A DNA stretch of 64,000 bases from NCBI RefSeq assembly GCF_003841465.1, contig NZ_REFZ01000007.1:62001-126000 (forward strand), written 5' to 3'. Below the pieces are notes generated by a model that did no database searches, had not been told where the DNA came from, and saw only the letters and a program-made list of their open reading frames with translations. Position numbers and translations under genes: made by a program. The first letter of the stretch is position 1, and every line of letters begins with the position of its first letter. Source of the DNA: Natrarchaeobius oligotrophus (GTDB taxonomy: Archaea > Halobacteriota > Halobacteria > Halobacteriales > Natrialbaceae). This document shows, one piece after another, positions 1-64,000 of this stretch.

Positions 1-629
1 CGTTGGTCCGCGACCTCGTCGTGGGTCTCTTCGATCCAGGCCATCGAAACGGGCAGGTTCTCGCCGCGAGCCCACTCGAACACCTCGCGCGCGGAGATTC
101 CTTCGACCTTGCACACCTCGCGCAGAAACTCCTCGTCGAAGTCCATCGCGAGCTTTCGCTTGAGCCCCTCCTTGAACATCCGCTCGAAGTCGAGCGTGCT
201 GTCGGGACCCGTCCGCGTGAGGTCCGTGAACGGTCCCTCCTTCTCCTCGATGACCTTCTTGCCCTTCGGATCGAGGTCCAGCCCGAGTTCCTCGTCCAGC
301 TCCTGGGCGAACTCCTCGGGGTCCATCTCGTAGTACTCGTGTTCGCCGCCCTCCTCGCCGGGTTCGCCGTCCTCGTCGCCGTCTCCCGGCTGGGGCTGGG
401 GCTGTCCCACCGGCTGGCCGACGTCGGGGGTGTCGCCGTCGCCCTGTCCGACGCCGCCTTTGTCCCGCTGGTCGTACTCGAACTCCGGCAACGAGACGAT
501 CTTGACCGGGATCTTGATCTCGCCCGGTCGGCTCGAGCCCAGATCGCCGTACTGGATGAAGTCGGCCAGATCCTCTCGGCGCTCCTCGCCGACTTCGCGA
601 AATCGCTCGAGGTCGTCTCTCAGTCCCAT
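1..629 (-). CDS. yeaH: YeaH/YhbH-family protein (DUF444), 3' end outside window
   Basis: The gene reads leftward from an ATG at 629 and leaves the window after 209 codons, so the C-terminal half is missing. The N-terminus starts [13 protein letters not shown] and has an acidic, Gly/Pro/Gln-rich linker at about residues 65-95, as in DUF444 proteins. In bacteria the family is encoded beside PrkA kinases (YeaG-YeaH in E. coli; PrkA-YhbH-SpoVR in Bacillus) and acts in stress or nutrient-limitation responses. Here it starts 16 bases after the second PrkA gene, so the three genes very probably form one operon. A SpoVR-like gene could follow outside the window; that is inference. The name rests on context plus N-terminal sequence. 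Confidence 0.88.
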
Positions 630-645
630 GTTCGCACCTCGCTAG

Positions 646-2931
646 TCAGTCCCATCGGTAGCTCACCTGTCCCATGACGTGTCTGCTGGTCAGTTCGGCC
701 GACGCCTCCGAGTAGTCGAAGCGGTCGACCATCGTCCCGATCGTGTTCTCCTTGACGGTCTCCGTCTCGGTCCCGCTCGGCGGATCGTCCCACTGGCGCG
801 GGTCGAAGTCCTCGAAGGTCCGGCTGACGTCGTCCCAGTCGTGGCTCTCGAGGACGCTTTTTATCACCGGGATCGCCGTGAGGTCGACGTCCTCGACGGA
901 GAAGTCCTCGTCGCGGTGTTCCCAGGCGTGGCGGTTCAACGACGTGATCACCTTCTCGCGACGGAAGTTCCGGACGCTCTCTCTGGGGAGGTTGCCCTGG
1001 TACTCCTCTTCGGAGAACCGGCCGAGGTGTTCGATCTCGAACAGCTTCATCTTCAGCGGATCCGGTTCGACGCGCTCGCCGCGGTCGTTGTACAGCGGCT
1101 CGTCGGTCTCCCAGGCGTAGACGTGTTCGACGTACTCCGCGACGGTCTCCTCGTCGACGCGTTTTTCGTGCATGATCGCCTCGATGACGTCCGACTCCTG
1201 CTGGTCGAAGACGTAGTTTTTCACCGGCACGACCCGGTTTTCGAACTCCGAGCGCTCGCCCGTCGAGAACACCGGCGCGTCGGCCATCCCCTCGGCCATC
1301 GCGTTCAGCACGTCGCGGGGCATGACGACGTCTTCGACCGGCAGTTCGGTGTGGTGACGGTCGCGGTCGGTCTGGAGCAACTCCGCGAGCGTATCCCGCG
1401 TGTAGGTGACGGGGATGCCGTGTTCGCCGTCGTGTCCGTCGTCGTCGAAGTCGAACTCGTCTTTCTCTCGCCTCGTGTCGCCTTCCTGCAGGTATCCCTG
1501 ATCGTAGATTAACGCCTTGTCGACTAGGTCGAGGCCGTTCGGCAGGTTCTCCTCGTCGAGGCGGGTGGCGACGGCGTACAGCGCCGCCGCCTCGATCGCG
1601 TGCGGAGCGAACTCCTGCGTTCGCGTCTCGCCGACCTGATCTTTGACCGTCGCCGTGACGGGTCCTCTGATCCGCTGTGCGAGTTCGTCGTAGCTGTCGG
1701 CCTCCCAGACGGCGGTCTCGTTCGTCAGCTCCCGACGGATCAGCTCGCACTCGAGGCTCAGGTTCGTCAGGTAGCCAAAACGGTGCTTGTCCAGCCGGCG
1801 CTTGAGCGCCTTCAGCGGGTCCATCCCGTTGCGATCGGCGTGCTGGTTGAGCTGGGCCTCGAGGTCGGGGTTCGAGATGATCAACAGCTGCGTGTCGACG
1901 TCCATTCCGATCCCCTTGTCGAGCTTGACCGACTGTTCGTCGGGAACGTTCAGCAGCTTTTGCAGGAGGTCCGCGTGCTGGGCGGCGTCCTCGACGATCG
2001 TCAGAACGCCGTTGCCTTGCGAGAGGACGCCGTCGTAGCTGAACGCCTGCGGGTTCTTTCGGCCGCGCGAGTCGAGTTCCTGGAGCATGCCGTGCATCCA
2101 GGAGCCGACCAGACGCTCTTTCGGCGGGCCGTCGTCCTCGGAGTGGAGGACGCCGACGCCCTGGCCCACGTCGACGACGTAGTTTTTCACGCGGAGGTGG
2201 GCGTCGTCCGTGATCGCGGAGAACAGCTCCGCTTTCCCCTCGCGGCGGTAGCGCTCCTCGAGGAAGTCGTACGCTTCCCGCGAGAACGGATCGAGCCGCG
2301 CGTCGACCCGGACCGGGACGTGGTCCTCGAGGTCGTCGTTGAGGTCGCCCAGAAGCTGCTCGCGGACGTTCTCGGGAAAGACCGACAGCGGGTGAGCCTG
2401 GACGGGGCTCTCGTACCAGTGCTGGTCGTCGGAGGCGGTCGGATCGCCGCCGTAGCTCAGCCCGCGGTCGTCGGCGTCGGCCGTCGTGACGTTCCACTCG
2501 ACCGTGTACCGCCGTCCCTCGGGCGTCTTCGAGTACTCGCGGAGCCCGTTGACGAGACACCGTTTGAGTTCGGATTTGCCCGTCGCGGTCGGCCCCTCGA
2601 ACCAGATGATCTTCTCGTCTTTGGCCCGACCCGCCGCGATCGACCGGAGATCGTCGACGAAGCCGTTGAGCACCTCCGTGTTGCCGAGAATCGCGTGCTC
2701 GCCGCCGTTGTGCGGGTCGTCGAAAAAGCGATAGCGCTCTTTCTCCTCGCCTTCCTCGACGACCGTGCGCGTTCCGGCCGACTCGATCGCCTCGAGCAGG
2801 TACTTCGAGGCGTGGGAGGCGACGGTCGGTTTCTCGAAGATCCGGTCGACGTACGCCGCGAGGCTCATCGGTTCCTCGTACGTTTCCTCGAGCGCGCGGT
2901 CGGCCTCGGTGACGTAGTCGTTGCCGGTCAT
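646..2931 (-). CDS. prkA: PrkA-family serine kinase/AAA+ protein, second paralogue
   Basis: This is a 761-residue protein starting at MTGNDYVTEA. The ATG at 2931 was preferred over an upstream in-frame ATG because it follows the previous gene's TGA by one base, the usual sign of translational coupling. A Walker A motif (GPTATGKS, residues 113-120) lies in the AAA+ core expected of PrkA, and the C-terminal third is the family's kinase-like region. PrkA/YeaG proteins are described as Ser/Thr kinases, with some reports of Lon-like protease activity. It differs clearly from its upstream neighbour (the P-loop there is GPVGSGKS), so the two are old paralogues. Substrates cannot be told from sequence. 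Confidence 0.92.
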   Translation of the reverse strand: MTGNDYVTEADRALEETYEEPMSLAAYVDRIFEKPTVASHASKYLLEAIESAGTRTVVEEGEEKERYRFFDDPHNGGEHAILGNTEVLNGFVDDLRSIAAGRAKDEKIIWFEGPTATGKSELKRCLVNGLREYSKTPEGRRYTVEWNVTTADADDRGLSYGGDPTASDDQHWYESPVQAHPLSVFPENVREQLLGDLNDDLEDHVPVRVDARLDPFSREAYDFLEERYRREGKAELFSAITDDAHLRVKNYVVDVGQGVGVLHSEDDGPPKERLVGSWMHGMLQELDSRGRKNPQAFSYDGVLSQGNGVLTIVEDAAQHADLLQKLLNVPDEQSVKLDKGIGMDVDTQLLIISNPDLEAQLNQHADRNGMDPLKALKRRLDKHRFGYLTNLSLECELIRRELTNETAVWEADSYDELAQRIRGPVTATVKDQVGETRTQEFAPHAIEAAALYAVATRLDEENLPNGLDLVDKALIYDQGYLQEGDTRREKDEFDFDDDGHDGEHGIPVTYTRDTLAELLQTDRDRHHTELPVEDVVMPRDVLNAMAEGMADAPVFSTGERSEFENRVVPVKNYVFDQQESDVIEAIMHEKRVDEETVAEYVEHVYAWETDEPLYNDRGERVEPDPLKMKLFEIEHLGRFSEEEYQGNLPRESVRNFRREKVITSLNRHAWEHRDEDFSVEDVDLTAIPVIKSVLESHDWDDVSRTFEDFDPRQWDDPPSGTETETVKENTIGTMVDRFDYSEASAELTSRHVMGQVSYRWD

Positions 2932-2932
2932 A

Positions 2933-5005
2933 TCAGTCTTCCATCTCTGCTTTGGCGACCTCCGCGCCGGCGAACTCGAGGACTTCCTTGGCACCCTCTT
3001 CGGAGTAGCCCTGTTCGATCAGCGCATCGATCCAGGCCGAGCGCTCGTCGTCGTCGAACTCGTTGGCCGACACCAGCGCGGAGAAGTTGATGTTGTGCTT
3101 TTTGTCCTCCCAGAGTTTGCGCTCGAGTGCGCGGCGCAGGCGCTCGTTGTCCTGGGGGTTGAACGCCTCACCCTCGCGGGCGCGCCGGGAGACCCAGTTC
3201 GAGACCTCCTGTCGGAAGTCCTCCTTGCGGTCTTCCGGAATGTCGAGTTTCTCCTCGACCGACCGCAGGAACGTCTCGTCGGGCTCCTGTTCGCGGCCGG
3301 TCAACTCGTCCTCGATGGTGTCGTCGTCGATGTAGGCCATGACGTGGTCCATGTACTTCTCGCCCTGTCGGCGGATCTCGTCGAGATCGTACGCCAGCGC
3401 GTGACGGACGTCCTCGATCGCGCGCTCTTTGTACTCCTCGCGGACGGTCTCGAGGTAGCGGTAGTACTTCTCGAAGTTGTCCTCCGGAATGGAGCCGTGG
3501 TGCTCCAGGTTCTCTTCGAAGAAGTTGAACACCGTAAGCGGCGAGAGGAAGCCGCGCGATCGATGTTTCGAGTCCATGATCGCCTCGGCGATCTCGTCGC
3601 CGATGAACCGCGGCGAGATGCCGACCATTCCCTCGCCGATCTCGGCTTTCCGTTCGGCCTCCTCGCGGAGCTTCTTGACGTCGATGTCGTCGCCCTCGTC
3701 GATCTCGCCGTTGTACGCTTTGGCCTTCGAGAGCAGATCGACCGTCTCGCTGTCGGGCTCTTCGACCCGGGTCAGGACGCCGAACAGGCCGGCCATCTCG
3801 AGCGTGTGCGGCTCGACGTCGATGTCCGGCACGTCGGCGTTGTTCAGCATCTTCTCGTAGATCTGGGCTTCGTCTTCGTACGAGAGGACGTACGGGAAGT
3901 CGATCCGCTTGGTGCGGTCGTTGAACGCCTCCATCTTCTCGTCGCCCTTCTTGTCCTTGTACTCGGGCATGTTCGTCCGCCCGACGATCACCTGATCGAT
4001 GTCGATCCGCGGGTTGTTCTTCGGCTTGATCGTCTGCTCCTGTGTGGCGTGCAGGAAGTCGTAGAGGAACTCCCGCTGGAGTTTGAGCAGCTCCTCGCCG
4101 GAGAAGATGCCGCGATTTGCGTTACAGAACGCCCCCGAGTAGTCGAACGCCCGGGGATCGCTCTCGCCGTAGATGGCGATCTTCGAGTAGTTGACGTCGC
4201 CCGTGAGTTCGGTTTCGTCCTGGTTTTTCTTGTCCTTGGGCTCGAACGTTTCCAGGCACTGGCGTTTGTTCTCGTCGGCGACGAGTCGAACGATCTCGAC
4301 GTGGTTTTCGAGCGCCTGCTGGAGGTCGTCGTCGTAGTACGCCAGCAGCTTGTCCATGTAGAACTCGCTTTCGGGGTCGAGGGCCTGCTCGTTCTGGATC
4401 GTGTACGGCGCGTCGAGTTCTTCGTTCAGGTCGTCGATCACCCGCTGGCGCTGCTCGAGCGGGAGGAGAACGAGCGGATCCTGATTCATCGGGGAGCGGA
4501 CGGTGTCGTCGGCCGGATCCTGATCTTTGATGACGTCACAGAGATTGGTCCAGCGGAACGTGTACATCCGACCCTCGTCGCGCAGCGTGTAGTCCTCGAA
4601 GTACTGGCGTACCTGCTTGTCGAAGTGTGACTTCCCCGAGCCGACGGGACCAAGCAGGAGTTTGATCCGCCGTTCGGGCCCGAGCCGTCGTGCACCCGAT
4701 TTCACCTTGTTCACGAACTCGTGGATCGACTGATGGATAACGGTACCGTAGAACGTGTTCTCGCCGTCGTTGAGCGGATCCTCGCTCGCGAGCTGGTACT
4801 CGACGACTCCTTCCGTTTCGTCGTAGGCCGTCCCGTAGAAGTCGAACATGTCCGCGACTCGCTGGTGGGCGTTGCGTGCGATCCTCGGGTCCTCGTAGCA
4901 CTCCGTCAGGTACCAGTCGAAGGACTTGGTCTCCCGCAGGTCCGCGGGAATCGATTCCTTGTACTCCGTGCTGAGCGTCTCGAGCGTCTCGATGTCACCG
5001 TTCAT
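2933..5005 (-). CDS. prkA: PrkA-family serine kinase/AAA+ protein, first paralogue
   Basis: This is a 690-residue protein beginning MNGDIETLETL. The reading frame is open for 50 more codons upstream, but those are Arg-rich and unlike a haloarchaeal protein, so the ATG at 5005 is chosen. The P-loop GPVGSGKS is at residues 119-126, followed by the AAA+ module and the PrkA C-terminal domain. It is the first gene of a three-gene minus-strand operon (prkA, prkA, yeaH). Bacterial relatives respond to starvation and stationary phase. The long AT-rich region upstream, with a TATA-like ATTAAATAC near 5273-5285 on the minus strand, would give a leader of roughly 240 bases, which is unusual for this genome. 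Confidence 0.92.
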   Translation of the reverse strand: MNGDIETLETLSTEYKESIPADLRETKSFDWYLTECYEDPRIARNAHQRVADMFDFYGTAYDETEGVVEYQLASEDPLNDGENTFYGTVIHQSIHEFVNKVKSGARRLGPERRIKLLLGPVGSGKSHFDKQVRQYFEDYTLRDEGRMYTFRWTNLCDVIKDQDPADDTVRSPMNQDPLVLLPLEQRQRVIDDLNEELDAPYTIQNEQALDPESEFYMDKLLAYYDDDLQQALENHVEIVRLVADENKRQCLETFEPKDKKNQDETELTGDVNYSKIAIYGESDPRAFDYSGAFCNANRGIFSGEELLKLQREFLYDFLHATQEQTIKPKNNPRIDIDQVIVGRTNMPEYKDKKGDEKMEAFNDRTKRIDFPYVLSYEDEAQIYEKMLNNADVPDIDVEPHTLEMAGLFGVLTRVEEPDSETVDLLSKAKAYNGEIDEGDDIDVKKLREEAERKAEIGEGMVGISPRFIGDEIAEAIMDSKHRSRGFLSPLTVFNFFEENLEHHGSIPEDNFEKYYRYLETVREEYKERAIEDVRHALAYDLDEIRRQGEKYMDHVMAYIDDDTIEDELTGREQEPDETFLRSVEEKLDIPEDRKEDFRQEVSNWVSRRAREGEAFNPQDNERLRRALERKLWEDKKHNINFSALVSANEFDDDERSAWIDALIEQGYSEEGAKEVLEFAGAEVAKAEMED

Positions 5006-5691
5006 GGTATCATTGCAGGTTGTGGGTCCCCCGCCGTCGAGTCGTCGCCGTTCGCTGCAAACCGTCGGTCGGACGCGACCGTCGCTCGGCGGTCCGGTTC
5101 CGAAGCGACTCGTCTCGGAGAGCGCGAATCCGATCGGGCGGCGTCGGTCTTCCATGTCATATGCGAGCGATCACCACATGTCGCCGTGCGAGACCGTCGT
5201 TCGTGACTCGCACATCGTGCGCTGGGGACGAGCGCAGACTGGATCGGTCCGGCAGCCGGATACCGATAGTATTTAATGAGTGAGTAATCCAAATACTTAA
5301 AGTTGGCCCCAAAAGGTATTTACCAGGAGTTAATTGCAGGCAATATTCACCATCACCTTTGATAGGTACTCGGTACCACACCCCTCATCAGGGGTAAATC
5401 GACCTAAATTGTCGGCTTGCATTGCCGTGGTCCGCTCGCGCGCGTCCGGCGTGCGGTCACGCCTCGAATCGGATCGAAGCTGACTGAGTCGAACCGATCG
5501 GCAACGGATCCTCTTCGGAAAACAGCGCTGAAAGGTGGTTTACTGGGAGAAAACGGCCGTTCCGAGCCCTCGTCCTCGATTCCAGTTTGGGTCCGTTCGA
5601 GGGAATGCCATCTCCCGTGGGTTCACGCACTCGAGATTGCCGACGTCCGCGCGTTCGAACCGGTCGAGGCACGCCTTCGAAGCGCTCGAGG
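5006..5691. other. Intergenic region with AT-rich promoter zone upstream of prkA
   Basis: No convincing gene was found here. Bases 5270-5410 are strongly AT-rich for this genome and hold minus-strand TATA-like boxes near 5273-5285 and 5295-5305, probably driving the prkA operon. Two short palindromes lie further upstream: a GGTAC/GTACC repeat near 5365-5377 and ACCCCT/AGGGGT with a 4-base gap at 5380-5395. They could be operators or parts of a structured leader. The rest, 5412-5691, shows nothing recognisable apart from shadow reading frames. Confidence 0.5.
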
Positions 5692-6252
5692 TCAGCGGTA
5701 GTTCTTGAACAGGAGCGCTCTGACGTCGTCTTTCGTCTGGACGTCCTCGCTCGAGCCGTCCGGCAGCGTCACGGTGTACCGGTAGTCGGCCGACGACGAC
5801 TCCTCCCACTTGTCGTCGTGGGTGTCGAGCAGGCTCATCATCTCGTTCAACATGTCGTCGTCGTCCGCGTCACCCCCGCCGTCGTCCGCGTCATCCCCGC
5901 CGTCGTCCGCGTCATCCCCGCCGTCCGCTCCGCTCTCGTCGGCGGAACCGTCGGTCGGCTCCGCGTCGGCCGCTGTCGTTTCGCCGTCCGACTCCTCGTA
6001 GGACACCGACTCGAGCTCGTTCGGATCCGGTTCACCGTCGACGACTGCGCCCACCGACGCTGCGACGTCCGTCGTCGCGGAGGAGTCCACGTCCGCGTCC
6101 AGTTCGACGGAATCGTCGAGGTTGTCGATCAGAAACTGGACTGCATCCTGTTCCCGGACGTAGCCGTACTTGCCCACTACCGACTCGGAGATGTTCTCGC
6201 GGAGACGCTGGATGAAGACGTACTGTTCGTCAGTTACCTCGAGCGTTTGCAT
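5692..6252 (-). CDS. Haloarchaeal hypothetical protein with acidic low-complexity linker
   Basis: This 186-residue protein has no family I can name. The first 45 residues (MQTLEVTDEQYVFIQRLREN onward) look like a small folded helical domain, possibly ribbon-helix-helix-like. A very acidic linker follows, with three DADDGGD-type copies encoded by a 21-bp tandem repeat at about 5876-5938. A second short domain near the C-terminus ends in a conserved-looking RYTVTLPDGSSEDVQTKDDVRALL stretch, which resembles a small beta-rich module. There is no signal peptide or membrane segment, so it is probably cytoplasmic. It stands alone on its strand, divergent from the redoxin gene. Confidence 0.75.
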   Translation of the reverse strand: MQTLEVTDEQYVFIQRLRENISESVVGKYGYVREQDAVQFLIDNLDDSVELDADVDSSATTDVAASVGAVVDGEPDPNELESVSYEESDGETTAADAEPTDGSADESGADGGDDADDGGDDADDGGGDADDDDMLNEMMSLLDTHDDKWEESSSADYRYTVTLPDGSSEDVQTKDDVRALLFKNYR

Positions 6253-6427
6253 AATTCACCGATGACGCGCGAGGTACAAATATGTGGGCCGTGCCGAGGG
6301 TCCACGCCGTTCGGACGATCGGATGGGGGTTCCTCGACCGCCCGACTCCGAGCTGGCACGCGATCGCACCCAGTATACGAATTTCCGAGGAACGTGGATT
6401 TTTAGGATGGACGCACGAACCGTCCCT

Positions 6428-6991
6428 ATGGTCCTGAAAGAGTCCGAATCGAACCTGGACGCCGGCGACGAAGCACCCGAGTTCGAACTCGAGGGGGTCG
6501 ACGGGGCGACGTACACGCTCGAGGAGTTCGCAGACAACGACGCGCTTTTGCTCGTCTTCACGTGTAATCACTGTCCGTACGCGAAAGCGAAGTTCGACCT
6601 CATGAACGAACTCGCCGCCGAGTACGACGACGTCTCCGTCGTCGGCGTCAATCCCAACGACGCCGAGGAGTATCCGGAGGACTCCCTCGAGAAGATGCGG
6701 GAGCTCGTCGAGGAGGGGACGATCGACTTCGATGCCTACCTTCGCGACGAGAGCCAGACGGTCGCCCGCGAGTACGGTGCGGTCTGTACGCCGGATCCGT
6801 TTCTCTTCGCGGCCGACGACGGCGCGTTCAGGCTCGTCTACCAGGGTCGTCTCGACGACGCGCTGAATCCGGAGGACGAACCGACCCGATATCACGTCCG
6901 CGAAGCGATCGACGCCGTGCTGGCGGGCGAAGACGTCGACCTCGAGTGGAAGCCCTCGCAGGGCTGTTCGATCAAGTGGATCGACGGGTAG
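6428..6991 (+). CDS. Thioredoxin-fold redoxin (AhpC/TSA-like, CxxC)
   Basis: This 187-residue protein is probably a thiol-disulfide or peroxide-handling redoxin in the cytoplasm. The motif TCNHCPYAK (Cys46, Cys49) lies after the first beta strands, as in the redoxins annotated with a CNHCPY active site. The ATG at 6428 is chosen because a TATA-like tttttagg lies about 25 bases before it, which suits a leaderless mRNA; an in-frame ATG at 6407 would overlap that box. Residues 11-35 (APEFELEGVDG and following) match the usual redoxin start. No signal peptide is seen. The electron donor or substrate cannot be told from sequence. Confidence 0.88.
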   Translation: MVLKESESNLDAGDEAPEFELEGVDGATYTLEEFADNDALLLVFTCNHCPYAKAKFDLMNELAAEYDDVSVVGVNPNDAEEYPEDSLEKMRELVEEGTIDFDAYLRDESQTVAREYGAVCTPDPFLFAADDGAFRLVYQGRLDDALNPEDEPTRYHVREAIDAVLAGEDVDLEWKPSQGCSIKWIDG

Positions 6992-7095
6992 TCCCTCCGT
7001 GCTGACGGATTGCGCCAGACGAAAGGACGGACGAACCCGTCCGCCGGAACGGTGGACGGTTACGAAAACGAAGCGGGTCAGTCGTTCGACGCCCG

Positions 7096-7569
7096 TTACT
7101 CGACCTGAATGTCGCCGACCATCGTGTTCTCGTGGGGGGCACAGACGTAGGACGCCATCTCGCCGCTGGCGGTGAACTCGAGGATCTGGTCGTCGCCGGG
7201 ATCGTCGACCTGGTCGGTCGAGAGGTCGTCGACGACGTCGCCGCCGTCGTCGCGGATCTCGATGTTGTGGGGCGTGCCGTCGCCTTCGGTCCAGCCGATC
7301 GTGTACTCCTCGCCGTCTTCGAGGATCAGCGTCGGATTCGTCTCGCCCGCGATCTCCGAGGGCTCGAGGCCCTCCCAGCCGCCGGTCTGACCGTCGAAGC
7401 GGATGTCCTCGCCGGCCGCGATGGTGACGCCGTCACCGTTGCCGTCGCCGTTTCCGTTTCCGTTGCCGTTTCCGTTGCCGTCGTCGCTACACCCTGCGAC
7501 GAGCGCGGTCGCGGCCGCTGCACCTGCTGCTTTCAGGAACGTTCGTCGGTTGCCGTCGTGTACTGTCAT
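7096..7569 (-). CDS. Halocyanin-like blue copper lipoprotein
   Basis: This 157-residue exported electron carrier has a Tat-type N-terminus with twin arginine at 8-9 and a lipobox ending at Cys27 (LVAGC), so it is probably anchored outside the membrane by a lipid. A Gly-Asn linker (residues 31-47) leads to a plastocyanin-like domain with all four type 1 copper ligands visible: His101 (TPHNIEI), Cys143, His146 (YVCAPHENTM) and Met150. Halocyanins shuttle electrons between membrane complexes in haloarchaea. A minus-strand TATA-like TTTAAAAT at about 7651-7660 would give a leader of roughly 60 bases. Confidence 0.93.
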   Translation of the reverse strand: MTVHDGNRRTFLKAAGAAAATALVAGCSDDGNGNGNGNGNGDGNGDGVTIAAGEDIRFDGQTGGWEGLEPSEIAGETNPTLILEDGEEYTIGWTEGDGTPHNIEIRDDGGDVVDDLSTDQVDDPGDDQILEFTASGEMASYVCAPHENTMVGDIQVE

Positions 7570-7765
7570 CGTTAGCCGCTAGTTAGCGATCTGTCCCATT
7601 GAAACGACCGTCGATTCCCACTCCGTGAGGACGGAATTGAACATGTTCGGCTATTTTAAATGGGGCCCTCGATCTGCTCTCGAAACGCCAGCGACGGAGA
7701 TCGAAACAGTCCGGAGCGGAAGTCCGGCGACCGAAACGAATCGTTCTCGCTCGAGCCGGCCGCGG

Positions 7766-9007
7766 TCACAGACCGAGCATCAAGGGACCGATCAGCACGC
7801 CCATCAGGTGAACCCGACGCGCTCGCAAGCGGACGGGAACGAGACCAACGCCGGCGGCGACGACGAAGACGACGATGCCGGGCACGCCGGTGAACAGGTA
7901 CGAAAGGAGAAGCAACAGCGCGAGAACGGCGGCCGAAATCTTCCAGTACGTCGTTCGACCGACCAGTTCGAGGTACGTTTCGCCGACGACGATCACGAGG
8001 ACGAATCCGATCAGTCCGGCGACGAGGACGCCGACGAGTAACACCGGCAGCTCGAGCGGCGCGTCGGCGCTCTCGAAGGCGACCATCACGCCAGTCCGCG
8101 GCTGGCCGATCGCAACCAGCGCGAACAGCGCGAAGATGGTATTGGCCGTGTCTACGCCGCTGGTGGCGACGATGTAGCCGCGGTCGCCGGAGTCGCCCGG
8201 AACGAGGACGAGCACCGCGACGGCGGCGATCGCGGCGGATATTCCCGGCACGTAGCCGACGACTGCGCCGGCGAGCGCGCCGGCGAGCGCGGTCGCAGCG
8301 ACGAGTCGCTTCGAGACGGCGATCGACGCCCGTTCCTGGTCCGGTATCCCGCTTCCGAAGACGGCGTCGATCAACACCGGCGCGCCGAACAACCCGGCGA
8401 AAAGCGGAGCCAGCATGCCGCCGGCCTCGAGCGGCGCGTCGGGCGACAGATCGAGCGTCAACGCGCCGAGGATGGTCGCGAGCGCGAACGAGAGTAATCC
8501 ACCGAAGCGGCCGCGCCAGGTGCGTTCGGAGGAGACCAGCGCGACGACCACCATCGCCAGCACGAGCGACAGGTGCGTTCGAATCGTCGGATACGCGGCG
8601 GTCACCGCCCAGGTGATCGGGAGCGCGAGCGGGACGGCCGCGAGCACGGCGAGGATGCTTCCGAGCGCCGAGAGTCGGATCGCTTCGTACCCTCGTCCGT
8701 CGAGAACCATGCGGTGACCCGGCAGCGCCGTGACGGCCATCTCGGCGTCGGGGACGCCGAGCGCCATCGCGGGGACGGCGTTGAGAAACGTGTGGACGAC
8801 GCCGGCGGCGAGCATGGCACAGCCGACGAACAACGGCTCGCCGGGGATCGACGCGGCGAACCCGGCCAGCAGAAGGGCGAAGTTGTTCGCGTGGAGTCCG
8901 GGAACGAGTCCGCTGAGGCTGCCGAGCGTCGAACCGGCCAGTATCCACGCGAGCAACCGGATCGAAAACGACGGATCGACGACGAACTCGAGCGACGCGG
9001 CGGCCAT
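7766..9007 (-). CDS. TctA-family membrane permease (DUF112-like)
   Basis: This 413-residue very hydrophobic protein has about ten or more predicted membrane spans. Two related halves each carry a Gly-Pro-Gly signature (GLVPGLHANN near residue 33; GYVPGISAAI near 250), the hallmark of the TctA large permease subunit of tripartite tricarboxylate transporters. The usual periplasmic binding protein (TctC) and small subunit (TctB) are not next to it, which is common for archaeal members. The substrate is unknown. A minus-strand TATA box (tatatata) near 9029-9038 lies about 27 bases before the ATG, so the mRNA is probably leaderless. Confidence 0.85.
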   Translation of the reverse strand: MAAASLEFVVDPSFSIRLLAWILAGSTLGSLSGLVPGLHANNFALLLAGFAASIPGEPLFVGCAMLAAGVVHTFLNAVPAMALGVPDAEMAVTALPGHRMVLDGRGYEAIRLSALGSILAVLAAVPLALPITWAVTAAYPTIRTHLSLVLAMVVVALVSSERTWRGRFGGLLSFALATILGALTLDLSPDAPLEAGGMLAPLFAGLFGAPVLIDAVFGSGIPDQERASIAVSKRLVAATALAGALAGAVVGYVPGISAAIAAVAVLVLVPGDSGDRGYIVATSGVDTANTIFALFALVAIGQPRTGVMVAFESADAPLELPVLLVGVLVAGLIGFVLVIVVGETYLELVGRTTYWKISAAVLALLLLLSYLFTGVPGIVVFVVAAGVGLVPVRLRARRVHLMGVLIGPLMLGL

Positions 9008-9211
9008 CGATCACTCTGGCCGCCTCCTGGTATATATACTGCGGGACGATTCGTGCGCGTCGGTGGCCATCAACCGGAGATAAAACGAATTGCGTGTGGG
9101 TTGGGGGACGACGCCGACTCGAGCAGCGTACCGATGCTGGAGTGTTTCAGATGTGACTATCCTGTGGGGCGTCGAAAGAAATCGAACCTGTGCGGATCGT
9201 CGCGTCGCGAC

Positions 9212-9559
9212 TTAGCCGAAGAGTTCGCCGAGGCCCTCGCCACCGGCGTCGTCGTCTTCGTCGTCTTCGTCGTCGTCGTCCGTCGTGTCCGGGACGTCGC
9301 TCGTCTCTTCGGCATCCTCGTCGTCGCCACCGTCGTCGCCCGCTGCGGCAGCGCCGCCTGCGGCGGCTCCAGCGGCGGGGACGGCCGCGGCCTCCGAGAC
9401 CGCTTCGTCGATGTCGACGTCCTCGAGCGCGGCGACGAGCGCCTTGACGCGGGACTCTTCGACGTCGACGCCGGCGGCGTCGAGTACGTCGGTCAGGTTG
9501 TCTTCGTTGATCTCTTCGCCCGTTTCGTTCAGGATGAGTGCAGCGTAAACGTATTCCAT
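9212..9559 (-). CDS. rpl12: Ribosomal protein P1 (L12e)
   Basis: This 115-residue acidic ribosomal stalk protein forms dimers on P0 and recruits translation factors. The N-terminal dimerisation domain ([20 protein letters not shown]) is followed by an Ala/Gly hinge, an Asp/Glu-rich tail and the conserved C-terminal EGLGELFG, which nearly matches the tail of P0 encoded just upstream. A clear Shine-Dalgarno sequence, GGAGGAC, lies 6-12 bases before the ATG, as expected for an internal operon gene. It is the last gene of the L1-P0-P1 operon. Confidence 0.98.
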
Positions 9560-9577
9560 TGTAGTGTCCTCCGTTGA

Positions 9578-10624
9578 TTAACCGAACATCGCACCGAGAC
9601 CTTCCGCACCGTCGCCGTCGTCGTCATCGTCATCGTCGGCGTCGGCGTCGGTCTCAGTGTCGTCTTGATCGTCGGCCGATTCGTCCTCGTCCTCGCCGCC
9701 GTCGTCGACGTCGTCCGCCGCCGGGGCGGGTGCCTCGAGATCCTGGAGCTCTTCGGGAAGTGCCTCCTCGTCGTCGATCTGGGCCGCGAGCGCACGCAGC
9801 TGTGCGTCGGCCTTGCTGACGAGGTCGGGCATGAGCTCTTCGTCCTCGATCGCGGCGTGCAGGCCGAGACTCTTGGCTTCGCCCGTCGCCTTGGCGATGA
9901 GCGTCGACGCGGTTGCCGCGGTCGGGAAGCTCGCGTTGACCGAGAGGTTCCGTGCGCGGGCGGCCGCGGCCGAGACGTCGCTCCGGTAGGCGTCGACGTC
10001 GATGTCGAGGTCCTCGGGATCGAAGAGTACGCCGTCTGCGATGACGGCTCGAAGGTCGAGTCCGACCTCCTTGGGTTCGATCTCGAGTTCGTTGAGGACG
10101 TTCGCCAGATCCGCAGAGACTTCTTCGCCGGTCTCGAGGACCGTCGAATCTTCCATGACCTGGATCGAGCCGTCCTCGATGCGCGCGTTCGCGCCGACGC
10201 TCTGGAGTTCGCCGACGAACGGTCCCGGATCGACGCCCGTGTCACCCTCGGGGATGACGATGTCGTTGGGCGCGACTTCGCCCTCGTTGATCGGAGCAGG
10301 CGTCTTCGACGCCTCGAGTTCCTTGTAGAGGGTGAAGGGATTGTCGTTCGTCGCGACCAGACCGACCTGCCCGTCTACGTGGGCAACGAGGTCGTCGAGT
10401 CCGGCGTCCTCCAGAGCGCGAGTCTGCAGCGTGTTGCGGCTGACTCGCACCACGGCGGTGCCGTGGAGTCCGCGACGCATGTCCTGTAGCTGCTTCGAGG
10501 GAATGCCCGCGATGCCGACGATACCGACGCTCTCGTAGTCGTCGATGAGCTGCTGGAGCTCGCCGACCTCTTCGCGCTTCCACTCTGGAAGGTTTTCGGT
10601 CTTGCGTTCGGCCTCAGCACTCAT
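9578..10624 (-). CDS. rpl10: Ribosomal protein P0 (L10e)
   Basis: This 348-residue protein binds 23S rRNA at the base of the stalk and carries the P1 dimers. It starts [20 protein letters not shown], has the L10 RNA-binding domain over about residues 10-220, helical spine segments, then a long acidic linker ending in EGLGAMFG. It begins one base after the stop codon of L1 and ends 18 bases before P1, so the three are translated from one mRNA. Length is normal for archaeal P0. Confidence 0.98.
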
Positions 10625-10625
10625 G

Positions 10626-11258
10626 TTAGACCACCTCCACCGACGGGCCCATCGTCGTCTTGACGTAGACGCCGTCGATGTTCTGTGGGCCTTTCTCGAG
10701 GTCCGCGTGGAGACGACGCAGGATGACGTCGATGTTGTCTGCGATCTCCTCGGCGTCCATATCCTCGGCGCCGACGAGCGTGTGGAACGTGCGCCGGTCG
10801 CCCGAGCGAAGTTGGACGGTGTTTTTAAGTCGATTGACGGTCTCGACGACGTCGTCGTCGGGCGAGAGCGGGTCCGGCATCTTCCCCCGAGGACCGAGGA
10901 TGGTCCCCAGGTGCCGGGCGATGTCTTGCATCATCGCCTCTTCGGCGATGAAGAAGTCCGTCTCGTCCGCCATATCCTTGGCGTCGTCGTCGTCCAGATC
11001 GGCCACGTCGTCCTCCGAGAGAACGTCGTCCGCTACCTCCTCGGCACGGACTGCGGTTTCGCCCTCGGCGATGACGACGATCCGCGTTTCCTGGCCGGTT
11101 CCGGACGGCAGGACGATAGACTCATCGACACGGTTCGACGGTTCGTTCAAATCAAGGTCACGCAAGTTGATCGCGAGGTCGACCGTCTCGGTAAAGTTCC
11201 GGTCCGGCGAATCCTCGAGTGCGCGAGCCACTGCGGTTTCGATATCCGAATCTGCCAT
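10626..11258 (-). CDS. rpl1: Ribosomal protein L1
   Basis: This 210-residue L1 protein binds the L1 stalk of 23S rRNA and helps release deacylated tRNA. Family landmarks include the lid-domain segment [15 protein letters not shown] near residue 117 and the C-terminal [10 protein letters not shown]. Archaeal L1 is also known to repress its own operon by binding the mRNA. The leader immediately upstream (11259-11350) can form a hairpin with an asymmetric bulge that overlaps the Shine-Dalgarno sequence GGAGGTGA, which fits that control. It is the first gene of the L1-P0-P1 operon. Confidence 0.98.
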
Positions 11259-11350
11259 CGTTCACCTCCGTAGTACGCAGGAATGCTCCTACGGGTCAGT
11301 GAAACAGGCATTGCCTGTCTCTGTTGAGAGAAGTAGGATGGCGAACTTAA
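11259..11350 (-). promoter_or_regulatory. Leader of the L1-P0-P1 operon with candidate L1-binding hairpin
   Basis: On the minus strand a TATA-like TTTAAGTT (11344-11352) would place the transcript start near 11320. The leader then holds a palindrome ACAGGCA/TGCCTGT (arms 11304-11310 and 11312-11318) and a hairpin with outer arms 11289-11294 and 11268-11273. The same segment contains an inner stem AGGA/TCCT with a GCAT loop, leaving a bulge on the 3' side. Two short helices around an asymmetric loop is the known shape of L1-binding sites. The Shine-Dalgarno GGAGGTGA overlaps the outer arm. That L1 binds here is inference from family knowledge. Confidence 0.6.
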
Positions 11351-11602
11351 ACCCGTCGAACCGCGATCCGCCGCCTCGTATCCGCGATTTGCGACCCGGT
11401 AGCCCACCGGGGTGGCGAGTACCACTGCCCAAGAGTCACGCGCGGTCGACGACCAGCGTGTATTCGCGTCCAGGACCGCGATCACGGCCCGTTCCGAGCG
11501 AGTTGAGCCGGCGGTCCGAACCGAACTTCGCTCTCGTCGTCATTTTTCAGGCGACTATTTCGATCGAAAGTAATATCATCGATGACAGTGTATCGTTCGT
11601 GT

Positions 11603-12208
11603 ATGTGGCCAACAGATTTATATCTCATCAGTGGTCCAACGGGTCTGGAAGCGACCGGGTACGTCGCTCACGGGTGGGTAATCGAGGCGTACCGAACGCT
11701 CTCGCCGGTCGAGCGAGCGGGGGTCCAGTTCGCCGGCGTGTTGGTCGTCGCGAGCGTACTGCTGGGGATGCTCCAGGGATACGGTAGCCGCGCGGTCGAA
11801 AAGTCCCGTCGCAGCCCGGTAATTTCGGTCTGCGTGGGGCTGCCGTCGCTGCTCGTCGTGGGTATGCTCTCGAGTACCGGCTACTTCATCCTGGGTTCGA
11901 GCCTCGGCACGTTTTTCGGCGTCATCCTGGTCGTGTTCGGACTGACGGTCCTGCCAGCCGCGGCGGTGATCGGCGTCGCATCGATCGGCACGACGATCAG
12001 TGCGCGTCTCGGACGGGACGCACTGTGGCTCGGGGTCTTCGTCGGAAGTCTCGTCGCCGGCCTCGCCGGACTCTCGCTCGCGACGACGGTCGCGCTGGCG
12101 AGCGTGGCGATCCCGCTCGGGCTCGGGACCGGCGTCCGCATTCTCGTCGGTTCCGGCGGCGCAACCAAACCCGAGGAACGAAGCGTCCCGCCAGCGAACA
12201 AGATCTGA
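11603..12208 (+). CDS. Haloarchaeal membrane protein of unknown function
   Basis: This is a 201-residue protein of unknown function. After a short N-terminal segment it has four to five hydrophobic spans (about residues 36-56, 70-92, 96-128, 135-170 and 168-190) and a charged C-terminal tail, so it is an integral membrane protein. A TATA-like agtaatat at 11570-11577 suits a leaderless start at 11603; an in-frame ATG at 11582 would add seven residues. It sits between the L11 gene and the L1 operon on the opposite strand. Its TGA stop is the first base of a dispersed palindromic repeat. Confidence 0.72.
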   Translation: MWPTDLYLISGPTGLEATGYVAHGWVIEAYRTLSPVERAGVQFAGVLVVASVLLGMLQGYGSRAVEKSRRSPVISVCVGLPSLLVVGMLSSTGYFILGSSLGTFFGVILVVFGLTVLPAAAVIGVASIGTTISARLGRDALWLGVFVGSLVAGLAGLSLATTVALASVAIPLGLGTGVRILVGSGGATKPEERSVPPANKI

Positions 12209-12289
12209 TACGGATTACTGTACCGATTTGCCGGTGTACCCGCCGCCCGGGTCGCGGGTGCGCCGGAACTGACGGACAGTAAACCGTAT
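12208..12289 (+). repeat. 82-bp palindromic intergenic repeat, copy A
   Basis: The copy begins on the last base of the upstream gene's TGA and is 82 bp long. Terminal arms ATACGGATTACTGT and ACAGTAAACCGTAT are inverted repeats matching at 13 of 14 positions. An inner stem ACCCGC/GCGGGT surrounds a GC-rich loop. Copies B (31171-31252) and D (47427-47508, other strand) have the same length and design. Confidence 0.85.
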
Positions 12290-12426
12290 GAGACCGGTGG
12301 AGTTCGCGGACGGACGCCGGCTCTTACTCGTCTGAACGACCGATCGTCACAGCCAGAGACGTCGCGGTCCGCGTCGCTTTTGTACTCGAGTCGAGCCGCC
12401 GAGAATCGAAGAAAACGCGATTCGAC

Positions 12427-12900
12427 TTACGCGAGGACGTCGTCGTACTCGCCCGCGTCGACTTTTTCCTTGAACTCGCGAGCGTCGTCGCCCTCGATGG
12501 TGACGCCCATCGAGGCGCAGGTGCCCACGACTTCCTTCGCGGCGTTTTTCGTGTCGTACGCGAGCAGGTCGGGCGCTTTCTGCTCGGCGATCGTTTTGAC
12601 CTGATCGATCGAGAGGTCGGCGACGAAGTCCTCCTGGGGTTCGCCGCTGCCGGTTTCGAATCCGGCTTCGTCCTTGACGAGCGCCGCCGTCGGCGGGACG
12701 CCGACGTCGATCTCGAACGAGCCGTCGTCCTCGTACTCGACGGTCACCGGTACCTCGGTGCCGTCGAAGGCCGCTGTCTGATCGTTGATCTCCTGGACGA
12801 CCGCCTGTACGTCGACGGGCGTCGGTCCGAGCTCGGGACCGAGCGGCGGGCCTGGGTTGGCCTGGCCACCCGGAACGAGCACTTCGATGGTTCCAGCCAT
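12427..12900 (-). CDS. rpl11: Ribosomal protein L11
   Basis: This 157-residue protein binds the GTPase-associated region of 23S rRNA. The start MAGTIEVLVPGGQANPGPPLGPELG is the highly conserved L11 N-terminus, and VVGTCASMGVTIEG is the conserved C-terminal RNA-binding stretch. An ATG three codons upstream (12909) is in frame, but the conserved N-terminus and closeness to the promoter favour 12900. It is transcribed separately from the L1-P0-P1 operon, with an unrelated membrane protein gene on the other strand between them. Confidence 0.97.
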   Translation of the reverse strand: MAGTIEVLVPGGQANPGPPLGPELGPTPVDVQAVVQEINDQTAAFDGTEVPVTVEYEDDGSFEIDVGVPPTAALVKDEAGFETGSGEPQEDFVADLSIDQVKTIAEQKAPDLLAYDTKNAAKEVVGTCASMGVTIEGDDAREFKEKVDAGEYDDVLA

Positions 12901-13050
12901 ATCCGTCACAACCCGTGCGCGAGTTTTAAGGGTTGCTTTTTCGGGCAGTCTCCGTCTGTGACCGACTGACGCACCGGACGGTTCGGACGACGGTGATCGC
13001 GTCGTCGCTCGGAACGAAACCGACTCCCGACACGGACGGAGCGGCTTCCG

Positions 13051-13362
13051 TCATCGATCGGGATCGATCGCGTCCTCGCGCCAGCGTGCGAACGACTCGA
13101 GGACGTGGCTCTCGTCGAACCGTTCGATACACGGAACGTCGTGAGGATGAATCTCGCGAACGCAGCGCTCGAGTTCCTCGTAGGCCGATTCGGTCGTCTT
13201 CGCGAGCAGCATAACCTCGTCGTCGTGGTGGATCTCGCCGTTCCACCGGTACGTCGAACTCGTCGGTACGCGGTTGACGCAGGCGGCGAGTCGCTTTTCG
13301 ACCAGGGTTTCGGCGATCGATTCCGCGTCGTCGGGCGGCGCCGTGATGTATACCGTCGTCAT
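13051..13362 (-). CDS. cutA: CutA-like divalent-cation tolerance protein
   Basis: This 103-residue protein starts MTTVYITAPPDDAE. The frame is open for 93 further codons upstream, but they are Ser/Arg-rich noise overlapping the HEWD gene, so 13362 is used. It shows the CutA trimer-fold landmarks: ACVNRVPTSSTYRWNGEI near residues 25-42, then EVMLLAKTTESAYEELE and HPHDVPCIERF. CutA proteins form very stable trimers. They were linked to copper tolerance in E. coli, but their molecular role is unsettled. It lies 97 bases downstream of the HEWD zinc-finger gene on the same strand and may be co-transcribed. Confidence 0.93.
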   Translation of the reverse strand: MTTVYITAPPDDAESIAETLVEKRLAACVNRVPTSSTYRWNGEIHHDDEVMLLAKTTESAYEELERCVREIHPHDVPCIERFDESHVLESFARWREDAIDPDR

Positions 13363-13459
13363 TCTCGTCGAACTACGACCGTCGCCACAAAAAGAGATGC
13401 GAGCGATCCCGGACGCGGACGACCGCTTCGGCGTCGACCCGCTCGTCGCCCGCGGACCG

Positions 13460-13645
13460 CTACTCCTCGACGATGGGGTTGAACGCGCCGTTGATGTCCC
13501 ACTCGTGGAGGCAATGGGGACTGCCGACGCGTTTCTCGCCGTCCTCGCGGTCGATCTGCCACGCCTCGAGATCTTCGTCCCAGTACTCCGCTCGGTTGCA
13601 CCGCTCACAGACGCGAGCGGTCGGCGTTCGTAGTTTCGCACTCAT
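13460..13645 (-). CDS. HEWD-family small zinc-finger protein
   Basis: This is a complete 61-residue haloarchaeal protein named for its HEWD motif, present here as CLHEWDINGAFNPIVEE at the C-terminus. An N-terminal CERC (residues 13-16) and a later HCLH could bind one zinc ion. The function is unknown; small zinc proteins of this size in haloarchaea often act as nucleic-acid or protein adaptors, which is only inference. A TATA-like GTTATATGGG lies about 26 bases before the ATG (13667-13676), suggesting a leaderless mRNA. Confidence 0.88.
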   Translation of the reverse strand: MSAKLRTPTARVCERCNRAEYWDEDLEAWQIDREDGEKRVGSPHCLHEWDINGAFNPIVEE

Positions 13646-13988
13646 TGGCGATTGTGAGAACTGAACCCATATAACGTATTCGTCCTCCGGCGGACCGCCA
13701 ACCGAACGAGCCGAACGTACACTCGCTTATAAAATAAAATCTATCATTAGTTAACTATATATGGAACAGCTGATAACACCGAAGTAGTTTACCAAAGACC
13801 GTGAAAATTCTATGTCGAAATCGATCGGAAAGCAAAATTCATTGGTAATTGGCAACATTTATTATCATGTCTAACAGCATGACAAGCATCCAATCTAGTC
13901 AGGAAAGACGGTTACTGAACAGCGACCGACCGGCGACGAACCAATCCACTGCAGCGACCGGCAGACACGACATCGAACGGACGAACGA
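13646..13988. other. AT-rich divergent promoter region
   Basis: This region is markedly AT-rich between 13725 and 13870, including tataaaataaaatc and actatatatgg stretches. It holds the HEWD promoter on the minus strand (about 13667-13676) and probably the promoter for the transducer gene on the plus strand. A 41-codon reading frame at 13867-13992 overlaps the transducer ATG by four bases (ATGA); it may be a leader peptide but has no other support. Confidence 0.5.
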
Positions 13989-16529
13989 ATGAGTGACGAA
14001 CCAACACGCGAAGAATCGGAACGAAGTGGCGAATCGAGCGGAAACCGATCGATCGGGTCGTATCTGGTGCCCGGGGTGATCAGGCGGCGACTCATCGCGA
14101 AGACGCTCGTGGCGATCGTCGCAATTCTCCTGTTGACCGCCGCGATCAGCGTTTTCTTCTACGTCGGTATCAGCGACCAGCTCGAGGGTCAGGTGGACGA
14201 CCAGGTTGAACAGACGACCGAACTTCACGCGAACGTCCTCGACACCTGGTTGAACGACCGCGAACTCGAACTCGAGGACATTTCCCGAGACGACGTGCTA
14301 ACGACGGGTGATTCGGACGAGATATCGCGGTATCTGGAGGGGCAGGCGTATACGGGAGAGTTCTCGGAACTGTATCTGGTGGATCGGGAAACCGGTGAAG
14401 TGATCGGGAGCTCGAGCGATGACGCCGTCGGCGAGGACATGCTCGATCGGATGGGACAGGATCTCGGCTCGCCGCCGTCGTTCATGACGACCGAACAGTA
14501 CACGAACTTCGAGGGAGACGAGGCGATCGCGATCGGCCAGCAACGGATTATCCTCGACGAGCACCTTCTCATCGGTGAGGTCGACGCCCACGATCCCGGT
14601 CCGAACCTGCCCCAGGGGATCGACGGCGCGAACACCGTCGTGGTCACCCAGGACGGCGAACCGATATTCGGGGACGAAAGCGTCGATTCGTCGGTGATCG
14701 AACCCGGGGTCGAAGGCATCGCGAAAGTCAGCCACGACGGATCGCTCTACTCGTACATTCCGAGCTATCGCTACTCGTCGTACGCCGGCGAAGACGTCTA
14801 CGTGGTGACGAGGACGCCCGAGGACGTCGCGTTCGCCGTCCGAGACGAGGTTCAGCTGAGCTTCATCGTGACGATCGTTCTCACCGGCTTCGTCTTCGTC
14901 GCCGTCGGACTGGTCGGCGGTCGGAGCGTCTCGAGCGAACTGACTCGACTTCGAAACCGTGCACAGACGATGGAGGAGGGCGATCTTTCCGTCGACCTTG
15001 AGACGGGACGAGTCGACGAGATCGGCTCCCTCTACGACAGTTTCGCGGCGATGCGCGACTCGCTTCGCGAGCAGATCCGGGAGGCACAGGCGGCTCGCGA
15101 GGAGTCCGAAGCCGAGCGCGAACGCGTCCAGCGCATCAACGATCAGCTCGAACGCGCGGCTCACGAGTACGGCGCGGCGATGGGCGCGGCCGCAGACGGC
15201 GATCTCGCCGTCCGCGCGGACACGGAAGTCGAAAACGAGACGATGCGGGAGATCGGCGAGGACTTCAACGAGATGCTCGACGAGATCGAAGCCACCGTCG
15301 CGGACCTCCAGGCGTTCGCGACGCAGGTCGCGATCGCCAGCGAACAGGTGACGGCCTCGAGCGAGGAGGTCCACTCCGCGAGCGAGCAGATCAGCGACTC
15401 CGTCCAGGAGATCTCGGCCGGGGCCGAGCGACAGAACGCGTCGCTCCAGCAGGCGACGAGCGAGATGTCCACCCTCTCGACGACGACCGAGGAGATCGCG
15501 GCCTCCTCGAACGAGGTCGCGGATCTCGCGGCGCGAACGGCGAACACCGGCGAGGCGGGACGGGAAGCCGCACAGGACGCGATCGAGAGCATGACCGAAA
15601 CCGAGACCGAAGCAGAACGCGCGGTCGAGGAGATCCGTGCCCTCGAGTCCGAGGTCGGCCAGATCGACGACCTCATCGAGCGCATCCAGCAGATCGCCGA
15701 ACAGACGAACATGCTCGCGCTCAACGCCAACATCGAGGCCTCGCGCTCGGCGAGCGGACAGGACGGCGACGGATTCGGCGCCGTCGCCCAGGAGATCAAG
15801 GAGCTGTCCAACGACGCCAAAGTGGCCGCAAACCAGGTCGAAAGCCGCCTCGAGAGCATTCGAGAGCAGACGGTTCGCTCGGCCGAGGAGGTCGAGGAGA
15901 CGAGCGCCCGACTCGAGACGGCGAGCGAACAGGTCGAGGAGGCCGTCGAGGCGCTCGAAGAGATCGCGTCGTTCGCGACCGAAACGAATACCGGCGTCCA
16001 GGAAATCTCGGCGGCGAGCGAAGAACAGGCCGCCACGACGCAGGAGGTCGTCGCCATCGTCGACGAAGCGGCGACGATCAGCGAGGAGACGACGGCCGAA
16101 GCCGAGAGCGTCGCGGCCGCCACCGAGGAGCAGACGACGGCGCTGACCGAGGTCTCCGGGTCCGCCTCGCAGCTGTCACAGCAGGCGACGCAGCTCTCGC
16201 AGGCGCTCGATCACTTCGAAACCGACGTCGACAACGACGGCGGCATCGTCGGTGACGACGAGTTCGAACTCGAAGCCGACGAGCGCGACGAAAGCGCGGT
16301 CGACGGGGACGGCGAAGCCGACGCCGCTGCGAAACAGGACGGCGAAACCGACTCGAGTCAGTCGGACGATCCGCTCGAGGAGCCGGTCGCCATGCCGGCG
16401 GACGAATCGACGGCGACCGACGACGAACGGACGGACTCGACCGACGCCGATTCGAGTGAACCGGCGTCTGTCGACGAGGACGACGCGAACGTCTTCGAGT
16501 TCCACGACGACGAGGCCGACGACTCGTAA
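13989..16529 (+). CDS. Membrane methyl-accepting chemotaxis-type transducer (Htr)
   Basis: This 846-residue sensory transducer has transmembrane segments at about residues 39-61 and 290-312 that bound an extracellular sensor of about 225 residues, probably a Cache-type ligand domain. A HAMP domain follows the second span, a second HAMP-like segment comes near 390-440, and the long coiled-coil signalling domain runs over about 450-760. The hairpin tip (QQIAEQTNMLALNANIEASRS near residue 575) binds CheA/CheW in this family. The last 80 residues are an Asp/Glu-rich tail. No chemotaxis kinase genes are nearby. The ligand is unknown. Confidence 0.95.
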   Translation: MSDEPTREESERSGESSGNRSIGSYLVPGVIRRRLIAKTLVAIVAILLLTAAISVFFYVGISDQLEGQVDDQVEQTTELHANVLDTWLNDRELELEDISRDDVLTTGDSDEISRYLEGQAYTGEFSELYLVDRETGEVIGSSSDDAVGEDMLDRMGQDLGSPPSFMTTEQYTNFEGDEAIAIGQQRIILDEHLLIGEVDAHDPGPNLPQGIDGANTVVVTQDGEPIFGDESVDSSVIEPGVEGIAKVSHDGSLYSYIPSYRYSSYAGEDVYVVTRTPEDVAFAVRDEVQLSFIVTIVLTGFVFVAVGLVGGRSVSSELTRLRNRAQTMEEGDLSVDLETGRVDEIGSLYDSFAAMRDSLREQIREAQAAREESEAERERVQRINDQLERAAHEYGAAMGAAADGDLAVRADTEVENETMREIGEDFNEMLDEIEATVADLQAFATQVAIASEQVTASSEEVHSASEQISDSVQEISAGAERQNASLQQATSEMSTLSTTTEEIAASSNEVADLAARTANTGEAGREAAQDAIESMTETETEAERAVEEIRALESEVGQIDDLIERIQQIAEQTNMLALNANIEASRSASGQDGDGFGAVAQEIKELSNDAKVAANQVESRLESIREQTVRSAEEVEETSARLETASEQVEEAVEALEEIASFATETNTGVQEISAASEEQAATTQEVVAIVDEAATISEETTAEAESVAAATEEQTTALTEVSGSASQLSQQATQLSQALDHFETDVDNDGGIVGDDEFELEADERDESAVDGDGEADAAAKQDGETDSSQSDDPLEEPVAMPADESTATDDERTDSTDADSSEPASVDEDDANVFEFHDDEADDS

Positions 16530-16621
16530 TCCGGTCGGTCCGTTCCGGATCGGCGAGACTAATTTTCACGTCTGGTATTCGGGGGCAAAGAACCAAGACG
16601 GTGGTCCGATTTTCCGTTGGC

Positions 16622-18667
16622 ATGAGTTACGGGCTCGATCTGGGACGGCGGACGATTCGCGTTGCGAGGGGCGATCCGGCGGAGCCGATCGTCACGTCGA
16701 CGGCCCCCGTTGTCTTCGCAATCGACGACTCGCACCGCGAGTCCGACGCCGCTTCGCCGGCCGACGCACGATCCGTTTCGCGCGACGACACGACGTACGC
16801 GATCGGATCGGACGCGATCGACGCAGCTGACGCCGTCGACGCGACCCCCCGGACGCCGTTTTCGGACGAACCGCTTCTCTCCGACGACGACGGAGCGACT
16901 CTTTCGCTGGTACTGGACGTCGTTCTCGAGAGCCCCGACGGCGAACAGCTCTGCTATACGGTTCCCGGCGCGCCGGACGACGACGAGCCCTGGTCGATCG
17001 ACGACCACTGTCGACTCGTCGAGTCGTGTCTCGTCGAACTGGGAGTCTCGCCGACGCCGATCGATCGCGGATTCGCCGTCGTTTACGACCAGCTCGAAGC
17101 CGACAACTACACCGGCCTCGGCGTCTGTCTCGACGGAGAGCGGACGAACGTCACGCTCGCGTACTACGGCGTGCCGGCGCTTTCGTTTTCGATCCCGATC
17201 GGAGACGAATGGGTCCGTGATCGGGCGACCGCGGAACTCGATCGCGATCGGGCGGACGTTCGACGTGCGCTGACCGACTTCGAACTCGACCCGGACGCGA
17301 CGACGGGCGAAATTCAGCGCGCGCTCGCGGAAGCGTACGACGACCTGGTCGAACGGCTGGTCGACGCGCTCGGCCGTCGGGCCGTCGAGCACGAACTCGA
17401 GCGCGGGCTGTCCGTCCCCGTCGCGGTCGCCGGCGAGGGCGCAGTCGACGGCCTCGAGTACCTCGTCGGCGGCCGATTCGACGCGGCGGCTCTCCCGTTT
17501 TCGATTCGCGGCGTTCGCCGGGCCGACGAACCCGCCGAGAGCGTCGCACGGGGTGCCCTCGCCGCTGCAGCGGCCGGCGTCGACGGAGACGAGGGTATCG
17601 TCCGGACTCGAGACGAGTGGGCCTCGAGCGATTCGAGTTCGAGCCCGTCGATGTCGGAAAGTCCCGACGAATCCGAGTCGGCAACCGCCGCGTCCGACCG
17701 GGCGACGCTTTCGTTCGACGACGAGCGTCCCGAACTCGACGAGACGGCCACCGACGCCGTCGATCAGTTGTTCGAGCGGCTCGGAAACCGGGACCAGGAG
17801 ATCGAGTCGGTGCGGACCGACGTCGACGCGGTCGCCGCCGCCGTCGAGACGCTCGAGCGACGGACCGCGTCGGCAGAATCGGTCGAGTCACTCGAGACGC
17901 GACTGGAGGCGCTCTCCGATCGCGTCGACGACGGTGCGGACGATCTCGACGAGGTCGCGGATGCGCTCGACGACGCCGTAGCCGACCTCGAGGAGGCCGC
18001 GAAAGCCGACGAAGTGGTCGCGCTCGAAGGGAGAGTTTCCGGACACGGCGAGGAACTGGCCGCCGTCGGGGACGAGGTCTCGGATCTCGCCGACGAACTC
18101 GAAGAACTCGCCGAACGCGTCGACGCGCTCGAGTCGCGGCTGGCCGACGACGCCGACGCCCGCGACGAACGAGTGGCCGAGACGGTTCGAGAGCGCCTCG
18201 AGGGAACGATCGAGGACGAGGTCGCACGAACGACGGCGGAACACGTTTCGGACGCGGTGGACGATCGACTCGAGGAGACGGTGAACGATCGACTCGAGCC
18301 GATCTCCGAACGGATCGGAGCGCAAGCGGACCGACTCGATACTCTCGAGGATCGAACCGCCGCTCACGACCACCGTTTCGATCGCGTCGACGCGTCCCTC
18401 GCGGAACGGAGCACGTCTGACGGCGTCTCCGCGGAGTGGCTCGAGGACGAACTCGAGGCGCTCCGTGTCGACCTCGAGGACCGACGCGTCGAAGACGATC
18501 CCGGGACCGTGCGACCAGCGCTGGTGACGTCCGCTCTCGCCGGCGCGGGCGCTGCGGGGGTCGTCTCCGGCGGAGTCACTGCGGCTGCGATCGATGCCGG
18601 GCTCGGAGCTGCGGTGGCCGTCGCCGGCGTCGCCGTCGTCGGAACCGCCGTCGTCCTCGCCCGGTAA
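16622..18667 (+). CDS. Actin/Hsp70-fold (ASKHA) protein with coiled coil and C-terminal membrane segment
   Basis: This is a 681-residue protein. Residues 1 to about 325 carry actin/Hsp70-type nucleotide-binding signatures: a phosphate-1 loop YGLDLGRRTIRVARG at 3-17, a phosphate-2-like GLGVCLDGERTNVTLAYYG near 165, and an adenosine-type VAVAGEGAVDGL near 267. A disordered linker follows, then about 280 residues of heptad-rich coiled coil, and an Ala/Gly/Val-rich hydrophobic tail (about 645-681) likely to span the membrane. The arrangement suggests a membrane-tethered cytoskeletal or scaffold ATPase. The ATG at 16622 is preferred because it starts the ASKHA fold. It follows the transducer gene by 92 bases. 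The function is inferred. Confidence 0.7.
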   Translation: MSYGLDLGRRTIRVARGDPAEPIVTSTAPVVFAIDDSHRESDAASPADARSVSRDDTTYAIGSDAIDAADAVDATPRTPFSDEPLLSDDDGATLSLVLDVVLESPDGEQLCYTVPGAPDDDEPWSIDDHCRLVESCLVELGVSPTPIDRGFAVVYDQLEADNYTGLGVCLDGERTNVTLAYYGVPALSFSIPIGDEWVRDRATAELDRDRADVRRALTDFELDPDATTGEIQRALAEAYDDLVERLVDALGRRAVEHELERGLSVPVAVAGEGAVDGLEYLVGGRFDAAALPFSIRGVRRADEPAESVARGALAAAAAGVDGDEGIVRTRDEWASSDSSSSPSMSESPDESESATAASDRATLSFDDERPELDETATDAVDQLFERLGNRDQEIESVRTDVDAVAAAVETLERRTASAESVESLETRLEALSDRVDDGADDLDEVADALDDAVADLEEAAKADEVVALEGRVSGHGEELAAVGDEVSDLADELEELAERVDALESRLADDADARDERVAETVRERLEGTIEDEVARTTAEHVSDAVDDRLEETVNDRLEPISERIGAQADRLDTLEDRTAAHDHRFDRVDASLAERSTSDGVSAEWLEDELEALRVDLEDRRVEDDPGTVRPALVTSALAGAGAAGVVSGGVTAAAIDAGLGAAVAVAGVAVVGTAVVLAR

Positions 18668-18819
18668 CCCTCGAGACCTGTTCGGGGGATCGAAATCAGT
18701 ACCGTAATCCCGCGACCGCCGACTCTTCTGCGTGGCTCGCTCGACTCGGGCGGACTGCTATCCCTCGGCTCCGGTGGGACCGCGACCGTCCGTCGGCCCC
18801 ACCGGTACAGTCGACCGCT

Positions 18820-19185
18820 TCACTCCTCGAGCATTCCGTCGTCCGGAACGTTTGGCGCGCCGACGGCGAGGACTCGACTCTCCTCGACCGCTCTCAGCTG
18901 TCGCCACGACTCGGGCGGGACGACGAGGACGTCGTGTTTCGAGAGCGTGATCACGTCGCGCTCGTCGTCGCGTTCGATCGTCACGTCGACGGTTCCCTCG
19001 AGGACGACGTACAGCTCCTCCTGTTCGCCCTGTCGGTGGTATGCGTTTTCCTCGCCTCGCTCGTAGTGCCAGACGTTCGGGCGCATCTTCTCCGGTTTGA
19101 GTTCCCGCCCGACGGAGAGCAGCGTCGGGGCCTCTTCCTCGAGTTCTCTCGGTTCGACGTTCTCGAGTTCGATCGACGAGTACAT
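18820..19185 (-). CDS. Cupin-domain protein
   Basis: This 121-residue single-cupin protein starts MYSSIELENVEPREL. The open frame extends 70 codons upstream but is Arg/Ser-rich, and a TATA-like ATTTTTTG at 19209-19218 fits a leaderless start at 19185. Cupin motif 1 is near residues 48-62 (HRQGEQEELYVVLEGTV) and motif 2 near 83-100 (KHDVLVVPPESWRQLRA). Several usual metal ligands are replaced, so metal binding is uncertain. Such proteins are often enzymes for small sugars or sensors. The function is unknown. It is divergent from the zinc-finger gene at 19417. Confidence 0.85.
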   Translation of the reverse strand: MYSSIELENVEPRELEEEAPTLLSVGRELKPEKMRPNVWHYERGEENAYHRQGEQEELYVVLEGTVDVTIERDDERDVITLSKHDVLVVPPESWRQLRAVEESRVLAVGAPNVPDDGMLEE

Positions 19186-19347
19186 CGGATTCGCTTTCAC
19201 GACCGACGGCAAAAAATCCGGGTCCGGTGCGTGCCGTCGTTTCTCGCTTCGATTTCGTGCGTCCGCTCCCGAGGGAGCGCTCGAGTCGGCTCGATCGGTC
19301 CGAAGCGGTCGCGGTTCGCGTCCACCACCGTAGATAATAGGGACATT

Positions 19348-19377
19348 ATAACACATAATATCAATATTAGATGTTAT
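19348..19377. promoter_or_regulatory. 30-bp AT-rich interrupted palindrome, candidate operator
   Basis: Arms ATAACA (19348-19353) and TGTTAT (19372-19377) enclose TAATAT (19356-19361) and ATATTA (19364-19369), with two-base spacers. Twenty-four of 30 positions are self-complementary. It lies in the divergent spacer between the cupin gene and the zinc-finger gene, just upstream of the TATA box ggatttatac (19384-19393). The placement fits a transcription-factor site acting on one or both genes. Confidence 0.55.
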
Positions 19378-19416
19378 GCGGTTGGATTTATACACTTCGA
19401 TACCGAGCGTTCTGGT

Positions 19417-19599
19417 ATGTCAGTGAACACGACCACGACCTGGTGCGATCCGGTAACCTGTCCCTTCTGCGGGGACAAACTCGCCTCCCCGGGTGCAGGT
19501 TTCATCGATCACATCCACGACAACACCGACTGCGAACGCGGGTTCGACCACTGGCGTGAGAACATCGCCGGCGACCTGGCGGGCGAGTGGTCAGGGTAG
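19417..19599 (+). CDS. Small haloarchaeal zinc-binding protein (DUF7501-like)
   Basis: This 60-residue protein was read from the end of a longer frame. The start at 19417 (MSVNTTTTWCDPVTC) is set by a TATA box, ggatttatac, about 25-30 bases upstream. Potential zinc ligands are Cys10, Cys15 and Cys18 (CPFC), His32, His34 and Cys39 (DHIHDNTDC), as in small haloarchaeal zinc fingers. The C-terminal helix is FDHWRENIAGDLAGEW. The function is unknown. The cupin gene is divergent, and an AT-rich palindrome lies between the two. Confidence 0.8.
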   Translation: MSVNTTTTWCDPVTCPFCGDKLASPGAGFIDHIHDNTDCERGFDHWRENIAGDLAGEWSG

Positions 19600-19828
19600 C
19601 CGGTTTCGAGAACGAACTTCACTCCGCCTTCGATCGGATCGACTCGAACCCGAAAGCGGTCGAGCGCTGACCCGCCCGTCGTCGCCCCGATCGAGCGAAC
19701 GAACGACACACGGCGTTCTCGACGACGTCAAAACGCAGGGTCTCGCTGTCGACCGTTCCGAGTGTTCTCAACCCCCCGCGAGCCGTCCGCGTTCGAACGG
19801 GCGTTGCATTCCCCGAGAGCGAGGCCGT

Positions 19829-20299
19829 TCAATCGAAGTCCGGAAGGTCCTCCGGCGGTTCGTACTCGGCCTCCCAGTCGATGTACTCCGATTTGAGGAC
19901 GACGGAGACGATCTGTCCGAACTCCGTCAGCTCGGCGTTGATCGACGACACCGTTCCCCAGGTGTCGAGGTCGGGGTGGTACTCCTGCGTCTGCCAGTCC
20001 TCCGGAATGCCCGGCGCGTGATAGCCGACCCGGTCGGCGAAGTCGTCCCAGAAGAAATCGAACTCCGAAAACAGCGAGAGGTCTCGAGTGATGCCGTACT
20101 CGCGCTCGGTGAGGTCGGTGTCCGCGAGCCACTCCTCGAATGCCTCCTCCCACGCGCCCGCCTCGAGAAACGCCTGGAGTTCCTCGCGACGGTAATCGAT
20201 CTCCTGCGTGCCGTCGGCGCTGATCGTGGCGTCGTCGTACTCGTTCGGATCGACGAACTCCAGTTCCGGCGGTTCGGGCGGGTCGACCTCGAGTGTCAT
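19829..20299 (-). CDS. Acidic haloarchaeal hypothetical protein
   Basis: This 156-residue soluble protein starts MTLEVDPPEPPELEF. The longer open frame upstream overlaps the SHOCT gene in antisense, so the ATG at 20299 is used. It is rich in Asp, Glu and Trp (FDFFWDDFADRVGY; DWQTQEYHPDLDTWG) and shows no signal peptide, membrane span or metal motif. I recognise no family. It is convergent with the zinc-finger gene and divergent from the SHOCT gene. Confidence 0.75.
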   Translation of the reverse strand: MTLEVDPPEPPELEFVDPNEYDDATISADGTQEIDYRREELQAFLEAGAWEEAFEEWLADTDLTEREYGITRDLSLFSEFDFFWDDFADRVGYHAPGIPEDWQTQEYHPDLDTWGTVSSINAELTEFGQIVSVVLKSEYIDWEAEYEPPEDLPDFD

Positions 20300-20410
20300 A
20301 CGACGGAGTACGGACGGTCGGCGGATAAGAATTCCCACCCGCGACCGGTCGCGGTTCGGGTGACAGGGCGGATCCCTACAGTTATTCCTGCCGGGATCGT
20401 TTGCGAACGT

Positions 20411-20806
20411 ATGGGGAGTGAGACCGACGGCGGGAGCGAACTGAGTCTCACGGAGCTGTTCGTTCTCAAGTTCGTGCTGGCCGACGTCGTCATCATCTTC
20501 GCCCTGCTGTTTGCGGGCCCGCTGTACGCGGTGGCGATCACCGCGCTCTTCGTGGTGAGCTTTCTGCTCGTCTGGTATCTCACCAGAGAGCGCGAGGAGT
20601 CGCCGTCCCGGTCGGAGCGAGCCGCCGACGGTTCGGCGCAGCGAACGGATCGGGACCCCGTGACGAAACTCCAGGATCGGTACGCCGCGGGCGAGCTGTC
20701 CGAAGCGGAGTTCGAGGAGAAACTGGAGCGGTTGATCGACGCCAACGAGCGCGCCGAGCGGGCGGGGATCGAGACGGAGGAACTCGAACTCGAGCGCTCG
20801 AGCTGA
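20411..20806 (+). CDS. SHOCT-domain membrane protein
   Basis: This 131-residue protein starts MGSETDGGSELSL, chosen because a TATA-like agttattcc lies about 28 bases upstream. Two hydrophobic segments (about residues 17-36 and 38-56) form a hairpin in the membrane. A charged linker and a C-terminal SHOCT motif (DPVTKLQDRYAAGELSEAEF, about 82-101) follow. SHOCT motifs are short helical tails found in many membrane-associated proteins and probably mediate oligomerisation. The specific role is unknown. Confidence 0.85.
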   Translation: MGSETDGGSELSLTELFVLKFVLADVVIIFALLFAGPLYAVAITALFVVSFLLVWYLTREREESPSRSERAADGSAQRTDRDPVTKLQDRYAAGELSEAEFEEKLERLIDANERAERAGIETEELELERSS

Positions 20807-20896
20807 TCGCATCGCCCGTCTTTCGGCGGCTCCTGATCGGCGGCTGAACGGCCCCCGATCAAAACACTCAACCGCGGGACGCTCCTAGCGGCGACG

Positions 20897-21694
20897 ATGA
20901 GCGAGTACGAGGCGGCGGTCCTGGACGTCGACGGGACGATCGTCCGGGGCGAGGAGTTGCTCCCCGGCGCGGCCGACGGACTGCGAGCGCTCGAGGACGC
21001 GGGCTGTTCGCGACTGCTGTTTTCGAACAACCCGACCCGAGGGAGCGATCACTACGGACGGAAACTCGAGCCCCACGGCGTCGACGTCGATCCGGAGCGG
21101 GTGCTCACCTCCGCCACCGTCGCGGCGGCGTACCTCTCGCGCACCTATCCGGGGAAACGAGTGTATCTCGTCGGCGGAACGCGCCTCGAGTCGATTCTCG
21201 AGGCGGCCGACGTGGAGCTGACGAACGATCCGGACGAGGCGGACGTCGTACTGGGATCGTTCGACAGGGACTTCTCCTACGACGCGCTCGCAACGTCGCT
21301 GCGGGCGCTCGAGCGGGGCGTTCCGTTCTACGGGACGGATCCGGACGCGACGATACCGGTCGGCGACGGGCGGGCGATTCCGGGCTCGGGGGCGATCCTC
21401 GCCGCGATGGCGGAAACCGCCGGCCGGGAGCCGGATGCGATCCTCGGCAAACCCTCGTCGATCGCCGCGACCGCCGCGATGGATCGGCTCGGAACCGAAC
21501 CCGAACGGACGCTCGTCGTCGGCGACCGGCTAGACACCGATATCGCACTCGGCGAGCGAGCGGGCGCGACGACCGCACTCGTTCTGACGGGCATCGCGGA
21601 CCGATCCGACCTCTCGTCCGCCGCCGTCGAACCCGATTACGTCCTCGAGTCGCTCGCCGCGGTGGAGACGATTCTCGGCTCGGGCGCGGAGTGA
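20897..21694 (+). CDS. HAD-superfamily (NagD-like, class IIA) phosphatase
   Basis: This 265-residue hydrolase has motif I LDVDGT (Asp10, Asp12), motif II SNNPTRGS near residue 48, the class IIA cap between, a motif III lysine in ILGKPS near 184, and motif IV VVGDRLDTDIALGERAG near 211-227. NagD/AraL-type enzymes dephosphorylate small sugar or nucleotide phosphates; the substrate cannot be read from sequence. It is cytoplasmic. It is transcribed with the upstream SHOCT gene's orientation but separated from it by 90 bases, and it ends near the convergent glyA gene. Confidence 0.92.
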   Translation: MSEYEAAVLDVDGTIVRGEELLPGAADGLRALEDAGCSRLLFSNNPTRGSDHYGRKLEPHGVDVDPERVLTSATVAAAYLSRTYPGKRVYLVGGTRLESILEAADVELTNDPDEADVVLGSFDRDFSYDALATSLRALERGVPFYGTDPDATIPVGDGRAIPGSGAILAAMAETAGREPDAILGKPSSIAATAAMDRLGTEPERTLVVGDRLDTDIALGERAGATTALVLTGIADRSDLSSAAVEPDYVLESLAAVETILGSGAE

Positions 21695-21769
21695 ACCGAG
21701 ACGATTCTCGGCACGAAGAATGGCTGGATCGGGACGGTTCTCGGAAACGCCGCTAACTGTGGTGAACGA

Positions 21770-23017
21770 CTACTCGTACAGCGGATTCTCGGCGCACAGC
21801 GTCTCGACGTCCTCGCGGACCGCGGCGACGACGTCCTCGTCGTCGGGAGCGTCCACGACGCGAGCGATCAGGTCACCCACGCGCCGGCAGTCGTCCTCGT
21901 CGAAGCCGCGAGTGGTGAGCGCGGGCGTGCCCGCGCGGATGCCGGAGGGGTCGAACGCAGAGCGCGTCTCGCCGGGCACCGTGTTGCCGTTGAGGACGAT
22001 GCCGGCGTCCTCGAGTGCGTCCTCGGCGTCGCCGCCGCTCGTGTCAGGATGACTCTCGCGCAGGTCGACGAGCACGAGGTGGTTGTCGGTACCGCCGGAG
22101 ACGAGCGAGAGGCCGTTCTCGGACAGCGACTCACCGAGCGCTCTCGCGTTGGCGACGGTCTGGGAGGCGTAGTCTTCGAACTCGGGCTGAAGCGCCTCCT
22201 CGAAGCCGACCGCCTTGCCGGCGACGTTGTGCATCAGCGGACCGCCCTGGCCGCCGGGGAAGACCGCGGAGTCGACGTCGTCGGCGTACTCCTCGCTCGT
22301 CATGACGATGCCGCCGCGGCCGGCGCGGATCGTCTTGTGGGTCGAACCGGTGACGAAGTCCGCCACGCCGACCGGCGAGTCGTGGACGCCAGCGGCGACC
22401 AGTCCCGTGATGTGGGCGATGTCCGCGAGGTGCAACGCCTCGGCTTCGTCGGCGGCCGCTTGAATGCGTTCCCACTCGATTTCGCGGGGGTACGCGGAGT
22501 AGCCCGAGACGACGATGTCGGGATCGAACTCGGCGGCCTGCTCGGCGAGTCCCTCGTAGTCGAGGTAGCCCGTCTCGGGGTCGACTTCGTACTGCTCGAC
22601 GTCGTAGAGCTGGCCGACGAAGTTCGCCGGGTGACCGTGACTGAGGTGGCCGCCGTGGGTGAGATCCAGCGAGAGAATCTTATCGCCCGGCTCGAGCATC
22701 GCGAAGTAGACGGCCTGGTTGGCCTGCGTGCCGGAGTGGGGCTGGACGTTGACGTGTTCCGCGCCGAACAGCTCTTTCGCGCGGTCGATCGCGAGTTGCT
22801 CGACCTCGTCGGCGAACTCGCAGCCGCCGTAGTAACGCGAGCCGGGGTAGCCCTCGGCGTACTTGTTGGTCAGGGCGCTGCCCTGGGCGTCGATGACCGC
22901 CCGGCTGGCGTGGTTCTCGCTCGCGATCATCTGCAGCGACGATCGCTGTCGGTCGACTTCACCCTCGAGTGCATCGGCGACGGCGGGATCGACGTCCCGG
23001 ACGTGCTCGTGTTCCAT
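21770..23017 (-). CDS. glyA: Serine hydroxymethyltransferase
   Basis: This 415-residue PLP enzyme interconverts serine and glycine while loading one-carbon units onto the folate-type carrier. It starts MEHEHVRDVDPAVADALEGE; an in-frame ATG at 23044 would add nine residues. Landmarks are SLQMIASENHAS, the tetrad NKYAEGYPGSRYYGG, HSGTQAN for PLP phosphate, and the Schiff-base lysine in STHKTIRAGRGG. It is divergent from folD, whose product works on the next steps of the same pathway. The spacer has palindromes AAGTGGAGCCACTT (23064-23077) and CACGTACGTG (23096-23105). Confidence 0.97.
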   Translation of the reverse strand: MEHEHVRDVDPAVADALEGEVDRQRSSLQMIASENHASRAVIDAQGSALTNKYAEGYPGSRYYGGCEFADEVEQLAIDRAKELFGAEHVNVQPHSGTQANQAVYFAMLEPGDKILSLDLTHGGHLSHGHPANFVGQLYDVEQYEVDPETGYLDYEGLAEQAAEFDPDIVVSGYSAYPREIEWERIQAAADEAEALHLADIAHITGLVAAGVHDSPVGVADFVTGSTHKTIRAGRGGIVMTSEEYADDVDSAVFPGGQGGPLMHNVAGKAVGFEEALQPEFEDYASQTVANARALGESLSENGLSLVSGGTDNHLVLVDLRESHPDTSGGDAEDALEDAGIVLNGNTVPGETRSAFDPSGIRAGTPALTTRGFDEDDCRRVGDLIARVVDAPDDEDVVAAVREDVETLCAENPLYE

Positions 23018-23182
23018 ATCCGATGTGCCGTCCGTCGGCTGCATAAGTGTACCCTTCCTCGGCAAGTGGAGCCACTTTTTCCACGCCGGTTTATCCACGT
23101 ACGTGTATATTTGTCGGAAAAATAGGTGAGATCTGAACACGAATCCGAGGGTTGATTAGGCTCGCGGCCGGTCACTCGGACG

Positions 23183-24076
23183 ATGACCGAGATCATCGAC
23201 GGCAACGCCGTCGCGAGCGAGATCCGTGACGGGCTGAGCGAAGCCATCGAGACGCTCGCCGACGAGGGCGCGCGGCCGGGACTGGCGACGGTGTTGATGG
23301 GCGACGACCCGGCGAGCCAGACCTACGTGAACATGAAACAGCGCGACTGCGAGGAGGTCGGCATCGAGGGGACTCACGTCGACGTCGACGGCGACGCCCC
23401 GGCCGAGGAACTGTACGACGCCATCGACGACCTCAACGCCGATCCCGCCGTCCACGGCTACCTCGTGCAGGCCCCAGTCCCGGATCACATCGATTACCGG
23501 GAGGTGATCCGCCGCATCGATCCGGCCAAGGACGTCGACGGCTTCCACCCGGAGAACGTCGGCCGGCTCGTCGCCGGCGACGCCCGCTTTCGACCCTGTA
23601 CGCCCCACGGCGTCCAGAAACTCCTCGAGGCGACGGCGGTCGACACCGAGGGCGCGGACGTGACGATCGTCGGTCGCTCGCGAATCGTCGGCAAACCGCT
23701 GGCGAATCTGCTGATCCAGAAAGCCGACGACGGCAACGCCACGGTGACGATCTGCCACTCGAGAACCGACGATCTCGCGGCGAAGACTCGTCGGGCCGAT
23801 ATCGTCGTCGCGGCGGTCGGCGTCCCGGAACTGATCGACGGCTCCATGATCGACGACGGCGCGGTCGTGATCGACGTGGGCGTCAACCGCGTCGAGGCCG
23901 ACACAGAGAAGGGGTACGAACTCGTCGGCGACGTCGAGTTCGAGAGCGCGGCGGAGAAAGCCAGCGCGATCACGCCGGTTCCCGGCGGCGTCGGTCCGAT
24001 GACCCGCGCGATGTTGCTCTACAATACGGTGAAAGCCGCGAGCCTCCAGGAGCAAGTCGACGTCGAGTTACCCTGA
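23183..24076 (+). CDS. folD: Methylene-tetrahydrofolate dehydrogenase/cyclohydrolase FolD
   Basis: This 297-residue bifunctional enzyme oxidises methylene-tetrahydrofolate and hydrolyses the methenyl form. It carries the FolD signatures: YVNMKQRDCEEVGI with the catalytic lysine near residue 53, VQAPVPDHID, PAKDVDGFHPENVGRL, the Rossmann motif VGRSRIVGKPLANLL, and TPVPGGVGPMT near the C-terminus. The start follows a TATA-like gttgattagg by about 25 bases. It is divergent from glyA, and both are probably expressed together for purine, thymidylate and methionine synthesis. Confidence 0.97.
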   Translation: MTEIIDGNAVASEIRDGLSEAIETLADEGARPGLATVLMGDDPASQTYVNMKQRDCEEVGIEGTHVDVDGDAPAEELYDAIDDLNADPAVHGYLVQAPVPDHIDYREVIRRIDPAKDVDGFHPENVGRLVAGDARFRPCTPHGVQKLLEATAVDTEGADVTIVGRSRIVGKPLANLLIQKADDGNATVTICHSRTDDLAAKTRRADIVVAAVGVPELIDGSMIDDGAVVIDVGVNRVEADTEKGYELVGDVEFESAAEKASAITPVPGGVGPMTRAMLLYNTVKAASLQEQVDVELP

Positions 24077-24109
24077 CGTCGAGATCCGCGGACGACTCCG
24101 ATCGTTTTT

Positions 24110-24838
24110 CTACCCGTCCGAGACCGCGAGAGACTCGAGGCGATCCTCCGCGCGATTGAGCGCCAGTTCGTCGCCGCGAAGGCCGTTCGCCAGGTCGCGA
24201 GTCGCCTCGATCAGCCGATCCGCCGTCCGCGCCTCGACGTCGCCGTCGAGCATTCGAATCCGGGTGACGTGTCCTCCGAGCGTCTCGAGGGCGCTTCGCT
24301 CGCTCGCCGCGAGGTCTCGCTCGCGTTCGCCGAGCCAGGTCCGAACGTCGCGTCGGTACTCGCGGACGGCGTTTGCGTACGCGAGCCCGCGAGCCGCCCG
24401 GAGCGTCGTGGGAACGTCGTCGGCCGACGGCCGGTCACCCTCGTCGGCGTCGCCCACCAGCGCGAGAAAGTACAGTTCCTCGCGCTCTTCGAGACGAATT
24501 TCGCGGCCGACGACGTCGGCGACGTGAAGTAACTCGGCGGCGGCGAGGTACGTGTCGTCGAGGTCGCGAAGCTCGCCGCCGGTGATGAACCCGCGCCGGC
24601 GAACGTACTCGCGACAGCGCTCGCGAGCACGGTCGGCGAGTTCCTCGAGTGGCTCGTCGTCGACGTCGGCTCGGACCGGCGTGAGATCGAAGGCGACCGG
24701 TCTGTCGGTGTGTTCGCTCCGTTCGTCGGTGCCGACGCTGTGCAGGCTTCCACAGGCCGGACAGCCGATGCTTCCCGTCTCGTAGTACGACCAGCGGGTC
24801 CCACACTCCTTGCACTCGCGCTCCCCGCGGATTTTCAT
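24110..24838 (-). CDS. Haloarchaeal protein with N-terminal TFIIB-type zinc ribbon
   Basis: This 242-residue protein starts MKIRGERECKECGTRWSYY; codons upstream are unlike coding sequence and overlap the promoter. One zinc ribbon is formed by Cys9/Cys12 and Cys26/Cys29 (CPACGS). The remaining 210 residues are mostly helical and charged (ARERCREYVRRRGFITGGEL; REYRRDVRTWLGERERDL) with no enzyme motif. Similar proteins are found across haloarchaea as uncharacterised zinc-ribbon proteins. The role is unknown. It is convergent with folD. Confidence 0.82.
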   Translation of the reverse strand: MKIRGERECKECGTRWSYYETGSIGCPACGSLHSVGTDERSEHTDRPVAFDLTPVRADVDDEPLEELADRARERCREYVRRRGFITGGELRDLDDTYLAAAELLHVADVVGREIRLEEREELYFLALVGDADEGDRPSADDVPTTLRAARGLAYANAVREYRRDVRTWLGERERDLAASERSALETLGGHVTRIRMLDGDVEARTADRLIEATRDLANGLRGDELALNRAEDRLESLAVSDG

Positions 24839-25103
24839 GGGCGACGCTACGGTCCGCGTTTCAAAAGTCTCACCGGTGACGACCGGTCGGTCGACGGGGA
24901 ATCCGGCGTCTCCGCCGAACCTCTGCGGTAGACTGTGCGACAAACCAGTCGATGGAGGGGCTGAAACGCCCGAACAGGGGCGTTCGGTCCCACCGTATCA
25001 GCAACTTCGAGAGTCACGCAGTCCGAAACGACGTTCAATAGGTCATTAACGTACGGCAGTTGCAGGCCACACTGAAACCAACGGGAACGTCCTACCCAGG
25101 AAT

Positions 25104-25787
25104 ATGTCCCACCCAAGACTCAACCGACGCAAGTTCGTTGCTGCGGCAGGTACTGCAAGTGCGCTCGTTCTGGCCGGCTGCGCTGACGAAGGTCCGGGTG
25201 ACGAGGAAGAAGATCCGGCCGCCGACGAAGAGGATCCGATGGACGACGAGGAAGAGGATCCGATGGACGACGACGAGGAAGAGGACCCGATGGACGACGA
25301 CGAGGAGGAAGACGAGGACGAGACCTACTCGCTGACGGTCACCGTCGAAGACGACGAAGCCGAACCCGTCGAGGGTGCGACCGTCACGCTCGAGGAAGAC
25401 GGCGCGATGGACGAAGACGAGGACGAGGAAGACGAGAACGGATTGGACGACGAGGACGAAGAAGATGAGGACGAAGAAGACGAGAACGGACTCGACGACG
25501 AGGACGAAGAAGACGAGGACGAAGAAGACGAGAACGGACTCGACGACGAGGACGACGAAGAGTGGGAAGACGAAACCGACGAGGACGGGCAGGTCGAGTT
25601 CGAGGACCTCGAGGACGGCGACTACTTGGTTCACGCCGAGTACGAAGGCGACGAGGCCGAGGACGAAGTCACGATCGACGGCGACGACGAGGAAGTCACC
25701 CTCACGCTCGGCGAAGAGGCCGAAACCGACGACGAGGACGACGTGATGGACGACGAGGAGGACAACGGCGAAGACGACGACCTCTGA
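25104..25787 (+). CDS. Tat lipoprotein with carboxypeptidase-regulatory-like domain split by acidic repeats
   Basis: This is a 227-residue exported protein. The N-terminus has a Tat-like RRKFVAAAGTASALVLAGC with the lipobox Cys at 26. An acidic region with DPMDDDEEE repeats (about residues 35-73) leads to a beta-sandwich domain: SLTVTVEDDEAEPVEGATVT starts it and GQVEFEDLEDGDYLVHAEY finishes it. Three copies of a 16-residue ENGLDDEDEED-type repeat (48-bp DNA repeats, 25434-25577) interrupt the domain in a surface loop. Regulatory-like domains of this kind usually sit in cell-surface proteins. The function is unknown; the repeats may vary in number between strains. Confidence 0.85.
   Translation: MSHPRLNRRKFVAAAGTASALVLAGCADEGPGDEEEDPAADEEDPMDDEEEDPMDDDEEEDPMDDDEEEDEDETYSLTVTVEDDEAEPVEGATVTLEEDGAMDEDEDEEDENGLDDEDEEDEDEEDENGLDDEDEEDEDEEDENGLDDEDDEEWEDETDEDGQVEFEDLEDGDYLVHAEYEGDEAEDEVTIDGDDEEVTLTLGEEAETDDEDDVMDDEEDNGEDDDL
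25434..25577 (+). repeat. Three 48-bp tandem repeats inside the lipoprotein gene
   Basis: Units begin at 25434, 25482 and 25530, each opening with GAG AAC GG and encoding ENGLDDEDEEDEDEED. The third unit diverges at its end. The DNA repeats are near-identical including synonymous positions, which suggests recent expansion by slippage or recombination. Confidence 0.85.
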
Positions 25788-26147
25788 GCCGCGCCGGAAC
25801 AGCCCGTCCGATCGATCCGCGTGTCCCATCGATTTTTTCGCGACGCTTCGAGCCGAGGAGCCGCTGCATCGCCGCCGCTCGAGAGACGGTCACCGTGAGT
25901 CGTACGGTCCGTTGACCCGACGTCCCGGCGGGTCCGCCGGGCGGTCGCGTTCTCACCGGAACTGACGGATCGAACGTCCGTCCGCCGAGGGTTCACCGAC
26001 CGACCTCTCGAGCGTCGAAAGGGCTACGTGCCGGACGCGATTTATCGGAAATTCATCACTGTGTCAACCGAAATATAGTACGCCGGTTGACGGACCTCGT
26101 CGATCGACACGGCGAGATTTTTTATCTCTCGGTCGACAACTACTGAT
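25788..26147. other. Intergenic region with a decayed copy of the 82-bp repeat
   Basis: No gene is supported here. At about 25929-25970 the sequence keeps the inner and right part of the dispersed repeat (GC-rich core, then ACCGGAACTGACGGA) without clear terminal arms. The last 40 bases hold a TATA-like ttttttatct (26118-26127) that serves the small gene at 26148. Bases 25980-26110 show nothing recognisable. Confidence 0.5.
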
Positions 26148-26294
26148 ATGCGCGACGAAGCGGAGATCCGAGAGCAGTACGAGTTTCTCAAAGAACAACT
26201 CGAGAGCGACGAGATGCGCCACGACGGCGTCGAGGAGATGTTCACGTACTACAAACGAGCGATCGGTTGGGTTCTCGAAGAGGAGCACATCTAA
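26148..26294 (+). CDS. 48-residue haloarchaeal small protein
   Basis: This is a complete small gene: ATG at 26148, TAA at 26292-26294. A strong TATA box, ttttttatct, sits 21-30 bases upstream, right for a leaderless mRNA. The product is acidic and almost entirely helical (MRDEAEIREQYEFLKEQLES, then MFTYYKRAIGWVLEEEHI) with no cysteine or membrane span. The codon use matches neighbouring genes. It may be an adaptor or antitoxin-sized regulator, but nothing specific can be claimed. Confidence 0.72.
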   Translation: MRDEAEIREQYEFLKEQLESDEMRHDGVEEMFTYYKRAIGWVLEEEHI

Positions 26295-26369
26295 CTAGTC
26301 TATCACGAAAACGTATCACGAATTCGGCTCGTGTCGTTACCTTTAAGTCGCATCAGCGAATTCTTTCAG

Positions 26370-26470
26370 TTGACGCTTCGCTTGGAGGGCCGAAGCGTCA
26401 GCGGGGACCAATTCAGGGCGGCAAGCGATCGCGTGGCGTTTTTCGCTACGCGATCTGCTTTCCTGTTTAC
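26370..26470 (+). ncRNA. Candidate small RNA with two consecutive hairpins
   Basis: A TATA-like ctttaag centred near 26344 predicts a transcript start near 26370. The transcript would open with a perfect 9-bp stem GACGCTTCG/CGAAGCGTC (26372-26380 and 26391-26399). A second, longer hairpin follows at 26427-26455: an 8-bp GATCGCGT/ACGCGATC stem, a G-U pair, GCG/CGC and a five-T loop. A T-rich ctttcctgttta follows and could end the transcript. The segment has no coding potential. Expression and strand are inferred. Confidence 0.35.
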
Positions 26471-26695
26471 TGCGGATCGTTCGAGTATCCAGCTGTTGCT
26501 TTCGATCACGTCGACGACCCCAATAATCCGGGAGATAGAATACACGGACTGTAAACATGAATTGGATATTATGCATAGTTGTCCCGTAGACCTCTCGTAG
26601 CAATTATCATTTGTGTTAGCCCGCGAAACTGCCTATCCGATGCCATCCGATAGGTTTTGATCGGAATGACCCGATAGCCTTATTAAAATTCGACA

Positions 26696-26716
26696 GTAAG
26701 TACGGATGGTACTTAC
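26696..26716. promoter_or_regulatory. Perfect palindromic operator upstream of padR
   Basis: Arms GTAAGTAC (26696-26703) and GTACTTAC (26709-26716) are perfect inverted repeats with a 5-base spacer. The site lies between the TATA box ttattaaaat (26680-26689) and the PadR ATG at 26720, covering the expected transcript start. PadR proteins usually bind such palindromes in their own promoters, so autoregulation is likely. Confidence 0.65.
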
Positions 26717-26719
26717 CCA

Positions 26720-26995
26720 ATGTACGATTTGACAGGATTTCAGCGGGATCTGCTCTTCGTGATCGCTGGCGAGGCGGAACCCCACGGACTGGCGATCAAA
26801 GACGAACTCGAGCAGTACTACGAAAAGGAGATCCACCACGGACGGCTCTATCCCAATCTCGACACCCTGGTCGACAAGGGACTCGTCGAGAAAGGCCATC
26901 GGGATCGGCGGACGAACTTCTACACGCTCACCCGCCGCGGCCGACGAGAACTCGAGGCTCGCCGGGAGTGGGAATCACAGTACGTCGACCTCTGA
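26720..26995 (+). CDS. PadR-family transcriptional regulator
   Basis: This 91-residue single-domain winged-helix regulator starts MYDLTGFQRDLLFVIAGE. The recognition region AIKDELEQYYEKEIHHGRLYPNLDTLVDKGLVEKG is typical of short haloarchaeal PadR proteins that lack the C-terminal dimerisation domain. It binds DNA as a dimer and usually represses its own promoter plus one target. A perfect palindrome lies just before the ATG. No obvious target gene is adjacent; the closest on the same strand is the CYTH protein gene 180 bases away. The inducer is unknown. Confidence 0.92.
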   Translation: MYDLTGFQRDLLFVIAGEAEPHGLAIKDELEQYYEKEIHHGRLYPNLDTLVDKGLVEKGHRDRRTNFYTLTRRGRRELEARREWESQYVDL

Positions 26996-27174
26996 TGCGG
27001 ACTGCGGTCCGTCAGTTCCGGTGGGACTTTCGGCCGGTCGCGGTCCAATCGCCACGTCGGTACGGCTGACCGTCCGCTACCGGTTCGTCACCGCTCTCGG
27101 TTCATCGACCGGCTGGCGAGCGCGAGGAACGCGAGAGCGACCGATACTTACGGCAGTCGCTCGTTCGCCCAGCC

Positions 27175-27738
27175 ATGTACGAAGTCGAAGTGAAGGTTCC
27201 CGCGGAACGCGAACCGGTCCGATCCCGCCTCGAGGAACTCGGATCCGAGCGGCGGGGAACCGTCGTCCAGCGGGACACGTACTACGATGCGCCCCACCGG
27301 TCGTTCGCCGAGACCGACGAGGCGCTTCGAGTTCGTTCGGAACGACCGACCGACGGCGACGAAACGGTTCGGCTCACGTACAAGGGTCCGCTCGTCGACG
27401 ACGAGTCGAAAACGAGAGCGGAAGTGGAGACGGGCGTCGCAGACGGCCGGAAGATGGCCACCATCCTGTCGAACCTCGGCTTCGAAGCCGTCGCGACGGT
27501 TCGAAAAGAGCGCGACCGCTTTCGCCTCGCGAACGCCGCGTCCGGACCGGGCGAGTACACCGTCACGCTCGACGCTGTCGACGACGTCGGGGAGTTCGTG
27601 GAAGTCGAGGCCGAGATCGAGTCCGAACGAGAGCTCGATTCCGCACGCGACGGCGCCTACGACGTCCTCGAACGTATCGGTCTCGATCCCGACGACCAGA
27701 TTCGAACCTCCTACCTTGAGCTCCTACTCGAGTCCTGA
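27175..27738 (+). CDS. cyaB: CYTH-domain protein (class IV adenylate cyclase/CyaB-like)
   Basis: This is a 187-residue CYTH-fold protein. It starts MYEVEVKVPAE, the EVEVK version of the family's ExExK signature that binds metal and triphosphate. Further basic and acidic residues line the beta-barrel: LRVRSERP near residue 58, VRLTYKGP near 73, RAEVETGV near 88, and EYTVTLDAVDDVGEFVEVE near 123-141. Archaeal members may be cyclases, triphosphatases or thiamine-triphosphatase-like enzymes; the archaeal role is not settled. It lies between padR and the SAM synthetase gene. Confidence 0.9.
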   Translation: MYEVEVKVPAEREPVRSRLEELGSERRGTVVQRDTYYDAPHRSFAETDEALRVRSERPTDGDETVRLTYKGPLVDDESKTRAEVETGVADGRKMATILSNLGFEAVATVRKERDRFRLANAASGPGEYTVTLDAVDDVGEFVEVEAEIESERELDSARDGAYDVLERIGLDPDDQIRTSYLELLLES

Positions 27739-27842
27739 CACGACGCCGAGTCGACGAGTTCGACGGCGTATTACTGCGATGAATTTTCGAGGCGGAATCT
27801 GTTTCCGCAAGTTATAGAACTTCGCTCTACGAACGTCCGGTA

Positions 27843-29048
27843 ATGAGTGAGCGGAACATTCGTGTCGAGCCGATCGATCGTCAGGCAGTCGAGGATCAAG
27901 AGGTCGAAATCGTCGAGCGCAAGGGGATCGGTCATCCCGACTCGATCTGTGACGGCGTCGCCGAAAGCGTCGCTGGTGCGCTCGCCCGCGAGTACCTCGA
28001 GCGCGTCGGCGAAGTGCTCCATTTCAACACGGACGAGACGCAGCTGGTTGCCGGAGAGGCCGCACCCGCGTTCGGCGGCGGCGAGGTCGTCGATCCGATC
28101 TACCTCCTGATCGTCGGCCGAGCGACCAAACGCTACGAGGGTCAGACGATCCCGACCGAGACGATCGCGCTACGGGCCGCCCGCGAGTACATAGCGGAGA
28201 CGATTCCGCAACTCGAGTTCGGCGAAGAGATCGTCGTCGACGTGAAGTTGGGGGAGGGAAGCGGCGATCTCCAGGACGTGTTCGGAGAGGACGAAGTTCG
28301 AGTTCCGATGGCCAACGACACGAGCTTCGGCGTCGGCCACGCGCCGCTGACCGAGACCGAACGGATCGTCCACGAGACAGAACGACGACTCAACGGCGAG
28401 TTCGCCGACGAGAATCCGTACCTCGGTCCCGACGTCAAGCTCATGGGGAAACGCGAGGGTGATTCGATCGACGTCACCGTCGCGGCGGCGATGATCGACG
28501 AGCACGTCCCCGACCTCGACGCGTACGTCGACGCCGTCGAATCCGTCCGCGAGTTCGTCGTCGACGTCGCGAGCGAACACACCGACCGAGAGGTTTCCGT
28601 TCACGTCAACACGGCCGACGACTACGAGGAGGGTTCGATCTACCTCACCGTCACCGGAACCTCCGCGGAACAGGGCGACGACGGCTCCGTCGGTCGCGGA
28701 AACCGCGCGAACGGGCTCATCACGCCCAACCGCTCGATGTCGATGGAGGCGACGAGCGGAAAGAATCCCGTCAACCACATCGGGAAGATCTACAACCTCC
28801 TCTCGACGGAGATCGCCGAGGCCGTCGTCGCCGAAGTCGACGGCATCCGCGACCTCCGCGTTCGACTGCTGAGCCAGATCGGTCGGCCGATCGACCAGCC
28901 ACACGTCGCCGACGTCCACGTCGTCACCGCCGATGGCGTCGAACTGGCGGACGTCGAAGCCGAGATCGAAGCCATCGTCGACCGAGAACTCGCCGACGTC
29001 ACCGGGATCACTCGCCGGGTCATCGACGGCGAACTCTCGACGTTCTGA
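27843..29048 (+). CDS. mat: Archaeal S-adenosylmethionine synthetase
   Basis: This 401-residue enzyme makes S-adenosylmethionine from methionine and ATP. It belongs to the archaeal type, which is remote from the bacterial MetK sequence but keeps the same active site: [18 protein letters not shown] near residue 28, [20 protein letters not shown] near 62, and [19 protein letters not shown] near 300-318. Length matches other archaeal enzymes. A TATA-like agttatagaac lies about 30 bases upstream. The product feeds methylation and polyamine pathways throughout the cell. Confidence 0.97.
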
Positions 29049-29107
29049 CGGCCGACTTCTCGAATCGACGCCTCCGATTCACGCTCGAGCGATGGCTCGG
29101 TCGCTTC

Positions 29108-29791
29108 CTACTCGAGCAGCCAGTCGTAGCCCTCGAGAAGCGCTCGTTTCCCGCCGGAGTCGACGACCGTTCCGTGACCGGGAACGACGCGGTCGAACTC
29201 CCAGGCGAGGACGTCCCGTATCGACCGCCTGAACGTCGCTTCGTTCGCGATCGTGTGACGCACCTCGATCGGCGGGCTGAGCCGCCGGTACATTCGAAAG
29301 CCCCGTGCGACGAGGCGGGTTTTCAACGGACTCCGCTCGTCGATGTGAAAGCCGAGGTCGCCGAGAACGACCGTCCGACTCGGTCGGTGGAAGAACGCGA
29401 TTTCGGTGAGCCACCGGTGACCGTCGATCGCGACCTGGTCGACGTCGGTACTCCAGCGCGGGTCCGGCGTCTCGCCCAGCAGGTGATCGAACCGAAGGTC
29501 GGTCCGACGCGCGGCGAGCCCCGGCGCAGCGAGCAGTTCGACGTTCGGATACGCGTCCCTGTATTGCTCCATGTAGAGGTGACCGTGGAGCTTGCTCGTC
29601 GCCGCGACGAACCGAACGTCGCCGATCTCGTCCAGCGCGGCTTTCAGGTCGGGGGTCAACTCGGCTGGCGACTGGACGAAGAGTTCGCCGCTCGAGAGCT
29701 TCATCACCGACGTGATCCGACCGAGTTCGACGCCGAAAAATCGGAGCGGCTCCTCGTACGTCCAGAACCGTTCACCTCGTCGTGTGAGCAT
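29108..29791 (-). CDS. DUF4336-like metallo-beta-lactamase-fold protein
   Basis: This 227-residue protein starts MLTRRGERFWTYEEPLRFFG. The ATG at 29791 is chosen because the minus-strand TATA box (acatatatcg, about 29812-29821) lies close upstream; another ATG 14 codons earlier would overlap it. It has a degraded metallo-beta-lactamase fold: ATSKLHGHLYMEQY near 80, GDLGFHIDE near 150 and VPGHGTVV near 205. The full HxHxDH metal motif is absent, as is usual for DUF4336. The function is unknown. It is divergent from thiI. Confidence 0.82.
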   Translation of the reverse strand: MLTRRGERFWTYEEPLRFFGVELGRITSVMKLSSGELFVQSPAELTPDLKAALDEIGDVRFVAATSKLHGHLYMEQYRDAYPNVELLAAPGLAARRTDLRFDHLLGETPDPRWSTDVDQVAIDGHRWLTEIAFFHRPSRTVVLGDLGFHIDERSPLKTRLVARGFRMYRRLSPPIEVRHTIANEATFRRSIRDVLAWEFDRVVPGHGTVVDSGGKRALLEGYDWLLE

Positions 29792-29992
29792 TCTAACAGT
29801 CCCGTCACCGACCGACGATATATGTCCTGTCAATCCGTCTCAATCAGTGGGAGCCATTGACGGCGTTCTCGTCCGGACGCTCGAGCCGTTGGCCGCGACC
29901 GTGTTCCGGACCGTTGCCCGTCCGGATGCGACCGGACACCATCAGCGCGCCCCTCGCAATTCCCTTATAGCTCGGATAGTCTATCCCAGACC

Positions 29993-31171
29993 ATGCATCC
30001 GCCGGGAGCCGACACCGTCCTCGTCCGCCACGGGGACGTCAACACGAAGAGCAACAGGGTCAAGCGGTACATGGAGGACGTTCTCGCGGAGAACCTGGAG
30101 GCGCTGCTGGCCGATCGGTCGGTTCCCGGCGACGTCGAGCGGCGGTGGAACCGGCCGCTCGTTCACACGGACGAAGCGCACGTCGAGGCCGCCACGGACG
30201 CCGTCACGGACGCGTTCGGAGTCGTCTCCGCCAGCCCGGTACTGACGACGAGCACCGAAAAAGACGAGATCCTCGAGACGCTCGCGACGACGGCCCGCAA
30301 GCGATACGACGGCGGTTCGTTCGCCGTCGACGCGAGACGCGCCGACAAGCGCCTCCCCTACGGCAGCGACGACCTCGCCCGGGAGGGCGGGACGGCGATC
30401 TGGGAGGCCGTCGAGGACGAGTTCGAGCCCGAAGTCGACCTCGACGATCCGGATCTCACGTTCGGCGTCGAGGTCCGCGAGGATTTCGCATTCGTCTACC
30501 TGGAGTCGGTTCCGGGGCCGGGCGGGCTCCCGCTTGGCGCACAGGAGCGCGTGATCGCGATGGTCAGCGGCGGCATCGACTCGCCGGTCGCGGCCTACGA
30601 GATGATGAAACGCGGCTGTCCGATCGTCCCGGTGTACGTCGACCTCGGCGACTACGGGGGAGTCGACCACGAAGCCCGCGCGATGGAGACCGTCCGCACG
30701 CTCTCTCGGTACGCGCCGAACTTCGACACGCAGGTCTACAGAGTCCCCGGCGGCGAGGCCGTCGAGCTGCTCGTCGAGTCGATGGAGCAGGGGCGGATGC
30801 TCTCGTTGCGCCGCTTTTTTTACCGGGCCGCCGAAACGCTCGCGGAGCGGATCGACGCCCACGGCATCGTCACGGGCGAGGCCGTCGGCCAGAAGTCGAG
30901 TCAGACCGTCCAGAATCTCGGTGTGACGAGCCGAGTCACCTCCCTGCCGATCCACCGACCGCTGCTCACCCGCGACAAGCAGGACATCGTCGCCCAGGCC
31001 CGCGAGATCGACACCTTCACCGACTCCACGATCGACGCCGGTTGCAACCGCGTCGCGCCCGACCGAGCCGAGACCAACGCCCGCCTCGAGCCCCTGCTCG
31101 AGGCGGAGCCGGACGGCCTCCTCGAACTCGCCGAGGAGGCGGCCCGCGACGCGGAACTCGTCGAGCCCTGA
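29993..31171 (+). CDS. thiI: tRNA 4-thiouridine synthase ThiI
   Basis: This 392-residue protein inserts sulfur into tRNA (4-thiouridine) and may contribute to thiamine synthesis. It has an N-terminal ferredoxin-like region and THUMP domain to about residue 175, then a PP-loop ATPase domain with SGGIDSPVA near 188 and GEAVGQKSSQTVQNL near 300. There is no C-terminal rhodanese domain, as in other archaea. The CxxC pair that supplies persulfide in methanogen ThiI is replaced by MLSLRRFFYR here. Its TGA is the left edge of repeat copy B. Confidence 0.95.
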   Translation: MHPPGADTVLVRHGDVNTKSNRVKRYMEDVLAENLEALLADRSVPGDVERRWNRPLVHTDEAHVEAATDAVTDAFGVVSASPVLTTSTEKDEILETLATTARKRYDGGSFAVDARRADKRLPYGSDDLAREGGTAIWEAVEDEFEPEVDLDDPDLTFGVEVREDFAFVYLESVPGPGGLPLGAQERVIAMVSGGIDSPVAAYEMMKRGCPIVPVYVDLGDYGGVDHEARAMETVRTLSRYAPNFDTQVYRVPGGEAVELLVESMEQGRMLSLRRFFYRAAETLAERIDAHGIVTGEAVGQKSSQTVQNLGVTSRVTSLPIHRPLLTRDKQDIVAQAREIDTFTDSTIDAGCNRVAPDRAETNARLEPLLEAEPDGLLELAEEAARDAELVEP

Positions 31172-31252
31172 GACGGATTACTGTTCCGGTGTACCGGTAC
31201 ACCCGCCGCCCGTGTCGCGGGTGCGCCGGAACTGACGGACAGTAAACCGTAT
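31171..31252 (+). repeat. 82-bp palindromic intergenic repeat, copy B
   Basis: This copy begins on the last base of the thiI TGA and is exactly 82 bp long. The outer arms are AGACGGATTACTGT and ACAGTAAACCGTAT. Inner stems are TTCCGG/CCGGAA and CACCCGC/GCGGGTG around a short loop. It is almost identical to copy A on the right half. Confidence 0.85.
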
Positions 31253-31338
31253 GAGGCCGGGCTGGGGGGATCGCGTCCTCGTCGCTTCCCGCTCGCGAGG
31301 CGAAACCCACATTACGAAACCGTTCGGATCACAGGGTA

Positions 31339-31926
31339 GTGACCCGCGTCTGTCTCATCGGGAATCCCGATTGCACCCTCCAGTACGAACTCCTCTCGCG
31401 AGAGACCTCGCGCGAAGCGCTCGCGACGTACGACCTCGCGCGTCCGTTCGAAAACTCGCTTTCGGTTCGCACCGTCAGCGTCGGCGCGGCCGTCTCGCTG
31501 CTGAACGACCTCGACTGGTATCTCACCCGGTTCGTCGACGAGGCGCTCGTCCTGGAACCGAGCGTCAGCGACGACGAGTGGCTCTCGCGCCCGCTGGCTC
31601 GAGCGCTGCGAAACGGCGAGATCGAACCCGGAGAGACCGACCAGTTCTGCAAGGTGTACGGCATCGAGCGACTCGAGACGCAAGCTACATCGTCGAGTGA
31701 CGAAACGGAACGGTCCGGAAACGAGGCGAGAGCGTCAGACGAACGAGGAACGACTCCGGCCGACGACGCCACCGCATCGGCCTCGCGCGCGTCGTCCGGG
31801 CCGTCCCGACGCCTCGTCGAACCGCTGTACGTCCGCCGGGTGGACGGCGACCTTCCCGAGTACGACCTCCGCGACGTCGAGGAGACGCTCGTCGTCAGGC
31901 TCACCGAAGCGGAGTACTCGCCGTAG
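31339..31926 (+). CDS. Haloarchaeal DUF5804-like protein
   Basis: This is a 195-residue cytoplasmic protein. The first 115 residues form a compact domain starting MTRVCLIGNPDCTLQYELLS, with WYLTRFVDEALVLEPSVSDD and a CKVYGIERLE segment. A Ser/Thr/Ala-rich disordered linker (about 118-160) and a short C-terminal domain ending in LVVRLTEAEYSP follow. I believe this matches the haloarchaeal DUF5804 family but cannot confirm it. No catalytic motif is visible. It is convergent with the cysteine synthase gene. Confidence 0.75.
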   Translation: MTRVCLIGNPDCTLQYELLSRETSREALATYDLARPFENSLSVRTVSVGAAVSLLNDLDWYLTRFVDEALVLEPSVSDDEWLSRPLARALRNGEIEPGETDQFCKVYGIERLETQATSSSDETERSGNEARASDERGTTPADDATASASRASSGPSRRLVEPLYVRRVDGDLPEYDLRDVEETLVVRLTEAEYSP

Positions 31927-31943
31927 CGCTCGAATCGGGACGT

Positions 31944-32921
31944 TCAGTCGAACAGGCCCGTCGAGAGGTATCGCTCGCCGCTGTCCCAGAAGACGGTGAC
32001 GACCAGGGGGCAGTCGTCGACGTCGCCGCCGTCGGTCTCCGGGGAGGCCGGCCGGGCGTCGTCGAAGCCGTCCGGAACCTCGGGGCACTCGCGGTCGGGT
32101 TCGGCGATTTCGCGCGCCACCCGCTGGGCGACCAGACTGGTCGCGCCGCTTGACTGGCCGACGAGGACGCCTTCCTCGCGGGCCAGCCGACGACACTCGT
32201 CCTCCGCGTCCTCGAGACGGACCGTCTCGACGCGGTCGATCAGGTCGCGATCGAGGTTCTCGCTGACGAAGCCCGGACCCATTCCCTGGAAGTCGTCGTT
32301 TCCCGCGTTCCCCGTCGAGAGGATCGCGTTTCGCGCGGGCTCGACGGCGACGATCTCGACGTCCGGAAACGCCTCGCGCAGCCGCCGACCCGTCCCCGAG
32401 ATCGTTCCGCCGGTGCCGACCCCGGCGACGAAGGCGTCTACCTCGCGGTCGCCGACCTGCTCGAGGACCTCCTCGCCGGTCGTCCGGTAGTGGGCCTCCG
32501 GATTCGCCGGGTTGTCGAACTGGCCGAGTTGGATCGCGCCTTCGTCTTCGAGTTCGTCGGCCCGCTCGCGGGCGTCGGTCATGTCGCCGTCGATCAGCTC
32601 GAGGTCCGCCCCGTAGGCGGCCATGATCCGGCGGCGCTCTGCGGACTTGTCGGCGGGCATGACGATCGTCAGATCGTAGCCGCGGGCCGCACACACCAGC
32701 GCGAGTCCGATTCCGGTGTTTCCGCTGGTGGGTTCGACGAGCCGATCGCCGGGTTCGATGAGTCCGTCTCGCTCGGCGGCTCGAATCATCTCGGCGGCCG
32801 GTCGGTCCTTGGCCGAGCCACCGGGGTTGAACGATTCGATTTTGGCGGCGACGGTCACCCCCTCCGGCGAGTCGACCTGGACGAGCGGCGAGCCGATGGT
32901 GTCCAGGATACTTCCTTTCAT
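31944..32921 (-). CDS. cysK: Cysteine synthase (PLP-dependent, CysK/CysM family)
   Basis: This 325-residue PLP enzyme makes cysteine from O-acetylserine or a related activated serine plus sulfide. The PLP lysine is in NPGGSAKDRPAAEMI near residue 40, TSGNTGIGLALVCAARGY binds substrate near 65-82, VGTGGTISGTGRRL grips the PLP phosphate near 180, and GQSSGATSL lies near 262. An acidic insert near 285-300 is typical of haloarchaeal versions. The usual serine acetyltransferase gene is not adjacent. Confidence 0.95.
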   Translation of the reverse strand: MKGSILDTIGSPLVQVDSPEGVTVAAKIESFNPGGSAKDRPAAEMIRAAERDGLIEPGDRLVEPTSGNTGIGLALVCAARGYDLTIVMPADKSAERRRIMAAYGADLELIDGDMTDARERADELEDEGAIQLGQFDNPANPEAHYRTTGEEVLEQVGDREVDAFVAGVGTGGTISGTGRRLREAFPDVEIVAVEPARNAILSTGNAGNDDFQGMGPGFVSENLDRDLIDRVETVRLEDAEDECRRLAREEGVLVGQSSGATSLVAQRVAREIAEPDRECPEVPDGFDDARPASPETDGGDVDDCPLVVTVFWDSGERYLSTGLFD

Positions 32922-33042
32922 CGACGGAGCCTAGGCAGCCGAGACGTAAACCGGTGCTGGACACTGGCAGGACGTGCCGGGAGTGGGTCGACGGACGACC
33001 GTCCGCCGACCGCCCGAACGCTCGCGAAAACGGACCGAACGC

Positions 33043-33447
33043 TCAGGACGGAAGCGACGGCGTGACCGTCCCGGAGGGCTCGATCCGTTCTTCCGCGGAC
33101 GCCTTCGCCGCGTCGTGGACGGGACGGTCGCGTTCCCGTGTGCGTTCTATCTGCCGGCGCAACCGATCCCCGATCGCGCTCGCCACCTCGGAGGCCTCCT
33201 CGCGGCTGCCGCCGAGGTACTCGCCGGCGACCGTGAACAATCCGCCGGCGTCGATCACGTAGTCCGGCGCGTACAGCACGTCCTCGAGCGCCTCGACGTC
33301 GGAGTCGTACTCGAGAATGTGCGTCCCGCCGAGAGCCGGCCCCAGGCTCGTGTCGTGTATCGCGACGATCGCCCGCAGTCCCGTCTCGGGGTCCGCAAAG
33401 TACGATACCTGTTCGTGATCCGCATCGGCGAACGCGTCGAACACCAT
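33043..33447 (-). pseudogene. Leu/Phe/Val dehydrogenase with large in-frame internal deletion
   Basis: The intact 134-codon frame joins two distant parts of an amino-acid dehydrogenase. Residues 1-54 ([20 protein letters not shown], then [16 protein letters not shown]) match the family's N-terminal dimer domain. Directly after EALEDV comes [20 protein letters not shown], which in full-length enzymes (about 350 residues) lies near residue 280. Roughly 200 residues with the catalytic lysine and NAD-binding fold are missing. A TATA-like GAATTTTTCAC remains 25-35 bases before the ATG (33473-33483). It is most likely a decayed gene, though a short expressed product is possible. Confidence 0.75.
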
Positions 33448-33554
33448 TCCGATACCCCAGTCGCTCGGCGTGAAAAATTCCGCCCACGAGACGGCGCGTT
33501 CTCGAACGTCGTCGAAACACGGTGGTTAAGCCGACGGGGCCGCAATCGCACGGT

Positions 33555-33932
33555 ATGAGTCTCGAAACCATGCAGCCGAATCCCGCGTGGGATAGCGCGT
33601 CCTACGAAGACGCGGTCGATACGCTGGGAGCGCACAACGACGAACTGATATATACGGTGTGGGGCGGCGACTGGTGCAAGGACTGCCGGAAGCTCCTGCC
33701 GGACTTCGGCGCTGCCCTCGAGGCGGCGGACGTCCCCGCCGATCGGATCGAGGAGATCGCCGTCGATCAGGACAAGGAGGGACCGGGCATCGAGGAGTAC
33801 GGTATCGAGTACATTCCGACGATCGTCGTCGAACGGGACGACGGCGAGGAAGTGACCCGATTCGTCGAGGACGAAGACGTGCCGCCGGCGGTCTGGCTCG
33901 CACGCGAGATCGAAGACGCACTCGAGGACTGA
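33555..33932 (+). CDS. Thioredoxin-like protein (WCKDC)
   Basis: This 125-residue thioredoxin-fold protein starts MSLETMQPNPAWDSASYEDA; Met6 is an alternative start. The redox pair is Cys41/Cys44 in GGDWCKDCRKLLPDF, and the cis-proline loop is EYIPTIVVERDDGEE near residue 90. There is no signal peptide, so it acts in the cytoplasm as a disulfide reductase or sulfur carrier. It is divergent from the deleted dehydrogenase gene. Its TGA stop is the left edge of repeat copy C. Confidence 0.9.
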   Translation: MSLETMQPNPAWDSASYEDAVDTLGAHNDELIYTVWGGDWCKDCRKLLPDFGAALEAADVPADRIEEIAVDQDKEGPGIEEYGIEYIPTIVVERDDGEEVTRFVEDEDVPPAVWLAREIEDALED

Positions 33933-34013
33933 GACGGAGTACTGTACCGATGTACCGGTGCACCCGCCGCCCGGGTCGAGGAGTGTACCGGAACACGGTG
34001 ACGGCAGTTCGTC
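33932..34013 (+). repeat. 82-bp palindromic intergenic repeat, copy C (diverged right half)
   Basis: The left half is well kept from the last base of the upstream TGA (AGACGGAGTACTGTACCG, then CACCCGCCGCCCGGGTCG). The right half keeps CCGGAAC and TGACGG, with a 4-base insertion between them, but the terminal arm is lost. It therefore looks like a decaying copy. Confidence 0.7.
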
Positions 34014-34083
34014 CGATCACTCGCTCGACGGATCGATCCGTTCTCGGTACGCCGTCCGATTTGCCGAACTACTCGATCCGAAC

Positions 34084-35100
34084 TCACGACGATCGATCGA
34101 CGCCGGTCACGTCGAACCGCGCCCCGCCGCGGTCGCTCTCGCCGACCGTCAGCTCCCAGCCGTGGGCGTCGATGACGGTTCGGACGATATCTAGGCCGAA
34201 TCCGGTACCGCTCGGTTTCGACGAGTATCCCCGCTCGAGAATCTCGTCCCGTCGCTCCGGCGGGATACCGGGACCGTCGTCCGCCACGTAAAATCCCGTC
34301 GACGACGTTCCCACCTCGACGGTGACGTCGTTCCCGCCGTGTTCGATCGCGTTTCGAAACAGGTTCTCGAACACCGACGAGAGCCGATCACGATCGGCCG
34401 CGATCGTCGCCGGTTCGTCGGGGAGTGCAATCTTCGCGTCGGGCGTTTCGACGAGTCGCCAGGCGTCCTCGGCGATCGGAACCAGCGGGACGGCCGACGG
34501 GTCGTCGATTCGTTCTCCCTCCCTCGCGAGCGCCAGGACGTCGTCAACGAGCGCCTCCATCCGCTCGAGCGACGCTCGAGCGACGTCGGCGTGTTCGCGT
34601 TCGTCCTCCGGGACGACCGATTCGAGTAACTCGAGGCGTCCCTGTGCGACCTGGAGTGGATTTCGGAGATCGTGGCTCACGACGCTCGCGAACCTGTCGA
34701 GCCGTTCGTTCTGGGCTTTCAGTCGCTGGAACTGCCGGCGTCGAACGAGGAGATTCGACAGCCGACGAACGAGCACGGGTTTCCGAACCGGCGCCGTGAT
34801 CACCTCGTCGACGAGCGACGGACCGTCGGCGTTCGCCCCCTCGAGTTCGTTCCACTTCAACCGCGTTTCCTCGCGACGAACGAGTACGACCGGAACGAAA
34901 GACGGGGACGATTCCGCCTTGAGCGTCTCGAGACGATCGCGGTAGTTCGGAAACGAGTGGCAGTCGACGAGATAGAGTGCCGCGTCCAGTTCGGTTCGGT
35001 CGGTGCGGACTGCGTACCGGTCGGCAAGGAGATCGGACAGCGCCTCGCGGTTCGCGTCGTCGTCGACGAGCAACTGAACCGAGTTCGGCTTCGAGCTCAC
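34084..35100 (-). CDS. Sensor histidine kinase with N-terminal receiver-like domain
   Basis: This is a 338-residue soluble kinase. Residues 1-120 form a receiver-like domain (VQLLVDDDANREALSDLL; YLVDCHSFPNY), residues 130-200 the dimerisation/phosphoacceptor domain with the H-box FASVVSHDLRNPL, and 225-335 the ATPase with the N-box FENLFRNAIEHGG, VADDGPGIPPE and GTGFGLDIVRTV. No membrane span is present, so the signal is internal. It lies 133 bases downstream of the KaiC-like gene on the same strand; a functional link is plausible. The usual haloarchaeal output partner is not adjacent. Confidence 0.92.
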   Translation of the reverse strand: MSSKPNSVQLLVDDDANREALSDLLADRYAVRTDRTELDAALYLVDCHSFPNYRDRLETLKAESSPSFVPVVLVRREETRLKWNELEGANADGPSLVDEVITAPVRKPVLVRRLSNLLVRRRQFQRLKAQNERLDRFASVVSHDLRNPLQVAQGRLELLESVVPEDEREHADVARASLERMEALVDDVLALAREGERIDDPSAVPLVPIAEDAWRLVETPDAKIALPDEPATIAADRDRLSSVFENLFRNAIEHGGNDVTVEVGTSSTGFYVADDGPGIPPERRDEILERGYSSKPSGTGFGLDIVRTVIDAHGWELTVGESDRGGARFDVTGVDRSS

Positions 35101-35233
35101 GGTCGATCACCGACTCGGGTCCGATCGTCGACGGCCGCGCGTCGGTTACGTACGGTCGTATTCGACGGTCGCGGATCGGGCCACGAACCCGCACGCGCGG
35201 TCGAGCCCGCTTCGTCTGCTGTCACGGTTGCAG

Positions 35234-36712
35234 TCAGTCCGTCCGATACTTCGTCCTGTCGGCCGTCGCGGCCCGTCGCGTCGGCGTCCCCTCGAGGATG
35301 CCGACGACGCCGCTCAGCGGCTCGCCGACGGTTATTCCGTCCGACGTGATCGCGAACTCCCGGACCGTTCGTTCGAAGTCGCCGGCGCGTTTTTTCAACA
35401 CGCCGATCCCCTTGCGAAGCTCCCCCTCCATCTCGACGTAGGTGAGAAAGACGATGTTGTCCGCGATGTAACTGATGTTGGCGCTCGTCGCGCTCGGCAC
35501 TCCCGTCACCTGGTTCGTCTCGTCGATGAGCAGGACGGCGACGTCCATGTTCTTGAGGTATCGGATCAGCGCGTGGAGCGTCCGTCCGAGCTCGGTCTCG
35601 TCGCCCCGTATCGCGATCTTGTACCCCTGTACGCCGTCGATCATTACCACCTCGGTTTCGGTGGTCTCGACCCGCGTTTTCACCGTCTGTGCGAACTCCT
35701 CGGCCGACAGCGAAAGCGGCTCGACGAGTTCGATCGAGAGCGAGCCCTCGTCTCGCAGGTCCCCGACCGGAATGCCGACCGCCTCCGACCGGTGAACGAA
35801 GGTCCGCGGCGATTCTTCGAAGAGGTAGGCGACCGGAGCGCCGTCCCGCGCGGCCGCGGCGGAGAGAAACTGCGTTCCCGTCGTCGTCTTGCCGACGCCG
35901 GTCGGCCCGCTGATGAACGTCGACGTCCCGCGCTCGAGGCCGCCGTCGAGCAGGGCGTCCAGTCCGTCGACGTCCGACGAGATGTTGGTGAGATCGGCCT
36001 CGAGTTCGCGTCGCTCGGGGAGCAAACTCGGGTACACCTCGAGACCGTCGGACCGGATCTCGAGTCCATGCGTCCCGTCTCGCTGGCCGATACCGCGGTG
36101 TTTCGAAACGCCGATCCGGCGACCGCCCTCGCCGCGTTCGAGTTCGACGATCCCGTCGCTCAACGACCGAACTTCGTTGTCGTTGCGGGACTCGTCCGGA
36201 GTCTTCGTCGCGATGACCGTCGTCCCCTGTCCCTTCAAAAATCGCATAAACGAGATCAGACGCTTTCGAAACTGGTACTCCGAGGGTTCGATGTACTGGA
36301 GCTGTGAGATCGGATCGAGGAGCACGCGGTCGGGGTTGATCTCCTCGATCGCGTTCCTGATCTGTTCGATGAACCGTTCGGATTCGACGTCTCGAGCGTC
36401 GACCAGGTCGTAGGAGTGATCGCCGTCGAAAAAGTCGGAGTCGGGTCCGAGGTCGAGAAACGCCGCGTCCGCGAGGTCGATGCCGAAACTCGAGGCGTTG
36501 GCGAGGATCTCCGGCTTCGATTCCTCGCCGTGGACGAACAGGACCGTTTCGTCGGCGTCGAGACCGGTTCGCAGAAACTCCATCCCGAGCAGCGTCTTTC
36601 CGGTTCCCGGCCGACCGACGACGAGATACAGTCGACCGGTGACGAGCCCCCCCTGGAGAAGCTCGTCGAGACCCGCCACCCCCGCCTCGATCGTGGTGAG
36701 ATCGCGATTCAT
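35234..36712 (-). CDS. KaiC-like ATPase with two RecA-type domains
   Basis: This 492-residue protein has two KaiC domains in tandem. The first P-loop is VGRPGTGKTLLG near residue 32 and the second SGPTGVGKTTTG near 268; each is followed by an acidic KaiC glutamate pair (HGEES; LFEES) and a Walker B (RVLLDPISQL; VVMIDGVQGY). Archaeal double-domain KaiC proteins are signal-transduction ATPases, and a clock role is not established. A minus-strand TATTA-like TTTTATC near 36743-36750 lies about 32 bases upstream. The histidine kinase downstream may be its partner. Confidence 0.92.
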   Translation of the reverse strand: MNRDLTTIEAGVAGLDELLQGGLVTGRLYLVVGRPGTGKTLLGMEFLRTGLDADETVLFVHGEESKPEILANASSFGIDLADAAFLDLGPDSDFFDGDHSYDLVDARDVESERFIEQIRNAIEEINPDRVLLDPISQLQYIEPSEYQFRKRLISFMRFLKGQGTTVIATKTPDESRNDNEVRSLSDGIVELERGEGGRRIGVSKHRGIGQRDGTHGLEIRSDGLEVYPSLLPERRELEADLTNISSDVDGLDALLDGGLERGTSTFISGPTGVGKTTTGTQFLSAAAARDGAPVAYLFEESPRTFVHRSEAVGIPVGDLRDEGSLSIELVEPLSLSAEEFAQTVKTRVETTETEVVMIDGVQGYKIAIRGDETELGRTLHALIRYLKNMDVAVLLIDETNQVTGVPSATSANISYIADNIVFLTYVEMEGELRKGIGVLKKRAGDFERTVREFAITSDGITVGEPLSGVVGILEGTPTRRAATADRTKYRTD

Positions 36713-36839
36713 TGTACCGACCGAGTCAATCCGCGCTATCGAGATAAAACCGCAGGCTCGTGGACGAAAATCGTTCGTGCCGCCGTCATCGATCGTTTTC
36801 GACTGCGGTTCGACGGGCTCGCCACGACCGTGGAAGCCG

Positions 36840-38984
36840 TTAGAACGGCGACTCCGACCGATCCTCGCCCTCGAGCCACTCGAGGGCCTCCTCGACGTCG
36901 TGGGTCGGCGGCGAACAGGTTCGGTTTCGACAGACGTACAGCGTCGGCTCGCCGTCGCGCGCCTCGCGGCCGGCCCAGATCGCGGGCGCGTCGTCGAGTT
37001 CGAGCCGGTCGAGCCACGGCGCGAGTCCGTCCGCGGTCGGCGGACGACGCGCGATCAGTCGGTCTGGATAGTGGGTCTCGACGAACCGCCGTCGCCACTC
37101 CCCGGGTAGCTCGTCGGCCGCGACCGTCACCTCGAGGAGCCCCGACTCGAGTCGGTCTGCGCCGAGACACAGCGTCCCGTGTTCCATCGCGCTGGCCCGG
37201 AGGCGGTTCGCGTGGGTCTCGAGGACCGTCGCCGCGATCTCCTCGAACGACTCCTCGGCGAAGCCTTCGAGCGCGAGCAAGGTCTCGACGGCGACGCCGG
37301 TCGCCGACGGCGTCGACTGGTCGGTCAGCTCCTGGGGGCGGGTCACCAGCGACTCGCCGCTCTCGGGGGTGAAATACAGCGTCCCGCGGTCGTCGTCCCA
37401 GAACTCGTCCTCGACGGTGCGAGCGAGTTCGAGCGCGAACGCGAGGTGGTCGACGTCGCCCGTCGCCTCGTAGCACCCGAGCGCCCCGCGGGCGAGGAAG
37501 GCGTAGTCCTCGAGGTAGCCGTCGACGGCGACGTCCTCGTCTTTGTACCGCCGCGACAGGCGCTTCTCGTCGGCGTCCCAGAGCCGATCCCGCACGAACG
37601 TCAGGGCGTCGACGGCCAGGTCGGCGTACTCGTCCTCACCGAGCACCAGCGCGGCCTCGGCACACGTCGCGATCATCAACCCGTTCCAGCCCGCGAGTAC
37701 CTTCTCGTCGCGGTTCGGTCGCGGGCGCGCCTCGCGCGCGTCGAACAGTCGCCGTCGTGCGGACTCGAGGCGCTCGCGAACCTCGTCGGGTTCGAGATCG
37801 AACCGATCCGCGAGGTTGGGGACGTCGACGACGCGGTTGGGCTGGTTCGATCCCTCGAAATTTCCGGAGTCGGTGACGTCGTACCGCGTGCAAAACAGCT
37901 CGGCGTCGCGGTCGTCCTCGAGCACCTCGCGGACCTCCGCCGGCGTCCAGACGTAGAACGCCCCCTCCTCGCGTTCGCCGGTCGCTGGATCTTCACTCTG
38001 GGCGTCGAGCGTGCTGAAAAAGCCCCCGTCCTCGTGAGTCAGCTCCCGGTCGACGAACGAGAGCGTCTCGTCGACCACCTCGGCGTACCGGTCGTCGCCG
38101 GTGAGCTGATAGCCGGCGAGAAACGCCCGCGGAATCTCTGCGTTGTCGTACAGCATCTTCTCGAAGTGCGGCACCGTCCAGTCGCGATCGACGCAGTAGC
38201 GGTGGAAGCCGCCGCCGACGTGGTCGTAGAGCCCGCCCGCCGCCATCGCGTCGAGGGTCTCCTCGAGCACCGCGCGGTACTCGCTCCGACCGGTCCGGTC
38301 GTACGCTCGAGCCAGCAGCCGGAGCCGCGACGGCTGGGGAAACTTGGGACCGCCGGCTCCGAACCCGCCGTACTCCCGGTCGGCGCTTCGAAGCGCGCCT
38401 TCCGCCGCCGTCTCGAGTACGTCGCTGGTCGGCGGTTCCGTCCCGCCAGCAGGTTGGGGCGTCTCCTCGAGTCGGTCCCTGGCGGCGTCGGCCCACTGGT
38501 CGGCCCGGTTTTCGACCTCGTCTCGATCGCTCTCCCAGGAGGTGGCGACGTTCTCGAGCACCTCGAGAAATCCGGGCTGGCCGCGCGCTGGCTCCTTCGG
38601 GAAGTACGTCCCCACGTAGAACGGCCGTCCGTCGGGGGTGAGCCACGCCGAGAGCGGCCAGCCGCCGCGTCCGGTGACGAGCTGACAGACCGTCATGTAG
38701 ATGCTGTCGACGTCCGGCCGCTCCTCGCGATCGACTTTGATCGGAACGAACCGCTCGTTGAGCAGCGCCGCGACCTCCTCGTCGGCGAAGCTCTCGTCTT
38801 CCATGACGTGACACCAGTGACACGCCGAGTAGCCGATCGAAAGGAAGATCGGAACGTCGTGTTCGCGCGCCGTCTCGAGCGCCCGCTCGTCCCAGGGTTG
38901 CCAGTTCACCGGGTTGTCCGCGTGCTGGCGAAGGTACGGACTCTCCTCGTCCTCGAGGCGGTTTCGCCGGGTCGGAGTCGTCAT
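36840..38984 (-). CDS. DUF255 thioredoxin-domain protein (YyaL/SSP411 family)
   Basis: This is a 714-residue protein. The N-terminal thioredoxin-like domain starts RNRLEDEESPYLRQHADNPV and carries the family hallmark SACHWCHVMEDESF near residue 55. A long alpha/alpha-barrel region related to glycosidase-type folds follows (HVGGGFHRYCVDRDWTVPHF near 250). A C-terminal Cys pair (CRNRTC) is seen near 685. Members occur in all domains of life; their enzymatic role is not known, though sugar epimerase-like folds suggest carbohydrate binding. The ATG at 38984 is preferred over one 17 codons upstream because MTTPTRRNRLEDEESPYLRQ is the conserved start. Confidence 0.92.
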   Translation of the reverse strand: MTTPTRRNRLEDEESPYLRQHADNPVNWQPWDERALETAREHDVPIFLSIGYSACHWCHVMEDESFADEEVAALLNERFVPIKVDREERPDVDSIYMTVCQLVTGRGGWPLSAWLTPDGRPFYVGTYFPKEPARGQPGFLEVLENVATSWESDRDEVENRADQWADAARDRLEETPQPAGGTEPPTSDVLETAAEGALRSADREYGGFGAGGPKFPQPSRLRLLARAYDRTGRSEYRAVLEETLDAMAAGGLYDHVGGGFHRYCVDRDWTVPHFEKMLYDNAEIPRAFLAGYQLTGDDRYAEVVDETLSFVDRELTHEDGGFFSTLDAQSEDPATGEREEGAFYVWTPAEVREVLEDDRDAELFCTRYDVTDSGNFEGSNQPNRVVDVPNLADRFDLEPDEVRERLESARRRLFDAREARPRPNRDEKVLAGWNGLMIATCAEAALVLGEDEYADLAVDALTFVRDRLWDADEKRLSRRYKDEDVAVDGYLEDYAFLARGALGCYEATGDVDHLAFALELARTVEDEFWDDDRGTLYFTPESGESLVTRPQELTDQSTPSATGVAVETLLALEGFAEESFEEIAATVLETHANRLRASAMEHGTLCLGADRLESGLLEVTVAADELPGEWRRRFVETHYPDRLIARRPPTADGLAPWLDRLELDDAPAIWAGREARDGEPTLYVCRNRTCSPPTHDVEEALEWLEGEDRSESPF

Positions 38985-39070
38985 GCAATCTCCTACGGCC
39001 GGCCGCTGTAAAAGCCCGGTGTCGCGCCCTCGCACGCGCTGCGAAATCGCACCCCTCTCGAGGGTCGGCG

Positions 39071-40063
39071 CTACTCGACCGGGGAGGCTTCGGGCGCGAA
39101 GTCGTCGACGAGCTGCTCGAGCGTGCGGTCAACCGTCTCGATGTGTTCGGTCTGGGACTGGACCTCCTCGGCGATGACGCCCGTGTCGTCGGCGATGCTC
39201 TCGGCGCTGGCGACGGTCTGGTCGACCATGCTCGCGACCTCCTCGGTGCTCGAGGCCTGCTGGTCGGTCGCCTGTGCGACCTCGTCGATTCCGTCGGAGA
39301 CCTCGTCGACGGTGTCGTAGATCTCCTCTAAGATGTCGACGGCGCGATCGATCGACTCGATCCCGCGATCGATTCGCTCGTTGTTCTCGTCCAGGCTGTC
39401 GACCGCGTTGGCCGTGTTCTTCTCGACCTCGCGGATCATGCTCTCGATTTCGGTGGCGCGCTCCTGTGAGTCCTCCGCGAGCGACTTCACCTCCGAAGCG
39501 ACGACGGCGAAGCCGTCGCCGGCCTTGTCGGCGTGTGCCGCCTCGATGGAGGCGTTGAGCGCGAGCAGGTTCGTCTGTTTGGCGATGTCGTTGATCACCT
39601 CGATGATCTCGTCGATCTCCTCGACGCTTCGCTGGATCGTGGTGACGTCTTCGGTGACTTCGTTCGCCGTCCGCTGGATCGCGCCCATCGCGGCTCCGAG
39701 TTCGTTCGCGGATTCCTGGCCGTCTTCTGCGAGTTCGCGCGCCGTCTCGCCCGCGGCCGCGACCTCCTCGGAGGACGACGCGATCTCCTCGACGGACGCC
39801 GAGAGGTTCGACATCTCGTCTGCGACCTGCATGATGGCGTCGTACTGCTCGTTGGCTTCGGCGTGAATCTCCTCGAGTCGGTCGCTGATCTCGACGGTGC
39901 TCGTCCCGAGTTCGGAGATCGACTCCTGCATCTCGCTTGCCCGTTCGTGGTCGTACCCGCCGCTCGAGTCGAGATCTTCCATCTCCGAGGTGTCGACGTC
40001 TGTGTCGGCGTCCTCGTCGAGACTCGAGCCGTCCGCGAGATCCGACGAATTATCGAACGACAT
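39071..40063 (-). CDS. Soluble methyl-accepting chemotaxis-type transducer
   Basis: This 330-residue transducer has no membrane span. An acidic disordered N-terminus (about residues 1-45) leads straight into the coiled-coil signalling domain. The CheA/CheW-binding tip is canonical: [20 protein letters not shown] near residue 155, followed by [19 protein letters not shown]. It starts [20 protein letters not shown]; the ATG 24 codons upstream gives non-acidic sequence. Without a recognisable sensor domain it probably takes its signal from a partner protein. It lies 227 bases downstream of the serpin gene on the same strand. Confidence 0.93.
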
Positions 40064-40290
40064 CGCTCCTCGCTCCGCGGTCGAAGCCGGTAGCGCGTAC
40101 TCGATCGTTCGACACTCCTGTGTGTGTCTCGACAATAGGGACTTCGTTTTTCATCTAGATATCGTCCCTCCGAAGGAACGGGAGTAAAAGATGTTGGCCA
40201 ACCAGTTTGGTATCCCGAAATAAATGCCAGGGAACGGACCGGGAGTTTTCTCGAGGGTATGGGACTCGCGTGGAGCGTCGCCGCACCCCG

Positions 40291-41604
40291 CTACGAGCCC
40301 GCCCTCGCCGCGTCGACGACGCGGCCGAGGAACAACACCGCGTCGGTCGTCCGGTCGCGGACGACGAACAGGAACGGTCTGTCGACGGTGACCGTCATCG
40401 GTCCCGACGCCAGCCCGCCCGAGAGCCCGGTCGCGGCGACCGCTTCGGTTCCCTCCTCGTCGACCGAGACGTACGCCTCGTGGTGGACGTCGTAGAGGTA
40501 CAGCGCGTCTGATCCGTGGTCCGTTGGCGCGACTCCCTCGAAGTTCGCGTCGTCAGGATCGAACGCGTCGGGCATACCGAGGTCGCCGAGCGCGTCGGCG
40601 AGTCCGAACTCGACGTCGAACTCGAAGCGCGGGAGGTCGATCCCCACTTCCCGCTCCTCGAGCGCATCGAAGAACGTCCCGAGCAGATCGGGACCGAGGT
40701 CGGCCTCGAGCGCTTCGAACTCGCCTTCGGCGGGGAGGACGACCACCATGCTCACGTCGCCGCCGACGTACGGGAGTTCGATCGCCTGGTGACCGTCGAT
40801 CCGGGCGTACGGAAAGTCGTCGGTCTGGCTCATCATCGGAACCTCCTCGCTCGAGCCGTCGAGCGCGGTGAACGGTCGATCCCGGGTGTCGTCCGGGTCG
40901 AACGCCTCGTCCCAGTCGGCCAGCAGCGCCACCGCGTTGGTCGCGACCAGCCGGGTGTCGTCGGTCACCGACTGCGCCGGGAGGAGTTCGTCGATCCGCC
41001 CGCCGGTCGCGTCCGCTATCCACTCGTTCACCGACGAGCGGGCCCCGTCGGCGTCGCCCGCGAAGTCGACTTCCCGGAGCCCGGCCCCGTAGTTCGACTC
41101 GAGCGTCTCGAGGAACGCCTCGCGGTAGGGGTAGCCGGCCTGTCCCCAGAGGGCGGTGGCGACGGTGAGGTCGAACTCGCGGCCCCCTCGAATTCGGTCG
41201 ACGAGACTCGGCGCGGCGGCGTCCTCGGCGCGGGCGTTCAGGTCGTACAACAGCGCGCCGACTGCGGGGTGGAGGTCGTCCTCGGGCGGAAACGCGAGCG
41301 TCTCGGAGAGCTGGGTCGCGGTCTCGCCGCGGGCACCGGCCCGCGCCATCGCCAGCGCGGTGGCGAGGCTCACCGGCGAGAACAGGTGGTTGGCGTTCGG
41401 CTCCTCGTCCGCGAACCGCCGGAGCAGCTCCGCGGCGAAGGCGGCGTTTCCACGAACCAGTTCCTCGAGGTGGTCGTCGGTGACGTCCGGCCTCGTCTCC
41501 GGACCGAGGTCGCCCGCCGGGACGGAGCGGGTGTGCCAGAGGTAGCCGCCGCCACCGACGCCCGCGCCGAGGAGGGCGAGCGCGCGCCGGCGCGTGATTG
41601 TCAT
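40291..41604 (-). CDS. Serpin-family protease inhibitor, probably exported
   Basis: This is a 437-residue serpin. The N-terminus MTITRRRALALLGAGVGGGG is a Tat-like signal with no lipobox Cys. The fold is complete: NHLFSPVSLATALAMARAGA near residue 72, TNAVALLADWDEAFDP near 225, and the hinge EEGTEAVAATG followed by the reactive loop and DRPFLFVVRD at the end. The small-residue hinge suggests an inhibitor rather than a non-inhibitory serpin. The target is likely a secreted subtilisin-like protease (inference). Upstream is a 21-bp tandem repeat. Confidence 0.95.
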   Translation of the reverse strand: MTITRRRALALLGAGVGGGGYLWHTRSVPAGDLGPETRPDVTDDHLEELVRGNAAFAAELLRRFADEEPNANHLFSPVSLATALAMARAGARGETATQLSETLAFPPEDDLHPAVGALLYDLNARAEDAAAPSLVDRIRGGREFDLTVATALWGQAGYPYREAFLETLESNYGAGLREVDFAGDADGARSSVNEWIADATGGRIDELLPAQSVTDDTRLVATNAVALLADWDEAFDPDDTRDRPFTALDGSSEEVPMMSQTDDFPYARIDGHQAIELPYVGGDVSMVVVLPAEGEFEALEADLGPDLLGTFFDALEEREVGIDLPRFEFDVEFGLADALGDLGMPDAFDPDDANFEGVAPTDHGSDALYLYDVHHEAYVSVDEEGTEAVAATGLSGGLASGPMTVTVDRPFLFVVRDRTTDAVLFLGRVVDAARAGS

Positions 41605-41642
41605 GTTGAGTGACACGACCGGCTCGAGAATAAGCCTTGTGT

Positions 41643-41726
41643 ACGGCCGTCCGAACCACCGCGACGGCCGTCCACACCGCCGCGACGACCGTCCACACCG
41701 CCGCGACGACCGTCCGAACCGCCGTG
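41643..41726 (+). repeat. Four 21-bp tandem repeats upstream of the serpin gene
   Basis: Units of the type ACGGCCGTCCACACCGCCGCG start at 41643, 41664, 41685 and 41706, with one to three differences between neighbours and a partial fifth unit. They lie 40-120 bases upstream of the serpin ATG. They are multiples of three, but no supported frame runs through them. Confidence 0.85.
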
Positions 41727-41740
41727 ACGGCCGTCGTCCG

Positions 41741-41778
41741 TCCGGAGCTGTCTCGGTTGTCCGGAGCTGTCTCGATTG
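41741..41778 (+). repeat. Two 19-bp direct repeats
   Basis: TCCGGAGCTGTCTCGGTTG (41741-41759) is followed directly by a copy with one change (41760-41778) and a partial third copy. They adjoin the 21-bp array. Between here and 41960 nothing else is recognisable. Confidence 0.8.
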
Positions 41779-41993
41779 TCCGGCGTTGCATCGGTTCACC
41801 GCGCGTCGACGATGCGTTTCCCGTCCGCGTCGCTCCTCGGCTCGACACGGGGCTCACACGAGTCGCGTCGAGACGCGTTTCCGGGACCGAACTGCGGGTT
41901 CGGGTCGGTGCTACCGCCGCTCTCGGGGATCGATCGACTCCGTTCCTTCACTGAACACCAGTACTTATATTATCGTTCAGAACATCCGTCAGG

Positions 41994-42239
41994 ATGGAAG
42001 CTGCCCGCCCCAGAATTGCGGACGCGGGGGCATGTGTACCGAAATGCCCCGGGTGTTACAGGCACCCGAGGCGGGTGGCCTCCAAACTTCGACCGTTTGG
42101 TTGCCATGCTTTCGTTACTGCCACCGAGACAAAAAGGTCTCGCACGACAGTCGAGTATCGCCACCGATCGCCCCACCACGCCGGACGGCGACCGTCTGGA
42201 CGACTCGAGTCGACGGAGCGGCCTCGGGAGGCGACGCCG
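41994..42239 (+). promoter_or_regulatory. Long structured 5' leader of a small zinc-finger gene
   Basis: A TATA box, acttatattatc (41963-41974), predicts a transcript start near 41994. The next 150 bases can form three hairpins without any gap between them: 42027-42050 (7 bp, GGGGCAT/ATGCCCC), 42051-42067 (5 bp, GGGTG/CACCC) and 42068-42082 (5 bp, GAGGC/GCCTC). A fourth follows at 42125-42142 (6 bp, CGAGAC/GTCTCG). The gene at 42240 has a Shine-Dalgarno GGGAGG. A frame from 41994 would add a basic, Arg-rich N-terminus to that gene and is judged non-coding. Riboswitch-like control is inference. Confidence 0.45.
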
Positions 42240-42476
42240 ATGAGTTCCGGGCGCGAGGTCGCCGACCCGAAGAGTGCCGACGGTCTCGAGTCCGTCTGCG
42301 ACCGCTGCGGCGATCCCGTACCCAGCGAGCGGATGATCCGCCTCTCGAGCGAGCCCTGTCCCGAACTCGAGGGACGGTACGCGGCCGTCACGAAATCCTA
42401 CTGTCCCGACTGCGTCGCCGGGATCGGGATGCTCGCGTTCGTGACGGAGGCTCGAGCCCGCGTCGAGTCGGAGTAA
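42240..42476 (+). CDS. Small haloarchaeal zinc-finger protein (DUF7569-like)
   Basis: This 78-residue protein starts MSSGREVADPKSADGLESVC. Two CxxC pairs (Cys20/Cys23 in CDRCGD and Cys55/Cys58 in CPDC) could bind one zinc, with Cys40 nearby. The start is set by the Shine-Dalgarno GGGAGG eight bases before the ATG. The upstream in-frame sequence is basic and unlike a halophilic protein. The function is unknown. It is preceded by a long leader that can fold into several hairpins, which is unusual for this genome. Confidence 0.82.
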   Translation: MSSGREVADPKSADGLESVCDRCGDPVPSERMIRLSSEPCPELEGRYAAVTKSYCPDCVAGIGMLAFVTEARARVESE

Positions 42477-42666
42477 CGGCCTCGATCGGGCCGCGGTCGC
42501 GTTTTTTCGCCGCGCGAAACTCGAACTCTGGAGAGCGAGTGGACTCCTCCGGTCGCACCGAAATACCCCCGAACGCAACGCCGGGCGCGGGTCATCCCCG
42601 CCGTTCTACGCAGAAAAATCGTCGATCTCGATCGACCAGGGGCGTCTCGAGACCTCGGTCGACCGC

Positions 42667-45423
42667 TCAGTTCAGTTCCGACGTGAGCAGCCGACGGAGC
42701 ACGAGGTGGAGGACGCCGCCGTTTTCGACGTACTCGACCGCCGCGGGCGTGTCGACCTGTGCGGTCACGTCGAACTCGGTGGTCTCGCCGTCTTCGTGTT
42801 CGGCCGTGACGGTCAGCTCGGCGTTCGGCTCGAGGCCGTCCTCGAGACCCTCGATGGTGTAGTGTTCGGAGCCGTCGAGGCCGAGTTCCTCCCAGCCCTC
42901 GCCCGCTTCGAACTGCAGCGGGAGGACGCCCATGCCGATGAGGTTGTCGCGGTAGATGCGCTCGTAGCTCTTGCCGATGGTCGCGCGGATGCCCAGCAGG
43001 TCGGTCCCTTTGGCCGCCCAGTCGCGACTCGAGCCCGTGCCGAGTTCGTCGCCGGCCATGACGACCAGCGGGGTCCCCTCCTCGCGGTATCGCTCGGAGG
43101 CGTCGAAGACCGTGGTCTCCTCGTCCGTGGGGTGGTGGATGGTGTAGCCGCCCTGTTTACCGTCGAGCATCTGGTTCTCGATGCGGACGTTCGCGAAGGT
43201 ACCCCGCATCATCACTTCGTGGTTGCCCCGTCGCGAGCCGTAGGTGTTGAACTCGTAGGGTTCGACGCCGCGTTCTTTCAGCCACTGTCCGGCGGGCAGG
43301 TCCTCGCCGAACGGCCCGGCCGGGCTGATGTGGTCGGTCGTGACGGTGTCGCCCAGGGTCAACAGGGCGCGCGCGTCGTCGACGTTCTCGACGCCGGGTT
43401 TCTCGAGCGGGAACTCCTTGAAAAACGGCGGCTCGCGGATGTACGTCGATTCGGGGTCCCAGTCGTAGACGTCGCCCGTCGGCGCGTCGAGGGACTCCCA
43501 GCGCTCGTCGCCCTCGAAGACGCTCGCGTACTTCTCCTCGAACATCTCGGGCGAGACGCTCTCGTGGATCGTCTCGCGGACCTCCTCGGTGTCCGGCCAG
43601 ACGTCCTCGAGGTAGACCGGCTCGCCGTCGTCGTCCGTGCCGAGGGGCTCGTTCTCGAGGTCGACGTCCATCTTTCCGGCGAGGCCGTAGGCGACGACCA
43701 GCGGCGGACTGGCGAGGTAGTTGGCCGCGATCTTCGGATGGATGCGCGCTTCGAAGTTGCGGTTGCCCGAGAGCACGCTCGTCGTCCAGAGGTCGTGTTC
43801 GTCGATGGCCGCCTCGATCGGCTCCGCGAGCGGGCCCGTGTTGCCGATGCAGGTCGTACAGCCGTAGCCGACGACGTGGTAGCCAAGTTCCTCCAGGTCC
43901 TCGAGCAGTCCCGAGGCCTCGAGGTACTCCGTGACGACGCGGCTGCCGGGTGCAAGACTCGTCTTGACGTAGTCGGGCACCTCGAGTCCCTTCTCGGCGG
44001 CGTTGCGCGCGAGCAATCCTGCGGCGACCATCACCGACGGATTCGACGTGTTCGTACAGCTCGTGATCGCGCTGACGAGGACGCTGCCGTGGCCGATCTC
44101 GACTTCGGTGCCGTCCTCGAGTTCGACGGGAACCCTCTCGTCCAGATCGAGTCCCCGATCCGCGACGAGCGCGCCGTCGCCCGCATCGACGTCCGATCCG
44201 ACCGCGGTACCGTCGCCGTCGACGACGCCCTGCTCTTCGAGCAGCGCCGGGAAGTGCTCGTCCAGGTCGCCCATCGGGATGCGCGAGTGCGGCTTCTTGT
44301 GACCGGCGAGACTCGCCTCGACGTCGCCGAGGTCGAACTCGACGACCTCGGTGTACTCGGGTTCCTGCTCGCCGAACAGGCCCTGGGCCTCGAGGTACTC
44401 GCGGACCAGTTCGATGTGGTCCGGATCGCGGCCGGTCAGCTCGAGGTACTCGAGGGTCTTCTCGTCGACGGGGAACATGCTGATCGTCGACCCCTGTTCG
44501 GGTGCCATGTTGGAGATGGTCGCTCGGTCGGCGACCGACAGCTTCGAGACGCCGGGACCGAAGAACTCGACGAACTTGTCGACGACGCCGACCTCGCGGA
44601 GGCGTTCGGTGATGTGGAGCACGAGGTCGGTCGCGGTCACGCCCTCGGGGAGGTCGCCGGTCAGTCTGACGCCGACGACTTCGGGCAGCGACATGGTGAT
44701 CGGCTGGCCGAGCAGCGCGGCTTCGGCCTCGATGCCGCCGACGCCCCAGCCGACGACGCCGATGCCGCCGATCATCGGGGTGTGGCTGTCCGTGCCGACG
44801 AGCGTATCCGGCAGCAGCCACCGCTCGCCGTCGACCTCGCGGTCGTGGACGACCCGGCCCAGGTGTTCGAGGTTGACCTGGTGGACGATCCCCGTCCCCG
44901 GCGGGACGACGTTGAACTCGTCGAACGCCTGTTGGGCCCACTTGATCGCGCGGTAGCGCTCCTCGTTTCGCTCGTACTCGAGTTCGACGTTCTGTTCGTA
45001 GGCGTCGTCGCTGCCGAAGTGGTCGACCTGCACGCTGTGGTCGATCACGAGGTCACAGGGTACCTCGGGTTCGACGGCCGACGGGTCGACGCCCTTTCGC
45101 TCGGCTGCCGACCGGAGCGCCGCCAGGTCGACGACCGCGGGGACGCCGGTCAGGTCCTGCAGGACGACCCGCGAGACCGTAAACGGAACCTCGACGTCAG
45201 GAACGTCCGGCTCCCAGGACGCGGCGTTTCGGACGTCCTCGGCGTCGATCATCTCGCCGTCCGCGTTCCGCAACACCGACTCGAGCAGAATTCGAATGCT
45301 CACCGGAAGCGTATCCAGGTCACAGAGACCCTGTTCTTCCAGAACCGTGAGATCCGCCATCCGATACGATTCGCCGTCGTGTTCGAACTCCCGGATCGCC
45401 TCCGAGAACTCATCGCTTACCAT
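42667..45423 (-). CDS. acnA: Aconitate hydratase (AcnA type)
   Basis: This 918-residue citric-acid-cycle enzyme isomerises citrate to isocitrate through a [4Fe-4S] cluster. Cluster cysteines are visible in TSCTNTSNPSV near residue 460 and GCTTCIGNTGPLAE near 526. Substrate motifs include DSHTPMIGGIGVVGWGVGG near 212 and GDELGTGSSRDWAAKGTDL near 800. It starts MVSDEFSEAIREFEHDGESY and matches the usual length. An iron-regulatory role as in mammals is not expected. It is a single-gene transcription unit. Confidence 0.97.
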   Translation of the reverse strand: MVSDEFSEAIREFEHDGESYRMADLTVLEEQGLCDLDTLPVSIRILLESVLRNADGEMIDAEDVRNAASWEPDVPDVEVPFTVSRVVLQDLTGVPAVVDLAALRSAAERKGVDPSAVEPEVPCDLVIDHSVQVDHFGSDDAYEQNVELEYERNEERYRAIKWAQQAFDEFNVVPPGTGIVHQVNLEHLGRVVHDREVDGERWLLPDTLVGTDSHTPMIGGIGVVGWGVGGIEAEAALLGQPITMSLPEVVGVRLTGDLPEGVTATDLVLHITERLREVGVVDKFVEFFGPGVSKLSVADRATISNMAPEQGSTISMFPVDEKTLEYLELTGRDPDHIELVREYLEAQGLFGEQEPEYTEVVEFDLGDVEASLAGHKKPHSRIPMGDLDEHFPALLEEQGVVDGDGTAVGSDVDAGDGALVADRGLDLDERVPVELEDGTEVEIGHGSVLVSAITSCTNTSNPSVMVAAGLLARNAAEKGLEVPDYVKTSLAPGSRVVTEYLEASGLLEDLEELGYHVVGYGCTTCIGNTGPLAEPIEAAIDEHDLWTTSVLSGNRNFEARIHPKIAANYLASPPLVVAYGLAGKMDVDLENEPLGTDDDGEPVYLEDVWPDTEEVRETIHESVSPEMFEEKYASVFEGDERWESLDAPTGDVYDWDPESTYIREPPFFKEFPLEKPGVENVDDARALLTLGDTVTTDHISPAGPFGEDLPAGQWLKERGVEPYEFNTYGSRRGNHEVMMRGTFANVRIENQMLDGKQGGYTIHHPTDEETTVFDASERYREEGTPLVVMAGDELGTGSSRDWAAKGTDLLGIRATIGKSYERIYRDNLIGMGVLPLQFEAGEGWEELGLDGSEHYTIEGLEDGLEPNAELTVTAEHEDGETTEFDVTAQVDTPAAVEYVENGGVLHLVLRRLLTSELN

Positions 45424-45763
45424 ACGACGGAGTAGACAGCCACCCCATTTGAATGCCTCGAGATTCCGCCGTAGCGTTCCGTATACGCCCCACGTTTGTC
45501 GGGTGGGGAGACCGATGGTAGCGATCCCACCGCCGTTCTCCGCGGATCGGCGGCCGGGACCACGCTAACGTTCGTTCGCGGAGTTCATCGACGCGTCGGC
45601 CCCGCCCGATCGACGACGGTACCGATCGTGATCGGCGGCGCTCTCGAAGAGCGTCACTCCCGGCGAGTCCACTTCTTCACATCGCTTCGCTCGTTCAGTC
45701 GTGGACTCGCCGAACATCGCAAACGCTTCGCGTTTGCTCAATCCCGGCGAATCCCGTCGGTCA
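45424..45763. other. Intergenic region downstream of folA with strong inverted repeats
   Basis: This is the spacer between the folA 3' end and the aconitase start. No protein gene is supported. Bases 45661-45712 form a perfect 12-bp inverted repeat with a 28-base loop, and 45719-45737 a perfect 8-bp hairpin. Both are on the 3' side of folA and could act in transcript ending or stability. Bases 45443-45650 show nothing recognisable. Confidence 0.5.
45661..45737. repeat. Two adjacent inverted repeats, possible 3' end structure of thyA-folA mRNA
   Basis: The first repeat has arms CGGCGAGTCCAC (45661-45672) and GTGGACTCGCCG (45701-45712). The second is GCAAACGC/GCGTTTGC with a 3-base loop (45719-45726 and 45730-45737). 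They start 27 bases after the folA stop codon on the minus strand. They lack a T-rich tail typical of archaeal terminators, so a repeat-element origin is also possible. Confidence 0.6.
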
Positions 45764-46333
45764 TCACTCCCGTCGCACGTATTCGACGAACGCGAAGCCC
45801 TCGCGGTCGTCTCGGTCGCGTTCGCGCCACGCGTCCCGATCCCACTCCGGGAAGCGGGTGTCGCCGTCGGGATCGTCGCGCACCTCCGTCAGGATCAGCC
45901 GATCGACCGCGGGAAGAAACCCCTCGTAGACGGTCGCGCCGCCCGCGACGAACGCACGATCGACGTCGTGGCGCTCGCGCGCCGCCCGCTCGGCCACCTC
46001 GAGCGCTTCGTCCAATCCGTTCGCGACGACGACGCCCTCTGGCGTCTCGAGGTCGCGAGAGGTGAGGACGATCGTCGTGCGTCCGGGGAGCGGTTCGCCG
46101 AGATCCGCGAGGATGCTCTCGTAGGTCACTCGCCCCATGATAACCGGGTGGTCCGTCGTGGTCCGCTTGAAGTGTGCGAGGTCCGCGGGGATGTGCCAGG
46201 GCATCCCGCCGTCCCGTCCGATGACACCGTTTTCCGCGACGGCGGCGATCGCGACGAGTTCGAGGTCCGACTCGAGATCGGCGCTCTCCGCGTTCCGATC
46301 GCTCGTTCGCTCGTCGGGTTCGTCCGCGCTCAT
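45764..46333 (-). CDS. folA: Dihydrofolate reductase
   Basis: This 189-residue enzyme reduces dihydrofolate, regenerating the cofactor oxidised by thymidylate synthase. The start MSADEPDERTSDRNAES overlaps the thyA stop by four bases (ATGA), which implies coupled translation. An acidic, haloarchaeal-style N-terminal extension of about 30 residues precedes the core: VAIAAVAENGVIGRDGGMPW, then HIPADLAHFKRTTTDHPVIM, and VAGGATVYEGFLPAVDRL. The name hdrA is used for the Haloferax enzyme. Confidence 0.96.
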   Translation of the reverse strand: MSADEPDERTSDRNAESADLESDLELVAIAAVAENGVIGRDGGMPWHIPADLAHFKRTTTDHPVIMGRVTYESILADLGEPLPGRTTIVLTSRDLETPEGVVVANGLDEALEVAERAARERHDVDRAFVAGGATVYEGFLPAVDRLILTEVRDDPDGDTRFPEWDRDAWRERDRDDREGFAFVEYVRRE

Positions 46334-47346
46334 TCCGCCACCGAGAACGTGAGCCCGTCGTGGGACTCGTAGTCGCGAAGCTCGACGTCGTCGTACGAGA
46401 GGTCGTCGATCGGGACGTCCGCCACGGCGAGCGTGGGTCGCTCGAGCGGTTCGCGCGACAGCTGCTCGAGCAGTCCCGGAACGTGATCGAGGCGCTCGTC
46501 GCCGTCGGCTTCCGCGGGCGCTTCGGACTCGAGCCACTCGCGGACCGCCAGATACTCCGCACGCTCGTCGACGTCAGAGAGTCGGGACTGCAGCTTCCTG
46601 AGGTTCTCCGCGTACCACTCGCCGCGTTCGCCCCGGCCGCAGTAGACGTGGGCGTCGACGACCGTGTGAGCGAACGTGCCGGGAACCAGATCGGTCTGCT
46701 GGGCGATCACCGTCGTCAGAAGGGCGTAGGCGGCGATGTTGAACGGGATTCCGAGCGCGACGTCGCCCGAGCGCTGGGTGAGGTGGCAGTTCAGCCGGTC
46801 GCCCTGGACGTTGAAGACGAACGAGTAGTGACACGGCGGCAGCGTCGAGACGGTCGCGTTCGCCGGGTGCCAGGCGTTGACGACCAGCCGCCGCGAGTTC
46901 GGGCTATCCGAGAGCGTGTCGATCACGTACTGAAGCTGATCGAACGTCCGTCGGCCGTCCGCTTCGGTCGTGACCCACCGATGAGCCTCTTCCGGCCAGG
47001 ACTCGCCCTCGAGGCGGGCGTCGCCGTCGGGGATCGGGTACCGTCGCCAGAACCGGCCGTAGGCGGTGTCGAGTCGCCCCTCGTCGTCGGCCCAGGCGTT
47101 CCAGATCTTCGTCTCCTCGCGCAGGTTCCGGATGTGCGCTTCGCCCGAGAGGTACCAGCACACCTCGTGGATCATCGAGTTCCAGCGGTAGCCGTCCATC
47201 CGCTTCGTCGTCAGCAGGGGGTACCCCTCCTCGAGGTCGACTTCGTAGTGCTCGCTGAACGAGGAAATCGTGTCGACGCCGGTCCGGTTCGGCTTGTACG
47301 CGCCGTCCGAAAGCGTCGCGTCGACGAGCTCGAGGTACTGTTGCAT
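46330..47346 (-). CDS. thyA: Thymidylate synthase (ThyA)
   Basis: This 338-residue enzyme methylates dUMP to dTMP using methylene-tetrahydrofolate. The catalytic cysteine is in LPPCHYSFVFNVQG near residue 172, with the substrate motifs RTGVDTISSF near 22 and LTQRSGDVALGIPFNIAAY near 190. Two acidic inserts (about residues 95-130 and 255-290) make it longer than the bacterial enzyme. It is followed by folA with a 4-base overlap, the same thymidylate-folate pairing seen in many prokaryotes. Confidence 0.97.
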   Translation of the reverse strand: MQQYLELVDATLSDGAYKPNRTGVDTISSFSEHYEVDLEEGYPLLTTKRMDGYRWNSMIHEVCWYLSGEAHIRNLREETKIWNAWADDEGRLDTAYGRFWRRYPIPDGDARLEGESWPEEAHRWVTTEADGRRTFDQLQYVIDTLSDSPNSRRLVVNAWHPANATVSTLPPCHYSFVFNVQGDRLNCHLTQRSGDVALGIPFNIAAYALLTTVIAQQTDLVPGTFAHTVVDAHVYCGRGERGEWYAENLRKLQSRLSDVDERAEYLAVREWLESEAPAEADGDERLDHVPGLLEQLSREPLERPTLAVADVPIDDLSYDDVELRDYESHDGLTFSVAE

Positions 47347-47426
47347 CGGTCTTCCGTACCGACCGGAGATACATAATCCCGCCTGATTCGCGGTCCCAGC
47401 GGCAACGACTCGCGACGGACCGTCTC

Positions 47427-47508
47427 ATACGGTTTCCTGACCGTCAGTTCCGGCGCACCCGCAACCCGGACGGCGGGTGCACCGGGACGTCGGTACGGTA
47501 ATCCGTCT
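47427..47508 (-). repeat. 82-bp palindromic intergenic repeat, copy D
   Basis: This copy is read on the minus strand. It begins on the last base of the RAD55-like gene's TGA and is exactly 82 bp long. Outer arms are AGACGGATTACCGT and CAGGAAACCGTAT. The inner stem GCACCCGC/GCGGGTGC is 8 bp, longer than in other copies. The opposite orientation shows that the element follows gene direction, not chromosome strand. Confidence 0.85.
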
Positions 47509-48134
47509 CAGGCGATGTCGCGGCTCGTGTCGATCGCGACCTCTTCGGTCAGTTCGAGTTTGATCGTCTCGGTGGGCTGGCTGCCGTGGCGGAACTTCGG
47601 AATCGAGAGGCGATTCTCGAGTTCGGTTCCGGCGACCGTCGTCCGAAGGTCGAACACCGCGTCCGCGGCGTGGTGGGTCCGCGATCGGTTCTCCGGCTGG
47701 GCGTCCCCGGTCAGACAGTGCAAGACCGCGATGCTTTTGGTCTCGATCATTCTGGCTTTCAGGTCGTTGAGAAAGTCGACGTACTCGCCGGTCGGCGCAC
47801 GCTCTAAGACGTCCATCGTGTCGACGATGAGGTTCGCGCCGTCGGGGAGCGCGCTGACGAACTGCGTCGCCTCCTCGAGCGGGTCGTCGCTCGTGATCCG
47901 TCTGATCGTCGGACTACCGACCGACGACGGCGAATTTTCGATCGCGTGCCGGACGGCCTCGTCGGATCGTTCGGTCGAGAGGTACAGCGTTCCGCGTGCG
48001 GCGGTGAGTTCGTACAGCAGTAGCTCGGACTGACTGGCTGGCCTGGCAGCGTAGGCGACGATGCATCCCGGGGGAAGCCCGCCGCCGAGCTTTCGATCCA
48101 GTACGTCGATCCCGGTCTCTAACCGCTCCACCAT
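47508..48134 (-). CDS. RAD55/KaiC-like protein lacking a Walker A motif
   Basis: This 208-residue RecA-fold protein starts MVERLETGIDVLDRKLGGGL, the typical beginning of RAD55/KaiC ATPases. The following segment reads PPGCIVAYAARPASQSELLL where a GxxGxGKT loop is expected, so it probably cannot hydrolyse ATP. The Walker-B region survives (NLIVDTMDVLE near residue 105) and LSIPKFRHGSQP near 182 resembles the family's C-terminal strand. Such inactive relatives may act as regulatory partners. A TATA-like GAATTATG lies about 27 bases upstream. Its TGA joins repeat copy D. Confidence 0.8.
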   Translation of the reverse strand: MVERLETGIDVLDRKLGGGLPPGCIVAYAARPASQSELLLYELTAARGTLYLSTERSDEAVRHAIENSPSSVGSPTIRRITSDDPLEEATQFVSALPDGANLIVDTMDVLERAPTGEYVDFLNDLKARMIETKSIAVLHCLTGDAQPENRSRTHHAADAVFDLRTTVAGTELENRLSIPKFRHGSQPTETIKLELTEEVAIDTSRDIA

Positions 48135-48336
48135 TCCGTTGGAATCGATTTCGCCAGTGCCAGCATAATTCTTTGCCTTTCGGATCGTCCCAAAACGAAA
48201 CGCGATCGCCGCTTCGATCGGCGTCGACCGCCCGATCCGAGGGCGTTACCCCGACGAGCGTCCGTTGAACGACGAGTGCACGACGACGACGCCGAATGGA
48301 GGGATTCAAGGGGAACGCAGGAGCGTACACGAACGA

Positions 48337-49269
48337 ATGCGCCACGATCACCTCATCACGAGCAAACAACTCTCGCGGGCGGACATCGAGACCGTCCTCG
48401 ATCGAGCCGCGGCGATCGACGCCGATCCGGCCGCGGTCGCCGACCGCCACGCGGGAACGCTGCTCGGCCTCCTGTTTTTCGAGCCGAGCACGCGGACGAA
48501 GATGAGCTTCGAAACCGCGATCAAGCGACTCGGCGGCGACGTCGTGGACATGGGATCGGTCGAATCCTCGAGCGTCAAGAAAGGTGAGACGCTCGCCGAC
48601 ACCGTCCGCGTCATCGAGGGATACGCCGACGCGCTCGTCTTGCGCCATCCCAAACAGGGTTCGGCGACGATGGCCAGCGAGTTCGTCGACGTGCCGCTTT
48701 TGAACGCCGGCGACGGCGCGGGCCACCATCCGACCCAGACCCTGCTCGACCTCTATACCATCCGGGAGAACGCGGGCCTGGACGACCTGACCATCGGCAT
48801 CATGGGCGATCTGAAGTACGGTCGGACGGTCCACTCGCTGGCCTACGCGCTGACGAACTTCGACGCGCGCCAGCACTTCGTCAGCCCCGAGAGTCTGCAA
48901 CTCCCCCGCGAGGTCGTCTACGACCTCCACCAGTCGGGAAGCGACGCGCAGGTGCGCGAACACGAGTCGCTCGAGGAGGTATTGCCGTCGCTCGACGTAC
49001 TCTACGTGACCCGCATCCAGCGAGAGCGGTTCCCCGACGAGAACGAGTACCAGCAGGTCGCGGGCGAGTACCGGATCGACTCGGAGACGCTCGCGGCCGC
49101 AAACGACGACCTGACGGTGATGCACCCGCTTCCGCGCGTCGACGAGATCGCGCCCGAGGTCGACGACACCGAGTACGCCGCCTACTTCGAGCAGGCCCAC
49201 AACGGCGTTTCGGTTCGGATGGCGCTGCTGGATCTCCTCTTGAGTGACGGAGGTGACGACGATGAGTGA
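48337..49269 (+). CDS. pyrB: Aspartate carbamoyltransferase catalytic subunit
   Basis: This 310-residue enzyme condenses carbamoyl phosphate and aspartate, the first committed step of pyrimidine synthesis. The carbamoyl-phosphate loop [15 protein letters not shown] is near residue 48, [14 protein letters not shown] near 105, [13 protein letters not shown] near 132 and [13 protein letters not shown] near 265. The ATG at 48337 begins the conserved [17 protein letters not shown] start. It overlaps pyrI by eight bases, so the two subunits are made together and assemble into the regulated complex. Confidence 0.97.
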
Positions 49270-49765
49270 CGAACGCGACGATACCGGTGAGGGCTCTTTC
49301 GGCGACACGGACGACCACGCGCTCCGGGTCAGCAAGATCCGCGATGGAACCGTCATCGACCACGTCCGCGGCGGCCAGTCGCTCAACGTCCTCGCGATCC
49401 TCGGCATCGACGGCGACGACGGCGAGGAGGTTTCGATCGGGATGAACGTCCCCTCGGATCGGCTGGCGCGCAAGGACATCGTCAAAGTCGAGGGACGAGA
49501 GCTCAGCCAGGACGAGGTCGACGTCCTCTCGCTGATCGCGCCGGACGCGACGATCAACATCGTCCGCGAGTACGAGGTGATCGAAAAACACCGCGTCGAA
49601 CGACCCGACGCCGTCGACGGCGTCCTCTCCTGTCCCAACCCCGGCTGCATCACGACCGGAGACGAACCGGTGACGTCGAGCTTCGACGTGCTCGAGGACG
49701 GCGTGCGCTGTGCGTACTGCGGGACGATCGTCCGGGACGGCATCGCGTCGCTGATCGAAACCTGA
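49262..49765 (+). CDS. pyrI: Aspartate carbamoyltransferase regulatory subunit
   Basis: This 167-residue regulatory chain binds nucleotides and the catalytic trimer. After a short acidic extension it has the nucleotide-binding domain ([40 protein letters not shown]) and a zinc domain with CPNPGC and CAYC, the four cysteines that hold the structural zinc and contact PyrB. The ATG at 49262 gives an 8-base overlap with pyrB, which fits coupled translation. Its TGA joins a diverged copy of the palindromic repeat. Confidence 0.96.
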
Positions 49766-49843
49766 GACGGCCCGTCGTGCGGCGGTACCGGTACGGCCGC
49801 GACTATCCGCGATTGCACCCGTAATCGGTGCGACGAACCGTAT
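49765..49843 (+). repeat. Palindromic intergenic repeat, diverged copy E
   Basis: It begins on the last base of the pyrI TGA with AGACGG and ends with AACCGTAT, as the other copies do, but is 79 bp and mostly different between. The inner hairpin survives with other bases (GCACC/GGTGC around CGTAATC). The kept ends and hairpin suggest a relative of the 82-bp element. Confidence 0.5.
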
Positions 49844-49917
49844 AAGCCGGGCCTCGTTCCGCTCCGGAAAACCGTCCAGAATATCTAAGTGGGAACCGAA
49901 CAATCGTTCGAACGTAC

Positions 49918-50028
49918 ATGTCCCGTACACTCAAAGTCATCGTCGCCCTGGTCGTCATCGCAGTCCTCTGGAAAGTCCTCGTCGCCTCCGCTGGCACGGA
50001 GGAGATCGAGTACGATCCGGTCGACTGA
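49918..50028 (+). CDS. 36-residue single-span membrane protein
   Basis: This is a complete small gene: ATG at 49918, TGA at 50026-50028, with TATA-like atatctaag (49880-49888) about 30 bases upstream. The product is a short basic start (MSRTLK), one hydrophobic span of about 17 residues (VIVALVVIAVLWKVLVA) and an acidic tail (TEEIEYDPVD), which puts the tail outside or inside depending on topology rules. Codon use is normal. Similar tiny membrane proteins often attach to larger complexes; its partner is unknown. Confidence 0.65.
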   Translation: MSRTLKVIVALVVIAVLWKVLVASAGTEEIEYDPVD

Positions 50029-50079
50029 TTCGACGGCAGTAACCGAACCGCTTACCACGACGGCGTCGTACCATCCAGT

Positions 50080-50919
50080 ATGTACGGCGTCGTCACCCGA
50101 AACGCTGAGGAAGTCCGCTGGCCGGAGTTCGATCGCGGATTCTACGAGGTGAAAGACGTTACCGGCCGGTCCGCCGAGCCGATCGAGGACGGGGTGAACA
50201 TGGTGTCGTGTTTCGGCGACAACGCGGCCGCCGACGCCGATCCGTCGCTGGTTCCCGTCGACGACTTCGGTCGCCCCGCGACGCGCGACCGGTCGTACTT
50301 CGACTGGAGCTACGTCTGTCCCAGCAGGCGCGACTACCGCGACGGACTGCTCGAGGTCGTCGACGACTGCGTCGCCGCCAACGAGGACGTGCGACTCGAC
50401 GACGTCGGCTTCCCTCGCGCCGAGTACTGTCGTTGCGGCGTCTGCGAACGGGCGTTCGACGAGAGCGAGTACGACGACAGATTCACCTGGCGCGCGAGCG
50501 TCGTCACCGAGTTCGTCGAGGAAGCAGTCGAGCGAGTTCCCGGTCGGGTGTACCTGACGCTCTATCCGGACCCCTACCCGGGCCACCTCTACGAGCGTGC
50601 CGGCCTCGACCTCGAGGCGCTCGAAGACCACGTCGACGAGTTCGTCGTTCCGCTGTACGATACGGCCTACGAGACGACCTACTGGCTCGAGACGATCGCC
50701 AGGGGATTCGAGAGCGCGCTCGAGACGCCGTTCTCGATCGAACTGTACGCGGTGAACGTCGACGTCGACAACCTCATCCACGCGCTCGAGGTGGCGTCCG
50801 AGTACGGGTCGGCCGTCTTCTTCGGCTACGACGCGGCCAACGCGCGGGCGGCGCTTCGACGCATGCGAGCCGACGAACGGGACGGCGTCTCCCACGGCGA
50901 GCCGAGTTCGGATTCGTGA
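50080..50919 (+). CDS. Putative TIM-barrel glycoside-hydrolase-like protein
   Basis: This 279-residue protein starts MYGVVTRNAEEVRWPEF. Segments resemble the barrel of uncharacterised glycosidase-like proteins: SYFDWSYVCPSRRDYRDGLL near residue 75, then DVRLDDVGFPRAEYCRCGVC near 105-124 with a possible catalytic Asp, RVYLTLYPDPYPGH near 160, and FVVPLYDTAYE near 190. The cluster CRCGVC could bind metal. There is no signal peptide, so it acts in the cytoplasm. No substrate can be assigned. It follows the small membrane protein gene by 51 bases. Confidence 0.7.
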   Translation: MYGVVTRNAEEVRWPEFDRGFYEVKDVTGRSAEPIEDGVNMVSCFGDNAAADADPSLVPVDDFGRPATRDRSYFDWSYVCPSRRDYRDGLLEVVDDCVAANEDVRLDDVGFPRAEYCRCGVCERAFDESEYDDRFTWRASVVTEFVEEAVERVPGRVYLTLYPDPYPGHLYERAGLDLEALEDHVDEFVVPLYDTAYETTYWLETIARGFESALETPFSIELYAVNVDVDNLIHALEVASEYGSAVFFGYDAANARAALRRMRADERDGVSHGEPSSDS

Positions 50920-51193
50920 CGACGGTCCGGGTTTCGACCGCGCCCCGCGGTTTCGGATTCGAACCGAAACCGACTCGAGTTCCGCCGGGACGGACCGCTG
51001 TGGGTCAGTACCGGTGCAACCGTCGGGCGGTCGCGGTTGCATGGGTATGGGATAGCGTACGAGCAAACCGAACGGCTCGCAGCGCGCGACGATCGACCGA
51101 CTGACGCCTCGAGACGGCGGATGGGGCGGAAAAACGAACGATTCTGAGAGTCGGTAGCGCCGACGGATTGCGTCGCCTCAGCGAGCCGCGGAG

Positions 51194-51910
51194 TTACGTA
51201 TCGTCGCCGATGAGGTCGTCGTCGTCATCGTCGTCCATTAGGCCTCCGTCGTCATCGTCGTCCATTAGGCCTCCGTCGTCATCGTCGTCCATTAGGCCTC
51301 CGTCGTCATCGTCGTCCATTAGGCCTCCGTCGTCATCGTCGCCGATGAGGTCGTCGTCATCGTCGCCCATCAGGCCTTCGTCGTCATCGTCGCCGATGAG
51401 ATCGTCGTCGTCGTCCATCACGCCGCTCTCGTCGCGCGTCCGCCGGTCGTCATCGTCGCCGATGATACTATCGTCGTCGTCCATCAGTCCCTCGTCGTCG
51501 TCGCCGATGATGTCGCCGTCGTCGTCTCCGATCAACTCGTCGTCGTCGTCCATCATCCCCTGGTCGTCGTCCATCACTCGGTCGTCGGAGCGTCGGTTCC
51601 CGTCGCCGGTCCCGGAACCGGCGTCGGTGTCCATTCCGGCCGTTCCGCCTGCTCCGGCGTCGGTTCCCGAGAGTTCTCGCTCGAGGCGGACCTCGTCGTC
51701 GGTCACGCGGGCGACCGACTCCTCTTGAAGGGGGTAGGCGTCCCCGTCGGTTCCGCCCCAGCCGAGTTTCGCCTTGATCGTGTCCGTGACGCCGGGATCG
51801 GGTTCGACGTGTGCTGTGCCGTGTTCGACCGCCGCGACGATTCCGACGTCGTCACCGTCCGCGTTGACGACCGTCTTTCCGACGTCGTCGTCTGTAAACT
51901 GGTGAACCAT
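51194..51910 (-). CDS. PRC-barrel-like protein with long acidic repeat tail
   Basis: This is a 238-residue protein. Residues 1-75 form a PRC-barrel-like domain starting MVHQFTDDDVGKTVVNADGD and including GIVAAVEHGTAHVEPDPG. A Gly/Ala/Thr linker follows, and from about residue 108 the protein is a run of Asp with spaced MDDDDE, LIGDDDD and GGLMDDDDD repeats. Four of the last are encoded by identical 27-bp units. PRC barrels bind proteins or RNA, and the tail could bind cations or stay soluble at high salt. The ATG at 51910 begins the barrel. It is alone on its strand here. Confidence 0.82.
   Translation of the reverse strand: MVHQFTDDDVGKTVVNADGDDVGIVAAVEHGTAHVEPDPGVTDTIKAKLGWGGTDGDAYPLQEESVARVTDDEVRLERELSGTDAGAGGTAGMDTDAGSGTGDGNRRSDDRVMDDDQGMMDDDDELIGDDDGDIIGDDDEGLMDDDDSIIGDDDDRRTRDESGVMDDDDDLIGDDDDEGLMGDDDDDLIGDDDDGGLMDDDDDGGLMDDDDDGGLMDDDDDGGLMDDDDDDDLIGDDT
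51221..51328 (-). repeat. Four perfect 27-bp tandem repeats in the acidic tail
   Basis: Units at 51221-51247, 51248-51274, 51275-51301 and 51302-51328 are identical, including a rare CTA leucine codon. Each encodes GGLMDDDDD on the minus strand. More diverged units continue to about 51560. Identity at silent sites points to very recent expansion. Confidence 0.92.
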
Positions 51911-52124
51911 TGCGCTCCAACTAACGGCAACGCCGACCATGATGGTGGTGCTTGCTGTGGCTTGCGATTCGAAGGCCGGACGTCGTCGGGGATGTCCCGT
52001 GGCTGGAGAAGGTCGAACTCGAGTCGTGAAAACGACTACCGTCTCGGCGCGAACCGGGGCCGGACCGTCTGTGGGTGTGAGCGGTCGGTTCCGTTGTGAT
52101 CGCCTCCGGCGATCGAGTGTGCGG

Positions 52125-52793
52125 TCAGTCGGACGGAAGCGGAGGCGCGGTCGCTTCCTCTTCGGTGACGTTGAGTTCGGACGTCACGAGCGCGCGGTAG
52201 GCCCGGCGAAGACGCTCGGAGAGCGCCTGATGCGAGATGTCGAGTTCGTCCGAGAGCTCCTGCATCGATACCTCGCGCGGAATTTCGAAGTAACCGTGAT
52301 CGACGGCCGCGACCAGCGTCTCGTACTGGCGTGCGGTGAGACCGCACTGGGTGCGGCTCTCTTCGGATAAGTCGAACAGGCGGACGATCGTCGGCGAGAC
52401 GTCCTGCTCGACGAGCCGGTCGTACAGCGTACTGACGTTCTCCCGTTCGACCACGCGAACGCTCAACAGCCACGAGCCGTTCGACGCCGACGCGCTCAGT
52501 ACCGTTCCGTTCTGCTCGAGGACGACCTCGAACGGGTCGACCGTGTCCGGATCGAACTCGATGTCGTAGAGGAACCGCTCCTCCTCGTTGGTGATACACG
52601 AGTACGTGCCGATCGCTGACGCGTCCGTCAGTGCGTCCTCGATCTCCGGCTGCGTGTCCCCCGACAGCCAGAGCCCGTGTCCGCTCGAGGCGATCACACG
52701 CTCCATCTCACACGTTAGCGACGGAACTGCCTCGAAGAGCTCGCCCAACCCGGTTCCATCGGCCGGAATTTCGATGTCTGCGATCGATGTCAT
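52125..52793 (-). CDS. Bat/DmsR-like helix-turn-helix regulator
   Basis: This is a 222-residue regulator. The N-terminal half is a bacterioopsin-activator-type sensor region (HGLWLSGDTQPEIEDALTDA, YDIEFDPDTVDPFEVVLEQN). The C-terminal half is the HTH_10 domain: LTARQYETLVAAVDHGYFEIP then EVSMQELSDELDISHQALSERLRRA. Its place downstream of modB and in line with a DMSO-reductase-type operon resembles DmsR, the Bat-like activator of the Halobacterium dms operon. Control of the operon here is inference. The ATG at 52793 was chosen over one three codons upstream. Confidence 0.88.
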   Translation of the reverse strand: MTSIADIEIPADGTGLGELFEAVPSLTCEMERVIASSGHGLWLSGDTQPEIEDALTDASAIGTYSCITNEEERFLYDIEFDPDTVDPFEVVLEQNGTVLSASASNGSWLLSVRVVERENVSTLYDRLVEQDVSPTIVRLFDLSEESRTQCGLTARQYETLVAAVDHGYFEIPREVSMQELSDELDISHQALSERLRRAYRALVTSELNVTEEEATAPPLPSD

Positions 52794-52921
52794 AGGTCTC
52801 ACTCACGGATACACCAGCGACCGCATTAACCCCGTTTCCAAAGAGATTAGCGACGCCAATAGCGACTTTCTCCGAATCTGGACGTTTTACTCTCCGTCCA
52901 GGATCAAAAAGAAAATCACGT

Positions 52922-53737
52922 TCAGTGATGGGTCGGCGTCCGACCGAGAACCTGGACGAGTCCGACCACGACGAGCGTGATCGCGAGCAGCGCGAGCGCG
53001 ATCGGAACCACCGGCTCGAGGCCCCGGGAGACGAACGAGACCCAGATTCGGGTCGGCATCGTCCGCGGATTGTACGCGACCATCATCGTCGCGCCGAACT
53101 CGCCGATCGCGCGGACGAACGTCAGCACGATCCCCGCGGCGATGGCGTTGCGCGCGAGCGGCAGCGACACGAGCCGAACCGTCTCGACGGGACCGTACCC
53201 CATCGTTCGAGCGGCTTCCTCGAGGCGACGGTCGACGCCGTCGAACCCAGCTTTCGCGGCAACGACGAGAAACGGGGCGGCGACGAACGTCTGTGCGAGA
53301 ATCACGCCGATGTGGCTGTCGGTCAGGGGAACGCCCACTCTCGCCGCGGCGGACCCGAGTGGCGTGAACTGCCCGAGGACGCTCAACAGCACCGCTCCGC
53401 CGACGACGGGCGGCAACACGAGCGGGATCAGAACCGCCGCCTCGACGAGCCGTTTACCCCGGAACTGACCCCGCGAGAGGACGTACGCGAGCGGAACGCC
53501 GAAGACGGTCGCGACGAGCGTCGCGATCGGCGCCGTCACGAGCGAGGTTACGATCGCAGCCCGCGTCGCGGGTGCGCCGAGTTCGCCGACGACGTCGACC
53601 GCCCCCGCCTGCAGGAGGAAGACGACGAACGGGACGACGAAGTACGCGAGCAACACGCCGCCGAGGAGCGCGGGAATCACGACGGTGCGGTCGATGCGTG
53701 CAAGTCCGGTTCCGAACGCGCCGCTCGAGCCGCTCAC
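52922..53737 (-). CDS. modB: Molybdate/tungstate ABC transporter permease
   Basis: This 271-residue permease has about six membrane spans. The start is a GTG at 53737 that overlaps the binding-protein stop codon (GTGA) and is preceded by GGAGGT, so no ATG is needed. The coupling loop EEAARTMGYGPVETVRLVSLPL near residue 165 is typical of ModB/WtpB/TupB permeases and contacts the ATPase. No ATPase gene (ModC/WtpC) is adjacent on either side, so it must be supplied from elsewhere. It imports the oxyanion needed by the molybdoenzyme encoded upstream. Confidence 0.93.
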   Translation of the reverse strand: MSGSSGAFGTGLARIDRTVVIPALLGGVLLAYFVVPFVVFLLQAGAVDVVGELGAPATRAAIVTSLVTAPIATLVATVFGVPLAYVLSRGQFRGKRLVEAAVLIPLVLPPVVGGAVLLSVLGQFTPLGSAAARVGVPLTDSHIGVILAQTFVAAPFLVVAAKAGFDGVDRRLEEAARTMGYGPVETVRLVSLPLARNAIAAGIVLTFVRAIGEFGATMMVAYNPRTMPTRIWVSFVSRGLEPVVPIALALLAITLVVVGLVQVLGRTPTHH

Positions 53738-54687
53738 TGGTGGACCTCCCCAGGGACCCGACCTCGCGTTCGTGGGAGCTCGTCGGGCACCCGGAGTCCG
53801 CAGTGCTCGAAGGGTGCTGTCCGCTCGAGCAGAAACGAGACGAACCGTTCGGCCTCCGCCGGACGATCGGCGTGAGAGAGGACCGTTCCGTTGTACACGA
53901 CGGGCGAGCCGTGGACGACGTGGCCGTCCGCGGTCGTGTACGAGGCCCGTTCGTACTCGGACGCGCGCTCGGGGTTTCCGAAGTTGTAGCCGTCGGACAG
54001 CCGGTAGAACGGCAGGTCGCGATCGACGGCCATGCTTCGGTAACAGATCGCACACGCCCTGTTGCCGGCTTCGACGCCTCCTAGCAGCTGTCCGTCGCCG
54101 CCGTCGACGGACGCACGGTCGACCATCGTTTCGCGAAATCCCTCGATCTCGTGTCCTCGCTCGGCCAGCTCGAAGAGGTGGACGGCCCGGTAGCCGACCG
54201 GACTCCGATCGGGATCGCCGATGCCGACCGCTCCCTTCTCGGCGTCCGAGAGGACGTCGTACCACGGCTCTCCGGCCTCGAGACGGGTCCCGAGTTCCGT
54301 GGACGGTTCGTAAACGACGCCGACCTCGTTGCTCGCGAACTCGACGTCCCAGTTCGCGTGATCGGGATAGAGCCGCTCGCGAAGCAGCGCCACGTCGACG
54401 CCGAGGACGACGTCCGGTCGCTTGCGCTCCGTTTCGACCATCTGCAGGATCGCGTTCGTCCCGTGATACTCGCCGTCGAACCGGACGCCGTGTTCGGCCT
54501 CGAAATCCGGCCCGAGGTGTTCCTCGAGGGCGACGGCGAGACTGGCCGCAGCGAGCACCTGGATCCTGTCGGCGCTTGCGAGACAGCCCGACGCACCGAC
54601 GGCTCCGGCGACCGCTCCGCTCGCGGCGACGAGGAGCGACCGTCGGCTCGCGCGGGGCGTCCGGACGCCGTCGCCGTCACGTTCCAT
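53734..54687 (-). CDS. wtpA: Molybdate/tungstate-binding lipoprotein
   Basis: This 317-residue extracellular binding protein has a Tat-like signal with RRS near residue 15 and a lipobox-type Cys at 35 (GASGC). The mature part has the ModA/WtpA fold: IQVLAAASLAVALEEHLGPD, DGEYHGTNAILQMVE, DVVLGVDVALLRERL and GIGDPDRSPVGYRAVHLFEL, the last region contributing ligands to the oxyanion. The WtpA-style sequence suggests molybdate and tungstate may both be bound. A TATA box gttatatta (about 54713-54721 on the plus strand, read in reverse) lies 26-34 bases upstream. Confidence 0.92.
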   Translation of the reverse strand: MERDGDGVRTPRASRRSLLVAASGAVAGAVGASGCLASADRIQVLAAASLAVALEEHLGPDFEAEHGVRFDGEYHGTNAILQMVETERKRPDVVLGVDVALLRERLYPDHANWDVEFASNEVGVVYEPSTELGTRLEAGEPWYDVLSDAEKGAVGIGDPDRSPVGYRAVHLFELAERGHEIEGFRETMVDRASVDGGDGQLLGGVEAGNRACAICYRSMAVDRDLPFYRLSDGYNFGNPERASEYERASYTTADGHVVHGSPVVYNGTVLSHADRPAEAERFVSFLLERTAPFEHCGLRVPDELPRTRGRVPGEVHQ

Positions 54688-54834
54688 ACGTCGTCTTGGC
54701 GTTCGTCCCTAATATAACTACTTTCGGTTCCTTTTGAAGGGGATGGTCACCGAATGTGGTTTCATCTCGTCGTCACGGACCGGTCGTCCCCGTTCGTGAC
54801 GACGAGCGAAACCGTTCGTCGTTGCGAACGGGTC

Positions 54835-55455
54835 TCACGGGGACGATTTCGAGTCGAGCCCCGTTCCACGGCCGGCGGTTCCTGGATTGGGCCGATCGCC
54901 ACGCTCCGACTCGCGCGGTTCGGAGCGGAGCACCGACCGGGATTCGAGATCCTCGATCGTCTCGACGAGATCGTCGACGTCGTCGTCGCCGCGGGCGACG
55001 ACCGTTCCCCCGACGGCCGAGCGATCGCGGTCGCCGACGAGAATCGTCGGCAGTGACGCGGCCGCGAACCCCTCGACGAGCACGACGTCGTATCCCCGTC
55101 GCTCGAGTCGAGCGAGCGTGCTCGCGAGCGCCCGCCGCTCCCGGCGGTCGGCGTCACCGTCGAAGCCGGGATCGCGAAGGGAGTCGGGGTCGACGCCGGA
55201 CTCGCCGTCCGGCGGATCTCGCTTCCCGCGGCCGGTGATTTCGAACGTGACGTCCGGGGTGACGCCGACGACTGCCTCGGCGCCGGCGGTCCGGTGGCGG
55301 TGAGTGTCGGTTCCCGGCGTGTCGATCTCGACGGCGTGGTGGATCGACTTGACGGTCGCGACGCGGCGGCCGCGATCGGTCAGCCGCGGGACGAGCGCCT
55401 CCACGAGCGTCGTCTTCCCCGCGTCGCTCGGACCGGCGAGACTGACGACCTTCAT
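54835..55455 (-). CDS. mobB: Molybdopterin-guanine dinucleotide biosynthesis protein MobB
   Basis: This 206-residue GTP-binding helper of MobA has a P-loop GPSDAGKTTLVEAL near residue 8, then TVKSIHHAVEIDTPGTDTHR near 39 and DVVLVEGFAAASLPTILVGD near 123, all typical of MobB. It boosts attachment of GMP to molybdopterin for DMSO-reductase-type enzymes. The ATG overlaps the TorD stop by four bases (ATGA), so it is translated with the operon of the enzyme that needs the cofactor. MobA is encoded nearby at 63509. Confidence 0.95.
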   Translation of the reverse strand: MKVVSLAGPSDAGKTTLVEALVPRLTDRGRRVATVKSIHHAVEIDTPGTDTHRHRTAGAEAVVGVTPDVTFEITGRGKRDPPDGESGVDPDSLRDPGFDGDADRRERRALASTLARLERRGYDVVLVEGFAAASLPTILVGDRDRSAVGGTVVARGDDDVDDLVETIEDLESRSVLRSEPRESERGDRPNPGTAGRGTGLDSKSSP

Positions 55456-56285
55456 CGCCGTTCGCCACCGTTCCCGAACTCGTCCGTCCGCGAGGGGCTC
55501 CCCGGAGCGTTCGTCGTCGCGGTCGGGTCCTGACCCGGCATCGATGAGATGCCACAGCCGTTACAGCGGAAGTCGCCGTCCTCGTCGTCGCCGAGGAACT
55601 GCTCGGTCGGCGACGGCGGCGTCTCCGGAAAGACCGTCGGCTCGACGCCGAACCGGTCTGCGTCCGCCGCGACCAGTTCGTCCGTGACGCCGGCGAGCGC
55701 CCGGTAGAACGAGTCGTTGGCCTCGGCCTCGACGGCTTCGCGAAACCGCGGAACCCATCGACCGAGGTGATCCTCGAGGAAGTCCGCCTGGGCGTTCTCG
55801 AGGACCGACACGCCCGTCTCGTCGCCGTCCAGGTGCAGGGCGGCGGTCTGTAGCGCGAGGTGAGAGCAGAACTCGAGTTCGAAACAGAGGTGGTCCGACC
55901 GGTCGCGGTAGCCGTCGACCTTCTCGAGGCCGAACGCCCGGTAAAATCCCGACAGGTCCGCGATCGTATCGGTGCTGGTCAGGACGGTTCCTGGGCCGTA
56001 CTCGATCTCGTACTGCGAGATTTCGCCGCCGTGTTCGAACCCGAATCGCGTCGCGTATCGCTCGGTGAGCGCCTCGAGTTCGTCCTCGCTCGACGGACAG
56101 CGATCGGCGGCCGATTCGGCGCGGTCGATCAACGGCTCGCACTCGAGCGCTCGCGCCGATTCGACGAGCTGTCGTTCGAACGTTCCGGACGTGAACGCGC
56201 CGCGAAGTTCCTCGTCGGGGCGGTCGAACCCGAGCGAGGCGAGTTTGTACAGGCGAGCGCGGTGGACGTGAGCTTCTGGATACAT
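55452..56285 (-). CDS. TorD/DmsD-family molybdoenzyme chaperone
   Basis: This 277-residue all-helical chaperone binds the Tat signal and apo-form of a molybdoenzyme until the cofactor is inserted. Landmarks are RARLYKLASLGFDRPDEEL, EYGPGTVLTSTDTIADLSGF, and DHLCFELEFCSHLALQTAAL near residue 130. The last 35 residues add FRCNGCGISSMPGQD, a CxxC not seen in standard TorD that might bind metal. The Shine-Dalgarno GGAGAG and a 14-base spacing from the iron-sulfur subunit gene put it in the same operon. Confidence 0.92.
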   Translation of the reverse strand: MYPEAHVHRARLYKLASLGFDRPDEELRGAFTSGTFERQLVESARALECEPLIDRAESAADRCPSSEDELEALTERYATRFGFEHGGEISQYEIEYGPGTVLTSTDTIADLSGFYRAFGLEKVDGYRDRSDHLCFELEFCSHLALQTAALHLDGDETGVSVLENAQADFLEDHLGRWVPRFREAVEAEANDSFYRALAGVTDELVAADADRFGVEPTVFPETPPSPTEQFLGDDEDGDFRCNGCGISSMPGQDPTATTNAPGSPSRTDEFGNGGERR

Positions 56286-56299
56286 CGTTCGTTCTCTCC

Positions 56300-57493
56300 T
56301 TACGTGACGTCGAGTCGGTAGACGTCGTTTCTCTCGTCGTACGAGTCCCGTTCGTACTGGGGTTCTTCCATCGGGACGCGGGCGACGGTCGAGCCGGAGC
56401 CGTCGTAGCCGACCGCCTCCTCGTCGGTCACCTCGAACGCTTCGATGCGCCACTCGGTCGATCCCATCAGGTGCAACAGTCCGCGGAGTTTCCGGTACTC
56501 CTCGTCGCCGCGCATGGCTGCCCGATAGGTCTCGACGGCGTCCTCGACGCCCGGTCCGAACATCTGGAACAGGTAGTCGGTCGGGACGTTGATCGGCGGG
56601 ACGTAGTAGACGTTGGGCTCGAGTCCGAGTTGCGGGTACAGCGGGAGCGCGACCTCGACGTCGTGGACGAGGTAGTCGACGGGATTCGACGAGTCGTACT
56701 CGTCCGGCGGGTTGATCCAGCCGTGCTGGCGGAGCTTTCCGAGGCAGTTCTCGAAACACTGCGGGACGAGCCCTTCTTCGATCTTCGGGTAACAGCCCAC
56801 GCACTTCTGGGAGACGCTTTCGGCCGGGTTGTACACCGACTTGCCGTACGGACAGGCCCGAACGCACTCCTGGAGGGCCTGACAGCTCTCCTGATCGATG
56901 AGGACGATCCCGTCCTGGGATCGCTTGTAGGCCGCCTGGACCGGACAGCCGCCGGCGCAGGCCGCGAACGTACAGTGGTTGCAGATCCGCGGAAGGTAGA
57001 AGAACCACATCGGGTGGGGATTCTCCCGGATGTGGGTGTCCGCTTCGATCGCTTCCCCGGCGGGTTCGTCCTCCCCCAGGTTCGGGTAGGCCCAGTCCTC
57101 GGCGTCCGGGCGGTACCCGTCGATCTCTTCGCCGTGGAAGTTCTGCGGATCGTCGTCGACCAGCATGTCCTCCCAGTCGACGTCGTTGGCCTCGAAGATC
57201 GTGTCGCCCTCGTAGACGCCATCGGAGCCCCACTCCTGATAGTCGAGCATCTCGAGGATCTCGACGTCCCAGCCCACGGGGTGGGAGCCGTAGGGCTTCG
57301 TCTCCACGTTGTTCCAGAACATGTGCTCTTGACCCTCGCCGTGGGTCCACGTGGTCTTACACGAGAGCGTACACGTCTGGCACGCGATGCACTTGTTGAT
57401 GTCGAACACTGCGCCCCACTGCCGGTCCGGTCGGGACTCGGCGTAGGGGAACTCCATCTCCCGTCCGATCTGCCAGTTGTATACTTCTGCCAT
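56300..57493 (-). CDS. Iron-sulfur (beta) subunit of a type II DMSO-reductase-family enzyme
   Basis: This 397-residue electron-transfer subunit is related to NarH and to chlorate, selenate and dimethylsulfide dehydrogenase beta subunits. Cysteine groups are visible at 35/38/41/45 (CIACQTCTLSC), 171/174/179/183 (CNHCTFAACAGGC), 204/210/214 and 231/234/246/250. In the third group, position 207 is Leu where a fourth Cys is usual (Trp in NarH), which suggests a [3Fe-4S] cluster. The gene shares one base with the alpha-subunit stop (TAATG). No Tat signal is seen, so it is probably exported together with alpha. Confidence 0.94.
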   Translation of the reverse strand: MAEVYNWQIGREMEFPYAESRPDRQWGAVFDINKCIACQTCTLSCKTTWTHGEGQEHMFWNNVETKPYGSHPVGWDVEILEMLDYQEWGSDGVYEGDTIFEANDVDWEDMLVDDDPQNFHGEEIDGYRPDAEDWAYPNLGEDEPAGEAIEADTHIRENPHPMWFFYLPRICNHCTFAACAGGCPVQAAYKRSQDGIVLIDQESCQALQECVRACPYGKSVYNPAESVSQKCVGCYPKIEEGLVPQCFENCLGKLRQHGWINPPDEYDSSNPVDYLVHDVEVALPLYPQLGLEPNVYYVPPINVPTDYLFQMFGPGVEDAVETYRAAMRGDEEYRKLRGLLHLMGSTEWRIEAFEVTDEEAVGYDGSGSTVARVPMEEPQYERDSYDERNDVYRLDVT

Positions 57494-60400
57494 TAGCTGT
57501 CACCTCCCTCCGATCCGCTCACGAAGCCGCCGCTCAGATAGTCTCGCATTCGATCGTCCTCGTTCGCCGGACGCAGCCCCTTCCTGTCGGGCATCCAGCG
57601 CTCTTCGTCGTCCTCGTGGGCGGCGTCCTCCGCCTTCTCGACCTTGACGAACGCCTCCTTCGGCGCGCCGTTCGCGACGTGGACGTCCATCTCGAAGCCG
57701 ACGTCGACGTTCTGGCCGCCGTAGTTCTTGCGGGCCATGTCGTCCGTCAGCAGGGTCGGCCGGAACCAGGTTCGGGTCGCGCTCTGGTGGCTCCCCTGTC
57801 GGTACAGGGAGACGTAGTCCGTCTCCTCGTTTTTCGCCAGTCCTTCGCCCTCGCCGTCTTCGGGCCGGTGTGCCTCGACGGTGCCGTGTGAGGCACCGTT
57901 CAGGTTCATCCAGCTCCGGGTGACGCCGCGAGGCATCGCCGGCTGACTGCGCACGCGCATCTTCGCGCGGGCGTAGTCGTCCTCGTCCCCGGCGTCCGCG
58001 CCGCGGTACGGCCGATCTTCGGGGTCGGCGTCGACCCACACGTAGTCGCCGTCGTTGAATCCCTCCGCTTCCATGTCCTCGGGGTTCATCTCGATGTACC
58101 CCTCGCCGTAGTAGGGACTGCGCTCGTCGTGGCGCTCCATGTCGCCGAAGGGTCCCCACCAGACCGCGATGTTGGGAAGCGAGTTCGCGAAGGTGTGGGT
58201 GCCGTGTCGGTACTTCGGCGTCATGTAGCTGTAGTCGTAGCCCTCGTCGAGCTCCTTCAGCGGGTGCTCGGTATCGACGAGTTCGGAGGGCGTGTAGATC
58301 CGGTTTCGAACCTGCCGGGCGTCGCCGTCGCGGCGGTCCTCGCTCCAGCCGAGGTCCTCGGGCGTGTCGGGATCGATGACCGGACTGTCCGCGCCCGCGA
58401 CGATCGCGTTCGGCTCGTAGAACGTCCCGTCCATCGGCTCTCGGTGCAGCGGGATGTTCTCGCCGGCCTCCGCGAACATGTCCTCCTCTCGGAAGAACTC
58501 CATCCGACCCGTCTTCGTGTACCACGGCCGGTCGTCGAGCGCCTGCTCGGAACCGACCTTCTTCGGGTACGTACGGGTCTGGATGATCTTCGGGATTCCC
58601 TCCCTGGCGTCCTCGAGCATCTCGTCGACGTCGTAGCCTTTGACCGTGTTCGAGTGATCGACGATCCGCTGGAGATACGGGCGAGCGGTGTGCTCGTCGT
58701 CGATGAACGCCCAGTAATCATCGAATCGGTCGTCGTCGAGCAGGTCGCCGAGCGCTCGCGCGACGCCCGCGTAGATCTCGGCGTCGTTGCGGGTGTCGTA
58801 GATGCGCTCCATCTCCGTCGTGGGCATCGCCATCACGAACGGGTTCGTCACGGCGGCGGTGAGGTCGTTCTGGTGGTGTTCGGCCCACGAGTCCGCCGGG
58901 AAGACGATGTCGGAGTACTCGCAGGTCCCCGTCCACCACCACTCGTTGGTGAAAAAGGCCTCGATCCGGCCGGTGCGAAGCATGTTCTCGATGATGTCGT
59001 AGGACCCCTTCGCGTTGCCCAGGATCGAGTTCGAGCCGGACACCCACAGCAGCTTCGTGGGCGTCGGCATGTGCGAGTCGCCCATGTGGTACTCGCCTTC
59101 GATCTTCAGCGGGCGGTCGCCGTGGGAGTACCAGTGGGCGGACTGGCCCGTCGTCGTGTTCCGGATGTCGACGTCCGTCACGTCCGGATCGGTCTCGGGA
59201 TCGAACGGGTCCTCGTAGATCCACTGGTCACGGCCGTTGAAGTACGCGCCGCGGTAGTTGCCGGCGTAGCTGCCGACGTTTCCCGCGTGCTGGCCGACGT
59301 TGCTCGTCAGCGACGCAAGCAGGAAGACGGCGCGATCCTTCTGGTCCTGGTTGGTGTAGTGGTTCGGCCCCATCCCGGTGAGGATGAGGGTCTCCTCCTG
59401 ATTGTTCGCGCAGTCGGACGCGAGGTTCTCGACCGCCTCGGGCGAACAGCCCGTAACCTCGGCGACGTCTTCTGCGTCCCAGGTGTCCTCCAGGTGCTGT
59501 TTGATCAGATCGAAGACCGGGCGGACCTCGACGGTCTCGCCGTCGACCGTCTCGACGGTGAACGTGCCCTCGAGGCTGGCCGGGACGTCGAAGTCGTCGC
59601 CGATCTCGTCGCGCGTGACCGGCTCGAACTCGTCGGTGTCGGCGTTGTGGACGACGAAGTCGCCCCAGTCCTCGCGGAGGTCCTCGGTGAGGATCTGTTC
59701 CCAGACGTCCGTCGTTCCCTCTCTCGGGCGCTGGTCGTCGTCGCGGACGACGTTCGTCTTCTCGAGGCTCTCTGGCTCGTAGCCCTCGATCACGTCGCTC
59801 GCCCGGAGGAGTTTCTTCTCGTCGAGGCGGACGAGCATCGGGAGGTCCGTGTTCCGACGGACGTAGCCCTCGTCGTAGAGATCCTCCTCCATGATGATCT
59901 TGGCCGCACCGAGGAACAACGCCGAGTCGGTCGCCGGCCGGATGATCATCAGCTCGTCGCACTTCGAGGACGTGGCGTTGTAGTCGGTGAAGACGCCCGT
60001 GACTTTCGTGCCCTTCAGCCTGGCCTCGGTCAGCCAGTGGCAGTCGGCCATCTTCGTCGTCAGGAAGTTGATCCCCGCGAGCACGACGTGGTCGGCGTAC
60101 TCGACGTTCACGAGGTCGAAGTCGACCGTCTGCTGGCCGGTGACCATCGTGTGCCCCGGCGGCAGGTCGGTGTGCCAGGAGTAGTTGTCCAGTCCGACGC
60201 CGCCGACGGCTTCGTCCTCGCTGACGCCCCGAACGTGCTGGTCGACCAGCGCCATCTGGTTCGCGACGCGGTACATACCCATCAGCCGGATCATTCCCAG
60301 CAGGGGCATCCCGCCGCGGAACTTCAGCGTCTGGGTCCCGACGCCGCCGGTCTCCTCGACGACCCGCTCGTCGTAGTCCTGTGCGAGCAAGTCCTGTACA

Positions 60401-61023
60401 CCCGAGTCGCCGCCGTAGTGGTCGGCGATCTCTACGATCGCGCGGGCGGCGAGTTCGTACGCCTCGTCGAAGTCGACCTCGAGCCAGTCGTCTTCCCCGC
60501 GGTTCGCGTACTCCGCGGGCATCGAGCCGTCGGCCTCGCGGGGGAAGCCGTCTTCGACCCACTCCCGGAAGCCTTCGCGGACCATCGGTGCTTGAACCCG
60601 CTGGTCGCTGTAGAAGCGTTCGATCATCGCGAGCCCCTTGTTACAGACCCGCGGATCCCAGCGCTGGCTCGCCCGCTCGCCCTCGAGACCCTCGGCCTCG
60701 CCGTAGTTCATCGACGGACCCAGCCGGGTGATCTCGCCGTTCTTGACGGAGGCCTCGAGGTAGCAGTTGTGCGTATCGTTGGGGGTGCACGTCAGGACGT
60801 ACGAATCGTCGCGCGCCCACACGTCGCGGTACTGATCCTCCCAGCCCTCGTTCGGATACTCCTCGAACGGGTTCAACGGTCCGTCGTCGTCGGCGGCCGT
60901 CGTGCCCCCGAGTCGACGGTAGCCGAGCAGTCCCAGTCCGGTCGCGCCGGCGACGCCGGCGGCCGCCGCACCGAGTTCGCGACGGGTCAGCTCGAGTCCG
61001 TCATCGCCACCGTCGTCGCTCAT
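57493..61023 (-). CDS. Molybdopterin catalytic (alpha) subunit, type II DMSO reductase family
   Basis: This 1176-residue enzyme is probably exported by Tat: [19 protein letters not shown] at residues 12-30. Near the N-terminus the iron-sulfur (FS0) motif is Cys79-x3-Asp83-x3-Cys87 with Cys127 later, where NarG has His-x3-Cys-x3-Cys. The putative Mo ligand is Asp286 in [11 protein letters not shown], as in type II enzymes such as NarG and ethylbenzene dehydrogenase. These enzymes reduce nitrate, chlorate, selenate or DMSO, or oxidise sulfides and hydrocarbons; the substrate here is unknown. The ATG at 61023 follows GGTGG and a leader of about 160 bases. Confidence 0.93.
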
Positions 61024-61289
61024 TCGGCCCACCTCGTTCGTGACGCCAGCGCCCGAGGCGGCGGCGTGGCGCAACCGTCGGTCGAGCGATCGGCCGTTCG
61101 CAGTGAGTCGTCCCTGTGCATACACTGAGGACTCCACGTTCCGGACGTAAACTGCCACGGACCGTTCCCAGCCGCTGGGGAGCGAGCGCCGGTTTCCCTC
61201 CCGATAGTGGGTCATTATAACTGGGTCCGATCGAAGACGTGCGGATCGGGACGACGAAAAAGCGCAGACGGTCGACTTCCGACGGGCGA

Positions 61290-62597
61290 TCAGGCCGCGG
61301 ACCGCGGATTCGATCGCTCCGCGACGTCCGTCTCGAGGTCGATCACCCACCCCTTTCGGCCGAGGTCGTCGACGGTCGCCGTCACCGAGCGACCGTCGCG
61401 CTCGAGCGCGTCCCCGACCGCCTCGACGAGGTCGTCGGGATCGCCCCGAAACAGGATCGAGGCGGAGCCGCTCCCGTCGGGTCCGAACTCGGTCAGCGCC
61501 TGCTGGTAGCCGGTCGCGGGCGGCAGCCCGCGGAGGTCGACCGCGTCGGCGGGAACGTCGGGCCCGCCACGCTCGGCGAGGAACGCTTCGACGCGCTCGG
61601 CGAGCGATGCCACGGCGGCCGCGCCGTCCGTGTCGGGGTCGTCGAACGATCGGACGAGCGGCTCCCGGAGCGCGGGATCGAACGGAATCGGATCGATCGA
61701 CGTCAGGGCCTCCTCGTTTACCGACGTCTCGAGCGTCTCCGGGTCGATCTCGTGTCCACCTTCGGTTCCGTCGCCGTAGGGGCCGTCCGAACCGACCGCG
61801 TTCGAAACGACGCCGATCGTCGGGACGTCGTTCGCGGAACAGAGCGCGGCCGTCCGCTCGGCCGCGCGAACCGCCGCCGCGGTCGGCGTGCTCACGAGCA
61901 ACGCGCCGTCGAGCGGCGCCTGCTGGACGACCGTGTAGACGGCGTCGCCGATTCCGGGCGGCAGGTCGACGAGCACCACGTCGCGGTCGTCCCAGGCCGC
62001 GTTCCCGAGCAGGTCGGTGACGACGTCGTGGACCATCGCGCCCCGCCAGGCGACCGGTCCGTCGTCCGCGATCAACTCGAGGCTCACGATCTGGACGCCG
62101 TCGGCGTCGATCGGCTCCGGCCTGCCCGACGGCGTCTGACGAACGGGTCCCTCCGCCTCGAGCAGCTCCGGCGCGTCCGGGGAGTGAACGTTCGCGTCGA
62201 AGACGCCGACGTCGAGTCCCGCCTCGTCGAGCGCGCGAGCCAGCGAGACGGTGATCGTCGTCTTCCCGACGCCGCCTTTCGAACTGGCGACGGCGATCAG
62301 CGAGTCGACGCCCGTGATCGGCAGTCCCGTCTCGGGTGCGCCGGCGTTCGTCGCTTCGATTCGGACGTGGTCGACGCCGTCACAGGCCAGCGCGGCCCCT
62401 CGCAACTGTTCGGAGAGTCGTTCGGCCATCGGACGATCCAGCCGATCGAAGACGACCGTGAACGTGACGACGCCGTCCTCGAGCGAGACGTCCTCGAGCA
62501 GTTCCTCGCCGATCGGGTCGCCGCCGGCTATCCGGACCTCGCGAATCCGGTCGACGACGCGCCGCCTGACGTCGTCCGCTCGTTCTGTCGTGGTCAT
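61290..62597 (-). CDS. Mrp/NBP35-like P-loop ATPase with C-terminal extra domain
   Basis: This is a 435-residue protein. An N-terminal DUF59/MIP18-like domain (DRIREVRIAGGDPIGEELLE) is followed by a deviant Walker A SSKGGVGKTT near residue 109, VFDANVHSPDAPELL near 138, and DVVLVDLPPGIGDAVYTVVQ near 200. The CPxC motif that carries the Fe-S cluster in Mrp/ApbC is absent. A C-terminal domain ending RKGWVIDLETD resembles TusA/DUF2249. The family inserts Fe-S clusters into target proteins. Its place just upstream suggests it serves the molybdoenzyme, which has several clusters. Confidence 0.9.
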   Translation of the reverse strand: MTTTERADDVRRRVVDRIREVRIAGGDPIGEELLEDVSLEDGVVTFTVVFDRLDRPMAERLSEQLRGAALACDGVDHVRIEATNAGAPETGLPITGVDSLIAVASSKGGVGKTTITVSLARALDEAGLDVGVFDANVHSPDAPELLEAEGPVRQTPSGRPEPIDADGVQIVSLELIADDGPVAWRGAMVHDVVTDLLGNAAWDDRDVVLVDLPPGIGDAVYTVVQQAPLDGALLVSTPTAAAVRAAERTAALCSANDVPTIGVVSNAVGSDGPYGDGTEGGHEIDPETLETSVNEEALTSIDPIPFDPALREPLVRSFDDPDTDGAAAVASLAERVEAFLAERGGPDVPADAVDLRGLPPATGYQQALTEFGPDGSGSASILFRGDPDDLVEAVGDALERDGRSVTATVDDLGRKGWVIDLETDVAERSNPRSAA

Positions 62598-62701
62598 ACG
62601 CGGCGCTACGTCTCGAGGGCGTATTTCAGCCGTTGACTCTTCTCACGCCGCGGGAACTGTTCGAACGGGACGCACCGTTCGCCGGATACCCGGAGTCGCG
62701 A

Positions 62702-63367
62702 TCAGAACAGTTCAACGCGAATGCCGTCGCCCTCGAGGTCGCCGACGAACGCGTCCGCGTCGGTTTCGATCGCCTCGAACGTGTCGTAGTGTTCGGGGAG
62801 GACGAGATCGGGATCGACGCTGCGGGCGAACGCCGCCGCCTCGTGGCGATCCATCGTGTAGTGTCCGCCGATCGGCGGGACGAACACGTCCGCCTCGATC
62901 GACTCGTGGTGGTCGAGGAAGTCGGTGTCCGACGGGAAGTAGACGGTCGTCCCCTCGAGCGAGAGGACGAGGCCGATCACCTCGCCCTCGGCGTGGAACG
63001 GAGCGCCCTCGTCGTCGACGTGTTCCCCGTCCGGATCGTTGTACGCGGGGACGGTTCTGACGGCGATCCCGTCGACGGTCGCCTCGCCGTCGTGTGGCAG
63101 GTCGACGACGTCGAACGCGAGGTCGGACGTGTCGACGGCCTCGTAGACCGCCACCGTGGCGTCTCCGCCCGCGACCGCTTCGATCGCGTCGGGGTCGTAG
63201 TGGTCGAAGTCGTCGTGCGTGACGAAGACGACGTCGCCGTCGCCCGGTTCGTCCGCGAGCACTTCGCTCCACGGATCGACGTAGACGACCGTTCCGTCGC
63301 CGGTTTCGAGGCGAACGCTCGCGTGTCCCAGCCGCTCGAACGTGAGGTCATCGTATTCGACGGACAT
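62702..63367 (-). CDS. Metallo-beta-lactamase-fold hydrolase (UPF0173-like)
   Basis: This 221-residue protein starts MSVEYDDLTFERLGHASVRL. The metal motif reads VTHDDFDHYDPD near residue 48, where UPF0173 proteins have THxHxDH, so one His is replaced by Asp. Further ligands are in YFPSDTDFLDHHES near 138 and LPEHYDTFEAIE near 190. The fold is cytoplasmic; no substrate is known. It lies between the Mrp-like gene and the divergent mobA gene but shows no sign of a molybdenum role. Confidence 0.85.
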   Translation of the reverse strand: MSVEYDDLTFERLGHASVRLETGDGTVVYVDPWSEVLADEPGDGDVVFVTHDDFDHYDPDAIEAVAGGDATVAVYEAVDTSDLAFDVVDLPHDGEATVDGIAVRTVPAYNDPDGEHVDDEGAPFHAEGEVIGLVLSLEGTTVYFPSDTDFLDHHESIEADVFVPPIGGHYTMDRHEAAAFARSVDPDLVLPEHYDTFEAIETDADAFVGDLEGDGIRVELF

Positions 63368-63508
63368 GATCGCTCGAGACGTACTACGCGGATCGCCTTA
63401 ACTTGGCGGGCACGGCTTCGGTCCGACTTCGTCAACGGTGCTCACGTCGACGGGTGATCGCTCCCGAGCGACCGGAACCTTATGGACGCGGTGGCCGAAC
63501 CCTCGAGC

Positions 63509-64000
63509 ATGGTCCGCCAAGGACGGGACGGAGACGACGTTCGGGCCGGCGTCGTCCTCGCCGGCGGCCACTCGACCCGGTTCGGCGACGAGGACAAGTC
63601 CGTCGCTCCGCTCGCCGGCACGCCGATGATCCGACGCGTCGTCGACCGGCTCGAGCCGATCGTGGACGACATCGTGGTCAACTGCCGGTCGGAACAGGTC
63701 CCGCGGATCGAGGCGGCGCTCGAGGGCGGTCCCGACGCGTCGTTCGCGATCGATCCGGTCGACGATCGCGGACCGATGGCCGGTATCTCGACCGGACTCC
63801 GAGAAACGACGGCGAGCTACGCCGCCGTCGTCGCCTGCGACATGCCTTTCGTCGACCCCGCGCTCGTCGACCACCTCTTCGAACGCGCCGACGGCCGCGA
63901 CGCCGCCGTTCCACGACTCGAGGACCGGTGGTACCAGACGACCCAGGCCGTCTACCGGGTCGACGCGATGATCGACGCCTGCGAGCGCGCCTTGGCGCGC
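63509..64000 (+). CDS. mobA: Molybdenum cofactor guanylyltransferase MobA, 3' end outside window
   Basis: The first 164 codons are present and the frame is open to the window edge. The nucleotide-binding signature VVLAGGHSTRFGDEDKSVAPLAG spans about residues 15-37, and VVACDMPFVDPALVDHLF near 107 holds the metal-binding Asp. MobA joins GMP to molybdopterin, giving the form used by the DMSO-reductase-family enzyme in this region. The ATG at 63509 is used because ccttatgg at 63478-63485 looks like the TATA box 25-30 bases before it; the in-frame ATG at 63482 would lie inside that box. Confidence 0.9.
   Translation, partial: MVRQGRDGDDVRAGVVLAGGHSTRFGDEDKSVAPLAGTPMIRRVVDRLEPIVDDIVVNCRSEQVPRIEAALEGGPDASFAIDPVDDRGPMAGISTGLRETTASYAAVVACDMPFVDPALVDHLFERADGRDAAVPRLEDRWYQTTQAVYRVDAMIDACERALAR

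Follow-up and report, generated by a model that had tools for sequence, protein, structure and literature searches.

The window that we analysed, the whole 64,000-nucleotide stretch of Natrarchaeobius oligotrophus DNA, contains on its + strand a gene at 16622..18667 that encodes a coiled-coil, predicted tail-anchored volactin paralogue of 681 amino acids plus stop. We refer to this divergent coiled-coil volactin paralogue, that is, the window gene and its orthologues, as CCV. The mechanically derived open reading frame opens upstream, at a GTG at 16601; the aligned relatives begin at the ATG at 16622 with M-x-x-GLDI and, judged from this alignment, the open reading frame is real and that ATG is its conserved start.

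Four regions, all on the + strand, follow one another in the product. The actin-fold head (residues 1-323; 16622..17590) was delimited by Pfam (Volactin PF25216, residues 1-316), AlphaFold2 and structure comparison, and it is followed by a disordered linker rich in Ser and acidic residues (residues 324-373; 17591..17740), in which residues 327-371 had pLDDT values under 50 in the full-length model. The coiled coil (residues 374-623; 17741..18490) was modeled as helices 374-598 and 604-623 and would be about 37 nm long if it formed one continuous helix. Its heptad-range periodicity of LIVMFYW residues reached z = 9.5 versus shuffles, where the head gave -0.6 and the linker 0.3, and the family alignment showed a conserved motif at its start (residues 377-395; 17750..17806) with the consensus ADDAIDQLFDRLANRDDEI. 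The protein ends in a Gly-rich hydrophobic hairpin, a predicted membrane anchor (residues 636-681; 18527..18664; consensus AGGGGAGxVAGG...), with a hydropathy peak of 2.4 at 661-679 in a 19-residue window, while no position before residue 600 exceeded 1.0; helices were predicted at 645-656 and 659-680 with low confidence. The full-length model had a mean pLDDT of 74.4 and a pTM of 0.52. Thus, the original prediction of a disordered linker in place of a substrate-binding domain and of a C-terminal hydrophobic segment agreed with what we found, residues 324-681 consisting of linker, coil and tail with no substrate-binding domain after the head; the coiled coil was also present, but at about 250 rather than about 280 residues. 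Weak Pfam and NCBIfam matches to residues 375-660 (P10, DUF1664, TraP and others) were below cut-off and were rejected as coiled-coil matches.

The head matched Pfam Volactin over residues 1-316 with 354 bits (E 1.2e-105; cut-off 35), covering positions 1-321 of the 321-position profile, which is a full-length match, and HSP70 was absent among the 25 Pfam families shown for the window protein. An AlphaFold2 model of residues 1-330, built from 29 sequences of the window and related loci, had a mean pLDDT of 86.6 and a pTM of 0.87. In Foldseek and VIA-align comparisons the model grouped with BeeR, MamK, MreB and actin, with a Z score of 25.3 against MamK over 284 residues (3.4 A). PDB sequence searches with the window protein or a CCV profile returned no actin, merely coiled coils or noise, and so the assignment of an actin fold is based on the Pfam match together with the structure comparison; the canonical volactin profile did match MamK in a PDB search (E 3.9e-9). 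It is therefore well supported, by profile and model, that the window head belongs to the haloarchaeal actin family studied as volactin and salactin. An actin-type fold had been expected of the N-terminal region, and modeling and structural search of the head bore this out. The layout had further been described as unlike those of MreB, FtsA, crenactin and DnaK, which was right, but the volactin/salactin family had not been taken into account.

The source genome carries a second volactin on contig C18, a protein of 342 amino acids that scored 465 bits to Pfam Volactin and is almost identical to canonical haloarchaeal volactins (locus L002); because this separate canonical copy exists, the window gene is a paralogue. 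The window CCV stood outside the canonical group, being placed apart in the tree, having 681 rather than about 340 amino acids, and lacking the GAG motif. CCV and canonical volactin are not genomic neighbours. In several family genomes (e.g., G151, G137, G247 and G107) they lie about 55-80 kb apart on one contig, and in others they are further apart or on different contigs. Directly preceding canonical volactin, we found a gene for a DUF7139 (PF23600) membrane protein in 47 of the 47 haloarchaeal loci examined, which include L002, L003-L032, L150-L160 and L182-L187. These proteins share 35-74% identity outside the source genome, whose own copy is at L002:501-1403. Passages of the salactin paper describe the gene as generally single copy, duplicated in Natronomonas (written 'Natromonas' there), and as having poor synteny (PMC10746226); the adjacency of DUF7139 and volactin in 47/47 loci stands although poor synteny was reported. 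DUF7139 may be a better candidate than CCV for a general membrane partner of haloarchaeal actin. In family f3, one genome (G106; loci L142, L143, L166 and L167) had two equal-scoring canonical copies, together with one more copy that was broken into two matches on a third contig.

The nucleotide pocket was compared in an alignment of 29 canonical and 49 CCV heads. The original prediction of phosphate and adenosine motifs of the ASKHA type in the N-terminal third was correct for phosphate-1, where the window CCV keeps GLDLG and the Asp was retained in 47 of the 49 CCVs, but the phosphate-2 and adenosine loops of the family are altered. The GAG of phosphate-2 was invariant in the canonical copies (29/29), whereas the first Gly was found in 24 and the second in only 2 of the 49 CCVs, with Gln in 34/49; the window CCV reads LDGERT against the canonical FGAGMT. 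Additionally, one residue of the adenosine loop was deleted in all 49 CCVs. The canonical profile placed the phosphate-2 stretch opposite the MamK GAG loop, and the Asp that precedes this loop in MamK is Ser in the canonical copies. From these altered loops, we infer that ATP hydrolysis by CCV would be weak or absent, and the CCV head is probably a poor ATPase. The distant coiled-coil proteins of family f7 retain the phosphate-2 glycines, and thus loss of ATPase activity is not essential to the coiled-coil layout.

CCV was found in 88 of the 125 sampled genomes of Natrialbaceae plus Halorubellus, as counted by hand from the listed matches (87, plus G266 from a second listing), and some match to the head query occurred in 124/125. 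The frames of CCV type were mostly 800-1400 amino acids long and the canonical ones about 340-430. Named orthologues came from Natrialba, Natrinema, Natronorubrum, Halopiger, Haloterrigena, Halovivax, other Natrialbaceae and Halorubellus; in the class sample, the matches listed with values better than 1e-87 were all long frames and all in the Natrialbaceae/Halorubellus family. CCV was missing from 37/125 family genomes and from nearly all other haloarchaea, Haloferax volcanii included, and the source genome was the sole carrier among the four sampled of its genus. Among the matches listed for both, canonical volactin accompanied CCV in every genome. A single-sequence search of the genome contigs returned no relative; an alignment query did find relatives. 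The same layout was present in more distant proteins, 775-878 amino acids in length, from three of nine genomes tested in family f7 and two of three in family f10. When 26 genomes from other families were searched for distant coiled-coil volactins, only canonical copies or a fragment turned up.

The hydrophobic tail ended all 25 complete named orthologues and the proteins of 20 further family loci. Total length ranged from 575 to 1313 amino acids as the length of the coil varied, and this differed even between close species (totals of 937 in Natrialba asiatica, 884 in N. aegyptia and 806 in N. taiwanensis). The coil of one relative (L064) contains near-perfect short repeats, AAHDSRLEETEDQV, which suggests that coil length changes through gain and loss of repeats. 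A maximum-likelihood tree built from 86 heads, with several long branches and a root position that is assumed, placed the CCVs in one clade (100/100) and the five distant coiled-coil proteins in a group of their own (92/83), while a 100/98 branch separated the canonical haloarchaeal and methanogen volactins from the CCVs plus the distant set. This topology is compatible with a single origin of the coiled-coil layout if the root lies among the canonical copies. The description of the window protein as a membrane-bound actin-fold filament or scaffold was thus supported as an architecture, one that is common to many genomes.

The genes that recurred around CCV at the other 20 loci of the family were rpl11, cutA, a cupin gene, a gene for a protein of unknown function and a HAD phosphatase gene, and a search near CCV for one conserved functional partner found ordinary chromosomal synteny alone. 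Three other genes of the window deserve mention. The first, at 11582-12208 between the L1 and L11 ribosomal genes, encodes a conserved protein of 208 amino acids with no Pfam match and is retained in synteny in several family loci. A short gene at 19832-20329, also without a Pfam match, is 73-87% identical in the family loci that have it, and the product of 25104-25787 is very acidic, with repeated DEDEE-rich segments that follow an N-terminus resembling a lipoprotein signal.

In the source genome, a transducer gene (13989-16529) with HAMP and MCP signal domains lies on the same strand (+) as CCV and ends 92 bp upstream of it, an arrangement from which a role for CCV in positioning chemosensory arrays had been considered conceivable. 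When co-occurrence was checked by tblastn, however, the transducer had no match in 55 other CCV or distant-CCV loci (some genomes being represented twice), and a congener (G312) carries a 68%-identical orthologue at this site, adjoining the same DUF and HAD genes, and lacks CCV there; we therefore regard array positioning as extremely unlikely. That CCV is a functionless relic is also very unlikely. The absence of CCV from three sampled congeners and from more than a quarter of the family genomes would fit a relic, as would the long branch on which the window copy sits in the tree of heads, but the listed CCV matches were free of internal stop codons, and the tail and the motif at the start of the coil are conserved, both of them in the window copy. 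Moreover, dN/dS was determined in pairs of close orthologues, where head values were 0.16-0.35, coil values 0.30-0.43 and tail values 0.04-0.33; thus, all three parts are under purifying selection and CCV is not a decaying copy.

The reading that we favour, although we give it somewhat less than an even chance, is that CCV is a tail-anchored, hydrolysis-poor actin paralogue linking volactin filaments to the membrane at a distance set by the coil. The C-terminal hairpin would probably sit in the cytoplasmic membrane, as the low-confidence prediction of the tail suggests, and the actin head would be kept in the cytoplasm. The coiled coil probably dimerises and would serve as a spacer, about 37 nm long here and reaching roughly 130 nm in the longest relatives. 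CCV would then be accessory to the canonical volactin filament, its head docking onto, capping or nucleating filaments that the coil and tail would tie to the membrane. In a narrower form, which we consider rather doubtful, CCV would insert into or cap the filament of its sister canonical actin, with the membrane distance set by a coil that varies between species, and would be an archaeal membrane adaptor derived from actin. The main point against CCV as a volactin tether is the constant presence of DUF7139 beside canonical volactin; the distance between the CCV and volactin genes also speaks against it, and 37/125 family genomes and nearly all other haloarchaea, including H. volcanii, manage without CCV. 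Alternatively, CCV may act apart from volactin and build a membrane-attached structure of its own, as an actin-head filament or a coiled-coil network with a role in shape or stiffness, like a membrane-linked protein of the intermediate-filament type. This is a serious possibility that we think will probably not hold: a conserved locus away from volactin, a long coil of variable length under purifying selection and a head strongly diverged from a near-invariant canonical copy all speak for it, but the altered phosphate-2 loop makes ATP-driven polymerisation by CCV alone less likely in this subfamily. No genome among the matches listed had CCV without canonical volactin, which also counts against independence, but weakly, as canonical volactin is near-universal in the family. 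Improbable in our view is a role as an accessory of chromosomes or ploidy, in which CCV would act during segregation by tying volactin/salactin filaments, or DNA, to the membrane, as the low-phosphate phenotype of salactin might suggest. Passages of the salactin paper report an effect of salactin on DNA partitioning when ploidy is low (PMC10746226), and a long coil ending in a membrane tail would fit a fixed anchor point, but the Pfam search found no DNA-binding domain in CCV and its neighbours are not segregation genes. Accordingly ranked, the accessory tether of volactin filaments is preferred to the independent membrane scaffold.

In the passages available of the papers on the two characterised proteins, each paper dealing with a single canonical actin, volactin (VolA, HVO_2015) of H. 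volcanii forms dynamic filaments whose tips are held at the membrane (PMC10869688), and salactin (VNG0153C) of Halobacterium salinarum forms dynamic filaments that grow from the poles (PMC10746226). According to a passage of a later paper, H. volcanii has no identified actin homologue other than volactin (PMC7617734). These passages name no membrane tether for either filament, and the titles, abstracts and passages of the salactin, volactin, DUF7139 and archaeal-actin literature that were covered did not describe a CCV paralogue. Within that literature, the volactin/salactin family is already known and the coiled-coil, tail-bearing paralogue appears to be new. The CCV family combines an actin head with a long spacer and a predicted membrane tail in a single chain, which makes it a direct candidate for the attachment of haloarchaeal actin to the membrane. 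It is also a multi-domain paralogue within an archaeal actin family that, in the passages covered, has been described from single-domain members.

Like CCV, volactin and salactin match PF25216 over the full actin domain and have an actin fold close to MamK and MreB. Unlike CCV, they are single-domain proteins of about 340 amino acids with intact phosphate-2 glycines and, in the loci examined, an adjoining DUF7139 gene, whereas CCV has an added linker, coiled coil and hydrophobic tail, an altered pocket and a different locus. The nearest structures to the CCV head were MamK (Z 25.3), MreB (about 24), BeeR (23.8) and actin (about 23), at 11-19% identity, and in none of these do we know of a long coiled coil at the C-terminus with a hydrophobic tail after it. 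FtsA and RodZ, the membrane-linked partners of bacterial filaments, are comparable only in how they work, namely in tethering a filament to the membrane. FtsA uses a short amphipathic helix for this purpose and RodZ does not belong to the actins, whereas CCV differs from both in uniting head, spacer and predicted anchor within one chain.
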